Assembly (NCBI RefSeq): GCF_040838345.1
Contig: NZ_JBAKFF010000001.1
Span: 1 to 64,000, forward strand
Direction: 5' to 3'
Length of the DNA: 64,000 nucleotides
From: Spiribacter sp. 1M189
GTDB lineage: Bacteria > Pseudomonadota > Gammaproteobacteria > Nitrococcales > Nitrococcaceae
Part shown: piece by piece, positions 1 through 64,000 of the stretch
Numbering within the stretch: the first letter of the stretch is position 1
Layout: each line of letters starts with the position of its first letter
Program-made: the position numbers and the translations under genes
Notes under the pieces: model-generated
Database searches by the model: none
Told to the model about the DNA's origin: nothing
What the model saw: the letters and a program-made list of their open reading frames with translations, nothing else

Positions 1-2
1 AC

Positions 3-2078
3 GCCTTCACCACCGACGACACTGTGAACATCGGGGTTGGGGCCGGTGGAACTGGCTCTACGGTGACCGGTACGTCGCTCAATGATTCGATCACTGGCAA
101 CAGTGGCGATGACGAGCTCATCGGTGGTGACGGCGACGACACCATAGCCGGCGCCGCGGGTGCCGACACCCTCACGGGTGGTGCTGGTGCTGACTCGCTG
201 ACTGGTGGTGATGGGGATGACACCTTCAATGTCGACAACGGCACTGATTCGGTGACCGACCTGTCTGGCTCCGATGTCCTGGTTGTATCCACTGGCGCAA
301 CAGCCAATGCGACCGTCACGGGCGACTTCTTGGCAACGGCTGATACGGCGAACGCCGACGGCACGGCGACGCTGACCGTTGAGAACGACTTCGATGTCAA
401 CCTTGACGCTGCCATAGTCGGCACGACGGCCGATGACGGCTATACCGTGGATGCGAGTGGGAATGCTGCGGCATCAACGTTTGTCGGTTCCAATGCGGAT
501 GACACCCTCACAGGTGGCAACGGCAACGACACCATCACTGGTGGTGCGGGCGCTGACGAGTTGACGGGTGGTGACGGTGACGACACCTTCCAGGTAGCAG
601 ATGCCAGTGAGTTGGCCGAAGATGCAACCGTAATCGGTGGTGAAGGAACTGACACAATTGCTGTGACCACCGATGGTGTAACTATCGATGATCAGGACTT
701 CGCCAACGTCAGCACCGTGGAGGCCGTAACGCTGGCCAATGGCTCGAACATTCTTACGCTCGGCAGCAACGCCGAGGCCGCGGGGATTCGTGCTGTAACC
801 GGCGGCTCCGGCGGCGACACCATCAACGGCAGCAATGCCGCGGAGACCATTGATGGTGGTGCCGGCGGAGACATCATCACCGGTGGGCTCGGCGCCGACG
901 CGCTCAGCGGTGGCGATGGGAATGATGAGTTCCAGTTCTTCGATGGCGCGGAGCTAGCGACTGATGTGTCCGTGGGCGGTGAGAAGGGAGACGACACCAT
1001 CGTCTTCACCTCGGCCACAGACGACATTGATGACGCGGATTTTGCGGATGTGTCCAATGTTGAAGCGGTAACACTGGCTGACGGAGGCAACACTGCAGTC
1101 TTTGGAATTAACGCTGAGACAGCTGGTGTCGTCACTACTACTGGCGGATCTGGCGATGATGACATTACCGGTAGCAATGCTGCTGAGACCATCAGTGGTG
1201 AGGCCGGTGATGACAGCATTGACGGTGGTGATCGTGCCGACAACATCACCGGTGGATTAGGTGCTGACACCATTGCCGGTGGCGATGGCAACGACACCAT
1301 CACGGGTGGTGCTGGTGCTGACACGATCGATGGTGGTGCAGGTGCTGATACTTACACTGCTGGCGACGGAACCGCGATTAGCGTGACGCTAAACACCAAC
1401 ACGGCAGCCACGGTAAATGTCACGGGCGGGGATAACGACTCTGTCGTTAATATCGAAAACGTCAATGGCACGACTGGAGCCGATACCATCACAGGTGATA
1501 CCGCGGCTAACGTCATCAGCGGCCAAGCTGGCAACGACACCATCACGGGTGGTGCTGGTGCTGACGAGCTGACTGGCGGTGGTGGGGCGGATGATTTCCG
1601 CTACGGCGATGTCACTGGTACCGATACGGTGACAGACTTCCAAGTCGATGACGGCGGAACTGACGACACGGTCTCTTTCGCCGACGCAGGCGTCGGTGGT
1701 GGCACAACCAACCTTACGGACAGCGGCGCTAATAACCTCACGGAAGTCACTGCGGTTGAAGAGCTTGCTACGGATGCCACAAACGTGGATATCAGTGCTG
1801 ACGACGATGACCTGATCAAGCTGACGGCTACCGATCAGGATACGTTTGCCGCCGCGATCGGGACTACCGAAGTGACCGTAGCCGACGCATCGGTGATGCT
1901 GGTTTCGTACTATGACAACGCGGATTCGCAAGCAGTTATCGGTTTCGTCGAGGAGGCTAATGCTGGCGACGCCGATAACATCATCGATGGCAATGATGCG
2001 TTTAACGAGATGTTCCGTCTCGACATCACAGGCACGGAGTACGGCAACCTAGATGCCGATAACTTTGGCGTCTTCTAA
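3..2078 (+). CDS. RTX Ca2+-binding repeat protein, 5' end outside window
   Basis: The reading frame is open from the first base of the window, so the true start lies upstream; the GTG at 24 is internal. At least 690 residues are visible. They contain many glycine/aspartate nonapeptides of the RTX type (for example GGDGDDTIAG and GGAGADSLTGG) that form Ca2+-binding parallel beta-rolls. Two ~130-residue modules, with a shared VEAVTLAxG motif and GSNAAETI, are repeated in tandem. The last ~25 residues (ending DADNFGVF) resemble the C-terminal signals of proteins exported by type I secretion; no exporter is in the window. The protein is probably extracellular or surface-bound. The gene ends in the 3' cassette shared with two other RTX loci. 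Its exact role (S-layer, adhesin or other) cannot be read from this fragment. Confidence 0.88.
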   Translation, partial: AFTTDDTVNIGVGAGGTGSTVTGTSLNDSITGNSGDDELIGGDGDDTIAGAAGADTLTGGAGADSLTGGDGDDTFNVDNGTDSVTDLSGSDVLVVSTGATANATVTGDFLATADTANADGTATLTVENDFDVNLDAAIVGTTADDGYTVDASGNAAASTFVGSNADDTLTGGNGNDTITGGAGADELTGGDGDDTFQVADASELAEDATVIGGEGTDTIAVTTDGVTIDDQDFANVSTVEAVTLANGSNILTLGSNAEAAGIRAVTGGSGGDTINGSNAAETIDGGAGGDIITGGLGADALSGGDGNDEFQFFDGAELATDVSVGGEKGDDTIVFTSATDDIDDADFADVSNVEAVTLADGGNTAVFGINAETAGVVTTTGGSGDDDITGSNAAETISGEAGDDSIDGGDRADNITGGLGADTIAGGDGNDTITGGAGADTIDGGAGADTYTAGDGTAISVTLNTNTAATVNVTGGDNDSVVNIENVNGTTGADTITGDTAANVISGQAGNDTITGGAGADELTGGGGADDFRYGDVTGTDTVTDFQVDDGGTDDTVSFADAGVGGGTTNLTDSGANNLTEVTAVEELATDATNVDISADDDDLIKLTATDQDTFAAAIGTTEVTVADASVMLVSYYDNADSQAVIGFVEEANAGDADNIIDGNDAFNEMFRLDITGTEYGNLDADNFGVF

Positions 2079-2111
2079 CCGACCCACCCTCACCTGAGGA
2101 ACGGTCCTGAG

Positions 2112-2146
2112 AAAGCCCTCGTCACCTAGTGGCGGGGGCTTTTCTT
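2112..2146 (+). terminator. Rho-independent terminator, shared RTX 3' cassette copy A
   Basis: A 12-bp stem (AAAGCCCTCGTC paired with GGCGGGGGCTTT, two G-U pairs) ends in a short T-run, 34 bp after the RTX stop codon. The same hairpin and ~35 bp of upstream sequence recur at 6352 and, inverted, at 11291-11326. Confidence 0.85.
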
Positions 2147-2165
2147 ATGCTGCCAAACCAATCCG

Positions 2166-2360
2166 TCAGCGTGCTCTCTGCTGCCTTCCCTTGCCCAGTG
2201 CGGATTTGACCTGCGAGTAGGTAATGCCATGCTTGCGGCACAGCTGCTTCACAGTGGCGAGGTCAGTCTTGCGCTCTTCACGCACGGCTTCTCTAATCGC
2301 CTTGTCCAGTTCCTCACGCTGCTTGATCAACTCTTCTGCTCTGCTCATCGTGGTTTCCAT
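2166..2360 (-). CDS. Small H-NS-like protein, oligomerisation domain only
   Basis: A 64-residue highly charged helical protein. The pattern LIKQREELDKAI..AVREER...A..VKQLCRKHGIT matches the N-terminal coiled-coil oligomerisation region of H-NS family nucleoid proteins (BpH3/Bv3F-like branch). The usual C-terminal DNA-binding domain with its YxxPxTGxxWxGxGRxPxW core is absent; only a basic tail GKGRQQRAR remains. The second Met (2348) may be the real start, because the GGAUGG stretch is better spaced for it. It lies 14 bp after the stop of the 264-codon gene and is probably co-transcribed with it. By analogy with truncated H-NS proteins it could modulate a full-length H-NS, or bind DNA weakly through KGR. 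Family assignment is by eye. Confidence 0.65.
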   Translation of the reverse strand: METTMSRAEELIKQREELDKAIREAVREERKTDLATVKQLCRKHGITYSQVKSALGKGRQQRAR

Positions 2361-2374
2361 CCTCTGCTTGTGAT

Positions 2375-3169
2375 TTAAGGGAATTTGCCAACACCAGCAC
2401 GTGCGATCATGCCGCGTGCATAGCGCAGCTCGCGTGATACCAGTGTGGCGACGGTGTTTTTCTGCGCACGACCATCTACTGCTTCGTTGGCCATGCGCTT
2501 TTGACTGGGTTTTGTGGTCAAACCGACTGTGTCTGCGAGCTTGGCGTTGCTCATGCGCTTGCCACGCTGTGAGTGTTTGAGCTCATAGAGTGTCAGCGCA
2601 CGTTCCAGGCGTTTGACGAGCACGGGCTTTGAGAGGTGATACAGAGCCTGGCTGTGCTCTGCGGGGTCAACGCGCTTGCCGTGCTCTGATGGCAGGTGCT
2701 TTTTCAGCAGACGATTGATGCTCTTGTCCACATAGCGGCGCTGCTGTGGCAGGGGGACTGCAATCACAAGCCAGTCGTCGTGCTCTGCATATTCAGCCGC
2801 ACGCTCACCGTCCTCCACTATGTGTGTCCATACACCACGCAGCGGCTCAGCGGAGAGATAGACGCCGCGCTCCTCGCCGTTCGTGTTAACACGATTGCGC
2901 CACCAGTCGCAGAAGGCTCGGTATCTGTCGCCGTCATAGCGCACGTCTCCCCAGTCTCCATACACCTTCAGCATCTCAGGCTGCGCTTTGAAGGAATCCC
3001 TGCTTGTAGAAGCTCGTTGACGCTGCTGCTGCTCACAGAGCTTGGCGTATTCCTCGTTCATCGTCAGTGCCAGCCACCACCAGTAGTAGGGGCTCTGTTT
3101 GACGAGGAATGGACGCGGCTCTTTGTACGAGCCAAAGCGCGGCGCGTAGGACACGAAGTGGCGTTGCAT
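2375..3169 (-). CDS. Tryptophan-rich hypothetical protein (264 aa)
   Basis: Not assigned to a named family. The N-terminus has an aromatic cluster (PYYWWW at 27-32) followed by NEEYAKLC. Further on are GDVRYDGDRYRAFCDWWR and a basic C-terminal half with KSINRLLKKHL and KRLERALTLYELKH, suggestive of a helical nucleic-acid or protein-binding segment. No membrane segment or signal peptide is evident. Aromatic-rich proteins with an NxxY...FGDVR...WW layout occur on small mobile elements, but this is recollection, not a match. It precedes the H-NS-like gene on the minus strand and is divergent from the 97-codon ORF at 3294. A damaged duplicate lies at 6615-7317. Confidence 0.7.
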   Translation of the reverse strand: MQRHFVSYAPRFGSYKEPRPFLVKQSPYYWWWLALTMNEEYAKLCEQQQRQRASTSRDSFKAQPEMLKVYGDWGDVRYDGDRYRAFCDWWRNRVNTNGEERGVYLSAEPLRGVWTHIVEDGERAAEYAEHDDWLVIAVPLPQQRRYVDKSINRLLKKHLPSEHGKRVDPAEHSQALYHLSKPVLVKRLERALTLYELKHSQRGKRMSNAKLADTVGLTTKPSQKRMANEAVDGRAQKNTVATLVSRELRYARGMIARAGVGKFP

Positions 3170-3293
3170 AGATGAACATCCATCGAGATTGCCGTTGGTT
3201 GTCGGTCTTTTTCCATTCTAATCAACGAGATAATAGTTCCAGTCGTTAGCAATACAGCAGCGACTGCAACATCCACATTATAGGAGTTTAGAC
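3170..3293. promoter_or_regulatory. Divergent AT-rich intergenic region
   Basis: This 124-bp region separates the minus-strand 264-codon gene from the plus-strand 97-codon ORF and must hold the promoters of both. It is clearly AT-richer than its surroundings. A GATAAT hexamer at 3229-3234 could be a plus-strand -10 box, but no convincing -35 sits at the right distance. A GGAG ribosome-binding site lies 8 bp before the ATG at 3294. Confidence 0.4.
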
Positions 3294-3587
3294 ATGGCGA
3301 CGAAGACAACTTCATTCCACAACATCATCAATCGTGCTGACGAGATCGTTGAGCAGCGCAAAGAGTGGCAGGCGACTGTGTTCACTGACAGCAACGAAGC
3401 ACTCTACGCAATTCTCCAGCAAATCTACGAGCTCTACGAGCACACTCGCAGCAGCACAAAGCTCTCAGGCGACGTTGCTGCGTTCATGCGCAAGCAGTGC
3501 GAGAAAAAGCGTCTCAAGCTCACGAAAAAGCCGACGACGCTGCAGCTGTCAACGCCGGAACCAGAGAGCCTTTTTTCGCCGGAGTGA
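3294..3587 (+). CDS. Hypothetical protein, 3' end truncated by IS21-family element
   Basis: The 97-residue ORF begins with ATG after a good GGAG site. The protein is helical and charged (NRADEIVEQRKEW, EALYAILQQIYELYEH), with a lysine-rich stretch (KKRLKLTKKPTTLQL). No family is recognised. The TGA stop at 3585-3587 is the first three bases of the IS terminal inverted repeat. If the repeat extends outward to 3576, the last residues (SPE) are also IS-derived. The original protein was therefore probably longer. Just right of the IS, a short open stretch (5658-5706) could be the lost tail, but this is speculative. Confidence 0.6.
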   Translation: MATKTTSFHNIINRADEIVEQRKEWQATVFTDSNEALYAILQQIYELYEHTRSSTKLSGDVAAFMRKQCEKKRLKLTKKPTTLQLSTPEPESLFSPE

Positions 3588-3602
3588 GATGTCCCCTGAT
3601 CA

Positions 3603-4412
3603 TCATAGTGCAGTCTCGTTTTCTCCGGTTTCCTCGAGTGCAGCCTCCTTAGCGGTCTGGGATGAGCGGCTCTTAGCGAGCAGGCCGGCTTTCCGCTTCT
3701 CCTTGAGCCGGTAGCTCTCGCCTTTGATGTTCACCGTGGTGGCGTGATGCAGCAACCGATCCAGGATGGCAGTGGCCATCACCGGATCTCCGAAGACCTC
3801 ACCCCAGTCGGCGAAGCCCTTGTTCGAGGTCAGGATCAGGCTCGCCCTCTCGTATCGCCGGGCAACCAGCCGGAAGAACAGGCTCGCCTCGTCACGGCTC
3901 ATGGGCAGATAGCCCAGCTCATCGAGGATGAGGACCTTCGGGTAGGTCAGTTGCTTGAGCACCCGCTCGAGCTTTTGTTCAGCGCTCGCCTTGCGCAGCT
4001 TGGTGAGGAGCTCATCGAGGGTGAGGAACACCACCCGGTGACCGGCCTGTGCCGCCTTGATGCCGAGCGCGATGGCCAGATGCGTCTTACCAACGCCGGG
4101 CGGACCCAGGAACACGGCGTTGTTCCCGCGCTCGACGAAGGCTAGCGAGGCCAGTTCCCGGATGACCTTCCGGTCGATGCTGGGCTGGAAGCTGAAGTCG
4201 AAGGCCTCCAGGGTGTGCATCGCCGGGAAGCGTGCCTGACGCAGTCGCGTCTCCACGCCCCGGACGTTCCGGGACTGCCACTCGGCCTTGAGCGCTTCGG
4301 TGAGGAACGCCCGGTAGTCGAGATCCCGCTTGGCGGCCTGTTCGCAGATCGTATCGAGCTGCTCATCGAGCCCTTGGAGCTTCAACCGCTCCAGCAGTAT
4401 GCCGAGCTCCAT
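3603..4412 (-). CDS. istB: IS21-family helper ATPase IstB
   Basis: A 269-residue AAA+ ATPase that assembles on target DNA and activates the IstA transposase. The Walker A motif GPPGVGKTHLA and Walker B LILDELGYLP are intact, as is the family-typical SLILTSN sensor region. Length is normal for IstB. The ATG at 4412 overlaps the istA stop (TGATG). A GTG one codon upstream would give one extra residue. Confidence 0.93.
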   Translation of the reverse strand: MELGILLERLKLQGLDEQLDTICEQAAKRDLDYRAFLTEALKAEWQSRNVRGVETRLRQARFPAMHTLEAFDFSFQPSIDRKVIRELASLAFVERGNNAVFLGPPGVGKTHLAIALGIKAAQAGHRVVFLTLDELLTKLRKASAEQKLERVLKQLTYPKVLILDELGYLPMSRDEASLFFRLVARRYERASLILTSNKGFADWGEVFGDPVMATAILDRLLHHATTVNIKGESYRLKEKRKAGLLAKSRSSQTAKEAALEETGENETAL

Positions 4413-5584
4413 CACAGCACTTCCGTGTAGTAACCGAGGTCACGGGTCTGGACCCGTACCTGGTCCCAGAGGCAAGCGTGATGCTCGGCGACCGTGACGA
4501 AGCGCTCGCCGTCAGTGGCAAGCCGGTGGTGGGCGACGGGATGGCCCTCAAGATGACGGATCTCGATCTCGCCATCCAACGTCTGGCGGATGCTGACCCG
4601 CTGCTGGGCCAATTGCCCCGGCACGCTATAGCGCACGCCATGCAGAGAGACGTAGGCGTCCAGGCTCACCGCGCGGGTGTAGTGGTAGGCCGTATCGTAG
4701 CGGCTACGCGGCAGCGGCCCGAGCGACTCGCGCTCCCGTGCGAAGCGGACCGGGACCGACTCGCCCAGCTCCCTTAGCGTGCGCTGGTTAGCCACCGTCT
4801 GGCACCAGGCGGTGAGATAGGCGTTGAGGTGATCGAAGCTGTCGAACGCCGGATCACCGGCAAGGGCGTTCTCACTGATGTAACGCACCATCCGCTCGAC
4901 CTTACCCTTGGTCTTTGCCCGTCGAGGCCGGCATGCGCGGGGCGTGAAGCCGTAGTGGACGCCGAGTTCGCGGAAGCGCGGGTTGAAGCGGGGTCGGCCA
5001 TCACGCCAGTCGAGCACGGCCGAGGCCTGGTTATCGACCAGTACACTGCTCGGGACACCGCCGAAGGCCTCGAGCGCAGCGATGATCACCTCGTAGGTAT
5101 GGTTGGCATCCAGCGAGGGCATCCCCATGGCATGCAGATGACGGGAATACCCCAACACGTTCACCCCGACATAGACCTTCTGGCGCACATCGCCGATCAG
5201 CAACCGCCGCTCGCACCAGTCATGCTGCATCTGCTGACCGGGCGGCGTCTCGTAGCGGACAACGCCGGCGTCCGGACGCAGTACGCGCTTGGGCTGGATG
5301 TAGTCACGCAACTGCGTGCTGCCCCCGGTATACCCAGCCTTGCGGATATCTTGCAGGATCACCTCGGCGTTCCAGATCCCCTTACGGAGCATCCCGTCGA
5401 TCTGATCGATGAACGGGTCCAACTTCCGCGGCCGTCGCTTTGGTCGCTTCGGCGGCTCACTGCCGCGCTTTAGCGCTCGACTCACGGTCTTCGGGGTAAC
5501 CCCGAGCTCCGCGGCAATGTCCTTGATATATACGCCCTGTCTGTATCTCTCGGTTATCATCAAATAGTCCTCTCGGGTCATCAT
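4412..5584 (-). CDS. istA: IS21-family transposase IstA
   Basis: A 390-residue DDE transposase. It starts with a helix-turn-helix (IKDIAAELGVTPKTVSRALK) for terminal repeat binding. The rve-type catalytic core shows QHDW, LVDN and KGKVERMV, supplying the D, D and E. The frame stays open upstream into the inverted repeat, but the tandem ATGs at 5584/5581 (MMTREDYLMI) fit the family start. Both IS genes are intact, so the element may still be active. Confidence 0.92.
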   Translation of the reverse strand: MMTREDYLMITERYRQGVYIKDIAAELGVTPKTVSRALKRGSEPPKRPKRRPRKLDPFIDQIDGMLRKGIWNAEVILQDIRKAGYTGGSTQLRDYIQPKRVLRPDAGVVRYETPPGQQMQHDWCERRLLIGDVRQKVYVGVNVLGYSRHLHAMGMPSLDANHTYEVIIAALEAFGGVPSSVLVDNQASAVLDWRDGRPRFNPRFRELGVHYGFTPRACRPRRAKTKGKVERMVRYISENALAGDPAFDSFDHLNAYLTAWCQTVANQRTLRELGESVPVRFARERESLGPLPRSRYDTAYHYTRAVSLDAYVSLHGVRYSVPGQLAQQRVSIRQTLDGEIEIRHLEGHPVAHHRLATDGERFVTVAEHHACLWDQVRVQTRDLGYYTEVL

Positions 5585-5646
5585 CCCCGGTCTCCAAGCG
5601 GCCAAACTTGCAAGACCGAGGATCGTTGGTCCGAGGGGACATCTCA

Positions 5647-5903
5647 AACCGGCGATCAGAGGACTCTACTGGGCGGCGCCAACAATGTGGACACAGGTGG
5701 AATAGAAGTCTGCGTCAAACACTCTCTCAAAGAGACTCGCTAACGCACTGTCTCGCATGCAGAGTCTGAGCGCTTCTCGCTATCAATCACTGTGTGATTC
5801 GTGCTGGCCACTGCGAGATATACGCTTTGTCCATCGTGTTAACACGGTCATATGCACGGTGGCGGTTGCACGATTTCAAACGGTTAGGTACGGTCGCAAA
5901 TCA
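5647..5903. other. Unassigned region between IS21 end and RTX remnant
   Basis: About 257 bp with no recognisable gene. The frame running into the RTX remnant is open from 5794, but its first ~36 residues resemble no RTX sequence. A perfect 12-bp palindrome CGTGTTAACACG lies at 5835-5846. It may be the original flank of the 97-codon ORF or debris from rearrangement. Confidence 0.4.
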
Positions 5904-6318
5904 TACGGGTGGTGCTGGTGCTGACTCGCTGACTGGTGGTACTGGCGATGATGACTTCGTCATTGGCGACGGTGACACTGGTATCACCGTTGCTACGGCA
6001 GACACCATCGCTGATTTCGGTACTGGTGCTAACGAGCTTGGGCTCGGAACAGCTGGTGACGCCACCGCAGGTACGGGTAACTACGTTGAGGCAGTTGCAG
6101 CTGTTCAAGACTTTGCAGCAGCGTTGACAGCAGCGAACACGGCGTTGAGCACGTTGTCAGATACCACCAACTCGAATACCGAAATCTATGCTTTCGAGTT
6201 CGATGCCAACAACGGTTATCTTTTTGAAGACACGGACGTCGATGGCGCTGCCGACCAAGTGGTAGTGCTCACTGGCATCAACGACACTGGAATCGAGGCT
6301 GCGGATATCATCGCCTAA
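5904..6318 (+). pseudogene. 3' remnant of an RTX protein gene
   Basis: RTX coding begins abruptly at about 5904 with repeat GGAGADSLTGGTGDDDF and continues to a type I secretion-like C-terminus ending VVLTGINDTGIEAADIIA. The first ~35 bases are identical to a stretch starting near 176 in the first RTX gene, so the junction lies within a repeat. The upstream frame is open back to an ATG at 5794, but that part is not RTX-like and no ribosome-binding site is obvious. It looks like the tail of a gene whose 5' portion was lost by recombination. Confidence 0.7.
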
Positions 6319-6351
6319 CCGACTCACCCTCACCTGAGGAACGGTCCTGAG

Positions 6352-6386
6352 AAAGCCCTCGTCACCTAGTGGCGGGGGCTTTTCTT
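6352..6386 (+). terminator. Rho-independent terminator, shared RTX 3' cassette copy B
   Basis: Same 12-bp stem and T-run as at 2112-2146, in the same position relative to the stop codon. Confidence 0.85.
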
Positions 6387-6405
6387 ATGCTGCCAAGCCA
6401 ATCCG

Positions 6406-6600
6406 TCAGCGTGTTCTTCGCTGCCTTCCCTTGCCCAGTGCAGATTTGACCTGCGAGTAGGTAAAGCCATGCTTGCGGCACAGCTGCTTCACAGTGGCGA
6501 GGTCAGCCTTGCGCTCTTCACGCACGGCTTCTCTAATCGCCTTGTCCAGTTCCTCACGCTGCTTGATCAACTCTTCTGCTTTGCTCATCGTGGTTTCCAT
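6406..6600 (-). CDS. Small H-NS-like protein, second copy
   Basis: A 64-residue paralogue of the protein at 2166-2360, with a handful of substitutions (for example R7K, T33A, I46F, and GKGRQRRTR at the tail). All substitutions keep the helical, charged character of the H-NS oligomerisation region, and the frame is intact. The DNA-binding domain is again missing. Its upstream partner gene is broken, so this copy may be poorly expressed or rely on readthrough. Confidence 0.62.
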   Translation of the reverse strand: METTMSKAEELIKQREELDKAIREAVREERKADLATVKQLCRKHGFTYSQVKSALGKGRQRRTR

Positions 6601-6614
6601 CCTCTGCTTGTGAT

Positions 6615-7317
6615 TTAGGGGAATTCGCCAACGCCAGCACGTGCGATCATTGCACGTGCATAGCGCAGCTCACGTGATATCAGTGTGGCGACGGTGTTTT
6701 TCTGCGCACGAGCATCTACTGCTTCGTTGGCCATGCGCTTCTCGCTCGGTTTTGTGGTCAAACCGACTGTGTCTGCGAGCTTGGCGTTGCTCATGCGCTT
6801 GCCACGCTGTGAGTGTTTGAGCTCATAGAGTGTCAGCGCACGTTCCAGGCGTTTGACGAGCACGGGCTTTGAGAGGTGATACAGAGCCTGGCTGTGCTCT
6901 GCGGGGTCAACGCGCTTGCCGTGCTCTGATGGCAGGTGCTTTTTCAGCAGACGATTGATGCTCTTGTCCACATAGCGGCGCTGCTGTGGCAGGGGGACTG
7001 CAATCACAAGCCAGTCGTCGTGCTCTGCATATTCAGCCGCACGCTCACCGTCCTCCACTATGTGTGTCCATACACCACGCAGCGGCTCAGCGGAGAGATA
7101 GACGCCGCGCTCCTCGCCGTTCGTGTTAACACGATTGCGCCACCAGTCGCAGAAGGCTCGGTATCTGTCGCCGTCATAGCGCACGTCTCCAAAGTCCTCA
7201 TACACCTTCAGCATCTCAGGCTGCGCTTTGAAGGAATCCCTGCTTGTAGAAGCTCGTTAACGCTGCTGCTGCTCACAGAGCTTGGCGTATTCCTCGTTCA
7301 GCGTCAGCGCCAGCCAC
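6615..7317 (-). pseudogene. Broken copy of the tryptophan-rich hypothetical gene
   Basis: Aligns to codons ~31-264 of the gene at 2375-3169 but lacks the 5' end, which is replaced by unrelated sequence beyond 7317. It also has an in-frame nonsense change: Gln51 CAA is TAA here (minus strand, 7257-7259). The remaining open frame from an internal ATG at 7214 (199 codons) is nearly identical to the intact copy apart from a few changes (GDWGDV to EDFGDV, GKFP to GEFP). The lack of further decay suggests recent duplication. Confidence 0.82.
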
Positions 7318-7703
7318 CTGCGCTGCTCAAAAATTAGTGTGAGATCTTGGTCGGCACGAAATTTCCTGCTATGTAAGTCGCACAGCCGTCGTCGAAGGAT
7401 CACAAATCAGGGCCCAGGATCAGCCGATTCCGGTGGTGGGCCACTTGAAGTCGAACGAGCAGCGCAAATTCGCCCTCTCAGACAACAGGTTTTTGCCGCC
7501 CTCGGCGGATGGCTGAGAGCATTAGAGAGAAACCCTGAACGGGACGGTCAAGTGGCGCGCTAACGCCCATCGACGGCAGCGTCCGTGCTGAAGCACGCCT
7601 GAACAGCCTGACGCGTATGGCCGTGCTAATCTTGGATTGCACTGAGAGGGCGATACGCTTGAAGCTGCGCCGGTGATGAATGGGGGACCAGCTGAAGAAC
7701 GCC
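7318..7703. other. Unassigned intergenic region
   Basis: About 386 bp between the pseudogene and the methyltransferase gene, with no convincing coding frame on either strand. The piece around 7427-7470 (GATTCCGGTGGTGGGCCACT) is reminiscent of terminal repeats of some IS21-type elements and may be an IS scar; this is a weak impression. Confidence 0.35.
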
Positions 7704-8438
7704 ATGGAATACGACGAAATCTTTGAAGCGCGTGGATCAGCCTACGACCATGCCATGCGCGCTCTTCCCCGGGCGAGGGCCGCTGAGTTCCGCCAACTGA
7801 TCAGCCGCCTGGCGCCGCAGACCGGAGAAACCTTGGCCGATGTTCCAGCCGGCGGCGGCTACATGGCGGGTTATCTACCCGCTGGCGTGGTACATGCGCC
7901 ATATGAGCCTTGTGTGAGCTTCACTAACCATGGCGACACCACCCGCGGCGGGGGACGCCCTCTGCTCCCTCTGCCCTGGAAACAGGATAGCGTGGATGCC
8001 GTTGCAAGCCTCGCGGGCGTGCATCATATAACGGATAAAGCGCCGTTTTTCTCAGAACTCCGGCGCGTTGTTCACGCGCAAGGCCGATTAGGACTGTCAG
8101 ACGTTGCCGCAGGGTCGGCCGTGGCGCTTTTCCTCGATGAGTTTGTTGGGGCGCACAACACGACTGGGCACGAGGGCGTATATCTCGATCAGACTACCGT
8201 TCCGTCGCTTCGACAAGCGGGCTGGGAAGTGACGTCGGATGAGATCGTGGAATTTCACTGGGTCTTTGACTCCAAGATACAGGCCGGCGAATTCGGCCAT
8301 GATCTATTCGGCTTGGTGGGCGTCACGCCCTCGGCATTTGCCGACGCAATGGAAGCAAGGTTGGGGTTTGATCCGCTACCGGACGGTGGTGTCGGCCTGC
8401 GCTGGGCCCTTCGCACTATCATCGCAACCCCGGTCTAG
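7704..8438 (+). CDS. Class I SAM-dependent methyltransferase
   Basis: About 244 residues, resembling the UbiE/Methyltransferase_11 group. A motif I-like segment (LADVPAGGGYMAGYL) supplies the SAM loop. A post-motif segment (PLPWKQDSVDAVASLAGVHHI) and FFSELRRVVHAQGRLGLSDV fit motifs II-III of that group. The ATG at 7704 is preferred on protein grounds; an in-frame ATG at 7680 adds eight residues, and neither has a strong ribosome-binding site. It ends two bases before the ATP-grasp gene, so translation is probably coupled. Substrate unknown; the neighbours suggest modification of a small molecule or peptide. Confidence 0.75.
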   Translation: MEYDEIFEARGSAYDHAMRALPRARAAEFRQLISRLAPQTGETLADVPAGGGYMAGYLPAGVVHAPYEPCVSFTNHGDTTRGGGRPLLPLPWKQDSVDAVASLAGVHHITDKAPFFSELRRVVHAQGRLGLSDVAAGSAVALFLDEFVGAHNTTGHEGVYLDQTTVPSLRQAGWEVTSDEIVEFHWVFDSKIQAGEFGHDLFGLVGVTPSAFADAMEARLGFDPLPDGGVGLRWALRTIIATPV

Positions 8439-8440
8439 GG

Positions 8441-10360
8441 ATGGAAAAACCGGGACGTTTTCTCTCGGCAGGGCGTGGGCATGCGTTTCCGGGTTACCTC
8501 GCGGGGCTGAGAAGCGGTTGTCTGCGCCTCCCCCTCACGGTGGGGAGCCTCCGTGCCTTTCCAGGAGAGTGGGCGGCGATGCCTGCCGTGGCCTCCTCGG
8601 CACACGGGTGGCTGGAGCAACTCAGTGAGACGGGGCCCCAGTGGAGCGCGATTCCAGCGCTTGATTCGGCAAGAGGCATAGGACGCTGGATAGTATTCTG
8701 GAATACCGTACTCCAGCGATATGCCGGCCTACCCATGCCGGAAGATGGCGTCGTACGGGTCGGTGCGCAGGCCTCCGACCAATTCAGCCGGCTTTTTTTG
8801 TTTCTCCCCATACCGACCGGCTCCCCCAACCCATCGCTTCAAGCCATTCAGTTGGTGTTATGGCATATGCGATCGGTCCTGGATTCGGGTGCCGCCGCGT
8901 CCGCGGATGAACTTGCCGAGCGTTTCGCATCAACAGTGGAAACACTCTCGAAGTGTCCGCCACGTGGACGAAACACTGGGCGGTTCATCGAGGCTGCCTC
9001 CGAAAAAGGAGTGCCCTTCACAGCGCTGGGTGGTGACTTGCTCCGCCTGGGACAAGGCCGGCATATGCGCTATATCGACAGCACGTTCACGGATAAGACC
9101 CCCCGAATAGGCGCCAGGATGGCGCGCCAGAAAACGCTTTCGAATCGAGTACTCCGGGATGCAGGACTGCCGGTGGCCCGGCAGCGCGTTGTCCAGGATC
9201 CGGCGCAGGCTTGTGCGGCGGCAAAGGCGCTTGGATTTCCGGTGGTCATCAAGCCGATGGATCAAGATGGTGGCCGTGGCGTGGTTGCCGATCTGAGAGA
9301 TGAGGAGGAACTGAAAGCGGCCTTTCCGGTGGCGGCTGCGCATGGTGACGCAGTGCTCATAGAGCCACATTGCCCGGGCCGTGACTATCGTCTGGTCGTC
9401 TTTAATGGCGAGCTGTTCTGGGCGCTTGAACGTGTCCCCGGCGGGGTGACCGGAGACGGGGTGCAAACGGTCCGTCAGCTCGTCGACGCACTCAATGCCG
9501 AGCCCACCCGCAGGCCGGTCAGAGGTGCCCCGCTGTACCCCTTAACATGGGATAAGACGGCGCAGGAGTTGCTCGCAAGGCAGGGACTCGACGGGAACGC
9601 GATCCCGGATCATGGAGCGTTCGTCCAACTCCGCCGAACCGCCAGCGTCACCGCAGGCGGGACGCCCGTTGCCGTTCCGGTAGAGGCCGTACACCCCGAT
9701 AACCGAGACCTTGCGGTTGGTGCTGCACGGGCATTGAATCTGGATTTGGCGGGAGTGGATGTGCTGACCGATGACATAGAGACCTCCTGGCGGGTTGATG
9801 GAGGCTTGATATGCGAGGTCAATGCGCAGCCGAGTCTGGGCGCAACCACCGGTCCTCATCTGTACACCGAGATTCTCGACGGACTGATCGAAGGTAACGG
9901 TCGGATTCCGATCCATGTGCTCGTTGGGCCCAGTGCGCACTCCCCCGTGCCGGAAATATGTCTGCAGGCGCTGCGGGCCGATGGACTGGCCGTTGGGCTG
10001 GCATCCTCCGCTGGGGCATGGGTGGGAGGTCATCAGCGGTCGATTGATGGATGCGGTAGCGCGATTGCCTCCCGTGCAGTCTTATGCGATCCGGAGGCGG
10101 AAGCCCTTCTGGTGGTCCTCCAGGACGACCACTTTCTTAGTAACGGCCTGCCGTTTGACCGATGCGATAGCGTGATCATCTGCGGGGTAAACATCGAGCC
10201 GAGCGCAGGACGGGCCGGTAATGATGTCTCAGTAATCCTGCGAGAGCTGCTCTCGCATCTGTTGCCGGCCTGTACCGGTACCGTACACACCCTCGCCGAT
10301 AGCGGCGTTGCCCCCCAGGATGTGCCGCGACTGCTAGGCTCGATCGGGAGACACGCGTAA
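8441..10360 (+). CDS. Cyanophycin-synthetase-like ATP-grasp ligase with Mur-domain remnant
   Basis: Up to 639 residues. The segment LRLGQGRHMRYIDSTFTDKT (about 201-220) and the following ATP-grasp region (VVIKPMDQDGGRGVV near 267, CEVNAQPSLGATTGPH near 460) match the glutathione-synthetase-like ATP-grasp part of cyanophycin synthetase CphA. After ~490 the protein still follows the start of the CphA Mur-ligase-like domain (GAWVGGHQRS, LCDPEAEALLVV, GLPFDRCD). The P-loop GTNGKTT is missing (VLVGPSAHSPVPEI instead) and the rest of the Mur domain is absent; CphA is near 870-900 residues. It probably forms one kind of amide bond only. A start at 8579 with an AGGAGAG site is an alternative to 8441. 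Confidence 0.75.
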   Translation: MEKPGRFLSAGRGHAFPGYLAGLRSGCLRLPLTVGSLRAFPGEWAAMPAVASSAHGWLEQLSETGPQWSAIPALDSARGIGRWIVFWNTVLQRYAGLPMPEDGVVRVGAQASDQFSRLFLFLPIPTGSPNPSLQAIQLVLWHMRSVLDSGAAASADELAERFASTVETLSKCPPRGRNTGRFIEAASEKGVPFTALGGDLLRLGQGRHMRYIDSTFTDKTPRIGARMARQKTLSNRVLRDAGLPVARQRVVQDPAQACAAAKALGFPVVIKPMDQDGGRGVVADLRDEEELKAAFPVAAAHGDAVLIEPHCPGRDYRLVVFNGELFWALERVPGGVTGDGVQTVRQLVDALNAEPTRRPVRGAPLYPLTWDKTAQELLARQGLDGNAIPDHGAFVQLRRTASVTAGGTPVAVPVEAVHPDNRDLAVGAARALNLDLAGVDVLTDDIETSWRVDGGLICEVNAQPSLGATTGPHLYTEILDGLIEGNGRIPIHVLVGPSAHSPVPEICLQALRADGLAVGLASSAGAWVGGHQRSIDGCGSAIASRAVLCDPEAEALLVVLQDDHFLSNGLPFDRCDSVIICGVNIEPSAGRAGNDVSVILRELLSHLLPACTGTVHTLADSGVAPQDVPRLLGSIGRHA

Positions 10361-10395
10361 TTTCTCATCAGAACGTGAGCATAGAGGAAAGCTTA

Positions 10396-11160
10396 ATGTC
10401 TACATCGGCTAAAACAAGTAGCAGAGACGCATACGATAAGAGTCCGTTCCGCTCAATTAAGCACAGCACCTACTTCCCTGTTTATGACCAGCTCCTGTCA
10501 CCGTACCAGAACCGGGACATCACGTTTGTCGAGGTTGGAGTCTTTGAGGGCGGATCGCTCTTCATGTGGCGGGAATTCTTTGGACCCCGGGCGAGAATCA
10601 TAGGTATCGATTTCAATCCAGAAGCGAAAAAATGGGAGGCTGACGGTTTTGAAATATTCGTTGGCTCTCAATCATCACCGGATTTTTGGGATGAATTTTT
10701 TTCTGAAGTGGGTGCGGTGGACATACTGCTGGATGATGGGGGGCATACGTATACCCAACAGATCATTACAACCGAAATGGGCCTTGATCATATCAAGGAT
10801 GGCGGAATGTTGATCGTGGAAGACACCCATACCTCCTATCTGGACGGTTTTGGAGACAAGAGCATATCCTTTATAAACTATTGCAAGCGATGGATCGACA
10901 GGGTCAACTCGCGATTCGGGTCATTCGTCAAAGAGCAGAAGGACAGGCGTGTCTGGTCGGTTGAAGTCTTTGAATCAATTGTCGCTTTCAAGGTGAACAG
11001 AGCTTTTTCACAGCAAGTATCCATGCCGACAGATAACGGCGGTAAGAGAGATTTTTCTAAGGACTTTCGAAACGCTGACCGTAAATTAGTCGAACGGGAT
11101 TCCGCACGGATTGAGAGAATTATCAAGCGGGGATTTGATATTTTTGGGGGCAATGCGTAA
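10396..11160 (+). CDS. TylF/MycE-like SAM-dependent O-methyltransferase
   Basis: A 254-residue class I methyltransferase. The SAM-binding motif is FVEVGVFEGGSLFMW, followed by IIGIDFNP (acidic residue for the ribose). ILLDDGGHTYTQQI carries the acidic and histidine residues that in MycE/TylF-type macrolide-sugar methyltransferases bind Mg2+ and act in catalysis, and IVEDTHTSY is equally typical. The ATG at 10396 follows AGAGGAAA; the GTG at 10375 has no site. It is 35 bp after the ATP-grasp gene on the same strand. The acceptor could be a sugar hydroxyl, judged by family only. Confidence 0.78.
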   Translation: MSTSAKTSSRDAYDKSPFRSIKHSTYFPVYDQLLSPYQNRDITFVEVGVFEGGSLFMWREFFGPRARIIGIDFNPEAKKWEADGFEIFVGSQSSPDFWDEFFSEVGAVDILLDDGGHTYTQQIITTEMGLDHIKDGGMLIVEDTHTSYLDGFGDKSISFINYCKRWIDRVNSRFGSFVKEQKDRRVWSVEVFESIVAFKVNRAFSQQVSMPTDNGGKRDFSKDFRNADRKLVERDSARIERIIKRGFDIFGGNA

Positions 11161-11290
11161 CGGACCTTATGCCCGCATCTGGCGTTGGATTTCGCCTGGT
11201 CTGGGTTAAGCGCATGTACGGCGAAAATCGTCGCCCGAGCTGGGCAGGACTAGACGCGTAGGACATTTTTGACTTCCTGATTTGACACCA

Positions 11291-11326
11291 AAAGAAAAGC
11301 CCCCGCCACTAAGTGACGAGGGCTTT
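11291..11326 (-). terminator. Rho-independent terminator, shared RTX 3' cassette copy C (inverted)
   Basis: Reverse complement of the hairpin at 2112 and 6352, with about 35 bp of matching sequence between it and the stop codon of the minus-strand RTX gene (11327-11362). It also faces the convergent methyltransferase gene. Confidence 0.85.
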
Positions 11327-11359
11327 CTCAGGACCGTTTCTCAGGTGAGGGGCCGTCGG

Positions 11360-14300
11360 TTACACAGGAGCATCGAAATCAGCGAGATTGGCAGCGCCAA
11401 TACCACTAAGGTCAACACCATTCGCGCTTGCCAACAGCTCGAGGGCCGCGTCTCCCTCGCCTGCATAGGTCACCGAGTACAATGACACATCACCTTCCGC
11501 AGAATCGTAATCTGTCGATGTCAAGAGGTAGATGATGTCGTCTGCTGCTTCGCCAGTGAATGCTTCCGCTTCATCCTCAGCGGCTATAGCATCAGAGACG
11601 TCAGCACTGCTGACAACGAGACCCGTATTGGTGCCAATCGCTCCACCATTTGCGAGGACCTCAAACAGGGATCCATCACCACGCAGCGCGGTTTGAGCGA
11701 TGTTATCCCCAGTCCCGAAGTCAAAGTCGATCACATCGTTACCGGCACCCAGAGTCAGGTCACCAGTGGCGATTGTATCTTCTCCATTCAGACTTTGTGT
11801 CGTTTCGAGGACGAATGTGTCAGCACCATCGCCACCAGAGAGCTGGTCGTTGCCAGCACCACCGGTGATCGTGTCATTGCCGCCGCCGCCTGTAAGGGCG
11901 TTGGCCTCACCATCGCCTGTCAGCGTGTCATCGCCCCCAGTGCCGATGATGTTTTCAACGTTACTCACCTCATCGGCACCGGCGTTCGTGTCGCCAACCG
12001 TCACTGTCGGGTCAGCTGCACTGAGGTCGAGGCTGATACCGGTATCACCAGCAGTGAGCGGAGAATCATCTGCAGCCACGAGGGCATCGGCGTAAGACAC
12101 CGTGTCGGAACCGTTGCCACCATCAATGGTGTCAGCGCCCGTACCGCCGGAGATGACGTTATCGCCAGACGAACCGACCAGGTAATCGGTACCAGCCGAG
12201 CCAATCAGGTTCTCGATGGAGGTGAGCGTGTCGATCACGTTCGGGGCGGCCTCCAGCGTGTCGAACAGGTATGTCGCCTGTCCCGAAGCCACCTCATTAG
12301 CGGCGTTAAGCCCCGAGATGAAGTTGCCCGTGGCTGTGTTGATGGCCCCGGCGGTGAGCGCACTGTCACTCAGGTTGATGACGGCCCCGATCGAATCCGC
12401 CGCCGAACCCTCGACCTCCTCAACGGTCATGCCAACCGCCGAGAAGGTGTCCGTTCCGGCGCCGCCATCGACAGCGTCGGCGCCCTGACCGCCGATGATG
12501 ACGTCGTCACCGGCGTTGCCGTTCAGCGTGTCGCCGCCAAGTCCGCCGTCGAGCGTGTCGTTGCCTTCACCACCGTTGACGATGTCGTTACCACCCTGTG
12601 CCGTGATGACGTCGTTACCGCCGTTCGCATTGACCAGGTCTGCGGCGCCGGTGCCCGTGAACGTATCCACGCCACTGCTGCCCGTGTAGACCATGCCGTT
12701 GGTCGTCATGTTACTCAGCGTGACGGTGACGGCGCCTGACGCGCCGCCCGCGTTGATCGAGCCAACGGTGTCGACCGCCCCCGTGGTCATCACGAAATCG
12801 CCGGCCCCCGTTATCGTCGCGCCGCTGAGTGTGGCACCGGCAGCACCCACGGTATCGAAGTCCACAGTATTCGTATCAGTGACGTCGACGGTAATGGCGC
12901 CGACGCTCGCGGCACCACTCAGTCCCGTTGTGAACGTGACATCCGAGTCTGCGGTGACGTTAAGGGTGCCGACATCGCCGGTCACGCCACTGAGGTCAGT
13001 AAGCGTGACGTCGTTTCCGGCGCTCTCACCCGCCGTGGTGATCGCGATGTTGCCGAGCGTGGCCGCGGTGACCGCACCGAGGGTGAAGCCCTGATCTGAA
13101 CGGTTCGTCACCGTGATGTTGCCGACTGACCCGGTAGCATTCGCCGTAACCGAGCCGATCCCGGAGGCGGCCCCTGGCTCCCCCGTCAGCGTCACATCGA
13201 TATCCCCGATACTCCCGCCAACGGCAGCGCTGGCTACCAGGTCGCCACCGTCAAACTCCTTGGCGGCGTTGACCGTGACGTTGCCGATGTTGCCTGATTC
13301 GGCCGTCACATTGCCGAGCGTGAAATCGGTCCCGCCATCACCGAGATCCACGGCGATCGGCCCGACGGAATTTGCATCAACCGTGCCGATGCTCGAACTA
13401 CCGAAATCACCTACCAGATCGACATCGATGCTCAGGCTCGCGGCGCCCGTCGCATTGACATCTCCCACGATGACGTCGGACCCGCCCGAGGCATCGATAC
13501 TCAAATCAGAAAGTGCGGCTGCTTCTGTGACCCCATCATCGCCAATATTACCGACTGTGATATTGCCTGAAGTACCCGAAAGCAGGATGGTCTCGAGGGC
13601 GGAGACGTCGGTGGTCGATATGCCGTTGGCAAGAGATACAGCACCCTGACCGGCATTCACCGTCAGGTCGGTCAGACCGGAGGCGTCGATGTCGGCGACC
13701 GTGAGATTGTCAGCGGATTCTGCCGCTGTGTTGAGCTGCAGCGTGGTCAGGTTCTCGTCTGCCACCAGGTCGGCGAAGCTGAGCGGACTCCCGCCGCCGA
13801 CATCCTCCCCATCGTCAGCATCGATGGTTAACGTGCCAATTTCCGTGGTGCTGAGATTGCCGTTGGTGAGCGCCACACCCGCGGCACCCGCATTGCTGTA
13901 TGTGACTGACGCAGCAGAGCCCTCAACCGCATTCAGGTTGATCGGATCGAGCGTCACATCACCATCACCGTCCTGCTGGACCGCAGTGCCGTCGGCGAGA
14001 CTATCGAGCGTTGCTTCACCTACGGCGTCGAGCTGAATGGTGTTGAGTCCCGTGGCGTTACTGGCATCAAACGTACCGCCGTCGATCTCCAGATCAGCGG
14101 TTTCGACGCCGGTGAGCGTCGGTGCAATGTCCACGCCGGTCCCGATAGTCGCCGCAATGGTGTCGTTTCCACTATTGCCCGTCACCGTGTCGTTGTCGTC
14201 GAGATTCCCGGCGAAATCGAAGACCGTGGCGCGCGTGCTGCCGGAGATCGTCTGATCTGCGGAGCCGAGGTTGAGTGTCAGGTCACCGGTCGCGAGCGAG

Positions 14301-16492
14301 GCGTCGATATTCGTATTCGTGAGCCCTGTGCCGCCACCGAGCGTTGAGTCCGCATCCCCCGTGAGGATCAGGTTAGCTCCGCTCGTGATGGCGTCGACGG
14401 CAACCTCGTCGCCGTTATCATCAAAGACCGTGGACAACTCAAGGTTCAGCGTCTCGACATCGGTGCTGACGTCGATTGCATTGACGGTCATGACACCAAC
14501 ACCACCAGCGATTGACTCAGTGTTGGTGACGGTAAGGTTGACTAAGTCGGCGCCGCCGGAGGCGTCAGCCAGGTTGATCGTGAGGTCACCGAATCCTGAG
14601 TCCCCACCGCGCGAGTCGGCAAGCTCGATGGCCTGACTGATGACATTGTCAAGCGTGAGGCTGTGCGCGTCAGCGAGCGAGTTCACCGTGACCTCAGACA
14701 GGCCGGCGTCCATCTTCGCCAGGTTTACGTTGTCTCCGGTGTTGGATGCGCTATCCACCGTGAGCGCTTCAAAACCCGTGATTCCGGCGTCGGCGAGATC
14801 AGCATCAAAGGTGTCGTCAGCGGCGGTGACCTGAAGCTCGTCTCCATCGCCATCCCCACCGTCGACAGTGACATTGGCACCCACGGCGACCGTAGACAGC
14901 GCGGCATCCAGATCAAGCGAGTCATTCCCGCTGCCGAGCTGGACATTCAGCGAGGCATTCGCAGCAATATTTGTGACATTTTCACCGAACTGAACAACAT
15001 CGCGGTTCTCGCCGGTGCGGATATCCACCGAGTCGCCGGTGGTGTCGAGATCAGTATCTCCGCCACCATTGGCATCGAGGGCATCGAACCCGGTGCTGCC
15101 CACATAAGTGAGACCAGCACCGGCGCCTGTGTTGACATTGCCAAACTGGAGATTGATCGTCGCGTTATTATCCGAGGCGTCGATTGTTGCGACGCTCGCC
15201 TCGAGATCGTTGATCACATTAAGGCTTTGCGTTCCGCCAATATCAAGTGTCCGAGCCTCACCATCAGAAGTAATCGCCGCCAGCTGGTTGAATGTGTCGC
15301 CGCCGGAATTGATATTGAGCGTCTCAAAACCATCGCCGTCACCAACGCCGCCGACATCCAGTGTAACGTTGTCTGCGGCGGCGACACTTGATGTCCGGCT
15401 GCTGATGCCCTCAAGCGCAACGTCAAGGCTGTCGTTAAAGCTATCGGTGAGCGTGGTGTCGAAGTTGGCCGTATAGGTGATGCCGTCGTGCAGACCCCTC
15501 AGGCCGATCGTGGCCTGATCACCGATGTTGGTCACCGTCAGATCATCACTGCCTGGACCACCGACAGACCAGATTTGCTCAACGCCGGTCACACCAATCG
15601 CATTGATGGTCTGCTCGTCGCCAGCCGTGCCGTTGTCATTGTCCGGCGCCGCGATGTTGAACACCTCGACGTTCGAAATGCTGGTCGCCCGGGAGTCCCC
15701 GGATACGCGGATCAGCTCGAGGGTGTCCCGACCACCGGCACCGTCGATTTCGGAGTCGTTGAGCGTCGCCGCCGTTGCCTCGAACGTGTCGTCGGCGACC
15801 GTCGGATTCGAATCACTCGGGGTGACGCCCTCGTTGCCGGAGGGCGTGATCACTGCCCCGCTCGTTGTCAGCGTGAACGTCTGCGCTTCAGGCGGCACAT
15901 CGTTCACGGTGACCGAGCTGGACTGATCGGCGACTTCAAGGGTGAGCGTTTCGGTCTCGGCGACGAGCGCATCCTCGGCGATATCCACCGTGACCACGGC
16001 TTTGCCGTCAGAGCCCACGGTGGTGGTGCCGCTCAGCTCACCGACCACGTCAGCTGCCTGCACACCGGAGATGGTGTAGCTGTAGGTGTTGCCGTTGGCG
16101 ACCTGATTGGCATCCTCCAGCGTGAAGGTCACCGACTGGCCCTCGTCGACCGAATCCGCGCTGGCGGTCAGGGTGAAGTCGGGGTTCAGCGGCGCCGGCG
16201 TCGTGTCGTTCACCGTCACGTCGGCGGACTGGCCTGCCACGGTGAGGGTCATCGTCTCGGTCTCGGCGAGCTTGGCGTCCTCAGCCACATCCACGGCGAT
16301 GCTTGCCTTGCCATCCGCATCGATCGTCACCGTGCCGGTCAGGGGGGTGTTGAGATCCGCACCCTGCACGCCAGTGATCTCGTAGGAGTAGGTCGTGCCC
16401 GCTGCGACGTTGACGGTCGCCAGGTTGAATATAACCGAGTCGCCCTCATCGACGGATTGAGCGCTCGTTGTGAGAGGAAAATTATGTAATTT
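11360..16492 (-). CDS. Giant RTX/S-layer-like protein, 5'-truncated
   Basis: More than 1700 codons remain open. The N-terminal part has tandem ~105-residue Calx-beta/Ig-like repeats (SADSVDEGQSVTFTL, and a partial first copy SAQSVDEGDSVIFNL). A long beta-rich Thr/Asp/Asn region then recalls RsaA-type S-layer proteins. RTX nonapeptides (GGNDVITAQGGNDIVNGG and others) and a type I secretion-like C-terminus (LSGIGAANLADFDAPV) follow. No start codon or ribosome-binding site exists: just upstream of the first partial repeat the frame meets a stop at 16493 in AT-rich sequence, next to the recombinase genes. The first available GTG (16369) lies inside a repeat. It is probably a silent or donor copy, unless joined to a 5' end elsewhere. 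Confidence 0.8.
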   Translation of the reverse strand, partial: KLHNFPLTTSAQSVDEGDSVIFNLATVNVAAGTTYSYEITGVQGADLNTPLTGTVTIDADGKASIAVDVAEDAKLAETETMTLTVAGQSADVTVNDTTPAPLNPDFTLTASADSVDEGQSVTFTLEDANQVANGNTYSYTISGVQAADVVGELSGTTTVGSDGKAVVTVDIAEDALVAETETLTLEVADQSSSVTVNDVPPEAQTFTLTTSGAVITPSGNEGVTPSDSNPTVADDTFEATAATLNDSEIDGAGGRDTLELIRVSGDSRATSISNVEVFNIAAPDNDNGTAGDEQTINAIGVTGVEQIWSVGGPGSDDLTVTNIGDQATIGLRGLHDGITYTANFDTTLTDSFNDSLDVALEGISSRTSSVAAADNVTLDVGGVGDGDGFETLNINSGGDTFNQLAAITSDGEARTLDIGGTQSLNVINDLEASVATIDASDNNATINLQFGNVNTGAGAGLTYVGSTGFDALDANGGGDTDLDTTGDSVDIRTGENRDVVQFGENVTNIAANASLNVQLGSGNDSLDLDAALSTVAVGANVTVDGGDGDGDELQVTAADDTFDADLADAGITGFEALTVDSASNTGDNVNLAKMDAGLSEVTVNSLADAHSLTLDNVISQAIELADSRGGDSGFGDLTINLADASGGADLVNLTVTNTESIAGGVGVMTVNAIDVSTDVETLNLELSTVFDDNGDEVAVDAITSGANLILTGDADSTLGGGTGLTNTNIDASLATGDLTLNLGSADQTISGSTRATVFDFAGNLDDNDTVTGNSGNDTIAATIGTGVDIAPTLTGVETADLEIDGGTFDASNATGLNTIQLDAVGEATLDSLADGTAVQQDGDGDVTLDPINLNAVEGSAASVTYSNAGAAGVALTNGNLSTTEIGTLTIDADDGEDVGGGSPLSFADLVADENLTTLQLNTAAESADNLTVADIDASGLTDLTVNAGQGAVSLANGISTTDVSALETILLSGTSGNITVGNIGDDGVTEAAALSDLSIDASGGSDVIVGDVNATGAASLSIDVDLVGDFGSSSIGTVDANSVGPIAVDLGDGGTDFTLGNVTAESGNIGNVTVNAAKEFDGGDLVASAAVGGSIGDIDVTLTGEPGAASGIGSVTANATGSVGNITVTNRSDQGFTLGAVTAATLGNIAITTAGESAGNDVTLTDLSGVTGDVGTLNVTADSDVTFTTGLSGAASVGAITVDVTDTNTVDFDTVGAAGATLSGATITGAGDFVMTTGAVDTVGSINAGGASGAVTVTLSNMTTNGMVYTGSSGVDTFTGTGAADLVNANGGNDVITAQGGNDIVNGGEGNDTLDGGLGGDTLNGNAGDDVIIGGQGADAVDGGAGTDTFSAVGMTVEEVEGSAADSIGAVINLSDSALTAGAINTATGNFISGLNAANEVASGQATYLFDTLEAAPNVIDTLTSIENLIGSAGTDYLVGSSGDNVISGGTGADTIDGGNGSDTVSYADALVAADDSPLTAGDTGISLDLSAADPTVTVGDTNAGADEVSNVENIIGTGGDDTLTGDGEANALTGGGGNDTITGGAGNDQLSGGDGADTFVLETTQSLNGEDTIATGDLTLGAGNDVIDFDFGTGDNIAQTALRGDGSLFEVLANGGAIGTNTGLVVSSADVSDAIAAEDEAEAFTGEAADDIIYLLTSTDYDSAEGDVSLYSVTYAGEGDAALELLASANGVDLSGIGAANLADFDAPV

Positions 16493-16734
16493 TCAGGTTT
16501 CCCAATAATTCAGGAATTTATGAATCGAAACGCCAGGGAGTTTGGCATGCAACCTACACAGTACCTACCAACCTGTTCCTCCTGCCTTGCTGGCGGTTTC
16601 TGGGAACTCAGCCAAGTATCTATTTATTCGCCGGTTTTTAAAACTCGCTGGGCTCTGGCGCGAGCTCGTCACCTATCACCGACTGGATTTGCCGCACGAC
16701 TCGGCCTCTGTTTAGCGCGCTGCTGAGTGCTGTG
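16493..16734. other. AT-rich junction between RTX relic and recombinase genes
   Basis: About 240 bp. The first ~150 bp are conspicuously AT-rich relative to both sides. No known gene or clear direct repeat is visible. A 68-codon frame at 16520 has no support. This is where an attachment site or recombination site would be expected. Confidence 0.4.
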
Positions 16735-17907
16735 ATGGCTGTCCTTACACTCACCGCAGAGGCGGTACGTCGTGTGCTCGCGCAACCACCCAGGCATCGC
16801 CCCCGGCTGTATGCCGATCCGGTCACGCGGGGTCTCTACCTTGAGGTCCGGCCGTCCGGCGGGGCCACCTGGTATTTCCGCTACCGCGATCTGGTTAACC
16901 GCACCCGCATGTACCGGATCAATGCGGTGGAGCGTTGCAGCGTCGATGAGGCGCGGGAGGAGGTGCTGCGGCTGCGCCGCCATGTCGATGACGGCGGCGA
17001 TCCCATGACTGAGCGCCGATGTGCGCGTGGTCCGGCAACGCTGGAAGAATTCATTCGGGAGACCTATCTTCCCCATGTCCGCAGCCGCAAGCGCAGCTGG
17101 CGGTCCGAGGTCTCGTTGATCGAGCGCCATCTGCTGCCCACCTTCGGTGATCGGCCCATACGCAGCATCAGCGGCGCGGATGTCGTTCGATGGCAGGAGG
17201 AGCGGCTTCAGGCAGGATATGCGGTCGGCACCTGTAACCGGCTGCTGGTCCAGCTCTGCCATATCTTCAACTGCGCCATCCGCTGGGGGATATTGGCGGA
17301 TGGGACCAACCCCACCGAGGGTGTCAAACCACTGACTGGCGAGAAGAAGCACGAGCGTTACCTCTCGCCGGACGAGGTCGCGCGGCTGCTGGCGGTCCTG
17401 GATAATGCGAGGAACGTCCAGCTCGCGGACATCATCCGGCTGTTGCTCGTCACCGGCGCGCGCAAGCGCGAGGTGCTGGATGCCAGGTGGGAATTCGTGA
17501 ACCTCGAGGACGCCATTCTGACCGTGCCCCGATCGAAGTCCGGGAAGCCGCGGCACATTGTCCTGGCCAACGAAGCCATCGAGGTGCTGCATCGTCAGCC
17601 CCGCGAGCCCGATAACCCCTGGGTTTTTCCTAATCCGCGAACGGGGCGACCCTTCGTCACCATTTACTACGGCTGGGATACGATTCGCCGCCGCGCGGGT
17701 CTATCCGATGTGCGTCTGCATGATCTGCGGCACTCGTTCGCGAGTTTTTTGGTGAACAGCGGACGGTCGCTCTATGAGGTGCAGGTGTTGCTGGGCCATG
17801 CCAGTCCCCAGACCACCATGCGCTATGCGCATCTGTCCCGGGATTCGCTGCGCAGCGCGACGGATTCCGCCATGGTGGCGATGCTGCGTGGTGGGGCTGA
17901 ATCTTAA
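16735..17907 (+). CDS. Tyrosine recombinase (integrase) 1
   Basis: A 390-residue site-specific recombinase. It has an N-terminal DUF4102-like arm-binding region (LYLEVRPSGGATWYFRYRD), a core-binding SAM-like domain (~95-190) and a catalytic domain with R243 (TGARKREV), KSGK, H329-DL-R332-H, GHAS and nucleophile Y364 (MRYAHL), so all catalytic residues are present. Start ATG 16735; one GTG codon precedes it. Its register is identical to the second recombinase: catalytic R, H, R and Y fall at the same residue numbers, so the two are recent-style duplicates that have diverged. Likely role: DNA integration or inversion at this locus. Confidence 0.92.
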   Translation: MAVLTLTAEAVRRVLAQPPRHRPRLYADPVTRGLYLEVRPSGGATWYFRYRDLVNRTRMYRINAVERCSVDEAREEVLRLRRHVDDGGDPMTERRCARGPATLEEFIRETYLPHVRSRKRSWRSEVSLIERHLLPTFGDRPIRSISGADVVRWQEERLQAGYAVGTCNRLLVQLCHIFNCAIRWGILADGTNPTEGVKPLTGEKKHERYLSPDEVARLLAVLDNARNVQLADIIRLLLVTGARKREVLDARWEFVNLEDAILTVPRSKSGKPRHIVLANEAIEVLHRQPREPDNPWVFPNPRTGRPFVTIYYGWDTIRRRAGLSDVRLHDLRHSFASFLVNSGRSLYEVQVLLGHASPQTTMRYAHLSRDSLRSATDSAMVAMLRGGAES

Positions 17908-17939
17908 ACATATGTTTGAAGAATAGTAATAAAATTCAA

Positions 17940-17968
17940 TTGTACCCTCTGTGTAGTGGGGATATAAC
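17940..17968 (+). promoter_or_regulatory. Possible promoter for recombinase 2
   Basis: TTGTAC at 17940-17945 and TATAAC at 17963-17968 are separated by 17 bp in the AT-rich gap between the two recombinase genes. The -10 is good and the -35 is weak. Confidence 0.35.
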
Positions 17969-18008
17969 TGAGGCATCGAAGAAGCTTGCAAAAACTTACC
18001 GACCGCCG

Positions 18009-19175
18009 ATGCCCGTACTTGACCTCAACCACGCCGTCCTGCGGCGGATCGATCGATATCGTCCCGAAACCCGCGCGGTTTCACTGTTTGATCGGACGCT
18101 GAAGGGTTTTATGCTCGAGCTGCGCTCGACGGGAACCGGCACCTGGTACTACCGATACCGCGATCAGGGTCGGCGGATTCGGCTGCTTAGACTCGGCCGG
18201 CTGGGCGAGCTCTCGGTGACGAAGGCAAGGCAGGCAGCGAGGCGCTTCGACGCGCTGGTCGAGGCCGGCGAGAACCCGCGAGAGAGCTTGTCGCCTGCCC
18301 AACGGTCAGTGACATTCCGGGAGTTCGTCGAGACCCGGTACTTCCCGCATGTGGAGCTCCACAACCGCAGTTGGCCGAGCACCCGGTCGCAGGTCACGCG
18401 GCACCTGATGCCGCGGTTCGGCGACAGGCGCCTCGATGCGATCCGGCGGGCGGATATCCTCGCCATGCAGCACGAAACACGGCTTGCCGGGATGGCCGTG
18501 GGGACCTGCAATCGGCTGCTGATTCACATGCGCACCATCTTTAACGCGGCGATTCGCTGGGAGCTGCTGCCGGAGGACTGTAATCCCACCAAGGGCGTCA
18601 AGGCCTTGCCCGGAGCCGTATCGCGCGAGCGCTTTCTGGACGCTGTGGAGGTCAGGCGCCTTTTCGATGCCCTCGACCGCAGCCGAAGTCCGCAGCTGGC
18701 CCGAGTGGTGCGGATGCTGCTCTATACCGGCGCACGCAAGCGCGAGATCCTTGATGCGCGCTGGGAGCAGGTCGACTTTGAGCATCGGCTCCTCACCGTG
18801 CCGCGCTCCAAGTCGGGCAAGGTCCGCTATATTGCCCTGTCGGATGCAGCGCTGGAAATCCTTCGCGCCACACCGCGACAGCCGGGTGTGCCCTGGGTGT
18901 TCCCGAATCCCCGCACCAAAAAGCCGATCGTCTCAATCCACTACGGCTGGGATCGAGTCCGGCGCGAGGTCGGCATGCCGGATCTGCGCATCCACGACCT
19001 GAGACACTCCTTCGCCAGTTTCCTAGTCAATGCTGGCCACTCGCTCTACGAGGTCCAGGCACTGCTGGGGCACCAGAGCCCCAAGATGACCATGCGCTAT
19101 GCGCATTTGGCACCCGCGACGCTGTTGACCGCGGCCAATAGCCTGGCTGGAGAACTTTCTAAAAAGCCCTACTGA
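18009..19175 (+). CDS. Tyrosine recombinase (integrase) 2
   Basis: A 388-residue paralogue of the preceding recombinase with the full catalytic set: R243 (TGARKREI), KSGK, H329-DL-R332-H, GHQS and Y364 (MRYAHL). The frame is open upstream to 17916, but the ATG at 18009 (MPVLDLNHAV) aligns with the start of recombinase 1 (MAVLTLTAEAV) and keeps all catalytic residues in register. It is separated from its partner by 101 bp of AT-rich DNA and ends 17 bp before the convergent glycosyltransferase gene. Pairs or trios of adjacent tyrosine recombinases occur in RIT-type elements; a third member is not present. Confidence 0.9.
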   Translation: MPVLDLNHAVLRRIDRYRPETRAVSLFDRTLKGFMLELRSTGTGTWYYRYRDQGRRIRLLRLGRLGELSVTKARQAARRFDALVEAGENPRESLSPAQRSVTFREFVETRYFPHVELHNRSWPSTRSQVTRHLMPRFGDRRLDAIRRADILAMQHETRLAGMAVGTCNRLLIHMRTIFNAAIRWELLPEDCNPTKGVKALPGAVSRERFLDAVEVRRLFDALDRSRSPQLARVVRMLLYTGARKREILDARWEQVDFEHRLLTVPRSKSGKVRYIALSDAALEILRATPRQPGVPWVFPNPRTKKPIVSIHYGWDRVRREVGMPDLRIHDLRHSFASFLVNAGHSLYEVQALLGHQSPKMTMRYAHLAPATLLTAANSLAGELSKKPY

Positions 19176-19192
19176 GCGTTGGGTCTGGCGAC

Positions 19193-20476
19193 TTATGCGC
19201 CGTGGCCGGCGTCCGTCGAGTGCGATGTCAGGCCCTCCGCCCATGCCAGCTGCCGCGGCAGACACACCGACTGCAGGTCGTAGTTGGCGATGGCGAACGC
19301 CCGGGCCTGTTCACCCAGTTTTTCTCGCCGTGCGGGATCTTCGGCCAACAGACAGACCTCGCTTGCCAGTGCCTGTGGATCGAAGAAGTTAAACAACCGC
19401 CCCGTGACATCATGCTTAATCGCTTCCTGCAGCGGCTGGGTATCGCTCGCGACGATGCCGCATCCCGCGCTCATGGCCTCCAACAGGCTCCAGCTCAGGA
19501 CGAAGGGGTAGGTCAGATACACATGGACCGTGGAGAGCTGCAGCAAGGGGATGAAGTGCTCGTAGCGGATGTTGCCGAGGAAATGGACCCGCGCCCAGTC
19601 CTCATCGGGAATGCGGTTACGCACCTCGTCGATGAATACCTCCCGCCAGCTTTTTTCCCCGTACGTGTCAGGGTCGGGGCGGGCGCCATAGCTCACGCCA
19701 TCTCCGCCGACGATCAACACACGGGCGTTGGGCCGCCTTGCCAGGATCTCGGGGAGTGCCCGCATGAAAATGTGGTAACCGCGATAGGGCTCGAGGTTGC
19801 GGTTGACGAAGGTGATCACCTCGCTGCCCCGATCGAGCGCAATTTTCCCGCCATCCTGTCCCGTGATGGCCATCTGCACGTTGGGGTTGGGGGCCACGAC
19901 GTTGGTATCGATGCCGTCGTGAACCACGGTGATCCGCTCCCGGAAGCGCGGCGGGAAGGTGCTTGCCTGCCACTCGGTGGGGCTGATCCCGGCGTCTGCG
20001 GTCTCAAAATGCAGCAGGTTATTGAGATTCTTCAGGCGCAGCCGGCAGGCATCGCCTGGATCGTTCGTCGCGAACTCCGGATCGAACCCCGTGTCGGCGC
20101 CCCGCGGGTGATAGTAGAACTCGCAGTAAATGCCCAGCGCCGTCTCGGGCCACACCTCCTTCAGAAACAGGCTCTCGCCCCAGCCATGATGGGCAATGAT
20201 GGCGTCGGGACGATAGCCTGAATCCCGCATCTCCAGTGCTTTGCGGAAGGCTGCCTCGCCGCGGATGGTCTTGGTCTCGAAGTCGCTGACCCAGGGGTGG
20301 ACCTCCCGGCTGGTGCCGCGCGTCGGGCTGTAGCGGACAAGCTGGACTCCCTGCCATTCCGAGGCCTTGATGTCCCGCATGATCAGCGCCGTCACTTCAT
20401 GGCCCCGGGCGACCAGTGCCGGAGCCAGGTGCTTGAACTGACCGGGGAAGTTCTGGTGGACAAAGAGAAATCTCAT
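19193..20476 (-). CDS. GT4-family glycosyltransferase
   Basis: A 427-residue GT-B fold enzyme. The N-terminal Rossmann half begins MRFLFVHQNFPGQFKHLAPAL, typical of a large group of GT4 enzymes. The C-terminal half contains ITFVNRNLEPYRGYHIF, ARVLIVGGDGVSYG and the donor-binding segment SWSLLEAMSAGCGIVASDT with its conserved glutamate (EAMSAG). The ATG at 20476 fits the family start; the longer frame upstream is non-homologous. It transfers a sugar from a nucleotide donor, probably to a surface polysaccharide or glycoprotein given the rfb neighbours. It is divergent from rfbD. Confidence 0.88.
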   Translation of the reverse strand: MRFLFVHQNFPGQFKHLAPALVARGHEVTALIMRDIKASEWQGVQLVRYSPTRGTSREVHPWVSDFETKTIRGEAAFRKALEMRDSGYRPDAIIAHHGWGESLFLKEVWPETALGIYCEFYYHPRGADTGFDPEFATNDPGDACRLRLKNLNNLLHFETADAGISPTEWQASTFPPRFRERITVVHDGIDTNVVAPNPNVQMAITGQDGGKIALDRGSEVITFVNRNLEPYRGYHIFMRALPEILARRPNARVLIVGGDGVSYGARPDPDTYGEKSWREVFIDEVRNRIPDEDWARVHFLGNIRYEHFIPLLQLSTVHVYLTYPFVLSWSLLEAMSAGCGIVASDTQPLQEAIKHDVTGRLFNFFDPQALASEVCLLAEDPARREKLGEQARAFAIANYDLQSVCLPRQLAWAEGLTSHSTDAGHGA

Positions 20477-20555
20477 GATGTGATCCGCAGGAAATCGAGT
20501 TTGATGAGCCGGTCGGGGGCAGGTGATGCGGCTGTGTCCATTGCGCATGATGCGT

Positions 20556-20584
20556 CTGCGCGCCCCTGCCTGGGCCGATATACT
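20556..20584 (+). promoter_or_regulatory. Possible promoter for the rfbDAC operon
   Basis: A good -10 TATACT at 20579-20584 lies 38 bp before the rfbD ATG. The best-spaced -35 (CTGCGC, 20556-20561, 17-bp spacer) is poor. Confidence 0.4.
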
Positions 20585-20621
20585 GATGCCATTATGCCGG
20601 TTTGATGAGTCAGGGGGCAGG

Positions 20622-21509
20622 ATGCGGATCGCGCTGCTGGGCGCCAGTGGTCAGGTCGGGTTCGAGTTGCGGCGGGCGCTGGCGCCGCTCGGCGAGGTAG
20701 TGTTGCCTGACCGGACTGAATGTGATCTGTCCGACCGGGGCGCCTTGCGCCGGGGACTCATGCAGCTGGCCCCCGATGCCATCGTCAACGCCGCCGCTTA
20801 CACGGGGGTGGATGACGCCGAGACGCATCGTGAGGTGGCGTTCCGAATCAACGGCGAGGCCCCGGGGGTGATTGGAGAGGCCGCCCGGGAGACAGGCGCC
20901 TTCGTCGTGCATTACTCCACCGACTATGTCTTCTCCGGGGATCGGGATCGAGCCTATCGTGAGGAGGATCCCACCAGTCCGTTGAACGTATACGGTGAGA
21001 GCAAGCGGCTGGGGGAGGTGCGGCTGGCCGAGAGTGGGGCCGCGTTCTACCTGTTTCGGACGGCCTGGGTGATCAGCCCGCGGGGCCGCAATTTCCTGCA
21101 AACCATCCTGCGTCTGGCGGCGGAGCGTGACCGCCTGCAGGTCGTGAGCGATCAGCTTGGCGCGCCGACATCGGCGGCGCTGATCGCCGATGTCACGGCG
21201 CATGCCCTGCATCAACGTCTCTCCGGTCGGGGATCGGCGGAGGCGGATGGCATCTACCACCTGACCGCTTCGGGTAGCGCGAGCTGGTTTGAGGTTGCCC
21301 GGTATATTGTGGAGACCGCATGTGGTTTGGGCTTCGACCTGCGCCTGGCGGCGGAAGCCATCGAACCCATCCGAGCCGCCGAGTACGGGCAAGCGGCCCT
21401 GCGGCCGAGCAATTCCCGGCTCGACACGACTCGGCTGACGAGTCAGTTCGGCTTGACGACGCCGGACTGGCGGGACGGCATTCATTGGGCACTGGAGCAG
21501 TTGCGGTGA
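20622..21509 (+). CDS. rfbD: dTDP-4-dehydrorhamnose reductase
   Basis: A 295-residue SDR that reduces dTDP-4-keto-L-rhamnose to dTDP-L-rhamnose with NAD(P)H in the cytoplasm. The dinucleotide motif GASGQVG (7-13) and the catalytic STD/Y124xxxK128 set (YGESK) are visible. The ATG at 20622 has the site GGGGGCAGG. An upstream in-frame extension exists, including a near-copy of this initiation region at 20515-20531, but the protein family starts here. The stop overlaps the rfbA start (GTGA). Confidence 0.93.
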
Positions 21510-22393
21510 ACGAATCCAGACGCAAGGGGATTATTCTGGCGGGCGGCACTGGGAGTCGGCTCTACCCGGTAACCCTGACACTCAGCAAACAGCTTCTGCC
21601 GGTGTACGACAAGCCCATGATCTATCACCCGCTCTCAACGCTCATGCTGGCGGGGATTCGCGAGATCCTGATCATCTCTACGCCCATGGATACGCCGCGG
21701 TTCACCGAACTGCTCGGGGATGGCAGTCAGTGGGGGCTGTCTCTCAGCTATGCCATCCAGCAACAGCCCGAAGGCATCGCTCAGGCGCTGACCATCGCCG
21801 AGCCGTTCCTCGATGGGGCGCCCTGTGCCCTGATCCTCGGCGACAACATCTTCCACGGCCATGACCTGAGTGCACTGCTTGCCGAGGCGGACGACCAGAC
21901 AACCGGGGCTTCGATATTCGCCTATCGGGTGAATGACCCGGAGCGCTACGGGGTGGTGGATTTCGACTCAGCGGGCAACGTCATCCGGATCGAGGAAAAA
22001 CCGTCTCAGCCGCGCAGTGCCTACGCGGTCACGGGGCTTTACTTCTATGACGGAAAAGCGGTGGAGTTGGCCCGGGCCCTCACGCCATCGGCCCGCGGTG
22101 AGCTGGAGATCACCGACCTCAACCAGCGGTACCTGGAGGCAGGGGAGCTCAAGGTCCAACTTATGGGGCGCGGTTTTGCCTGGCTCGATACCGGTACCCA
22201 TGAAAGCCTCCTCTCCGCCAGCGAATTCATCGCGACGCTGGAACGGCGACAGGGCCTGAAGGTCGCCTGCCCCGAGGAGATCGCCTTCCGGATGGGCTGG
22301 CTTGATCGTCGGGCACTCGAGGCGCTCGCGGCGCCGTTGGCGAAAACTGGCTATGGGCAGTACCTCGAGCAGATTGCCCGGGAGGCCGACTGA
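21506..22393 (+). CDS. rfbA: Glucose-1-phosphate thymidylyltransferase
   Basis: A 295-residue nucleotidyltransferase that makes dTDP-glucose from dTTP and glucose 1-phosphate, the first step to dTDP-rhamnose. GGTGSRLYP (13-21) is the nucleotide-binding loop. [11 protein letters not shown] and [10 protein letters not shown] are family signatures, and the length is normal. The start is GTG, overlapping the rfbD stop by four bases, so translation is probably coupled. A much longer upstream frame overlaps rfbD and is not real. Confidence 0.95.
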
Positions 22394-22397
22394 GCCC

Positions 22398-22943
22398 ATG
22401 GTGACCGCGACGCCGCTCTCCATCCCGGATGTGATGCTCATCGAGCCGGAGGTCTTTGGCGACACTCGGGGTTTTTTCTTCGAGAGCTTCAACTGCCGCG
22501 TGTTCGAGGAGGCGGTCGGCCGGAATCTGGATTTCGTCCAGGACAACCACTCCCGCTCGGCGCGCAATGTCCTGCGTGGGCTGCATTTTCAGGTCCAGCG
22601 GCCGCAGGGCAAGCTGGTGCGTGTGGCCATTGGCAGTATCTTCGACGTCGCGGTGGATATTCGCCTGGACAGCCCGACATTTCGGCAGTGGGTGGGCGTT
22701 GAGCTGAGCGCGGAAAACCAGCGCCAGCTCTGGGTGCCCGAGGGGTTCGCCCACGGCTTTCTGGTCACCAGCGACTCCGCCGATGTGCTCTACAAGGCCA
22801 CCGATTACTATGCCCCGGAGCATGAACGCAGCATTCGCTGGGACGACCCGACGCTCGGCATTGAATGGCCGCTGGATGGGCCGCCCCGGCTTTCTGGCAA
22901 GGACCGAGATGCGATGTCACTGACTGCGCTGAAGCCTGGCTGA
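22398..22943 (+). CDS. rfbC: dTDP-4-dehydrorhamnose 3,5-epimerase
   Basis: A 181-residue cupin-type epimerase that converts dTDP-4-keto-6-deoxyglucose to dTDP-4-keto-L-rhamnose. VLRGLHFQ carries the catalytic His; WVPEGFAHGFLV and YKATDYYAPEHERSIRWDDP are family signatures. The ATG at 22398 is 4 bp after rfbA. The dTDP-glucose 4,6-dehydratase (rfbB) expected in such operons is not in this window. Confidence 0.95.
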   Translation: MVTATPLSIPDVMLIEPEVFGDTRGFFFESFNCRVFEEAVGRNLDFVQDNHSRSARNVLRGLHFQVQRPQGKLVRVAIGSIFDVAVDIRLDSPTFRQWVGVELSAENQRQLWVPEGFAHGFLVTSDSADVLYKATDYYAPEHERSIRWDDPTLGIEWPLDGPPRLSGKDRDAMSLTALKPG

Positions 22944-23034
22944 AATGCCTCCCTCCCCGCCGCTCAAGCCTCGAGTATCACGCGCCGATCAGCTACCCTG
23001 TATGTCGTTTCACCCACGAAGAGGAGTTAATACC

Positions 23035-23223
23035 ATGGCGAATAGGGTCACCATCGACGGCAGAGAGTACGATCTGGAAAAGTTGAGCGATGCCGCCAAG
23101 TCCCAGCTCGGCAATATTCAGGTCACTGATCAGGAGATTGCCCGGCTTCAGCAGCAGCTGGCCATCGCTCAGACCGCCCGTCAGGCTTATGCGCGGGCCT
23201 TGCAGGAAGAGCTGCCCGCTTAA
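23035..23223 (+). CDS. DUF6447 family protein
   Basis: A 62-residue protein with motifs VTIDGREYDLEKLSDAAKSQ, LGNIQVTDQEIARLQQQLA and QTARQAYARAL, which match small DUF6447 proteins. A short N-terminal beta-hairpin is followed by a coiled-coil-like helix. The ATG follows an AAGAGGAG site. Function unknown. It lies at the end of the rfb genes and faces gmd. Confidence 0.75.
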   Translation: MANRVTIDGREYDLEKLSDAAKSQLGNIQVTDQEIARLQQQLAIAQTARQAYARALQEELPA

Positions 23224-23230
23224 TGCTGGG

Positions 23231-23272
23231 TTAAAGGCCGCGCCGGTCAGCGCACTATCTGCGTCCGCGCGG
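23231..23272. terminator. Possible bidirectional terminator
   Basis: A perfect 8-bp inverted repeat GGCCGCGC/GCGCGGCC with a ~23-nt loop lies between the convergent DUF6447 gene and gmd, overlapping the last codons of gmd. There is no T-run, so this is weak. Confidence 0.3.
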
Positions 23273-24308
23273 CCTCTCGCAGATCCTCTTCAACCATCTC
23301 GGCGACAAGTTCCGGGAAAGTGGTCGTCGGCTGCCAGTCGAGCGCCTCATGCGCAAGGCTGGGGTCGCCGAGGAGCGTATCCACCTCACTGGGGCGGAAA
23401 TAGCGGGGATCGATACGCACAATAACCCGACGCTCGCCCGCCATTTCGGTGATGCCGACTTCCTCTACGCCGTCTCCCTGCCATTCAATGCCGAAGCCAG
23501 CCTCGGCTGCAGCAAGCTCGACGAATTCCCTAACCGAGTGCTGTTCACCAGTGGCAATGACATAGTCCTGCGGCTTGTCCTGCTGGAGCATCCGCCATTG
23601 CATCTCCACGTAGTCGCGGGCATGACCCCAATCCCGGCGGGCATCCAGATTGCCCAGGTAGAGGCAATCCTGCAGGCCGAGTTTGATTCGAGCGATGGCT
23701 CGGGTGACCTTGCGGGTCAGGAAGGTTTCGCCACGCCGCGGGCTCTCATGGTTGAAGAGAATGCCGTTGCAGGCAAAAAAGTCATAGGCCTCGCGGTAAT
23801 TCACTGTAATCCAGTAGGCATACAGCTTCGCGACCGCGTAAGGGCTTCTGGGGTGGAACGGGGTCGTCTCCTTCTGAGGGACCTCCTGGACAAGCCCGTA
23901 CAACTCTGATGAAGACGCCTGGTAGAAGCGACATTGATCACCCATGCCCAGGATTCTGATGGCCTCCAACAGGCGAAGGGTCCCCACCGCGTCGACATTG
24001 GCCGTGTATTCCGGTTCCTCGAATGAAACCGCGACGTGAGATTGCGCGGCGAGGTTGTAGACCTCATCAGGCTGTACCCGCTGCATGACCCGCATCAGGC
24101 TGCTGGAGTCGGTCAGATCGGCATAGTGCAGCGTGAAGCGCGGATCTTCCTCTTGAGGCTCCTCATGCAGGTGGTCAATGCGCGCCGTGTTGAAAAGCGA
24201 GGCGCGTCGTCGAATCCCATGCACCTCATAGCCTTTTTCCAGCAACAGCTCGGCAAGGTAGGCGCCATCCTGGCCGGTGACGCCGGTAATCAATGCGCGC
24301 TTCGTCAC
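23247..24308 (-). CDS. gmd: GDP-mannose 4,6-dehydratase
   Basis: A 353-residue extended SDR that converts GDP-mannose to GDP-4-keto-6-deoxymannose, the precursor of GDP-fucose, GDP-rhamnose and related sugars. [10 protein letters not shown] binds [12 protein letters not shown] and the [12 protein letters not shown] segment give the Ser-Tyr-Lys catalytic set, and [15 protein letters not shown] is the GMD-specific loop. The start codon is GTG and overlaps the stop of the upstream gene (GTGA). It forms a two-gene unit with the SDR at 24305. Confidence 0.94.
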
Positions 24309-25294
24309 GAGTGATCCTCTTGATTGGGCGAGTCCGAGAGCTTCTCAAGCTCTGACTCGGTCATTTCCTGAATGAATGTCTCAAAGCGGGTCTCGGCCTG
24401 CCAGCCTAGGGTTTGCCTCGCCCGACTGGCATCTCCGATCAGACGAGTGGGCTCCGTGGGGCGGAATAGATCCTCATCGATTACGACATGCTCGCGCCAG
24501 TCGAGATTGAGCAGACTGAATGCCGCCTCCAGCACGTCTTTCACCCGATGCAGTCGGCCGGTCGCCATGATGTAGTCCATTGGCTTGTCGTGTTGCAGCG
24601 AGGTCCACATGCCTCTGACGTAATCCGGCGCATAGCCCCAGTCGCGGGCGGCTTCGATATTGCCGAGGTGAAGGTTTTCTTGTTGTCCGAGCGAAATCGT
24701 CGCCGCGCCCCGGCAGATCTTCCGAGTGACAAAATCACCGCCACGACGAACCGACTCGTGGTTGTACAGAATCCCGTTGACGCCGAACAGCCCGTAAGCC
24801 TGCCGATAGATACGCACCATATGCGTCGAGAAGGTTTTCGCGGCGCCATAGGGGCTAATCGGCGCCAGGGGCGTGTTTTCGTTCTGCGGGGATTGGTCCG
24901 GATTGCCGAAGATTTCGGCTGAACTCGCATGGAAAAGCCGCGCATCTGGGCATACGCTGCGCATGGCTTCGAGTAGGCGAACTGTATTGCCCCCGATGGC
25001 CTCTGTCACGGCCCAGGGGTTATCGAAGCTCTTCGCGACATGAGAGGCAGCAGCGAGATGATAGATCTCGCGCGGCGCAACCTGCTCGAGCAAATCGTCT
25101 AGTCGCCCTTGATCGCCCAGTCCACCTGGATGCCAGACAATCGCGCTTTGTTGGCCCCCTGCTTTCGGGTTTTCGGTCGTCTCACGGGTTATCCCGTGCA
25201 CCTCGTAGCCCTTCTCAAGGAGCAGTTCGCAGAGGTAGCTCCCGTCCTGGCCGGCGGCACCGGTGACGATGGCGCGGCGCGATGAATCTCCCAA
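24305..25294 (-). CDS. GMD-like NAD-dependent epimerase/dehydratase
   Basis: A 329-residue extended SDR closely related to GDP-mannose 4,6-dehydratase. It keeps [26 protein letters not shown] (YxxxK) and [15 protein letters not shown]. It may be a second dehydratase acting on another nucleotide sugar, or it may supply the 4-reductase/epimerase step missing after GMD; residues visible here do not settle this. The only usable start is TTG at 25294, with GAGG upstream; an in-frame stop lies just before it. It comes first in a two-gene minus-strand operon with gmd. Confidence 0.82.
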
Positions 25295-25376
25295 GCCCGA
25301 GCCTCAATGCATAGCGGTAATTGCGTCGGATTCTAACCGAGAACGGCATGTCGCCGCCCAGCAATTTGTATGAGCG

Positions 25377-26573
25377 CTATACCATCATCCCGTCGTCGTC
25401 GGTGATGAGGCGTGTGGCCGTCAACTCGGATACGCCTTCGCCGAAGCTGCCGCCGATCGGGTCATAGACGGTAAGGGAGAAGGTTTCATCGGGCTCAGTA
25501 ATGGTGTCGCCAATGACTTCCACCGGAATCAGGCCTTCCCGCTCCCCGGGGTAGAGGATCAGTTTCCCCTGAGTGGCAATGTAATCCTCGCCCGCCTTGG
25601 CCGTTCCGTCTTCCGTGCGGTATCGAACGCTCAACAGTTGATCCGGCGTTTCCCGCTCTCCGGTGAACTGGAGCATGAAGTAGGCATAGGTGATGCCGCT
25701 ATCGCCTTCAACGACTGTTGCCGAAACCTCACCCGGTGACTGTGGCGCATCCGGGTAACGCGCGCGGAGCGATTGGTCGATCCATTGCTGCTCTGTTGAT
25801 ACCCGCTGCAATACGCCGATCTCGCCAAAGCTTGCGTTGAGGACGTCATCGACATCGGGATCGGCAGCCCCGTCAGAGAGGCTGGCGATGGCATTGGCGA
25901 CGCCGGCAATCTCGCCTTCGATCAGTGCGGGTCCACCGCTGTCGCCAGGTGCAACCATGCCTTCGAAATCCCCAAGTCCGAGACCCGGCATGTCAATGAG
26001 CTGCCCCAGGGCATCGTTGGCAATCAAGCCGTTATCGAAATCGATGAGGAAACGCTCGTCGGCTTCCAGCTCATTGGTGTTGGGCCCACCGATCAGGCCA
26101 TCGATCGCCTGTGCATCCGCATCAAGGCGGTTTTCTACCAGGCGGCGTGCCCCGATCGTATTCGGCAACGTGCCGTCATTGCCCGTACCGCTGTCCCCAT
26201 AGCCGACGAGTGAGACAGTCTGGCCGAGTTCATCGCTGTCCCGGTAGGGGACGTATCGGGTGGCATCAGCAGGCGCATCTCCAGCCAGCCAGAGCAGCGC
26301 GAGGTCTTGCCGGTAGAGCCACCAGTCGTACTCCGGATGGATGATGAACTCGTCGATCTGACGTGTCGTCCTGCCACTCTCGGTATCGAACTGGACCGAG
26401 AGGTCGCCCACTCGCGTAACAGCATCAACGACATGACCTGCAGTAAGTACCGCCCGGCCGTCATAGAGAAGGGCGCCGGAACCGACGACGTCGCCCGTGC
26501 GGACATAGACCACCCCGTCCTCACGAAGGGCGCGGCGTTCCGCGGCCTGGAGACTATCGGCGGTGGTTGGCAT
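25377..26573 (-). CDS. Trypsin-like serine protease with C-terminal Calx-beta domain
   Basis: 398 residues. The chymotrypsin-fold protease (about 15-270) shows the catalytic triad His47 (LTAGHVV), Asp90 (DLALLWL) and Ser212 (GDSGGP). Residues ~281-393 form a Calx-beta domain (VVEGDSGITYAYFML ... EDGTAKAGEDY ... ITEPDETFSL ... LITDDDG). There is no N-terminal signal peptide, so export, if any, would be by a type I-like route. The protein is very acidic. The gene is divergent from the RTX gene at 26737, with 163 bp between them, suggesting a linked role such as processing of RTX proteins. Confidence 0.86.
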   Translation of the reverse strand: MPTTADSLQAAERRALREDGVVYVRTGDVVGSGALLYDGRAVLTAGHVVDAVTRVGDLSVQFDTESGRTTRQIDEFIIHPEYDWWLYRQDLALLWLAGDAPADATRYVPYRDSDELGQTVSLVGYGDSGTGNDGTLPNTIGARRLVENRLDADAQAIDGLIGGPNTNELEADERFLIDFDNGLIANDALGQLIDMPGLGLGDFEGMVAPGDSGGPALIEGEIAGVANAIASLSDGAADPDVDDVLNASFGEIGVLQRVSTEQQWIDQSLRARYPDAPQSPGEVSATVVEGDSGITYAYFMLQFTGERETPDQLLSVRYRTEDGTAKAGEDYIATQGKLILYPGEREGLIPVEVIGDTITEPDETFSLTVYDPIGGSFGEGVSELTATRLITDDDGMMV

Positions 26574-26736
26574 TCGCGTCCGGTCCTTTGGCGGTCTCGG
26601 TTCGACTAATGATCAGGGATGGCCCATGCGGAGGCAAATCGGCGGGCTGTTGTTTAAGGCCTGCGCTTGAGAGCGACTGAGAGCCTTCTCGAACTATAAG
26701 GGGAATAATTTTAAGACTAATTTTCAGGAGGTTCTC
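26574..26736. promoter_or_regulatory. Divergent intergenic region, protease and RTX gene
   Basis: 163 bp between divergent genes. The last 50 bp (26690-26735) are AT-rich with TATAAG and TTTTAAGACTAATTTT, then an excellent CAGGAGG ribosome-binding site 7 bp before the RTX ATG. No well-spaced sigma70 pair was found, so the promoter cannot be placed. Confidence 0.4.
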
Positions 26737-29700
26737 ATGAGTAAGCCATCCATCGCCGAGTTGCTGCGCGCCTCGGGTCACACGGTATTCACCGCGGATC
26801 TGGTCGGTCGGGCGGTGAATACGCTCTACGGATATATCGGTGCCGGACTGGACGAGCGGGACTGGGACGCGATTCTTGCCTCAAATAATCCCCTGGCCGC
26901 CTCCGAGACCGCGTTGGTGACGATGTACAGCGACCAGGATTTCCTGCTGCGCAACGCCAACCACCTCTCCGCCAACTACGGCGCGGCGCAGATCGAGTAC
27001 ACCTACCGACAGACTGCCGAGCGGCTGGGTAGCACGCATTCGAGCGACTGGGCGGTGGGCACTCGCTATGAGTTGGCCGCGGAGCTGGATGGGCCGTCGC
27101 TGAAGTCCCGGGCGCGTCAGGATTACGAACAGCGGCGGGAAGATAATGGCGACGGCAATAACGGCGGCGCTGGCGTCATTACCATCACCGCTCAGAATGC
27201 CAATCTCACCACCGACCCGAATACGCTGCAGAACGCGACGGCGGTGACCACGGCCGGCGAAGACACCATCGAGACCCAGTTCACGTTCCTTACTGGGACA
27301 ACGATCAATGGCGGTGGCGGCACGGACACGCTGGAGGTGACGGATGGAGGCACTTTCACGCTCAACAACATCACCAATGTCGAGATCCTCGATCTCACGG
27401 GTGCCAACAACCCCAGCACTGTCACGCAGATGGGTAATGACTTCACCCGGATCGATTTGAGTGCCCAGGGCGACACCATCACCGCCACCGCTCGCCAGGA
27501 CCTGGACATCAACGGTGGGGCGGGTGCCGATACGGTGATCTACACGGCGTTCGCGGATCTGTTTAATCCCACGTTAAACCCATCTTTCATCCGTGCGCTG
27601 CTCCACGGCGGCGCCGGGACGGATACGATCCGCGTCGACGACGCGATCAATTCCGACAACGGCCTGAACTTCAACCGCGCCACCAGCTTTGAGCGCCTGG
27701 TTCAGAACGACACCGCCGCGGCGGATATCACGATCACCAATGCCGCAGACCTGGAAGAGATCAATATCTCCGCGTCGACTGATGCCTCCACGATTGATGT
27801 ATCGGCAGTGAATACCGGCGTGACTATTCGAGGCGGGGATAACCCCGGGGGCGATGACACGATCACGGGGAGCTCTGGCGGTGATGAGATCATCGGCGGT
27901 GCCGGTGACGATGAACTGGACGGCCGTAACGGGGATGATGACCTCCGGGGGAATGCCGGTGACGATGTCATTGTCGGCGGAAGAGGCGACGATACGCTGG
28001 ATGGCGGTTTCGGTGACGACACCCTGACGGGCGGCGCCGGCGCCGACGTGATCGATGGCGGTGCGGGTGCGGATACGGCGTCCTATGCCACCAGTCCCGG
28101 TGGGGTGACGGTCGACCTGACGGATAACGCCAACAACGCGGGCGCTGATGCGCTTGGTGATCAGCTGAACTCGATCGTGAATCTCATCGGCAGCGATCAC
28201 GACGACACCCTCACAGGAAATATCTTCAATAACCGGATTGATGGGGGCGACGGAGACGATAGCCTCGACGGCAATGCCGGCGACGACACGTTGAACGGTG
28301 GCGCCGGAGTCGACCGGTTCAATGTCGACAGCGGGACGGACACCATCAGTGACCTCGAGGGCAGCGATGTCTTGGTGGTTTCCCCTGGCGCAACCGCCAA
28401 TGCCACGGTGACGGCCGACTTCACCGCGACAGCGGCCACCGAAAACGATGGCGGGACGGCCAGCCTCACGGCGGCCGATGATGTGGATATCGATCTATCA
28501 AACGCGACGGTGAATACCGCTCCGGATGACGGCTACACCATAAGCGCGGCCGATAATACCGCCGCTTCGGCGCTCACCGGATCCGCAGGTGACGACATTA
28601 TTGCCGGCGGTGATGCCGCTGATACGCTGACGGGCCGGGCCGGCGATGACCAGTTCCTGTACACCCGGTTTACCGATTTCGTCACTGCCAACGCGGTCGT
28701 CGATCAGATCGACGGCGGCGCTGGCGGGAATCGGGTCAGCATTGCGGATGCCGCCGGATTCACCCTGGCCGCCGGCGACCTCGGCAACCGCATGTCACTC
28801 GTCCAGACGATCGATCTGGGTGATACGCCGATCGATGCGACGGGTGCTTACTCCATCACCCTCGACAATAATGATCTCTCTTCTGCCATCGCCGCGGTGG
28901 ACCTCTCGCAGGACACTGACACCGAGCACACGAACGTCGTGGATCTCGGCGCTGTGACCGCGCGCGGTTTTGAGATTACCGGTGGAGCTAATGCCGATGA
29001 AATCACCGGCACCACTCAGGATGACGTGATTTCAGGGGGTGGCGGTGTCGACATACTAAAAGGTGGGGACGGTGACGATACGTTCGTTTTCAATGACGAC
29101 TCGGATCTCTTCAATGGTTCAAACCGCATTAACGGCGTCATCAACGGGGGCATGGGCTGGGATTCGTTGCGCGTGTCGGCGAATGGCGACCCCTTCGAGG
29201 TGACCGCGCTGGATTCTTGGGCATTCAGCAAGGAGGATACGACGGGGCTCATTCGCGGTGTGCAGGAAATGCGGGCCGTTTCTTCGGATTCGGCGATATC
29301 GATCGTCTTAAATGACGACGCTTGGGAAGCTGGGCTTAACGCTGTGGATCTCTCCGGAGATACCGACGCTGATGGTCTGAATCGGATCGACGTGTCGCGG
29401 GAATCAGATGCTGGGAACCAGTTCAACCTGACCGGTTCGGCTGGTAAGGATGACATACGTGGCGGTGCGGGCACCGATTCGTTATTGGGCGGTGCCGGGG
29501 ATGACACCATGATGGGCGGAGCCGGAGCCGATACCCTGGATGGCGATACCGGCAGCGACCTGTATGTCTTCGATGCGGGAGATAGTGTCGATGGCAATGC
29601 GGACCGGTTGGAGGGTTTCGATGCCGGTGATCGGTTTTTGCTGACTGGGACGCTGTCTGATGATGTGAACGAGGACCTCGATCTGAGCAATAATCCCGCC

Positions 29701-30498
29701 AGTACGAGCGTCGCTGATGGCGATCCCATCGTATTCGCCAACGACGCCGACTTTGAAATCGAGAACGAGACTGGTGGCACCGTGACGCTGGGGCAAGCCA
29801 ACGTCCAGCTCGGAGACACCGCGACCGCATTTTCAGTCAATAACGATGGCAACGTGACAGGCGGTGACTTTGCTGATCACATTGTCGGTGGCGCTGGCAG
29901 CAATCGGCTTGCCGGTGGCGGGGGTGAGGATCGCCTGACCGGCGGCGGTGGCGCCGACGATTTCATCCAGTTGAATCAGGTGGTCAACAGCGTTATCGAC
30001 GCGGATGTGATCACGGATTTCGACACAACGGAGAATGATAAGGTCGGCAATTGGTCGCATACCGATATATATCAGTACGATTTCGTCAATCTCATCAAGG
30101 TTGGCGCCAACCTGAACGTCGGCACCACCGAGGCCATCAAGACGACGACCGTCAGTGCGCCTTTCAGTGCGGCCGGCGGCATCATGGGCGTGAGTAATCC
30201 CAATTTTCTCCTGCTGGATAATAACCTCGCTGACACTGATGCGGTGGAATCTGCACTCGAGGCCGGGGGGGCGAATGCAATGACCGTTAATGGCACGGTC
30301 GGGCCCAATGATGGCTTTTTCATTGGCTATGACGATGGCGTTGATTCGTACCTTGGCCTGGCGATTGCCCGAGAAAGGGTCGAGTCGGGAACACGGCCGG
30401 ATGCGGGTGATCTGGAGGTCGTCAATCTGGTGACGCTGCTTGGACTTGCGGATGTCACCGACCTTGGAGACGGCAACTTCCTTAACTTCACGGCCTGA
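26737..30498 (+). CDS. RTX Ca2+-binding repeat protein, intact
   Basis: 1253 residues with a complete N-terminus. The first ~130 residues are a non-RTX helical domain (SIAELLRASGHTVFTADLVG, and a YTYRQTAERLG region) that may anchor or cap the protein. Beta-rich segments (27180-27830) follow, then a dense block of RTX nonapeptides (GSSGGDEIIGGAGDDELDG, GGRGDDTLDGGFGDDTL). A second and third RTX block near 29440-29560 and 29870-29960 precede a hydrophobic type I secretion-like tail (LLGLADVTDLGDGNFLNFTA). A ~95-residue module around 28311-28600 is shared with the first RTX gene. Likely an extracellular surface or S-layer-type protein. Confidence 0.9.
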   Translation: MSKPSIAELLRASGHTVFTADLVGRAVNTLYGYIGAGLDERDWDAILASNNPLAASETALVTMYSDQDFLLRNANHLSANYGAAQIEYTYRQTAERLGSTHSSDWAVGTRYELAAELDGPSLKSRARQDYEQRREDNGDGNNGGAGVITITAQNANLTTDPNTLQNATAVTTAGEDTIETQFTFLTGTTINGGGGTDTLEVTDGGTFTLNNITNVEILDLTGANNPSTVTQMGNDFTRIDLSAQGDTITATARQDLDINGGAGADTVIYTAFADLFNPTLNPSFIRALLHGGAGTDTIRVDDAINSDNGLNFNRATSFERLVQNDTAAADITITNAADLEEINISASTDASTIDVSAVNTGVTIRGGDNPGGDDTITGSSGGDEIIGGAGDDELDGRNGDDDLRGNAGDDVIVGGRGDDTLDGGFGDDTLTGGAGADVIDGGAGADTASYATSPGGVTVDLTDNANNAGADALGDQLNSIVNLIGSDHDDTLTGNIFNNRIDGGDGDDSLDGNAGDDTLNGGAGVDRFNVDSGTDTISDLEGSDVLVVSPGATANATVTADFTATAATENDGGTASLTAADDVDIDLSNATVNTAPDDGYTISAADNTAASALTGSAGDDIIAGGDAADTLTGRAGDDQFLYTRFTDFVTANAVVDQIDGGAGGNRVSIADAAGFTLAAGDLGNRMSLVQTIDLGDTPIDATGAYSITLDNNDLSSAIAAVDLSQDTDTEHTNVVDLGAVTARGFEITGGANADEITGTTQDDVISGGGGVDILKGGDGDDTFVFNDDSDLFNGSNRINGVINGGMGWDSLRVSANGDPFEVTALDSWAFSKEDTTGLIRGVQEMRAVSSDSAISIVLNDDAWEAGLNAVDLSGDTDADGLNRIDVSRESDAGNQFNLTGSAGKDDIRGGAGTDSLLGGAGDDTMMGGAGADTLDGDTGSDLYVFDAGDSVDGNADRLEGFDAGDRFLLTGTLSDDVNEDLDLSNNPASTSVADGDPIVFANDADFEIENETGGTVTLGQANVQLGDTATAFSVNNDGNVTGGDFADHIVGGAGSNRLAGGGGEDRLTGGGGADDFIQLNQVVNSVIDADVITDFDTTENDKVGNWSHTDIYQYDFVNLIKVGANLNVGTTEAIKTTTVSAPFSAAGGIMGVSNPNFLLLDNNLADTDAVESALEAGGANAMTVNGTVGPNDGFFIGYDDGVDSYLGLAIARERVESGTRPDAGDLEVVNLVTLLGLADVTDLGDGNFLNFTA

Positions 30499-30529
30499 TC
30501 GAATAGAATCCTGCGGTCCCCCTGAGCCC

Positions 30530-30558
30530 TTGACATCCATCGACACTTTGCGCACGCT
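30530..30558 (+). promoter_or_regulatory. Possible promoter of the tRNA-Tyr cluster
   Basis: A perfect -35 TTGACA at 30530-30535, 17 bp, then a poor -10 (CACGCT). A GC-rich discriminator before the tRNA fits a stringently controlled stable-RNA promoter. Confidence 0.4.
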
Positions 30559-30573
30559 ACGCGGCTTGATTCC

Positions 30574-30658
30574 GGAGGGATACCCAAGCGGTCAACGGGG
30601 GCAGACTGTAAATCTGCTGGCTTAGCCTTCGGAGGTTCGAATCCTCCTCCCTCCACCA
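30574..30658 (+). tRNA. tRNA-Tyr (GTA)
   Basis: An 85-nt class II tRNA with a long variable arm, a GGAGGGA/TCCCTCC acceptor stem, anticodon GTA at 30608-30610, a GGTTCGAAT T-loop and an encoded CCA. First of three tRNAs before tuf. Confidence 0.96.
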
Positions 30659-30693
30659 GATTTTTGGCCCGCCCACCACGCGGGCGCGGGCAT

Positions 30694-30767
30694 GCGGGTG
30701 TAGTTCAACGGTAGAACCTCAGCCTTCCAAGCTGATGATGTGGGTTCGATTCCCATCACCCGCTCCA
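30694..30767 (+). tRNA. tRNA-Gly (TCC)
   Basis: A 74-nt tRNA with acceptor GCGGGTG/CACCCGC, anticodon TCC at 30726-30728, GGTTCGATT T-loop and encoded CCA. Confidence 0.96.
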
Positions 30768-30776
30768 GAGCGAAAC

Positions 30777-30851
30777 GCCCATGTAGCTCAGGGGTAGAGC
30801 ACTCCCTTGGTAAGGGAGAGGCCGGCGGTTCAAATCCGCCCATGGGCTCCA
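30777..30851 (+). tRNA. tRNA-Thr (GGT)
   Basis: A 75-nt tRNA with acceptor GCCCATG/CATGGGC, anticodon GGT at 30809-30811, GGTTCAAAT T-loop and encoded CCA. It lies 31 bp before tuf, so the tRNAs and EF-Tu are probably on one transcript, as in E. coli thrU-tyrU-glyT-thrT-tufB. Confidence 0.96.
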
Positions 30852-30882
30852 GAATGAACGCACAGCGCAGGGGGAACCCACC

Positions 30883-32073
<1,191 letters not shown>

Positions 32074-32094
32074 TCCGGTTTCGGCAGCTGCACG

Positions 32095-32124
32095 GGCGCG
32101 TGGGGTTCCATTACCCCGCGTGCT
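32095..32124 (+). other. Hairpin after tuf
   Basis: GCGCGTGGGG pairs with CCCCGCGTGC (two G-U pairs) around an 8-nt loop. There is no T-run, so it may be a processing or attenuation structure between tuf and tRNA-Trp. Confidence 0.35.
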
Positions 32125-32134
32125 GGCGTAGACT
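32106..32134 (+). promoter_or_regulatory. Possible promoter of tRNA-Trp-secE-nusG
   Basis: TTCCAT and TAGACT are separated by 17 bp, 39 bp before tRNA-Trp. The -35 is weak and overlaps the post-tuf hairpin. Confidence 0.3.
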
Positions 32135-32173
32135 GCCGAGTTCGCCGTTTGACGGCCGGTCAGGGGCGACATT

Positions 32174-32249
32174 AGGCCAGTAGCTCAATTGGCAGAGCAA
32201 CGGTCTCCAAAACCGTAGGTTGGGGGTTCGAGTCCCTCCTGGCCTGCCA
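32174..32249 (+). tRNA. tRNA-Trp (CCA)
   Basis: A 76-nt tRNA with acceptor AGGCCAG/CTGGCCT, anticodon CCA at 32207-32209, GGTTCGAGT T-loop and encoded CCA end. It lies 33 bp before secE. Confidence 0.96.
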
Positions 32250-32282
32250 CTTTATCCGGCCACCAACAGCGTCACGGGTTCC

Positions 32283-32663
32283 ATGAGCGCAAACGATCAG
32301 ACCGCCACCACCACCGGGATCGACAAGGCCAAGCTTACGCTGGCAGCCGGTGTATTCCTGGCGGGCGTGGTGGGTTTCTATCTGCTCGAGGGGCAGTCCG
32401 ACCTGATCCGCGTCATCGGCATGGTGGCCGTTGCCGCCCTTGCCATCGCCATCGCCATGACCAGCCAGCCGGGCCGCAACTTCTGGGCCTTCGCCCGCGA
32501 GGCGCGCCAGGAGCTGCGCCGCGTCGTATGGCCCACGCGGCAGGAGTCCATCCAGACCACGCTCATCGTGCTGGTGATGGTCTTCATCGTCGCTCTGCTG
32601 CTCTGGCTGATGGATATGTTTTTCATGTGGGGCGTCGGTGCCCTGGTACGCCCTGGAGGCTGA
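32283..32663 (+). CDS. secE: Preprotein translocase subunit SecE
   Basis: A 126-residue inner-membrane protein of the SecYEG channel. It has three transmembrane helices as in E. coli (LTLAAGVFLAGVVGFYLL, VIGMVAVAALAIAIAM, TLIVLVMVFIVALLLWLM), with the conserved amphipathic segment FAREARQELRRVVWPTRQE before the last. The ATG at 32283 avoids the upstream frame that reads through tRNA-Trp. It is 6 bp before nusG. Confidence 0.96.
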   Translation: MSANDQTATTTGIDKAKLTLAAGVFLAGVVGFYLLEGQSDLIRVIGMVAVAALAIAIAMTSQPGRNFWAFAREARQELRRVVWPTRQESIQTTLIVLVMVFIVALLLWLMDMFFMWGVGALVRPGG

Positions 32664-32669
32664 TCACTC

Positions 32670-33203
32670 ATGGCAAAGCGCTGGTACGTCGTACACGCGT
32701 ACTCCGGTTTTGAGAACCAGGTGAAAAAAGCCCTGGAGGAGCGCATCAAGCGCGCCGACATGGAAGATGCGTTCGGCGAGATCCTCGTGCCCACCGAAGA
32801 AGTGGTGGAGATGAAGGAAGGCCAGCAGCGCCGCAGTGAGCGCAAGTTCTTCCCCGGCTATGTCCTCGTGCAGATGGACATGACCGACGACACCTGGCAC
32901 CTGGTCAAGGACGTGCCCCGGGTCATGGGCTTCATCGGCCCGTCCCGCGGCCGCCCGGCGCCGATCTCCGATGCCGAGGCCGACCAGATCCTCAACCGGG
33001 TGCGCGAGGGCGTCGAGAAGCCGCGGCCCAAGGTGCTGTTCGAAGTGGGCGAGGTGGTGCGCGTCACCGACGGCCCGTTCAACGATTTCAACGGCGTCGT
33101 CGAGGAAGTGAATTACGAGAAGAGCCGGCTGCGCGTGGCCGTGCTCATCTTCGGCCGCTCCACCCCGGTGGAGCTCGACTTCAGTCAGGTCGAGAAGGCC
33201 TAG
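32670..33203 (+). CDS. nusG: Transcription termination/antitermination protein NusG
   Basis: A 177-residue protein that binds RNA polymerase and links it to Rho or the ribosome. The NGN domain starts [30 protein letters not shown] and [12 protein letters not shown] follow. The C-terminal KOW domain ([22 protein letters not shown], in parts) is complete. Co-transcribed with secE. Confidence 0.97.
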
Positions 33204-33278
33204 CAACGGCGGTCCGCCCGCCCAGGGGAGCCAGGGTGAAAGTCCCTGGCGCTACCACCCACACCAGGAGTCCAGCCA

Positions 33279-33710
33279 ATGGCAAGAAAAGTCGAAGCCT
33301 ACATCAAGCTGCAGGTCCCGGCCGGGGCCGCCAACCCGAGCCCCCCGGTGGGCCCGGCGCTGGGTCAGCACGGCCTCAACATCATGGAATTCTGCAAGGC
33401 GTTCAATGCCGCCACGCAGGAGATGGAGAACGGCCTGCCGATCCCGGTGGTCATTACGGTCTACTCCGACCGCAGCTTCACGTTCGTCACCAAGACGCCG
33501 CCCGCCGCGGTGCTGCTCAAGAAGGCCGCCGGCATCAAGTCCGGCAGCGGGACGCCGAACACCAGCAAGGTCGGCACCGTGAACCGTGAGCAGCTCGAGG
33601 AGATCGCCCAGACCAAGTGGCCCGATCTCAATGCCGCCGACATGGACGCCGCCGTGCGCACCATTGCCGGCTCGGCCCGCAGCATGGGCCTCGACGTGGA
33701 GGGGGTGTGA
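33279..33710 (+). CDS. rplK: 50S ribosomal protein L11
   Basis: 143 residues. It binds 23S rRNA in the GTPase-associated centre. The N-terminal domain ([20 protein letters not shown]) and the rRNA-binding C-terminal domain ([14 protein letters not shown] ... [13 protein letters not shown]) are normal. 75 bp separate it from nusG, without a clear promoter. It is 4 bp before rplA; in E. coli L1 represses this pair. Confidence 0.97.
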
Positions 33711-33714
33711 AGCC

Positions 33715-34407
33715 ATGGGCAAGTTGACCAAACGCCAGAAGGTATTCGAAGAGAAGATCGACCATGATCGGCTCTACCCCGCCGAAGAGGCCTTTGCCCT
33801 GTTGAAGGAGCTGGCCACGGCGAAGTTCACCGAGTCGGTGGACGTGGCCGTCAACCTCGGCATCGACCCACGCAAGGGTGACCAGATGGTCCGCGGCTCC
33901 ACCGTGCTGCCCAACGGCACTGGCAAGACCGTGCGCGTGGCGGTGTTCGCCCAGGGCGCCAACGCCGAGGCCGCTGAGGCCGCCGGCGCCGACACCGTCG
34001 GCATGGACGACCTGGCCGAGCGCATGCAGGGCGGCGAGATCGACTACGACGTGGTCATCGCCAGCCCCGACGCCATGGGCGTGGTCGGCAAGCTTGGCCG
34101 CCTGCTCGGCCCGCGCGGGCTCATGCCCAACCCTCGGGTGGGCACGGTGACCGCCGATGTCGCCGAGGCGGTGCAGAACGCCAAGGCCGGCCAGGTGCGC
34201 TACCGCGCCGACAAGGGCGGACTGATTCACTGCAGCCTGGGCAAGGCGGACTTCGATCCGCAGGCCCTGGCTGAGAACCTGCGGGCGCTGATCAGCGACC
34301 TGCAGAAGGTCAAGCCGGCTTCCTCCAAGGGGGTCTACCTCAAGCGCGCCACGGTCTCGACGACCATGGGGCCGGGGGTGCCGGTGGATCTGAGCCCGAT
34401 GACCTGA
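33715..34407 (+). CDS. rplA: 50S ribosomal protein L1
   Basis: 230 residues, L1-stalk protein and, in relatives, translational repressor of its own rplKA mRNA. Signatures [14 protein letters not shown] and [14 protein letters not shown] are present. The ATG at 33715 is chosen; the upstream frame overlaps rplK out of frame. Confidence 0.97.
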
Positions 34408-34631
34408 GGTCGCCGGGCTTGATGCGCGGTCATCCGCGGATGACCGCTGGCTGTCGTCATAGACGGCCGTCGAAGACCGTTCGGTGCGGTTCGCCGCATA
34501 AAGGCCCCCGGGCCGCCAACGGTAGACGGTGTGCCGGACAGGATGGGTTTCCTGCACGGGATCACCGTTACGGGGTGGAAGGGCCGAAGGCCCGGAAGCC
34601 ATTACCAACCGCCGTTCCAGGAGGCATTTGA
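34408..34631 (+). promoter_or_regulatory. L10 (rplJL) leader
   Basis: The 224-bp gap before rplJ is where the L10(L12)4 repressor complex binds its mRNA in proteobacteria. It holds a perfect 22-bp palindrome (arms GCGGTCATCC/GGATGACCGC, 34426-34447) and a GGGCC-GAA-GGCCC hairpin close to the start. An AGGAGG ribosome-binding site stands 7 bp before the ATG. Assignment is from position and structure. Confidence 0.65.
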
Positions 34632-35159
34632 ATGGGCGTAAGTCTGGAACAGAAAAAGCGGATGGTGCAGGAAGTCGCTGAGGTGGCCGGTCAGGCTCAT
34701 TCCGCGCTGGCCGCGGAATATCGGGGCCTGTCTGCCGGCGAGATGGATACCCTGCGGGTTCAGGCCCGTGAGGCCGGTGTCTACGTGCGTGTGGTCAAGA
34801 ACACTCTGGCCAAGCGCGCGGTGGAAGGCACCGAGTTCGAGTGCATGACCGATGAACTTCAGGGTCCGCTGCTGCTCGCATTCTCGCAGGAAGATCCCGG
34901 CTCGGCCGCCCGTGTTCTGAAGAGTTTCTCGAAGGAACACGATCAGCTGGTCGTGACGATGCTGGCCGTGGGCGGGGAGAAGTTCCCCGGCTCGGAAATC
35001 GACCGGCTCGCCACGCTACCGACCTACGACGAGGCGATCAGTCGCCTCATGGCGACCATGAAGGCGCCGGTACAGAAGTTTGCCACGACCCTCAACGAGG
35101 TCCCCGGCAAGCTCGTGCGTACCGTTGCCGCGGTCAAGGACGCCAAGCAGTCGGGCTGA
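34632..35159 (+). CDS. rplJ: 50S ribosomal protein L10
   Basis: 175 residues. It anchors the L7/L12 stalk: the N-terminal domain (VAGQAHSALAAEYRGLS, VYVRVVKNTLAKRAVEGT) binds 23S rRNA, and the C-terminal helix (near 150-170) binds L7/L12 dimers. It is co-transcribed with rplL, 60 bp downstream, and likely autoregulated through the preceding leader. Confidence 0.96.
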   Translation: MGVSLEQKKRMVQEVAEVAGQAHSALAAEYRGLSAGEMDTLRVQAREAGVYVRVVKNTLAKRAVEGTEFECMTDELQGPLLLAFSQEDPGSAARVLKSFSKEHDQLVVTMLAVGGEKFPGSEIDRLATLPTYDEAISRLMATMKAPVQKFATTLNEVPGKLVRTVAAVKDAKQSG

Positions 35160-35219
35160 TGCGACCCCTGTCGCTGCCGTTTGCACACTCAACTATCGAA
35201 TCAGCCAGGAGACAAGACG

Positions 35220-35597
35220 ATGGCCGTTTCAAAGGAAGACATTCTCGAGACCATTTCCAACATGAGCGTCATGGAGGTCGTTGACCTCATCGAGGCCATG
35301 GAAGAGAAGTTCGGCGTCACCGCGGCAGCCGCCGTAGCCGCGGCCCCGGCCGCCGGTGGTGGCGAGGCCGAGGCCGCCGAGGAGCAGACCGAGTTCGACG
35401 TGGTCCTCTCGGGCTTCGGCGACAACAAGGTCGCCGTCATCAAGGCCGTGCGTGCCGCCACCGGCCTGGGCCTCAAGGAGGCCAAGGAGCTGGTGGAGGG
35501 CGTGCCCGCCCCGGTGAAGGAAGGCGCCTCGAAGGAAGAGGCCGACGAGCTGAAGGGTCAGCTCGAAGAGGCCGGTGCCACTGTCGAGCTCAAGTAA
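35220..35597 (+). CDS. rplL: 50S ribosomal protein L7/L12
   Basis: 125 residues. The N-terminal dimerisation helix ([20 protein letters not shown]), a long Ala/Glu hinge and the C-terminal factor-binding domain ([20 protein letters not shown]) are all typical. The ATG at 35220 has an AGGAGACA site. Confidence 0.97.
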
Positions 35598-35612
35598 GGG
35601 CTCGGTGGCAGC

Positions 35613-35665
35613 AACGCCGCGGGTCGGCGTTGACGGGGCTGGTGGCCGATTCGGCCACCGGCCCC
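35613..35665 (+). terminator. Attenuator-like hairpins between rplL and rpoB
   Basis: A first hairpin AACGCC/GGCGTT (35613-35631) is followed by a 13-bp stem (GGGGCTGGTGGCC with GGCCACCGGCCCC, 35635-35665) and only a weak T-stretch. The position matches the partial terminator or RNase III site known between rplL and rpoB in E. coli, which lowers rpoBC relative to rplJL expression. Confidence 0.6.
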
Positions 35666-35796
35666 TTGGTGTTTGCAGGCAAACCGTCCGGGCGGAATCC
35701 CGGCGCGGCCGACGTGTCCAAGTCTGCGGGGTCTTGCATCCGGCAAGTCTCCGAAGCCTTGCACACGGCGGAACCCAACCTGGTTGAGGAACCTCG

Positions 35797-39864
<4,068 letters not shown>

Positions 39865-39877
39865 ACGGGTAGCCGAT

Positions 39878-44128
<4,251 letters not shown>

Positions 44129-44146
44129 GCGGAATGGGGCTTTCGG

Positions 44147-44175
44147 TTGACACCCCGAGGGCCCGATTCTAAACT
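44147..44175 (+). promoter_or_regulatory. str operon promoter
   Basis: Perfect -35 TTGACA (44147-44152), 17-bp spacer, -10 TAAACT (44170-44175), placed 64 bp before rpsL and just after rpoC. This is the clearest sigma70-type promoter in the window. Confidence 0.7.
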
Positions 44176-44187
44176 TAACGGCTTTCG

Positions 44188-44210
44188 TCAGGCCGGTGTA
44201 TCCGGCCTGA
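44188..44210 (+). promoter_or_regulatory. Leader hairpin upstream of rpsL
   Basis: A perfect 9-bp stem (TCAGGCCGG/CCGGCCTGA) with a 5-nt loop, just after the predicted transcription start and about 30 nt before rpsL, with no T-run. It may stabilise the mRNA or serve as an r-protein target; in E. coli, S7 controls this operon through a different site (rpsL-rpsG spacer). Confidence 0.5.
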
Positions 44211-44239
44211 TGTTCGTTGAAGGACTGGAGTCAAACTCT

Positions 44240-44614
44240 ATGGCCACGATCAATCAGCTGGTGCGCAAGCCCCGCAAGCGGCCGCACGAGAAGAGCAACG
44301 TGCCGGCGCTGGAGGCCTGCCCACAGCGGCGCGGCGTCTGCACCCGCGTGTACACCACCACGCCGAAGAAGCCGAACTCCGCGCTGCGTAAGGTCGCGCG
44401 CGTCCGGCTGACCAACGGCTACGAGGTGTCCAGCTACATCGGCGGTGAGGGGCACAACCTGCAGGAACACTCCGTGGTGCTCATCCGCGGCGGTCGAGTC
44501 AAGGACCTGCCGGGTGTGCGTTACCACGTCGTGCGCGGTTCCCTGGATACCGCCGGGGTCAGCAAGCGCCGTCAGGGCCGTTCCAAGTACGGCGCCAAGC
44601 GGCCCAAGGGATAA
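44240..44614 (+). CDS. rpsL: 30S ribosomal protein S12
   Basis: 124 residues, decoding-centre protein. [16 protein letters not shown] and [14 protein letters not shown] carry unaltered lysines at the streptomycin-resistance positions (K43 and K88 by E. coli mature numbering +/-1). The ATG at 44240 is the family start. First gene of the str operon. Confidence 0.97.
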
Positions 44615-44628
44615 GCGGGTAGAACATC

Positions 44629-45099
44629 ATGCCGAGAAGAAGAGAAGTCCCCAAGCGCAAGGTCCTCGCCGATCCGAAATACGATAGCGAGATGCTCACC
44701 CGCTTCGTGAACATGATCATGCGGGATGGCAAGCGCGCCGTGGCGGAGAAGATCGTCTACGGGGCGCTTGACCGCATTGCCGAGAAGAACCCGGGCGATC
44801 CCATGGAGGTCCTCGAGACCGCCCTGGAGAACGTCCGGCCGGTGGTCGAGGTCAAGTCCCGCCGCGTCGGTGGGGCCACCTATCAGGTCCCCGTCGAGGT
44901 GCGGCCGCAGCGTCGCAACACGCTGGGCATGCGCTGGGTGATCGAGGCGGCGCGCAAGCGCAGTGAGGCCACCATGGGGCACCGGCTCGGCAATGAGCTG
45001 CTGGAAGCGGCCGAGGGTCGCGGCAGCGCAGTGAAGAAGCGCGAGGACACGCACCGCATGGCGGAGGCCAACAAGGCCTTCTCGCACTTCCGCTGGTAA
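44629..45099 (+). CDS. rpsG: 30S ribosomal protein S7
   Basis: 156 residues, initiator of 30S head assembly and, in E. coli, translational repressor of the str operon. [19 protein letters not shown] and [17 protein letters not shown] are typical. 14 bp after rpsL. Confidence 0.97.
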
Positions 45100-45120
45100 A
45101 CAGGTTCAGGGGTACACGTT

Positions 45121-47214
45121 TTGGCACGCAAGACACCGATCGAGCGCTACCGCAATATCGGCATCATGGCGCACATTGATGCCGGCAAGACCACGGTCAC
45201 GGAGCGCATCCTCTTCTACACGGGCATCTCCCACAAGATGGGCGAGGTGCACGAAGGTGCGGCCGTCATGGACTGGATGGAGCAGGAGCAGGAGCGTGGC
45301 ATCACGATCACCTCCGCTGCCACCACCACGTTCTGGCGTGGCATGGACCAGCAGTACCCCGAGACCCGCATCAACATCATCGACACGCCCGGGCACGTCG
45401 ACTTCACCATCGAGGTGGAGCGCTCCCTGCGTGTGCTCGACGGCGCGGTCTGCGTCCTCGACGCCAACGCCGGTGTCGAGCCCCAGACCGAGACTGTGTG
45501 GCGCCAGGCCAACCGCTACGGTGTCCCACGCATGGTATTCGTCAACAAGATGGACAAGATGGGCGCGGACTTCTTCCGCTGCGTTGATATGGTCAAGGAG
45601 CGTCTGGGCTGCAACGCCGTGCCGGTCCAGCTGCCCATCGGTGCCGAGGACAACTTCGCCGGCGTGGTCGATCTGATCCGCCAGAAGGCCATCTACTGGA
45701 ATGAGGCCGATCGGGGTGCGACCTACGATGAGGTCGAGATCCCGGGTGAGCTCGCTGATCAGGCCGCCAGCTACCGCGAGGCGCTGATTGAGGCTGCGGC
45801 CGAGGCCAGCGAAGAGCTGATGGACAAGTACATCGGTGGCGAGGAGCTCACCGTCGAGGAAATCAACCACGGCCTCCGCGTGCAGACCATCGCCAACGAG
45901 GTGGTTCCGGTGCTCTGCGGCTCGGCGTTCAAGAACAAGGGCGTTCAGGCGATGCTTGACGCTGTGGTCGAGTACATGCCCTCGCCGGTGGAAGTGCCGG
46001 CCATCGAGGGTGAGGTGGATGACGGCACCGTCGTCACCCGCGATCCCGACGACGATGCGCCGTTCGCGGCCCTCGCCTTCAAGATCGCCACCGATCCCTA
46101 TGTGGGCACGCTGACCTTCTTCCGCGTCTACTCCGGCGTGGTCAAGTCCGGCGATACGGTGTTCAATCCGGTCAAGGGCAAAAAGGAGCGCCTGGGGCGT
46201 ATCGTTCAGATGCACTCCAAGGAGCGCAAGGAGATCGACGAGGTCCGCGCGGGCGACATCGCCGCGGCCATCGGTCTCAAGGAAGTCACCACGGGCGATA
46301 CGCTCTGCGACAACGCCAACCGCGTCATGCTCGAGCGCATGGAGTTCCCGGACCCGGTGATCTCCGTGGCGGTCGAGCCCAAGACGAAGAGCGACCAGGA
46401 GAAGATGGGTATCGCGCTGGGCAAGCTCGCCCAGGAGGATCCCTCCTTCCAGGTGCGCACCGACGAGGAGTCGGGCCAGACCATCATCTCCGGCATGGGT
46501 GAGCTTCACCTGGAGATCATCGTCGACCGCCTCAAGCGCGAGTTCAAGGTCGAGGCCAACGTCGGCGAGCCGCAGGTCGCCTACCGCGAGGCCATCCGCA
46601 AGCCGGTCGAGGTGGAAGGCAAGTTCGTCCGCCAGTCCGGTGGTCGCGGTCAGTACGGTCACGTCTGGATCCGCATGCGGCCGCGTGAGCGCGGCGAGGG
46701 CTACGCGTTCAACAACAAGATCGTTGGCGGTGTGGTGCCCAAGGAGTACATCCCCTCGGTGGACAAGGGCATCCAGGAGCAGATGGAAAACGGCGTGCTT
46801 GCCGGCTTCCCGGTGGTCGATCTCGAGGTCGAGCTGTTCGACGGCTCCTATCATGATGTCGACTCCTCGGAGATGGCGTTCAAGATCGCCGGCTCCATGG
46901 CCTTCAAGGACGGCTTCATGCAGGGCGATCCAGTGTTGCTCGAGCCCATGATGAAGGTCGAGGTGACCACGCCCGAGGATTTCATGGGCGATGTGATGGG
47001 CGACGTCAACCGTCGTCGTGGCACGGTCCAGGGCATGGAAGACGGCCCCGCGGGCAAGATCATCCGCGCGGAAGTGCCATTGAAGGAGATGTTCGGGTAT
47101 GCTACCGACCTCCGTTCGGCCACGCAGGGTCGGGCAGCCTACTCCATGGAGTTTGACGGCTATGCCGAGGCGCCCAACAGCATCGCCGAGGAAGTGATCA
47201 AGAAGGCCGGCTGA
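45121..47214 (+). CDS. fusA: Elongation factor G
   Basis: A 697-residue translocase GTPase. G1 AHIDAGKTT (17-25), switch region [12 protein letters not shown]3 DTPGHVDF and G4 NKMDK are intact, followed by domains II-V. The start is TTG at 45121: it gives the canonical [15 protein letters not shown], and no in-frame ATG or GTG lies in the 21 bp after rpsG. Third gene of the str operon. Confidence 0.97.
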
Positions 47215-47247
47215 ACCGAGGGTTCGGTCGGATCAGGATTTTTTGTA
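47212..47247 (+). terminator. Weak attenuator-like hairpin between fusA and tuf
   Basis: A short stem formed by GAACC/GGTTC is followed a few bases later by TTTTTT. Too weak for full termination; it may tune fusA to tuf ratios. Confidence 0.35.
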
Positions 47248-47270
47248 TTTGACGGGTAACGAGGTGAGCC

Positions 47271-48461
<1,191 letters not shown>

Positions 48462-48467
48462 TCGGGC

Positions 48468-48785
48468 ATGGCAGCAGCGAATCAGAAAATCCGAATTCGT
48501 CTGAAGGCGTTCGACCATCGGCTGATTGATCAGTCGGCGCGCGAGATCGTCGAGACGGCAAAGCGTACCGGGGCCCAGGTTCGGGGCCCGGTCCCCTTGC
48601 CTACGAAGAAAGAAAGGTATACCTTGCTCATCTCGCCGCACGTCAATAAGGACGCGCGCGATCAGTACGAGATTCGGACTCACAAGCGGTTGATGGATAT
48701 CGTCGACCCCACGGACAAAACGGTTGATGCGCTGATGAAGCTCGACCTTGCTGCGGGTGTGGACGTTCAGATCAAGCTCTCTTGA
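48468..48785 (+). CDS. rpsJ: 30S ribosomal protein S10
   Basis: 105 residues, also the NusE partner of NusB in antitermination. [20 protein letters not shown] and [20 protein letters not shown] are diagnostic. It follows tuf by only 6 bp, so the S10 operon may be read from str promoters. Confidence 0.97.
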
Positions 48786-48971
48786 GTTTCGGGGAACTAC
48801 CCTGGCCCTGGTCGTCGACCAGCCAGCCGGGGCGGGCCTCAACAAACCGGCCACTGGCCGGTGCCATTTGAACGAGACAATTCGGGTGGCTGGCGCCTGT
48901 TGCGGCGCAGGGGTGACTTTGCCCCGTGCGCTCGCCAGGTGCGTGTCGGTCGATAGAAGAGGACAGCGACG
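48786..48971 (+). promoter_or_regulatory. Structured leader between rpsJ and rplC
   Basis: A 186-bp gap inside an otherwise tight operon. It contains CTGGT/ACCAG and a perfect ACCGGCC-ACT-GGCCGGT hairpin (48846-48862) plus other GC-rich pairs, and ends with AGAGGA before the rplC ATG. It could be an r-protein-controlled leader moved downstream of rpsJ, or hold an internal promoter. No clear promoter seen. Confidence 0.45.
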
Positions 48972-49631
48972 ATGGCAATCGGAATCGTCGGCCGCAAACG
49001 CGGCATGACGCGGATTTTCATGGAGGATGGTGCCTCCGTGCCGGTGACGGTCGTGGAGGCCACGCCCAACCGCGTCACCCAGATCAAGGCGGAAGTGTCG
49101 GACGGCTATCGGGCCGTGCAGGTCACCGCCGGTACGCGTCGGCCCTCGCGGGTGAACCGCGCGGCGGCCGGTCATGTGGCCCAGGCTGGCGTCGAAATGG
49201 GTCGCGGGCTCTGGGAGTTCCGGCTCCGTGACGGAGTTGAGGCAGAGGTCGAGCCGGGCGGTGAGCTGACGGTTGAGCAGTTCGAGGCCGGCGCGATCGT
49301 GGATGTGACCGGTACCTCCAAGGGCAAGGGCTTCGCGGGTACGGTCAAGCGTCATAACTTCCGCACCCAGGACAACACGCACGGCAACTCCACCGCGCAC
49401 CGGGCGCCGGGTTCCATCGGCCAGGCGCAGGACCCGGGCCGTGTGCTGCCGGGCAAGAAGATGTCGGGTCAGCTGGGCAACGCGCGCACGACCACGCAGA
49501 ACCTTGAGATCGTGCGGGTCGATGCCGAGCGCAATCTGCTGCTGATTCGTGGTGCAGTGCCGGGCAGCCGGGACGGTGATGTCATCGTCCGTCCGGCGGT
49601 CAAGCAGCTCGCCGCGGCAGGAGGTAACTGA
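48972..49631 (+). CDS. rplC: 50S ribosomal protein L3
   Basis: 219 residues. Binds near the peptidyl transferase centre. The [13 protein letters not shown] start and the loop [20 protein letters not shown] with GKKMSGQLG are typical. Overlaps rplD by one base (TGATG). Confidence 0.97.
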
Positions 49632-50239
49632 TGGAACTCAAACTGCAGGGCGACGGCAGCACGCTGGAGGTCTCCGAGACCGTGCTGGGTGCCGATTTCC
49701 GCGAGCCGCTGGTCCACCAGGTGGTGGTGTCCTACATGGCGGGCGCGCGGGCCGGTACCAAGGCGCAGAAGACGCGGTCTGAGGTGGCTGGCGGCGGCGT
49801 CAAGCCGTGGCGTCAGAAAGGCACGGGCCGCGCGCGCGCCGGTACGATCCGCAGTCCGCTATGGCGCAGTGGCGGCCGGGCCTTTGCGGCCAAGCCGCGC
49901 GATCATTCGGTGAAGGTCAACCGCAAGATGTATCGCGGTGCGCTGCGCTCCATTCTCTCGGAGCTGCTGCGCCAGGAGCGTCTGCACGTGGTCCAGGGCT
50001 TTGATGTCGAGAGCCCGCGCACCAGGGATGCCCTCGCCGCGGTCAAGGCGCTGGTGGGGAGCGAGGATGCGCTCATCATTGGCACCGAAGTGAGCGAAAA
50101 CCTCTACCTCGCGGTGCGTAATTTGCCGCGGGTGGATGTCCGGGATACCGAAGGGCTCGACCCGGTCACGCTGCTCACCCATGAGCATGTCGTGGTCACC
50201 GTCGATGCCCTGCGCCGCATCGAGGAGTGGCTGGCATGA
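49631..50239 (+). CDS. rplD: 50S ribosomal protein L4
   Basis: 202 residues. The long exit-tunnel loop ([20 protein letters not shown]) is present. In E. coli L4 represses the S10 operon at both transcription and translation. Overlaps rplW by four bases. Confidence 0.97.
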
Positions 50240-50535
50240 ATCAGGAGCGCGTCTACCAGGTGCTGCGTGGCCCTCACGTCTCCGAGAAGAGCACGGTGAT
50301 TGCCGACGAGGCCAATCAGGTGGTCTTCAAGGTGGCGGTGGATGCCACCAAGCGCGAGATCAAGGCGGCCGTCGAGCAGCTCTTTGAGGTGCAGGTCCGC
50401 GATGTGCGCGTTGCCAATGTCAATGGCAAGCGCAAGAACTTCGGCCGCATCCGCGGTCGCCGGCCGGACTGGAAGAAGGCCTACGTGGCGCTCGAAGCCG
50501 GCAATGAGCTCGACTTCATCGGCGGCGTCGAGTAA
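50236..50535 (+). CDS. rplW: 50S ribosomal protein L23
   Basis: 99 residues, located at the tunnel exit and the docking site for trigger factor and [15 protein letters not shown] and [18 protein letters not shown] are typical. The ATG at 50236 has a GAGGAG site and overlaps the rplD stop; three extra codons upstream are unlikely. Confidence 0.96.
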
Positions 50536-50563
50536 CCGAACAGGCGAACGGGACTGAACGATC

Positions 50564-51388
50564 ATGGCATTGCGTAAAGCAAAACCGACTTCCCCCGGCC
50601 GGCGCTTCGTCGCCCAGCCGGTGAAGGACGGCCTCCATCGGGGCGAGCCGTATGCGCCGCTGGTCCGCAAGCTCAACAAGAGCGGCGGACGCAACAACCA
50701 CGGCCGCATCACCACGCGGCATATCGGTGGGGGTCACAAGCGGCGTTATCGCGAGATCGACTTCCGCCGCAACAAGGACGGCGTGCCCGCCCGGGTTGAG
50801 CGGCTGGAGTATGATCCGAATCGCAGCGCGCATATCGCCCTGCTGCTGTACCGCGATGGCGAGCGCCGCTACATCATCGCGCCCAAGGGGCTGAAGGCGG
50901 ATCAGGAAGTACGCTCCGGAATCGGCTCGCCGATCAAGCCGGGCAACAGCCTGCCGTTGCGCAACATTCCGCTGGGTACGCAGGTGCACTGCATCGAGCT
51001 GCGCCCGGGCAAGGGCGCGCAGATGGCCCGCTCCGCCGGCGCGAGCGTCCAGCTGGTGGCCCGTGAGGGCGCCTACGCCACGCTGCGGCTCCGCTCTGGC
51101 GAGATGCGCAAGGTGCTCAGCGACTGCCGTGCGACGGTGGGCGAGGTGAGCAACTCGGAGCACTCGCTGCGCTCGCTGGGCAAGGCAGGGGCCAGTCGTT
51201 GGGCCGGCCGTCGGCCGACCGTTCGCGGCGTGGTCATGAATCCGGTGGACCATCCCCATGGTGGCGGTGAAGGCCGTACCTCGGGCGGCCGGCATCCGGT
51301 CACGCCCTGGGGCATCCCGACGAAGGGTCACAAGACCCGCAGCAACAAGCGCACGGACAAGCTGATCGTGCGCCGTCGCAAACGCTAA
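50564..51388 (+). CDS. rplB: 50S ribosomal protein L2
   Basis: 274 residues, required for subunit joining and peptidyl transfer. The C-terminal [19 protein letters not shown] carries the conserved histidine; [20 protein letters not shown] is the N-terminal rRNA-binding region. Confidence 0.98.
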
Positions 51389-51408
51389 CGAAAAGGGGTG
51401 GATGAACC

Positions 51409-51684
51409 GTGCCACGCTCGATTCGAAAAGGCCCGTTTATCGAAACGCATCTCCTGAAGAAGGTTCAGGAGGCGTCCGAGGCCAACAGCAAGCGCCCGAT
51501 CAAGACCTGGTCGCGGCGCTCCATGGTGGTGCCGGAGATGGTGGGACTCACTATCGCGGTCCACAACGGGCGCCAGCATGTGCCGGTGCTCGTCAACGAG
51601 AACATGGTCGGTCACAAGCTTGGCGAGTTCGCGCCCACGCGGACTTTCAAGGGTCACCAGGCCGACAAGAAGGCGAAGAGGTAA
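51409..51684 (+). CDS. rpsS: 30S ribosomal protein S19
   Basis: 91 residues, 30S head protein. [18 protein letters not shown] and [16 protein letters not shown] are diagnostic. The start is GTG at 51409. Confidence 0.97.
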
Positions 51685-51687
51685 GGC

Positions 51688-52020
51688 ATGGAGACCGCGG
51701 CCAGGCTTCGATACGCGATCATCTCGCCGCAGAAGGTGCGGCTGGTGGCGGACCAGATCCGTGGTCTGCCGGTGTCGCGGGCGCTGGAGGTGCTGGAGTT
51801 CAGCCCTCGCAAGGCGGCCGGCATCGTGCGCAAGGTGGTGGATTCCGCCATTGCTAATGCCGAGCACAATAATGGCGCCGATATCGACGAGCTTCGCATC
51901 GCCCGCATCCAGGTGGACGAGGGACCGATGTACAAGCGTATTCAGCCCCGGGCGAAAGGCCGGGCCAATCGCATCCTGAAGCGCACCAGCCACATTATCG
52001 TGGCCGTCGCCGAGGAGTAG
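51688..52020 (+). CDS. rplV: 50S ribosomal protein L22
   Basis: 110 residues, tunnel-lining protein. [20 protein letters not shown] and the beta-hairpin [20 protein letters not shown] are normal, with no change visible at known macrolide-resistance positions. Confidence 0.97.
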
Positions 52021-52030
52021 GGGTCTAGGA

Positions 52031-52696
52031 ATGGGTCATAAGGTTCATCCCACGGGTTTCCGGCTCGGTATTACCGAGGATTGGCGGTCGATGTGGTACG
52101 CCGACAGCAATCGTTTCGGCGACCAGTTGTATACCGATCACCTGATTCGGGAATTCATTCGCAAGCGCCTGTCGCATGCATCGATCAGCCGGATTCGGAT
52201 CGAGCGGCCGGCGAAGAACGCACTGATCACGATTCACACGGCCCGGCCGGGCATCGTGATCGGCAAGAAGGGCGAGGATATCGATCGCCTGCGCCGTGAG
52301 CTCACCCAGCGTATGGGGATCCCGGTGCATGTGAACATCGAGGAGATCCGCAAGCCCGAGCTCGACGCCCAGTTGGTGGCGGAGAGTGTCGCCCAGCAGC
52401 TCGAGCGCCGGATCATGTTCCGCCGCGCCATGAAGCGGGCGGTGGGCAATGCCATGCGGCTGGGTGCGCAGGGCATCAAGATCCAGGTTGGCGGTCGCCT
52501 GAACGGCGCGGAGATCGCCCGTTCGGAGCGCTACCACGAGGGCAGTGTCCCGCTGCATACGCTGCGCGCCGACATTGATTACGGATTCGCCGAAGCCAAG
52601 ACCACCTATGGGGTGATTGGCGTGAAGGTCTGGGTGTTCAAGGGCGAGATCCTGGACACGGACGCCGCCCCCAATCAGCGGGCGGCCGCCAGCTGA
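52031..52696 (+). CDS. rpsC: 30S ribosomal protein S3
   Basis: 221 residues, mRNA-entry and helicase-site protein. [13 protein letters not shown], the KH domain [15 protein letters not shown], and the C-terminal domain ([12 protein letters not shown]) are present. Confidence 0.97.
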
Positions 52697-52717
52697 GGCG
52701 GTTGGAAGGAGACAGTC

Positions 52718-53131
52718 ATGCTTCAGCCAAAGCGCACCAAGTTCAGAAAACAGCAGAAGGGCCGCAACAACGGTCTGGCCAGTCGCGGCGACAAGGTCAA
52801 CTTCGGCGAGTTCGGTCTGAAGTCGACCACCCGCGGGCCGATCACGGCGCGGCAGATCGAGGCCGGGCGTCGGGCGATCAACCGTCACGTGCGTCGTGGC
52901 GGCAAGATCTGGATCCGGATTTTCCCGGATACCCCGATCACCTCCAAGCCGCTCGAAGTCCGGCAGGGCAAGGGCAAGGGCAATGTCGATCACTGGGCGG
53001 CCAAGGTGCAGCCGGGTCGGGTGATCTATGAAATCGAAGGGGTCTCCGAAGAGGTGGCGCGCGAGGCATTCCGCCGCGCCGCGGCCAAGCTCCCGGTGCA
53101 GACCCGTTTCGTTGAACGGACGGCGATGTGA
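52718..53131 (+). CDS. rplP: 50S ribosomal protein L16
   Basis: 137 residues, near the A-site t[20 protein letters not shown] and [17 protein letters not shown] are typical. Overlaps rpmC by one base. Confidence 0.97.
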
Positions 53132-53334
53132 TGAAGGCAACGGAACTTCGCGACAAGGACATCGAGGCCCTTGAGGCCGAGCTCCTGGAGCAGCGCAAGG
53201 AACAGTTCAACCTGCGTATGCAGCAGGCGACCGGGCAGCTCGCGCGGCCCGACCAGGTGACACGGGTGCGGCGGGATATCGCCCGCCTCAAGACCGTGAT
53301 CAACGAGAAGATCAAGGCAGGCGAGACGTCATGA
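53131..53334 (+). CDS. rpmC: 50S ribosomal protein L29
   Basis: 67 residues, helical hairpin near the tunnel exit: [20 protein letters not shown] and QTTGQL-type motif ([13 protein letters not shown]). The ATG at 53131 is preferred over the GTG one codon before. Confidence 0.95.
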
Positions 53335-53594
53335 GCGAGAAAGACAGCGTCCAGCGCACGGTCAACGGCCGCGTGACCAGTACGGCCATGGATAAGACCA
53401 TCACGGTGGCCGTGGAGCGGCAGGTCGCCCATCCGCTGTATGGCAAATACATCCGCCGGACCACCAAGGTCCATGCGCACGATGAGGACAACGTCTGCCA
53501 GAAGGGCGACTGGGTGGCCGTGGCGGAGTGCCGCCCGATCTCCAAGCGCAAGTCCTGGCGGCTCGTGGAAGTGCTCGAGCGCGCGGCCCAATAG
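53331..53594 (+). CDS. rpsQ: 30S ribosomal protein S17
   Basis: 87 residues, OB-fold protein. [20 protein letters not shown] and [19 protein letters not shown] are diagnostic. Overlaps rpmC by four bases; last gene of the S10 operon. Confidence 0.97.
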
Positions 53595-53624
53595 GCAACG
53601 GATAATCATAGAGAGTCAATCGCC

Positions 53625-53993
53625 ATGATTCAGATGCAGACGCTGCTTGGCGCGGCGGATAACAGCGGAGCGCGGGAAGTCCAGTGCATCAAGGTGCTGG
53701 GCGGGTCCAAGCGCCGCTACGCCGGCATCGGCGACATCATCAAGGTCAGCGTCAAGGACGCCATCCCCCGGGGTCGCGTCAAGAAGGGCGAGGTTTACAA
53801 CGCCGTGGTGGTGCGCACCAAGCGCGGCGTGCGCCGGCCCGACGGTTCGCTGATCCGCTTCGACGGGAATGCCGCCGTGCTGCTGAATAACAACCTGCAG
53901 CCCATCGGCACCCGTGTGTTCGGCCCGGTGACCCGTGAGCTGCGCACCGAGCGCTTCATGCGGATCATCTCGTTGGCGCCGGAGGTACTGTAG
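53625..53993 (+). CDS. rplN: 50S ribosomal protein L14
   Basis: 122 residues, forms part of an intersubunit bridge. [19 protein letters not shown] and [20 protein letters not shown] are typical. First gene of the spc set, 30 bp after rpsQ, without a visible promoter. Confidence 0.97.
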
Positions 53994-53995
53994 TC

Positions 53996-54313
53996 ATGCG
54001 CAAGATCAGAACCGGTGACGAAGTCATGGTCATCGCCGGCAAGGACAAGGGCCGGCGCGGCCGAGTGACCCGAGTGCTCCCGGAGCGGGACCGCATCGTG
54101 GTCGAGAACGCGAATATGGTGAAGAAGCACCGGCGGGCGAATCCCCAGGCGAATGACGCCGGCGGGATCATCGAGCAGGAAATGCCCCTGCACCGCTCCA
54201 ACGTGGCGATCTACAACCCCAATACCGGTAAGCCCGATCGGGTCGGTATCCGGGTTGATGATGGCGGCCGCAAGGTGCGTTTCTTCAAGTCCGACAACAA
54301 CCTGATTGACTAG
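53996..54313 (+). CDS. rplX: 50S ribosomal protein L24
   Basis: 105 residues, assembly initiator with an N-terminal KOW motif ([20 protein letters not shown]). Starts 2 bp after rplN. Confidence 0.96.
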
Positions 54314-54322
54314 GGTGCCGTG

Positions 54323-54862
54323 ATGGCCAGATTGCGGGAGCAATACAAAAGCGAAATCGTCTCGGCGCTGTCGCAGCGCTTTGAGTATGGCAATCCCATG
54401 CAGGTGCCGCGGCTCGAGAAGATCGTCATCAACATGGGCCTCGGTGAGGCGGTCCGCGACAAGAAGGTTGTCGACCACGCCGCCGGTGACCTGGCGTCAC
54501 TGGCCGGTCAGAAGCCGATCGTGACCTATACGCGGAAGGCGGTCGCGGGGTTCAAGATCCGCGAGAACTGGCCCATCGGGGTCAAGGTGACGCTGCGCCG
54601 CGAGCGGATGTACGAGTTCTTCGACCGGCTGATCAACATCGCCGCGCCGCGGGTCCGTGACTTCCGGGGGTTCTCGCCGCGCTCGTTCGACGGCCGGGGC
54701 AACTACAACGTCGGCATCCAGGAGCAGCTCGTGTTCCCGGAACTCGAGTTCGACAAGATCGATGCCATTCGCGGTATGGATATCGCGATCGGCACTACTG
54801 CAAAGACGGACGAGGAAGCCATGGCCCTGCTCGAGGGCTTTGGGTTCCCCTTCCGCAAGTAA
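54323..54862 (+). CDS. rplE: 50S ribosomal protein L5
   Basis: 179 residues, 5S rRNA-binding. [25 protein letters not shown]-type motif ([21 protein letters not shown]) split across the family signature, and [16 protein letters not shown] are present. The ATG at 54323 is chosen over a GTG one codon before. Confidence 0.97.
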
Positions 54863-54875
54863 AAGAGGGCAGGAA

Positions 54876-55181
54876 ATGGCAAAGGTTTCCATGGTCCAGC
54901 GTGAGCTCAAGCGCGAGCGGCTGCGCAACAAGTATGCGACCAAGCGCGCCGAGCTCAAGGAAATCATTCGCAGCCCCGCCTCCTCGGACGAGGAGCGGGC
55001 GGCGGCTCAGGAGCAGCTTCAGAACCTGCCCCGGAACGCCAGCCCGGTGCGGGGCCGCAACCGGTGCAATGTCTCGGGTCGGCCTCGCGGTTACTACCGC
55101 AAGTTCGGTCTGGCCCGGAACATGCTCCGCCAGGCCGCGATGCGCGGTGAGATCCCCGGCCTGAAGCTGTCCAGCTGGTGA
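54876..55181 (+). CDS. rpsN: 30S ribosomal protein S14 (long, zinc-free type)
   Basis: 101 residues. [20 protein letters not shown] is diagnostic. The CxxC...CxxC zinc set of the short S14 form is absent, so this is the long zinc-independent type. The ATG at 54876 has an AGAGGGCAGGAA site. Confidence 0.96.
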
Positions 55182-55227
55182 GCGGTATGGGCAAGGGTAA
55201 CCAGGCAAGGAACCAGGTGACGCGAAC

Positions 55228-55623
55228 ATGAGCATGACCGATCCCATCGCGGATATGCTGACCCGCATTCGCAACGGTCAGTCCGCCGAGAAGACGGAGG
55301 TCTCAATGCCCTCCTCGAAGCTGAAGATGGCCATCGCCCGAGTGCTGAAGGACGAAGGCTATGTTCATGACTACCGGGTCGAGGGCGACGAGAAGAAGCC
55401 GACGCTGGTGGTGTCGCTGAAGTACCACGACGGCCGTCCGGTCATCGAGGAGATTCAGCGCGTCAGCCGCCCCGGCCTGCGCCGCTTCGAGGGCAAGGGC
55501 TCTCTGCCGCAGGTTCGAGGCGGGCTGGGGACTGCCATCATTTCCACCTCGCAGGGTGTCATGACCGATCGGGCGGCGCGCGACGCCGGCCACGGCGGTG
55601 AAGTCCTCTGTGTCGTGTTCTAG
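55228..55623 (+). CDS. rpsH: 30S ribosomal protein S8
   Basis: 131 residues; in E. coli S8 represses the spc operon. [16 protein letters not shown] and [20 protein letters not shown] are diagnostic. 46 bp after rpsN. Confidence 0.97.
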
Positions 55624-55641
55624 AGACGGGACGAGGCGGTC

Positions 55642-56178
55642 ATGTCCAGAGTAGCGAACAATCCGGTAACGATCCCGAGTGGTGTCGAGGTCAATCTTGG
55701 CGGCGATCGTCAGATCACCGTCAAGGGCGGCAAGGGTGAGCTCAGCCACACCATCCACGAGTGGGTGGACGTGGGCCAGGAAGAGCAGAACCTGACCTTT
55801 GCGGCCAACCGTGAGCGGCAGGATGCTGTCGCTCTGGCGGGCACCACCCGGGCCCTGGTCAACAATATGGTCCGTGGTGTGAGCGAGGGCTTCGAGCGGC
55901 GTCTGCAGCTGGTGGGTGTCGGGTACCGCGCCCAGGCGCAGGGGCAGAAGCTCAACCTCACGCTCGGATTTTCGCACCCGGTCGAGCATCCGGTGCCCGA
56001 AGGCGTCACAGTCGAGACGCCGTCCAACACGGAAATCGTGGTGAGGGGCATCGACAAGCAGAAGGTCGGTCAGGTGGCGGCAGACATCCGCGCCTACCGT
56101 CCGCCGGAGCCCTACAAGGGCAAGGGCGTTCGGTACGCCGACGAGCGGGTCATCATGAAGGAAGCCAAGAAGAAGTAA
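55642..56178 (+). CDS. rplF: 50S ribosomal protein L6
   Basis: 178 residues, two-domain factor-binding-site protein. VARVAN-type start ([16 protein letters not shown]) and the C-terminal [20 protein letters not shown] are typical. Overlaps rplR by one base. Confidence 0.97.
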
Positions 56179-56537
56179 TGGCGATGGAGAAGAAGGCAGC
56201 AAGACAGCGCCGGGCCCGCAAGGCCCGCGCCAAGATGCGGGAGCTCGGAGCGGTACGGCTGACGATCCACCGTACCCCCCGGCATACCTATGCCCAGGTC
56301 ATCTCCGCGGATGCCGGCCAGACGCTGGCGGCGGCATCTACCCTGGAGAAGGACGTGCGCGGCGAACTCGCCAGCGGCGGCAATATCGAGGCCGCCAAGG
56401 CGGTGGGCCGGGCCATCGCCGAGCGCGCGACGGCCGCGGGCATCACCGAGGTGGCCTTCGACCGCTCGGGCTTCAAGTTTCACGGACGTGTTCAGGCGAT
56501 TGCCGATGCCGCCCGTGAAGCCGGACTCAAATTCTGA
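56178..56537 (+). CDS. rplR: 50S ribosomal protein L18
   Basis: 119 residues, 5S rRNA-binding. [20 protein letters not shown] and [19 protein letters not shown] are diagnostic. ATG 56178 overlaps the rplF stop; a second ATG at 56184 is also possible. Confidence 0.96.
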
Positions 56538-56554
56538 ACAGAGGCATAGTGGCG

Positions 56555-57055
56555 ATGGCGACCAGTGATGTCAGCGGTGAGGGTCTTCGCGAGAAGCTCA
56601 TCACCATCAATCGCGTGGCCAAGGTGGTGAAGGGTGGCCGTCAGTTCGGCTTTACCGCCCTGACCGTGGTCGGCGATGGCGAGGGTTCCGTGGGTTACGG
56701 GTACGGGAAGGCCCGTGAAGTGCCCCTGGCCATTCAGAAGGCCATGGAGCGTGCCCGGCAGAACATGCGTCAGGTCAACCTCAACGGCCCGACCCTGCAG
56801 TACGCGATCACGGGGTACCACGGCTCGAGCAAGGTGTTCATGCAGCCGGCCTCGGAAGGTACCGGCATCATCGCCGGTGGCGCCATGCGCGCCGTCTTCG
56901 AGGTGGTCGGCGTGCAGGACGTGCTGGCCAAGGCCATCGGCTCGCGCAACCCGATCAACGTGGTTCAGGCGACCATCAAGGCGCTCTCCGACTATCACTC
57001 TCCGGAGTACGTGGCGGCCAAGCGCGGCAAGACGGTCGAAGAGGTTCAGAGCTGA
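56555..57055 (+). CDS. rpsE: 30S ribosomal protein S5
   Basis: 166 residues. [20 protein letters not shown] and [19 protein letters not shown] are diagnostic; the spectinomycin-site region is unaltered. A GTG at 56549 would add two residues, but the spacing from AGAGG favours 56555. Confidence 0.96.
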
Positions 57056-57057
57056 TC

Positions 57058-57246
57058 ATGGCTAAGAACAAGCAGATTCGTGTGACCCTGGTGCGCAGCC
57101 TGTCGGGCCGGCTGGCCGGACATAAGGCCTGCGTCTCCGGGCTTGGCCTCCGGCGCATGCACCACAGCGTGGTGGTCAACGATACGCCGGAGAACCGCGG
57201 GATGATCAACAAGGTCTCCTACATGCTCCAGGTCGAGGAGGTCTGA
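57058..57246 (+). CDS. rpmD: 50S ribosomal protein L30
   Basis: 62 residues. [20 protein letters not shown] and [15 protein letters not shown]-type segment are typical. 2 bp after rpsE. Confidence 0.96.
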
Positions 57247-57249
57247 GCG

Positions 57250-57684
57250 ATGCGACTGAATTCACTGCGCCCCGCACCGGGTTCGCGGCGCGATGCCGAG
57301 CGCGTCGGCCGTGGCGCCGGCTCGGGCATGGGCAAGACCGCGAGCCGTGGTCATAAGGGGCAGAAGTCCCGCAGCGGCGGCTTCCACAAGACCGGTTTCG
57401 AGGGCGGCCAGATGCCGCTCCAGCGTCGGGTGCCCAAGGTCGGCTTCCGCTCGCGCAAGGGTCAGTACGTGGCCGAGGTCCGCCTGCCGGAGCTCGCCCT
57501 GGTGGATGGTGATGTGGTCTCGCTGGAGACGCTGCAGGCCGCAGGGATTGTGCCGCGGAACGCGCGGTCGGCGAAGGTGATCGCCTCCGGCGAGATCGCT
57601 CGGGCGGTGACGCTACAGGGCGTGCGCGCCACGGCCGGTGCCCGGGCGGCCATCGAGAAGGCCGGCGGCAAGGTCGAAGCGTAA
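57250..57684 (+). CDS. rplO: 50S ribosomal protein L15
   Basis: 144 residues. The glycine-rich N-terminus ([20 protein letters not shown]) threads into 23S r[20 protein letters not shown] is conserved. Abuts secY with no gap. Confidence 0.97.
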
Positions 57685-59031
57685 GTGGCTCGGGCGTCCG
57701 CCAATGCAGGTGCCCTCGGGGGCATGGGTCGGCTCACGGAGGTCCGCCAGCGGCTGACGTTCGTGGTCATGGCCCTGATCGTCTATCGACTGGGCGCGCA
57801 TATCACGATTCCGGGCATCGACCAGGGCGCCCTCGCGGATATGTTCGAGCAGCAGGCGGGGACGATCCTGGACATGTTCAACATGTTTTCGGGCGGTGCG
57901 CTGGGCCGGCTGTCGATCTTTGCACTGGGCGTGATGCCCTATATCAGCGCATCAATCATCATGCAGTTGATGAGTGCGGTGGTGCCCTCGCTGCAGCAGC
58001 TGCGCAAGGAAGGCGAGCAGGGCCGCCGCGTGATCACCAAGTACACGCGCTACGGCACGCTGGCGCTGGCGCTGTTCCAGGGCATCGGTATTACGGTGGC
58101 CCTGCAGAACCAGGGCGTGGTCCTGGATCCGGGCCCGAGTTTCGTGTTCATCGGCACGACGACGCTCGTCACGGGGACGATGTTCCTCATGTGGCTGGGT
58201 GAGCAGATCACCGAGCGGGGTATCGGCAACGGCATTTCGCTGATCATTTTCGCAGGCATCGTGGCCGGGCTTCCGGCAGCGCTGGGTGGCACGCTTGAGC
58301 TGACCCGGACGGGCGAGCTGGGCATTCCGACGGTCATCATCCTGCTGATGCTGGCGCTGGGGGTGATCTGGTTCATTGTGTTCATGGAGCGCGGCCAGCG
58401 CCGGATCACGATTCACTACGCGCGACGGCAGCAGGGCCGGAAGATGTATGCGGGGCAGACCAGCCATCTGCCGCTGAAGATCAACATGGCCGGTGTGATC
58501 CCGGCGATCTTCGCCTCCAGCATCATTCTCTTTCCCGCCACCATTGGACAGTGGTTCGGTGAGATGGAGGGGCTTTCGTGGATGCAGCGCCTCGGGCAGA
58601 CCCTGAGCCCCGGGCAGCCGCTCTACATCGCCTTCTATGCGGCGGCGATCATCTTTTTCTGTTTTTTCTACACGGCGCTGGTTTTCAACTCGCGGGATAC
58701 GGCCGACAACCTGAAGCGCTCCGGTGCCTTCATTCCCGGTGTCCGGCCCGGTGAGCAGACCTCGCGCTATATCGACAAGGTCATGACGCGGCTCACGCTG
58801 GTGGGCGCGGGGTACATCACGGCGGTCTGCCTGCTGCCGGAGTTCCTGATCCTCTACTGGAACGTGCCGTTCTACTTTGGTGGCACTTCGCTGCTGATCA
58901 TCGTGGTGGTGGTGATGGACTTCATGTCGCAGCTGCAGGCACACCTCGTATCCCACCAGTACGAGCCGCTGATGAAGAAGGCTAATCTGCAGGCCCACGG
59001 GCGTGGTGCCGGCGGCGGGCTGATGCGCTGA
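57685..59031 (+). CDS. secY: Preprotein translocase subunit SecY
   Basis: 448 residues with ten predicted transmembrane helices, the channel pore of Sec[16 protein letters not shown], the plug region ([20 protein letters not shown]) and the helix-7/8 loop [20 protein letters not shown] are typical. Starts at GTG directly after the rplO stop. Confidence 0.97.
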
Positions 59032-59054
59032 ATGAGAAATCTGGAGACGGGACG

Positions 59055-59171
59055 ATGAAGGTACGTGCCTCGGTCAAGAAAATCTGCCGCAACTGCAAGG
59101 TGATCAAGCGTGGCGGCGTGGTGCGGGTGATCTGCACGACGGATGCGCGCCATAAGCAGCGCCAGGGCTGA
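59055..59171 (+). CDS. rpmJ: 50S ribosomal protein L36
   Basis: A 38-residue zinc-ribbon protein: [19 protein letters not shown], with C11, C14, C27 and H33 as ligands (CRNC ... VICTTDARH). A GGAGACGGGACG stretch supplies the ribosome-binding site. It is the short canonical L36 type located, as usual, after secY. Confidence 0.95.
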
Positions 59172-59188
59172 GCCCCGGCGATCGTGGC

Positions 59189-59218
59189 TTGAATGAAATA
59201 CGGTAATCCGGCTATACT
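59189..59218 (+). promoter_or_regulatory. Possible alpha operon promoter
   Basis: TTGAAT (59189-59194), 18-bp spacer, TATACT (59213-59218), in an AT-richer 90-bp gap before rpsM. It would let the rpsM-rpsK-rpsD-rpoA-rplQ set be expressed on its own. The resulting leader (~40 nt) seems too short for the enterobacterial alpha-operon pseudoknot. Confidence 0.6.
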
Positions 59219-59261
59219 AGCGGGTTTCCGCGAGCAAAGAACAACTCGGGAGTAACGGCTC

Positions 59262-59618
59262 ATGGCCCGTATTGCTGGCGTCAATATCCCCGCCAACAAG
59301 CACACAGTGATCGCGCTGACCTCGATTTACGGCATTGGCCGGACTCGGGCGGCGTCTATCTGCAAGGCGGCCGACATCGCGCCCGACCGCAAGGTCAACG
59401 AGCTCACGGATGACGAGCTCGAGCGCGTGCGCGGCGTTGTCAACGAATATGCCGTCGAGGGCGACCTGCGGCGTCAGGTGGCCATGGACATCAAGCGTTT
59501 GATGGACATGGGCTGCTACCGCGGCATCCGCCACCGGCGTGGCATGACGGTGCGGGGACAGAAGACCCGGACCAATGCGCGTACCCGCAAGGGCCCGCGC
59601 CGTGCCGTCACCCGTTAA
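59262..59618 (+). CDS. rpsM: 30S ribosomal protein S13
   Basis: 118 residues, head protein contacting P-site t[23 protein letters not shown] and [20 protein letters not shown] are diagnostic. Confidence 0.97.
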
Positions 59619-59641
59619 CGCAATAGCAGGACAGCATTCAC

Positions 59642-60031
59642 ATGGCCAAGCCAACCACCCGTACCCGCAAGCGCGTCAAGCGTACGGTTGTCGATGGGAT
59701 CGCGCACGTCAACGCGAGCTTCAATAACACGGTGATCACCATCACCGACCGGCAGGGTAATGCCCTCGCCTGGGCCAGTGCCGGCGGCAGTGGTTTCCGC
59801 GGCTCACGCAAGAGCACGCCGTTCGCCGCGCAGGTGGCGTCCGAGCGGGCCGGCGAGTCGGCCAAGGACTACGGTCTGAAAAATCTGGAGGTGCGGGTCA
59901 AGGGACCGGGGCCGGGCCGCGAGTCCGCCGTTCGGGCCCTCAACAACGTTGGCTACCGCATCACGAATATCGAGGACGTGACGCCCATCCCGCACAACGG
60001 ATGCCGTCCGCCCAAGAAGCGTCGCGTCTGA
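59642..60031 (+). CDS. rpsK: 30S ribosomal protein S11
   Basis: 129 residues, platform protein. [20 protein letters not shown] and the C-terminal [15 protein letters not shown] are typical. Confidence 0.97.
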
Positions 60032-60047
60032 TCAGGGGAACGCAATC

Positions 60048-60668
60048 ATGGCACGTTACATCGGACCGACCTGCAAGCTCGCTCGCCGCGAGGGCACCGA
60101 CCTCTACCTGAAGAGCGGCGTCCGGCCACTCGACAGCAAGTGCAAGTTGGATACGCCTCCGGGGCAGCACGGCCAGCGCCGCGGCCGCCTCTCGGATTAC
60201 GGCCTGCAGCTGCGCGAGAAGCAGAAAGTGCGCCGCATGTACGGCGTGCTGGAGCGTCAGTTCCGGAAGTACTACAAGGAAGCCGACCGCCGCAAGGGCA
60301 ACACGGGTGAGAACCTGCTGCAGCTCCTTGAAAGCCGGCTCGACAACGTCGTCTACCGCATGGGCTTTGCGGCGACCCGCGCCGAGGCCCGCCAGTTGGT
60401 GGCGCACCGCGCGGTGGAGCACAACGGCCGGGTGACCAACGTCGCCTCCGCCGAGGTCAAGGCGGGTGACGAGGTGGGCATCCGCCAGCGCGCTCAGAAG
60501 CAGCTCCGCGTGCAGGCCGCCCAAGAGATGGCACAGCAGAACGGACTGCCGGAGTGGCTCGAGGTCGATGCCAAGGCGTTCAAGGGCACTTTCAAGCAGC
60601 TGCCCGACCGCGCCGATCTGGCCGCCGAGATCAACGAGCATCTCATCGTCGAGCTTTATTCCAAGTAA
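60048..60668 (+). CDS. rpsD: 30S ribosomal protein S4
   Basis: 206 residues. [19 protein letters not shown] and the S4 RNA-binding domain ([20 protein letters not shown] ... [14 protein letters not shown]) are normal. In E. coli S4 is the repressor of this operon. Confidence 0.97.
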
Positions 60669-60707
60669 GGGCGCCGCGGGCGGTCTTACCGATCAGGAGT
60701 TTCATTC

Positions 60708-61706
60708 ATGCAGGGTCAGTTTAAGGATTTCCTTAAACCTCGAGTGGTGGACGTGGATGCGGTCAGCGAAAAGCGCGCCCGTATCACGCTCGAGCCGCTG
60801 GAGCGCGGATTCGGGCACACGCTGGGTAACGCGCTGCGGCGCGTCCTGCTCTCCTCGATGCCGGGTTTCGCCGTCACCGAGGTCGAGATCGAAGGCGTGC
60901 TCCACGAGTACACCGCCGTCGAGGGCGTGCAGGAGGATGTCGTCGACATTCTGCTCAACCTCAAGAACCTGGCCGTGCGTCTGAACGGTCGGGACGAGGC
61001 CACGCTCCGGCTCCACAAAAAGGGGCCCGGGGCGGTGACCGCGGCGGATATCGCCGAGGAGCAGAACGTCGAGGTCAAGAACCCGGAGCTGGTGATCTGC
61101 AACCTCACCCAGGCGGGTGAGATCAGCATGTCGATCACCATTGCCAGTGGCCGCGGTTACGAGCCCGCCACGGCACGTGATCCGGAAGAGGAGCGCACCA
61201 TCGGCCGGCTGGCCCTGGATGCGACCTACAGCCCGGTCCGGCGCGTCGCCTACAATGTCGAGAGCGCGCGTGTCGAACAGCGGACCGATCTCGACAAGCT
61301 GGTCATGGACATCGAGACCAGCGGCGTCATCGAGCCGGAGGAGGCGATTCGCCTCGCCGCCGGCGTGCTGCGCGATCAGCTGGCCGTGTTCGTCGACCTG
61401 GAAGGGGGCGAGGGCGAGGCCGAACCGCGTCGCAAGGAACCGGAGGTGGATCCGGTGCTGCTGCGCCCGATCGACGATCTGGAGCTCACGGTGCGCTCCG
61501 CCAACTGCCTGAAGGCCGAGAGCATCCACTACGTGGGTGATCTGGTCCAGCGCACTGAGGTGGAGCTGCTCAAGACGCCGAACCTCGGTAAAAAGTCGCT
61601 TAATGAAATCAAGGAAGTCCTGGCACAGCACGGGCTTCAGCTTGGCATGCGTCTCGAGAACTGGCCGCCGGCCAGCCTTGAGGAGCGTGGCCGGGCCACG
61701 GGTTAA
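60708..61706 (+). CDS. rpoA: DNA-directed RNA polymerase subunit alpha
   Basis: 332 residues. The N-terminal assembly domain ([20 protein letters not shown]) and the C-terminal domain that contacts UP elements and activators ([37 protein letters not shown]) are complete, joined by an acidic linker ([17 protein letters not shown]). Confidence 0.98.
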
Positions 61707-61718
61707 GGGGGAAGCGTG

Positions 61719-62126
61719 ATGCGTCATCGCAAGGCAGGACGGAAACTCAACCGCAACAGTTCGCATCGGCAGGCGATGTTCCGCAACATGTCGGCATCAC
61801 TGTTCGAGCACGAGGCCATTCGGACCACGCTGCCCAAGGCCAAGGAGCTGCGGCGTGTGGCCGAGCCACTGATCACGCTGGCCGGTAATGATACGGTGGC
61901 GAACCGCCGCCTGGCGTTCGCCCGGCTGCGCAACAAGGCAATCGTCACCAAGCTCTTCGAGGAGTTGGGTCCGCGTTACCGCGAGCGCCCCGGTGGCTAT
62001 CTGCGCATCCTCAAGGCCGGGTTCCGGGCCGGAGACAATGCGCCGATGGCATTTGTGGAGCTGGTGGACCGGCCCATGGCGGAAGCGCCCGAGGAAGCCG
62101 ACGAAGAAGTCGCCGAGGCCTCCTGA
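61719..62126 (+). CDS. rplQ: 50S ribosomal protein L17
   Basis: 135 residues. [20 protein letters not shown] is diagnostic. The tail is acidic ([14 protein letters not shown]), somewhat longer than in E. coli and in keeping with a salt-adapted proteome. The ATG at 61719 is preferred over the adjacent GTG. Last gene of the supercluster. Confidence 0.97.
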
Positions 62127-62177
62127 GGTCCCGGGACAGTCCGGGCAGGGCGCTGACGACCGCGAACCGCGCAAGAC

Positions 62178-62203
62178 AAGGCCACCTCCGGGTGGCCTTT
62201 TTC
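62178..62203 (+). terminator. Rho-independent terminator after rplQ
   Basis: A perfect 9-bp stem AAGGCCACC/GGTGGCCTT with a 4-nt loop and T-run, 51 bp after rplQ. It ends the ribosomal supercluster transcript. Confidence 0.9.
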
Positions 62204-62273
62204 ATGTGCTAGACTTCGCCGAATTGCGGCGGTGCACCAGTGCCGGCGCGCTGACAACAATGGAGGGGGTTCC

Positions 62274-63254
62274 ATGAAAGCACCTGTACGCGTAGCGGTA
62301 ACCGGCGCCGCCGGCCAGATCGGTTACAGTCTCCTTTTCCGTATCGCCTCGGGCGACATGCTGGGGCCGGATCAGCCGGTCATCCTCCAGCTCCTGGAAG
62401 TGCCGCCGGCGATGGACGCCGTACAGGGCGTGATGATGGAGCTCGACGACTGCGCCTTCCCGCTGCTGGCGGGGCTGCAGGCCAGTGACCAGGCCGAGGA
62501 GGCGTTCAAGGACGCCGACTACATCCTGCTGGTGGGCGCCAAGCCGCGTGGCCCCGGCATGGAGCGCAAGGACCTCCTTGAGGCCAACGCGGCCATTTTC
62601 TCGGTGCAGGGCAAGGCCATGAACGCCGTGGCAAGCCGCGATGTGCGCGTGCTGGCGGTGGGCAACCCGGCCAACACCAATGCCCTGATCGCCCAGCGCA
62701 ATGCGCCGGACCTGGACCCGCGCTGTTTCACGGCCATGACGCGGCTTGATCACAACCGGGCCCTGGCGCAGCTCGCCAACCGCACCGGCACCCATGTCAC
62801 CGATATCCAGAAGCTCACGGTCTGGGGCAATCACTCCGCCACCCAGTATCCGGACATCAGCCACGCCGTGGTCGACGGCAAGGCCGCCAGCGACCTGGTC
62901 GACCAGGCCTGGCTCGAGGAGAGCTTCATCCCCACCGTGCAGCAGCGCGGCGCCGCCATCATCAAGGCCCGTGGCCAGTCCAGCGCGGCCTCGGCGGCCA
63001 GCGCGGCCATCGACCACATGCGCGACTGGACCCTCGGGACACCGGAGGGTGACTGGGTGAGCATGGCGATCCCGTCGGATGGCAGCTACGGCATCGCCGA
63101 GGGGATCATCTACTCCTTCCCGGTACGATGCAGTGGCGGGCGCTACGAGATCGTCCAGGACCTCAGCATCGACGACTTCTCCCGCGAGCGCATGAGCGCC
63201 ACCGAGCAGGAGCTGGTCGAGGAGCGCGACGCGGTCCAGCACCTGCTGCCCTGA
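62274..63254 (+). CDS. mdh: Malate dehydrogenase
   Basis: A 326-residue NAD-dependent enzyme of the TCA cycle, interconverting malate and oxaloacetate. [15 protein letters not shown] is the dinucleotide motif, [13 protein letters not shown] the substrate-binding loop, [11 protein letters not shown] conserved, and [11 protein letters not shown] holds the catalytic His. This is the cytosolic-type (group 2) sequence found in many proteobacteria. The ATG at 62274 follows TGGAGGGGG; the upstream extension is not family-like. Confidence 0.95.
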
Positions 63255-63294
63255 TCCCGATGGCCGGTGCCCACGCCGGTCGCCGGGTCCGCTG

Positions 63295-63329
63295 AAGGCC
63301 GATGACCCGCCCGGGCATCGGCCTTTTTC
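63295..63329. terminator. Terminator between convergent mdh and uvrA
   Basis: A 10-bp perfect stem AAGGCCGATG/CATCGGCCTT with an 11-nt loop and T-run on the plus strand. It touches the uvrA stop codon and probably serves mdh; A-residues on the other side allow bidirectional use. Confidence 0.85.
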
Positions 63330-64000
63330 ATTGCTGTCCAGCGCGCTCCAGCAGCGGTTCCAGGTATCGCCCGGTATGCGAGTGCGGATCGGCGGCGATC
63401 TGCTCTGGTGTGCCGGTGGCCACGATCCGCCCGCCACCGGCGCCGCCCTCCGGGCCCAGATCGATCAGCCAGTCACAGGTCTTGATGACATCGAGGTTGT
63501 GTTCGATGACCACCAGGGTGTTGCCCTCATCGCGCAGCCGGTGCAGCACCTCGAGCAGCTGGGCGATATCGTGGAAATGGAGCCCGGTGGTGGGCTCGTC
63601 GAGGATATAGAGCGTCTGCCCGGTACCCCGGCGCGAGAGCTCCCGGGCCAGTTTGACCCGCTGGGCCTCGCCGCCGGAGAGGGTGACGGCGTTCTGCCCC
63701 AGGCGGACATAGCCGAGGCCCACGTCGATCAGGGTCTGGAGCTTGCGCGCCAGCGCCGGGATGCTGGAGAACACCGCCAGCGCCTCGGCCACACTCATGT
63801 CCAGCACCTCGGCGACGTTGTAGCCCCGGTAGCGGATCTCCAGGGTTTCGCGGTTGTAGCGCGCCCCCCGGCAGGTATCGCAGGGGACGTAGACATCGGG
63901 CAGGAAATGCATGGCCACCCGGATCACGCCCTCTCCCTGGCAGGCCTCGCAGCGCCCGCCGCGGACGTTGAAGCTGAACCGCCCCGGGCCATAGCCACGG
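63328..64000 (-). CDS. uvrA: UvrABC excision nuclease subunit A, C-terminal part
   Basis: The last ~224 codons of uvrA; the 5' part lies beyond the window. Visible are the C-terminal zinc module cysteines (CEACQG at the window edge, CDTCRG), the ABC signature [12 protein letters not shown], Walker [13 protein letters not shown] and the H-loop VVIEHN. UvrA scans DNA for lesions in nucleotide excision repair as an ABC-type dimer. The frame continues open to base 64000. Confidence 0.96.

Follow-up and report, generated by a model that had tools for sequence, protein, structure and literature searches.

In the 64,000-nucleotide stretch of Spiribacter sp. 1M189 DNA that we analyzed (the window), three plus-strand genes follow one another as uninterrupted open reading frames. 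MT1 (7704 to 8438) encodes a class I SAM methyltransferase of 244 amino acids, AG (8441 to 10360) a CphA-like ATP-grasp ligase of 639 amino acids without the Mur P-loop, and MT3 (10396 to 11160) a methyltransferase of 254 amino acids that resembles Methyltransf_24 and the MycE catalytic domain. The arrangement described in an earlier sequence-only reading of this DNA was borne out, with intact frames and gaps of 2 nt between MT1 and AG and 35 nt between AG and MT3. The start codons are ATG at 7704 for MT1 (an in-frame ATG also lies at 7680), ATG at 8441 for AG, and ATG at 10396 for MT3, which has GAGGAAA just 5' of it and a GTG at 10375 likewise in frame. A search for sigma-70 promoters found 0, compared with 1.7 expected by chance, and a search for defence systems gave no PADLOC match.

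These genes sit between inverted RTX gene ends. Their convergent neighbor encodes a 1,669-amino-acid RTX calcium-binding repeat protein (11360 to 16369, minus strand), a paralogue of which is encoded close to the opposite end of the contig (C1:1939723-1943538). Upstream is an IS21-type transposase pair (3603 to 5647, minus strand), which we take to be istA and istB; the gene at 4412 to 5647 (minus strand) contains rve and Mu-transpos_C_2 domains, and that at 3603 to 4415 (minus strand) is istB-like by eye. Adjoining this insertion sequence is the C-terminal fragment of an RTX-type gene (5794 to 6318, plus strand), which was recognized by eye and by its shared tail and has no Pfam match. Repeat comparison placed an RTX-gene tail and terminator at 6316 to 6396 (plus strand), with an inverted copy at 11282 to 11362 (81 nt, 90%) and a same-direction copy at 2076 to 2160. 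The window also holds GT4/GT1 glycosyltransferase genes (19193 to 20548), GDP-mannose dehydratase and epimerase genes (23247 to 25294), and three RTX genes in all, and a GT/ABC-exporter-like set was seen by eye near the other contig end.

By profile, AG consists of a CphA N-terminal part, an ATP-grasp domain, and part of a Mur domain, with approximate boundaries at residues 1 to 170 (N), 171 to 475 (ATP-grasp, G), and 476 to 639 (a remnant of the M domain). Its earlier assignment as a CphA-like ATP-grasp protein was confirmed by a match to the NCBIfam model PRK14016 (E value of 5e-98 over residues 176 to 583; 329 bits, with a model cutoff of 877) and by the predicted structure (pLDDT 92.9, pTM 0.90), for which the top ten Foldseek matches were CphA1 chains, followed by the CphA2 structure 7ta5. 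The G domain retains the ATP, Mg, and acyl-phosphate residues K231, K271, R317, D440, and E459, which correspond by motif to K220, K261, R309, D431, and E450 of CphA1. The Mur P-loop motif G[TS][NK]G[KR][TS] is missing, and the site reads VGPSAHSP. Within the CphA1 Asp-binding set, R323 is kept (R331 in AG), N394 is replaced by S402, and R458 is replaced by G467, whose codon (9839 to 9841, plus strand) was mapped by motif and alignment. R458 of TeCphA1 is described as holding the alpha-carboxylate of the incoming Asp (PMC9427784).

When AG relatives were aligned, the same changes separated two groups of rows. An Arg at R458 is found in 19 of 19 P-loop-bearing (CphA1-type) rows versus 0 of 70 P-loop-less rows, as is G456 (19 of 19 versus 0 of 70), and H267 is found in 16 of 19 versus 0 of 70. 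H267 is not universal in CphA1, with Gln in many further CphA1 rows that we compared. Near the R458 column, 10 of the 70 P-loop-less rows have an Arg no more than three columns away and 10 have a gap at the site itself. Kept in these 70 rows are K220 (69), K261 (69), R309 (69), R323 (68), D431 (69), E450 (67), N452 (68), and N394 (64). The primer motif Cx19HxxEH occurs in 0 of 66 P-loop-less rows and 1 of 13 CphA1-type rows, while HxxEH occurs in 1 of 66 versus 10 of 13. In a quick tree of those 66 and 13 rows, built without CphA2, the P-loop-less proteins form one clade (SH-aLRT of 99). Loss of R458 by itself is compatible with an amino acid acceptor, because GshF, a glycine-adding ligase, is also without this residue (PMC9427784). 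The earlier statement that cyanophycin genes do not accompany AG held for the whole 1.95-Mb genome (99.8% complete), in which a search for full CphA returned AG plus a single weak match at 30%, and cyanophycinase was found neither in the genome at large nor beside AG.

The relatives came from an alignment-based scan of 84,980 species genomes, from which we kept the best 80 of at least 261 loci, and the counts out of 61 and 19 in this paragraph refer to those 80; an earlier scan with the window AG alone as the query gave no relative. The Mur-domain P-loop is absent from 61 of these loci and present in 19 (CphA1-type). Counted by tblastn, an MT1 homolog on the same strand and within about 110 nt of AG is found at 15 of the 61 P-loop-less loci versus 0 of the 19 others (Fisher P = 0.016), and a homolog of MT1 or of a second methyltransferase family (MTB, at 5 further P-loop-less loci) lies within 300 nt at 20 of 61 versus 0 of 19 (Fisher P = 0.002), in tests whose rows are not independent and whose 19 P-loop loci come mostly from other phyla. 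The 15 MT1 homologs have identities of 41 to 55%, and 14 are upstream of AG and 1 (L095) is downstream; at several loci, the MT1 stop and the AG start, as estimated, overlap or are no more than 9 nt apart. The gene directly upstream of AG belongs to Methyltransf_11 in 15 of 46 scanned relatives. Of 12 such genes found upstream of CphA1-type loci, 7 were scanned, and 5 of these belong to Peptidase_S51, the family of cyanophycinase. As judged from these sequences, MT1-AG is a recurring, conserved bacterial gene pair. AG often occurs with no MT1 beside it (46 of the 61 P-loop-less loci), and five viral contigs carrying AG have no MT1. AG matches also occur on plasmids and phages, and one locus (L096) carries a second AG-like gene.

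MT1 belongs to Methyltransf_11 (Pfam, 26.7 bits), has the Rossmann-like fold and SAM motif of a class I enzyme (Pfam and a predicted structure with pLDDT of 93.0), and by its sequence is a member of a conserved methyltransferase family. An alignment of 12 members, the others 40 to 52% identical to the window MT1, contains conserved D46-x-P48-A-GG-x-Y53 and G155-H156-x-G158 motifs and an invariant H107-H108. MT1 is not tied to AG and is found without it as well. In genome samples chosen independently of AG, more distant MT1 proteins (30 to 40% identity) were present in 8 genomes beyond that of the window, of which, in the stretch examined, only G251 has AG, 6 are without it, and 1 has a cut contig. 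Apart from AG, MT1 lies near PaaK-like ligases (L179 to L181) and QueC-like enzymes (L180 and, below the Pfam cutoff, L189). A 343-amino-acid gene overlapping MT1 in L190 looked ATP-grasp-like by eye, gave nothing with Pfam or NCBIfam, and was left out of the counts.

MT3 is a Methyltransf_24 protein by Pfam. TylF/MycF is itself a Pfam family, and the former description of MT3 as TylF/MycE-like stands for MycE, whose catalytic domain was matched (3ssm, E value of 2e-15 over query residues 22 to 151, with the query starting from codon 10408), and not for TylF, since no TylF-type model matched. We rejected a conserved three-gene cassette, as MT3 has no BLAST relative in the 85 loci examined; among the genes that immediately follow AG in its relatives, 1 of 46 is assigned to Methyltransf_24, the broad family to which MT3 also belongs. 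The nearest MT3 relative seen (52%) is on a Niveispirillum plasmid, with no MT1 or AG in the 18.7 kb covered there, and other relatives have sugar genes in their vicinity (in L185 by annotation and in L182 by eye). The proposed three-gene pathway was not supported by the neighborhood comparison, the check that the earlier reading itself had named, in which the pair and not the triple was co-conserved (MT1-AG at 15 of 61 P-loop-less loci, MT3 at 0 of 85), and of the proposed operon for amide formation and two methylations, an ATP-grasp of amide-forming type with the methyltransferase MT1 is retained and the second methylation is not. MT3 probably has no link to the pair and is a methyltransferase lying downstream by chance.

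The partners of AG in its relatives point, on sequence grounds, to specialised metabolism. They include a P450 homolog at 14 of the 61 P-loop-less loci (among the best 80 of at least 261), TauD near some relatives (with Pfam confirmation on one), a chorismate-binding enzyme and a PaaK-like AMP ligase with MT1-AG (L073, L086, L097, and G251), and an FeeM N-acyl amino acid synthase immediately upstream of AG (L117). In the window, no further biosynthetic gene was seen beside MT1-AG, which is surrounded by RTX and sugar genes. From the protein families, the kept ATP site, the missing Mur P-loop, the altered pocket, and the conserved linkage, we infer the chemistry, order of steps, and product as follows. 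We consider it slightly better than an even bet that MT1 and AG are two closely linked enzymes that together produce a small metabolite carrying a methyl group and an amide bond, with a ligase re-tooled from cyanophycin synthesis. As in the CphA1 G domain, AG would use ATP and Mg to phosphorylate a carboxylate, R317 (R309 in CphA1) would hold the acyl phosphate, and an amine would attack it to give an amide. The second (Mur) active site would be dead and the pocket for the alpha-carboxylate of the incoming Asp rebuilt, and the acceptor and product would therefore differ from those of cyanophycin synthesis. MT1 may O- or N-methylate the substrate or the product.

The main rival, a role in surface glycans, would have AG amidate a uronic or other acid and MT1 and MT3 methylate sugars in the decoration of capsule, LPS, or an RTX-protein glycan. 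The neighborhood in the window is a surface island with glycosyltransferases, GDP-mannose genes, and three RTX genes; some relatives have glycosyltransferase or nucleotide-sugar neighbors (GT1 in L106, GT2 in L074, and rml-like in L098, by eye), a TupA-like ATP-grasp, a sulfotransferase, and a GDP-mannose dehydratase each adjoin AG in 1 of 46 scanned, MT3 relatives lie near sugar genes, and an acceptor without an alpha-carboxylate would match the loss of R458. Several loci suggested that the AG family is linked to large surface or RTX proteins, but by our composition rule these are not enriched (12 of 61 P-loop-less versus 2 of 13 CphA1-type loci), some MT1-AG pairs lie by eye amid housekeeping genes (L077 and L082), and P450, TauD, chorismate, and AMP-ligase partners misfit glycan decoration; we regard this role as unlikely, though worth keeping in view. 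The same lack of enrichment weakens the idea of a graspetide-like system (an ATP-grasp enzyme with an O-methyltransferase), in which AG would crosslink or extend a ribosomal peptide or RTX protein that MT1 methylates. Pairing of an ATP-grasp enzyme with a methyltransferase is known from graspetides (PMC8939145), and RTX-like or type I secretion genes are near some members (L072 and L089). No short open reading frame near the pair in the window matched any near the 15 other MT1-AG loci, a comparison that could miss distant, very short, or divergent precursors; matches with E values below 1e-5 were confined to L073, L086, L097, and L101, and a few weak short ones occurred elsewhere. AG also retains the N and M parts in their CphA arrangement, which graspetide ligases are not known to have, and such a system seems improbable.

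Equally improbable is a methylated dipeptide osmolyte, made by a logic akin to that of N-acetylglutaminylglutamine amide (NAGGN). The ligase families next nearest to AG include NAGGN synthetase (TIGR03103, E value of 7.5e-37), and some members bear salt-water genus names (Halomonas, Pseudidiomarina, and Methylophaga), but of 14 genomes from the genus of the window just 1 has AG, and members include Thauera and Sphingomonadales, which are not known to be halophilic. We give somewhat less credence still to AG as a polyamide synthase, whether one that polymerizes beta-Asp-Arg or similar dipeptides in the manner of CphA2 or one of another kind. Its length and layout equal those of CphA2 (7ta5 and 8fxh, 629 to 642 amino acids), which is likewise described without a Mur P-loop (PMC9427784); against this, the genome is without CphA1 or cyanophycinase, AG is nearer to CphA1 (245 versus 144 bits), R458 and G456 are missing (compared with CphA1-type rows only), and AG relatives often have methyltransferases as neighbors instead of cyanophycin genes. 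That AG is a decaying cphA with chance neighbors, which the earlier reading had named as its own refutation, could draw on the missing Mur P-loop and the lack of MT3 co-conservation, but we reject it as highly implausible given the full-length frame, the kept catalytic residues, the same losses in 70 rows, and a single clade in the 79-row tree.

Returning to the two-enzyme unit, we think it plausible, if a little short of an even chance, that MT1-AG, with its two genes, represents the smallest version of an amide pathway that is undescribed and independent of NRPS, within an AG clade that arose from cyanophycin synthetase, lost its second active site, rebuilt its acceptor pocket, and took many partners (MT1, MTB, P450/TauD, chorismate enzymes, and FeeM). 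Records of this clade are named as Pseudomonadota, Chlorobiota, Planctomycetota, Campylobacterota, picocyanobacteria, and phage-like contigs, and some of the names may be binning errors because many records are MAGs. Many P-loop-less CphA-like proteins are likely annotated as cyanophycin synthetase through similarity. Absence of the Mur P-loop and EVNAQPQLG instead of EVNA-PG-R would mark a family unable to make cyanophycin in the known way and could serve as a handle for small amide pathways overlooked by PKS/NRPS searches, and the two-gene MT1-AG is small enough for testing in one heterologous expression.

Among known systems, CphA1 (7lgm, 7wae, and 7lg5) shares with AG the order of N, G, and M-like parts and the G-domain ATP, Mg, and acyl-phosphate residues (Foldseek TMq of 0.69 to 0.77 for ten CphA1 chains), whereas AG is without the Mur P-loop, R458, G456, and H267, and its upstream partner is often a methyltransferase rather than a cyanophycinase. 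CphA2 (7ta5 and 8fxh), reported as a beta-Asp-Arg recycler of cyanobacteria (PMC9262961 and PMC10206079), resembles AG in its length of about 630 amino acids and its Mur part without a P-loop; it is outscored by CphA1 chains in both sequence and fold, and no cyanophycin metabolism was found in the AG genome. A tandem CphA-like gene beside CphA1 in genomes of the same class also has R458 replaced and no P-loop in the part seen but reads NAGPGLLMH or NAGPSLLMH, not NAQPQLG, and adjoins CphA1. GshF (3ln6/3ln7) and N-acetylglutaminylglutamine synthetase (TIGR03103) are related small-substrate ATP-grasp ligases, although GshF scores 87 bits versus 245 for CphA1 with AG as the query and has other domains. 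MycE (3ssm) shares its catalytic domain with MT3, which does not have the MycE N-terminal part (254 versus 419 amino acids) and near which no macrolide genes were seen. Graspetide ATP-grasp ligases with isoaspartate-type methyltransferases differ from MT1-AG in that no precursor peptide was found here by short-open-reading-frame comparison and in both the ligase and methyltransferase families, and they resemble it in having a ligase that is operonic with a methyltransferase.

The sequence-only reading had grouped three plus-strand genes as an apparent operon, referred to here as the cassette: MT1 (7704-8438), a class I methyltransferase that matched library models weakly; AG (8441-10360), a CphA-like ATP-grasp ligase to which cyanophycin synthetase models matched over residues 176-583; and MT3 (10396-11160), a methyltransferase with a match to the MycE catalytic domain. 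The intergenic gaps are 2 nt (MT1-AG) and 35 nt (AG-MT3). The best solved-structure match of AG is cyanophycin synthetase 1, CphA1 (7lgm, 245 bits), followed by CphA2 (8fxh, 144 bits; 7ta5, 143 bits), and its predicted structure (pLDDT 92.9) has the CphA layout.

We scanned 84,980 species genomes for AG relatives and studied the loci of the best 80 of 261 confirmed relatives, a sample biased to near relatives, with record names that include Thauera, Halomonas, Pseudidiomarina, Methylophaga, Sphingomonadales, Burkholderiales, and others (MAG names as in the records). In these best 80 of 261, the Mur-domain P-loop was absent from 61 relatives, which lack the second active site, and present in 19, the CphA1-type proteins. 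An MT1 homolog (41 to 55% identity) on the same strand and no more than about 110 nt from AG was found in 15 of the 61 P-loop-less loci, 14 times upstream and once downstream, versus none of the 19 P-loop-bearing loci. MT1 and AG are linked genes, and in several pairs they overlap or lie at most 9 nt apart, judged from estimated starts. Five further P-loop-less loci of the best 80 carried a second methyltransferase family, MTB, within 300 nt of AG on the same strand; MTB and MT1 are both Methyltransf_11 proteins of remote kinship, and window MT1 gave no match to two MTB members. Of 46 genes scanned immediately upstream of AG (from 47 found in 65 loci), 15 encoded a Methyltransf_11 protein; at CphA1-type loci, 5 of 7 scanned genes in this place (from 12 found in 13 loci) encoded a Peptidase_S51 protein, of the cyanophycinase family. 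Downstream of AG, no family occurred in more than two (46 scanned of 48 found), and tblastn found no match to MT3 across 85 loci. We also observed a CphA-like ATP-grasp gene (565 aa) with a sulfotransferase-like gene nearby (by eye) in IMG/VR viral contigs with phage-like genes by eye (L152, 7794-9491; L153; L154).

In a sample of 23 genomes of the taxonomic family, the window's own included, AG was found in 2 (its own and one with a match to an 872-aa CphA-type frame), MT1 in 1, and MT3 in 2, the second MT3 match being just 33% over 131 residues, so the cassette is foreign to the sampled relatives. The GC content, approximately 60 to 63% across AG versus 50 to 52% across MT3, hints that the two genes differ in origin. 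Across 369 genomes of the class, again including its own, AG-like matches occurred in 38 (E <= 1e-20, a threshold that also counts distant ATP-grasp proteins), MT1 in 7, and MT3 in 7.

When MT1 was sought in genome samples chosen independently of AG, it was found in 8 genomes besides the window's own, at 30 to 40% identity to window MT1 and so more distant than the AG-adjacent MT1s. AG lay within the same cluster in one (G251), and the MT1 stretch was cut by a contig end in another (G321); AG was absent from the fetched stretch in the other 6, two of these stretches being short (6.0 and 9.6 kb) as their contigs end. A PaaK-like ligase was near MT1 in 3 of those 6 loci (L179-L181), 4.7 kb distant in L180, and a QueC-like enzyme adjoined MT1 in L180 and L189, with the L189 match below the Pfam cut-off. 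Thus, MT1 may tend toward neighbors that activate a carboxylate or adenylate, with AG as one such partner. L180 (6772-8149, 11520-14038) holds the MT1 homolog, a QueC-family gene, second QueC-like and QueD-like genes (both by eye), and the PaaK-like ligase, possibly a 7-deazapurine-like cluster.

Other partners of AG in its relatives are marks of small-molecule pathways. P450 homologs were present in 14 of the 61 P-loop-less loci (best 80 of 261), some of which also had TauD and a small protein, without Pfam match, that we read as hotdog-like. A PaaK-like AMP ligase and a chorismate-binding enzyme accompany MT1-AG in L073, L086, and L097, and also in G251, where AG and MT1 are on opposite strands. 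In a Marivita locus (L117), a gene of the FeeM N-acyl amino acid synthase family (8709-9650) ends at the AG gene start, which suggests N-acyl amino acids as the AG substrate there.

In a tree of 79 rows built by a quick method, one branch (SH-aLRT 99) splits the P-loop-less proteins from 13 CphA1-type rows; window AG sits on a long branch with no settled position among the former. We then compared 70 P-loop-less with 19 P-loop rows, transferring TeCphA1 positions by motif and alignment and taking residue roles from passages of PMC9427784. The ATP site is conserved: ATP and Mg residues, R309, and R323 are kept in 67 to 69 of the 70 P-loop-less rows, and N394 in 64. At position 458, all 19 P-loop rows have the Arg that holds the incoming aspartate by its alpha-carboxylate, and none of the 70 P-loop-less rows does (a gap in 10, an Arg within 3 columns in 10); G456 shows the same 19 of 19 versus 0 of 70. 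His at 267 (16 of 19 versus 0 of 70) is a weaker sign, since P-loop proteins of many further loci have Gln there. Because GshF likewise lacks R458, according to a passage in PMC9427784, loss of this residue marks an altered acceptor pocket and not the identity of the acceptor. A second CphA-like gene adjoining CphA1 (e.g., in G129 and G245) reads NAGPGLLMH, with Leu replacing R458, and is apparently a third lineage, separate from AG.

By the chemistry we infer as most likely, AG would convert a carboxylate and ATP to an acyl phosphate, amine attack on which would give an amide, and MT1 would methylate the substrate or product of AG. A role of the cassette in surface glycans is a possible alternative, since surface genes surround it and an amine that lacks an alpha-carboxylate would suit the AG pocket; large surface proteins near P-loop-less AG were not enriched over CphA1-type loci. 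Near the cassette lie an IS21-type insertion sequence and both RTX and sugar genes. Almost the same tail of 81 to 85 nt, with a terminator, is shared by three RTX genes or fragments (2076-2160, 6316-6396, and 11282-11362); two of these tails bracket the cassette, inverted relative to each other, and may offer a route for its inversion or capture via recombination. An RTX-type 3' fragment (5794-6318) adjoins the IS21-type element (3603-5647) and is possibly a disrupted surface-protein gene. Near the far end of the window's contig (1930019-1938787), an RTX paralogue adjoins genes that we read by eye as glycosyltransferase, ABC-exporter-like, and methyltransferase genes; if this contig is circular, a single large surface island seems to include the window.

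Among the open-access papers listed by our literature searches, none dealt with the AG family or with the pairing of a methyltransferase and a CphA-like ligase. In one set of listed matches, on beta-lactamase CphA, cyanophycin, and other topics, none had DUF4938. CphA2 is described as cyanobacterial in passages of PMC9262961 and PMC10206079. AG belongs to a known kind, the CphA-type ATP-grasp ligases, as a variant thereof.
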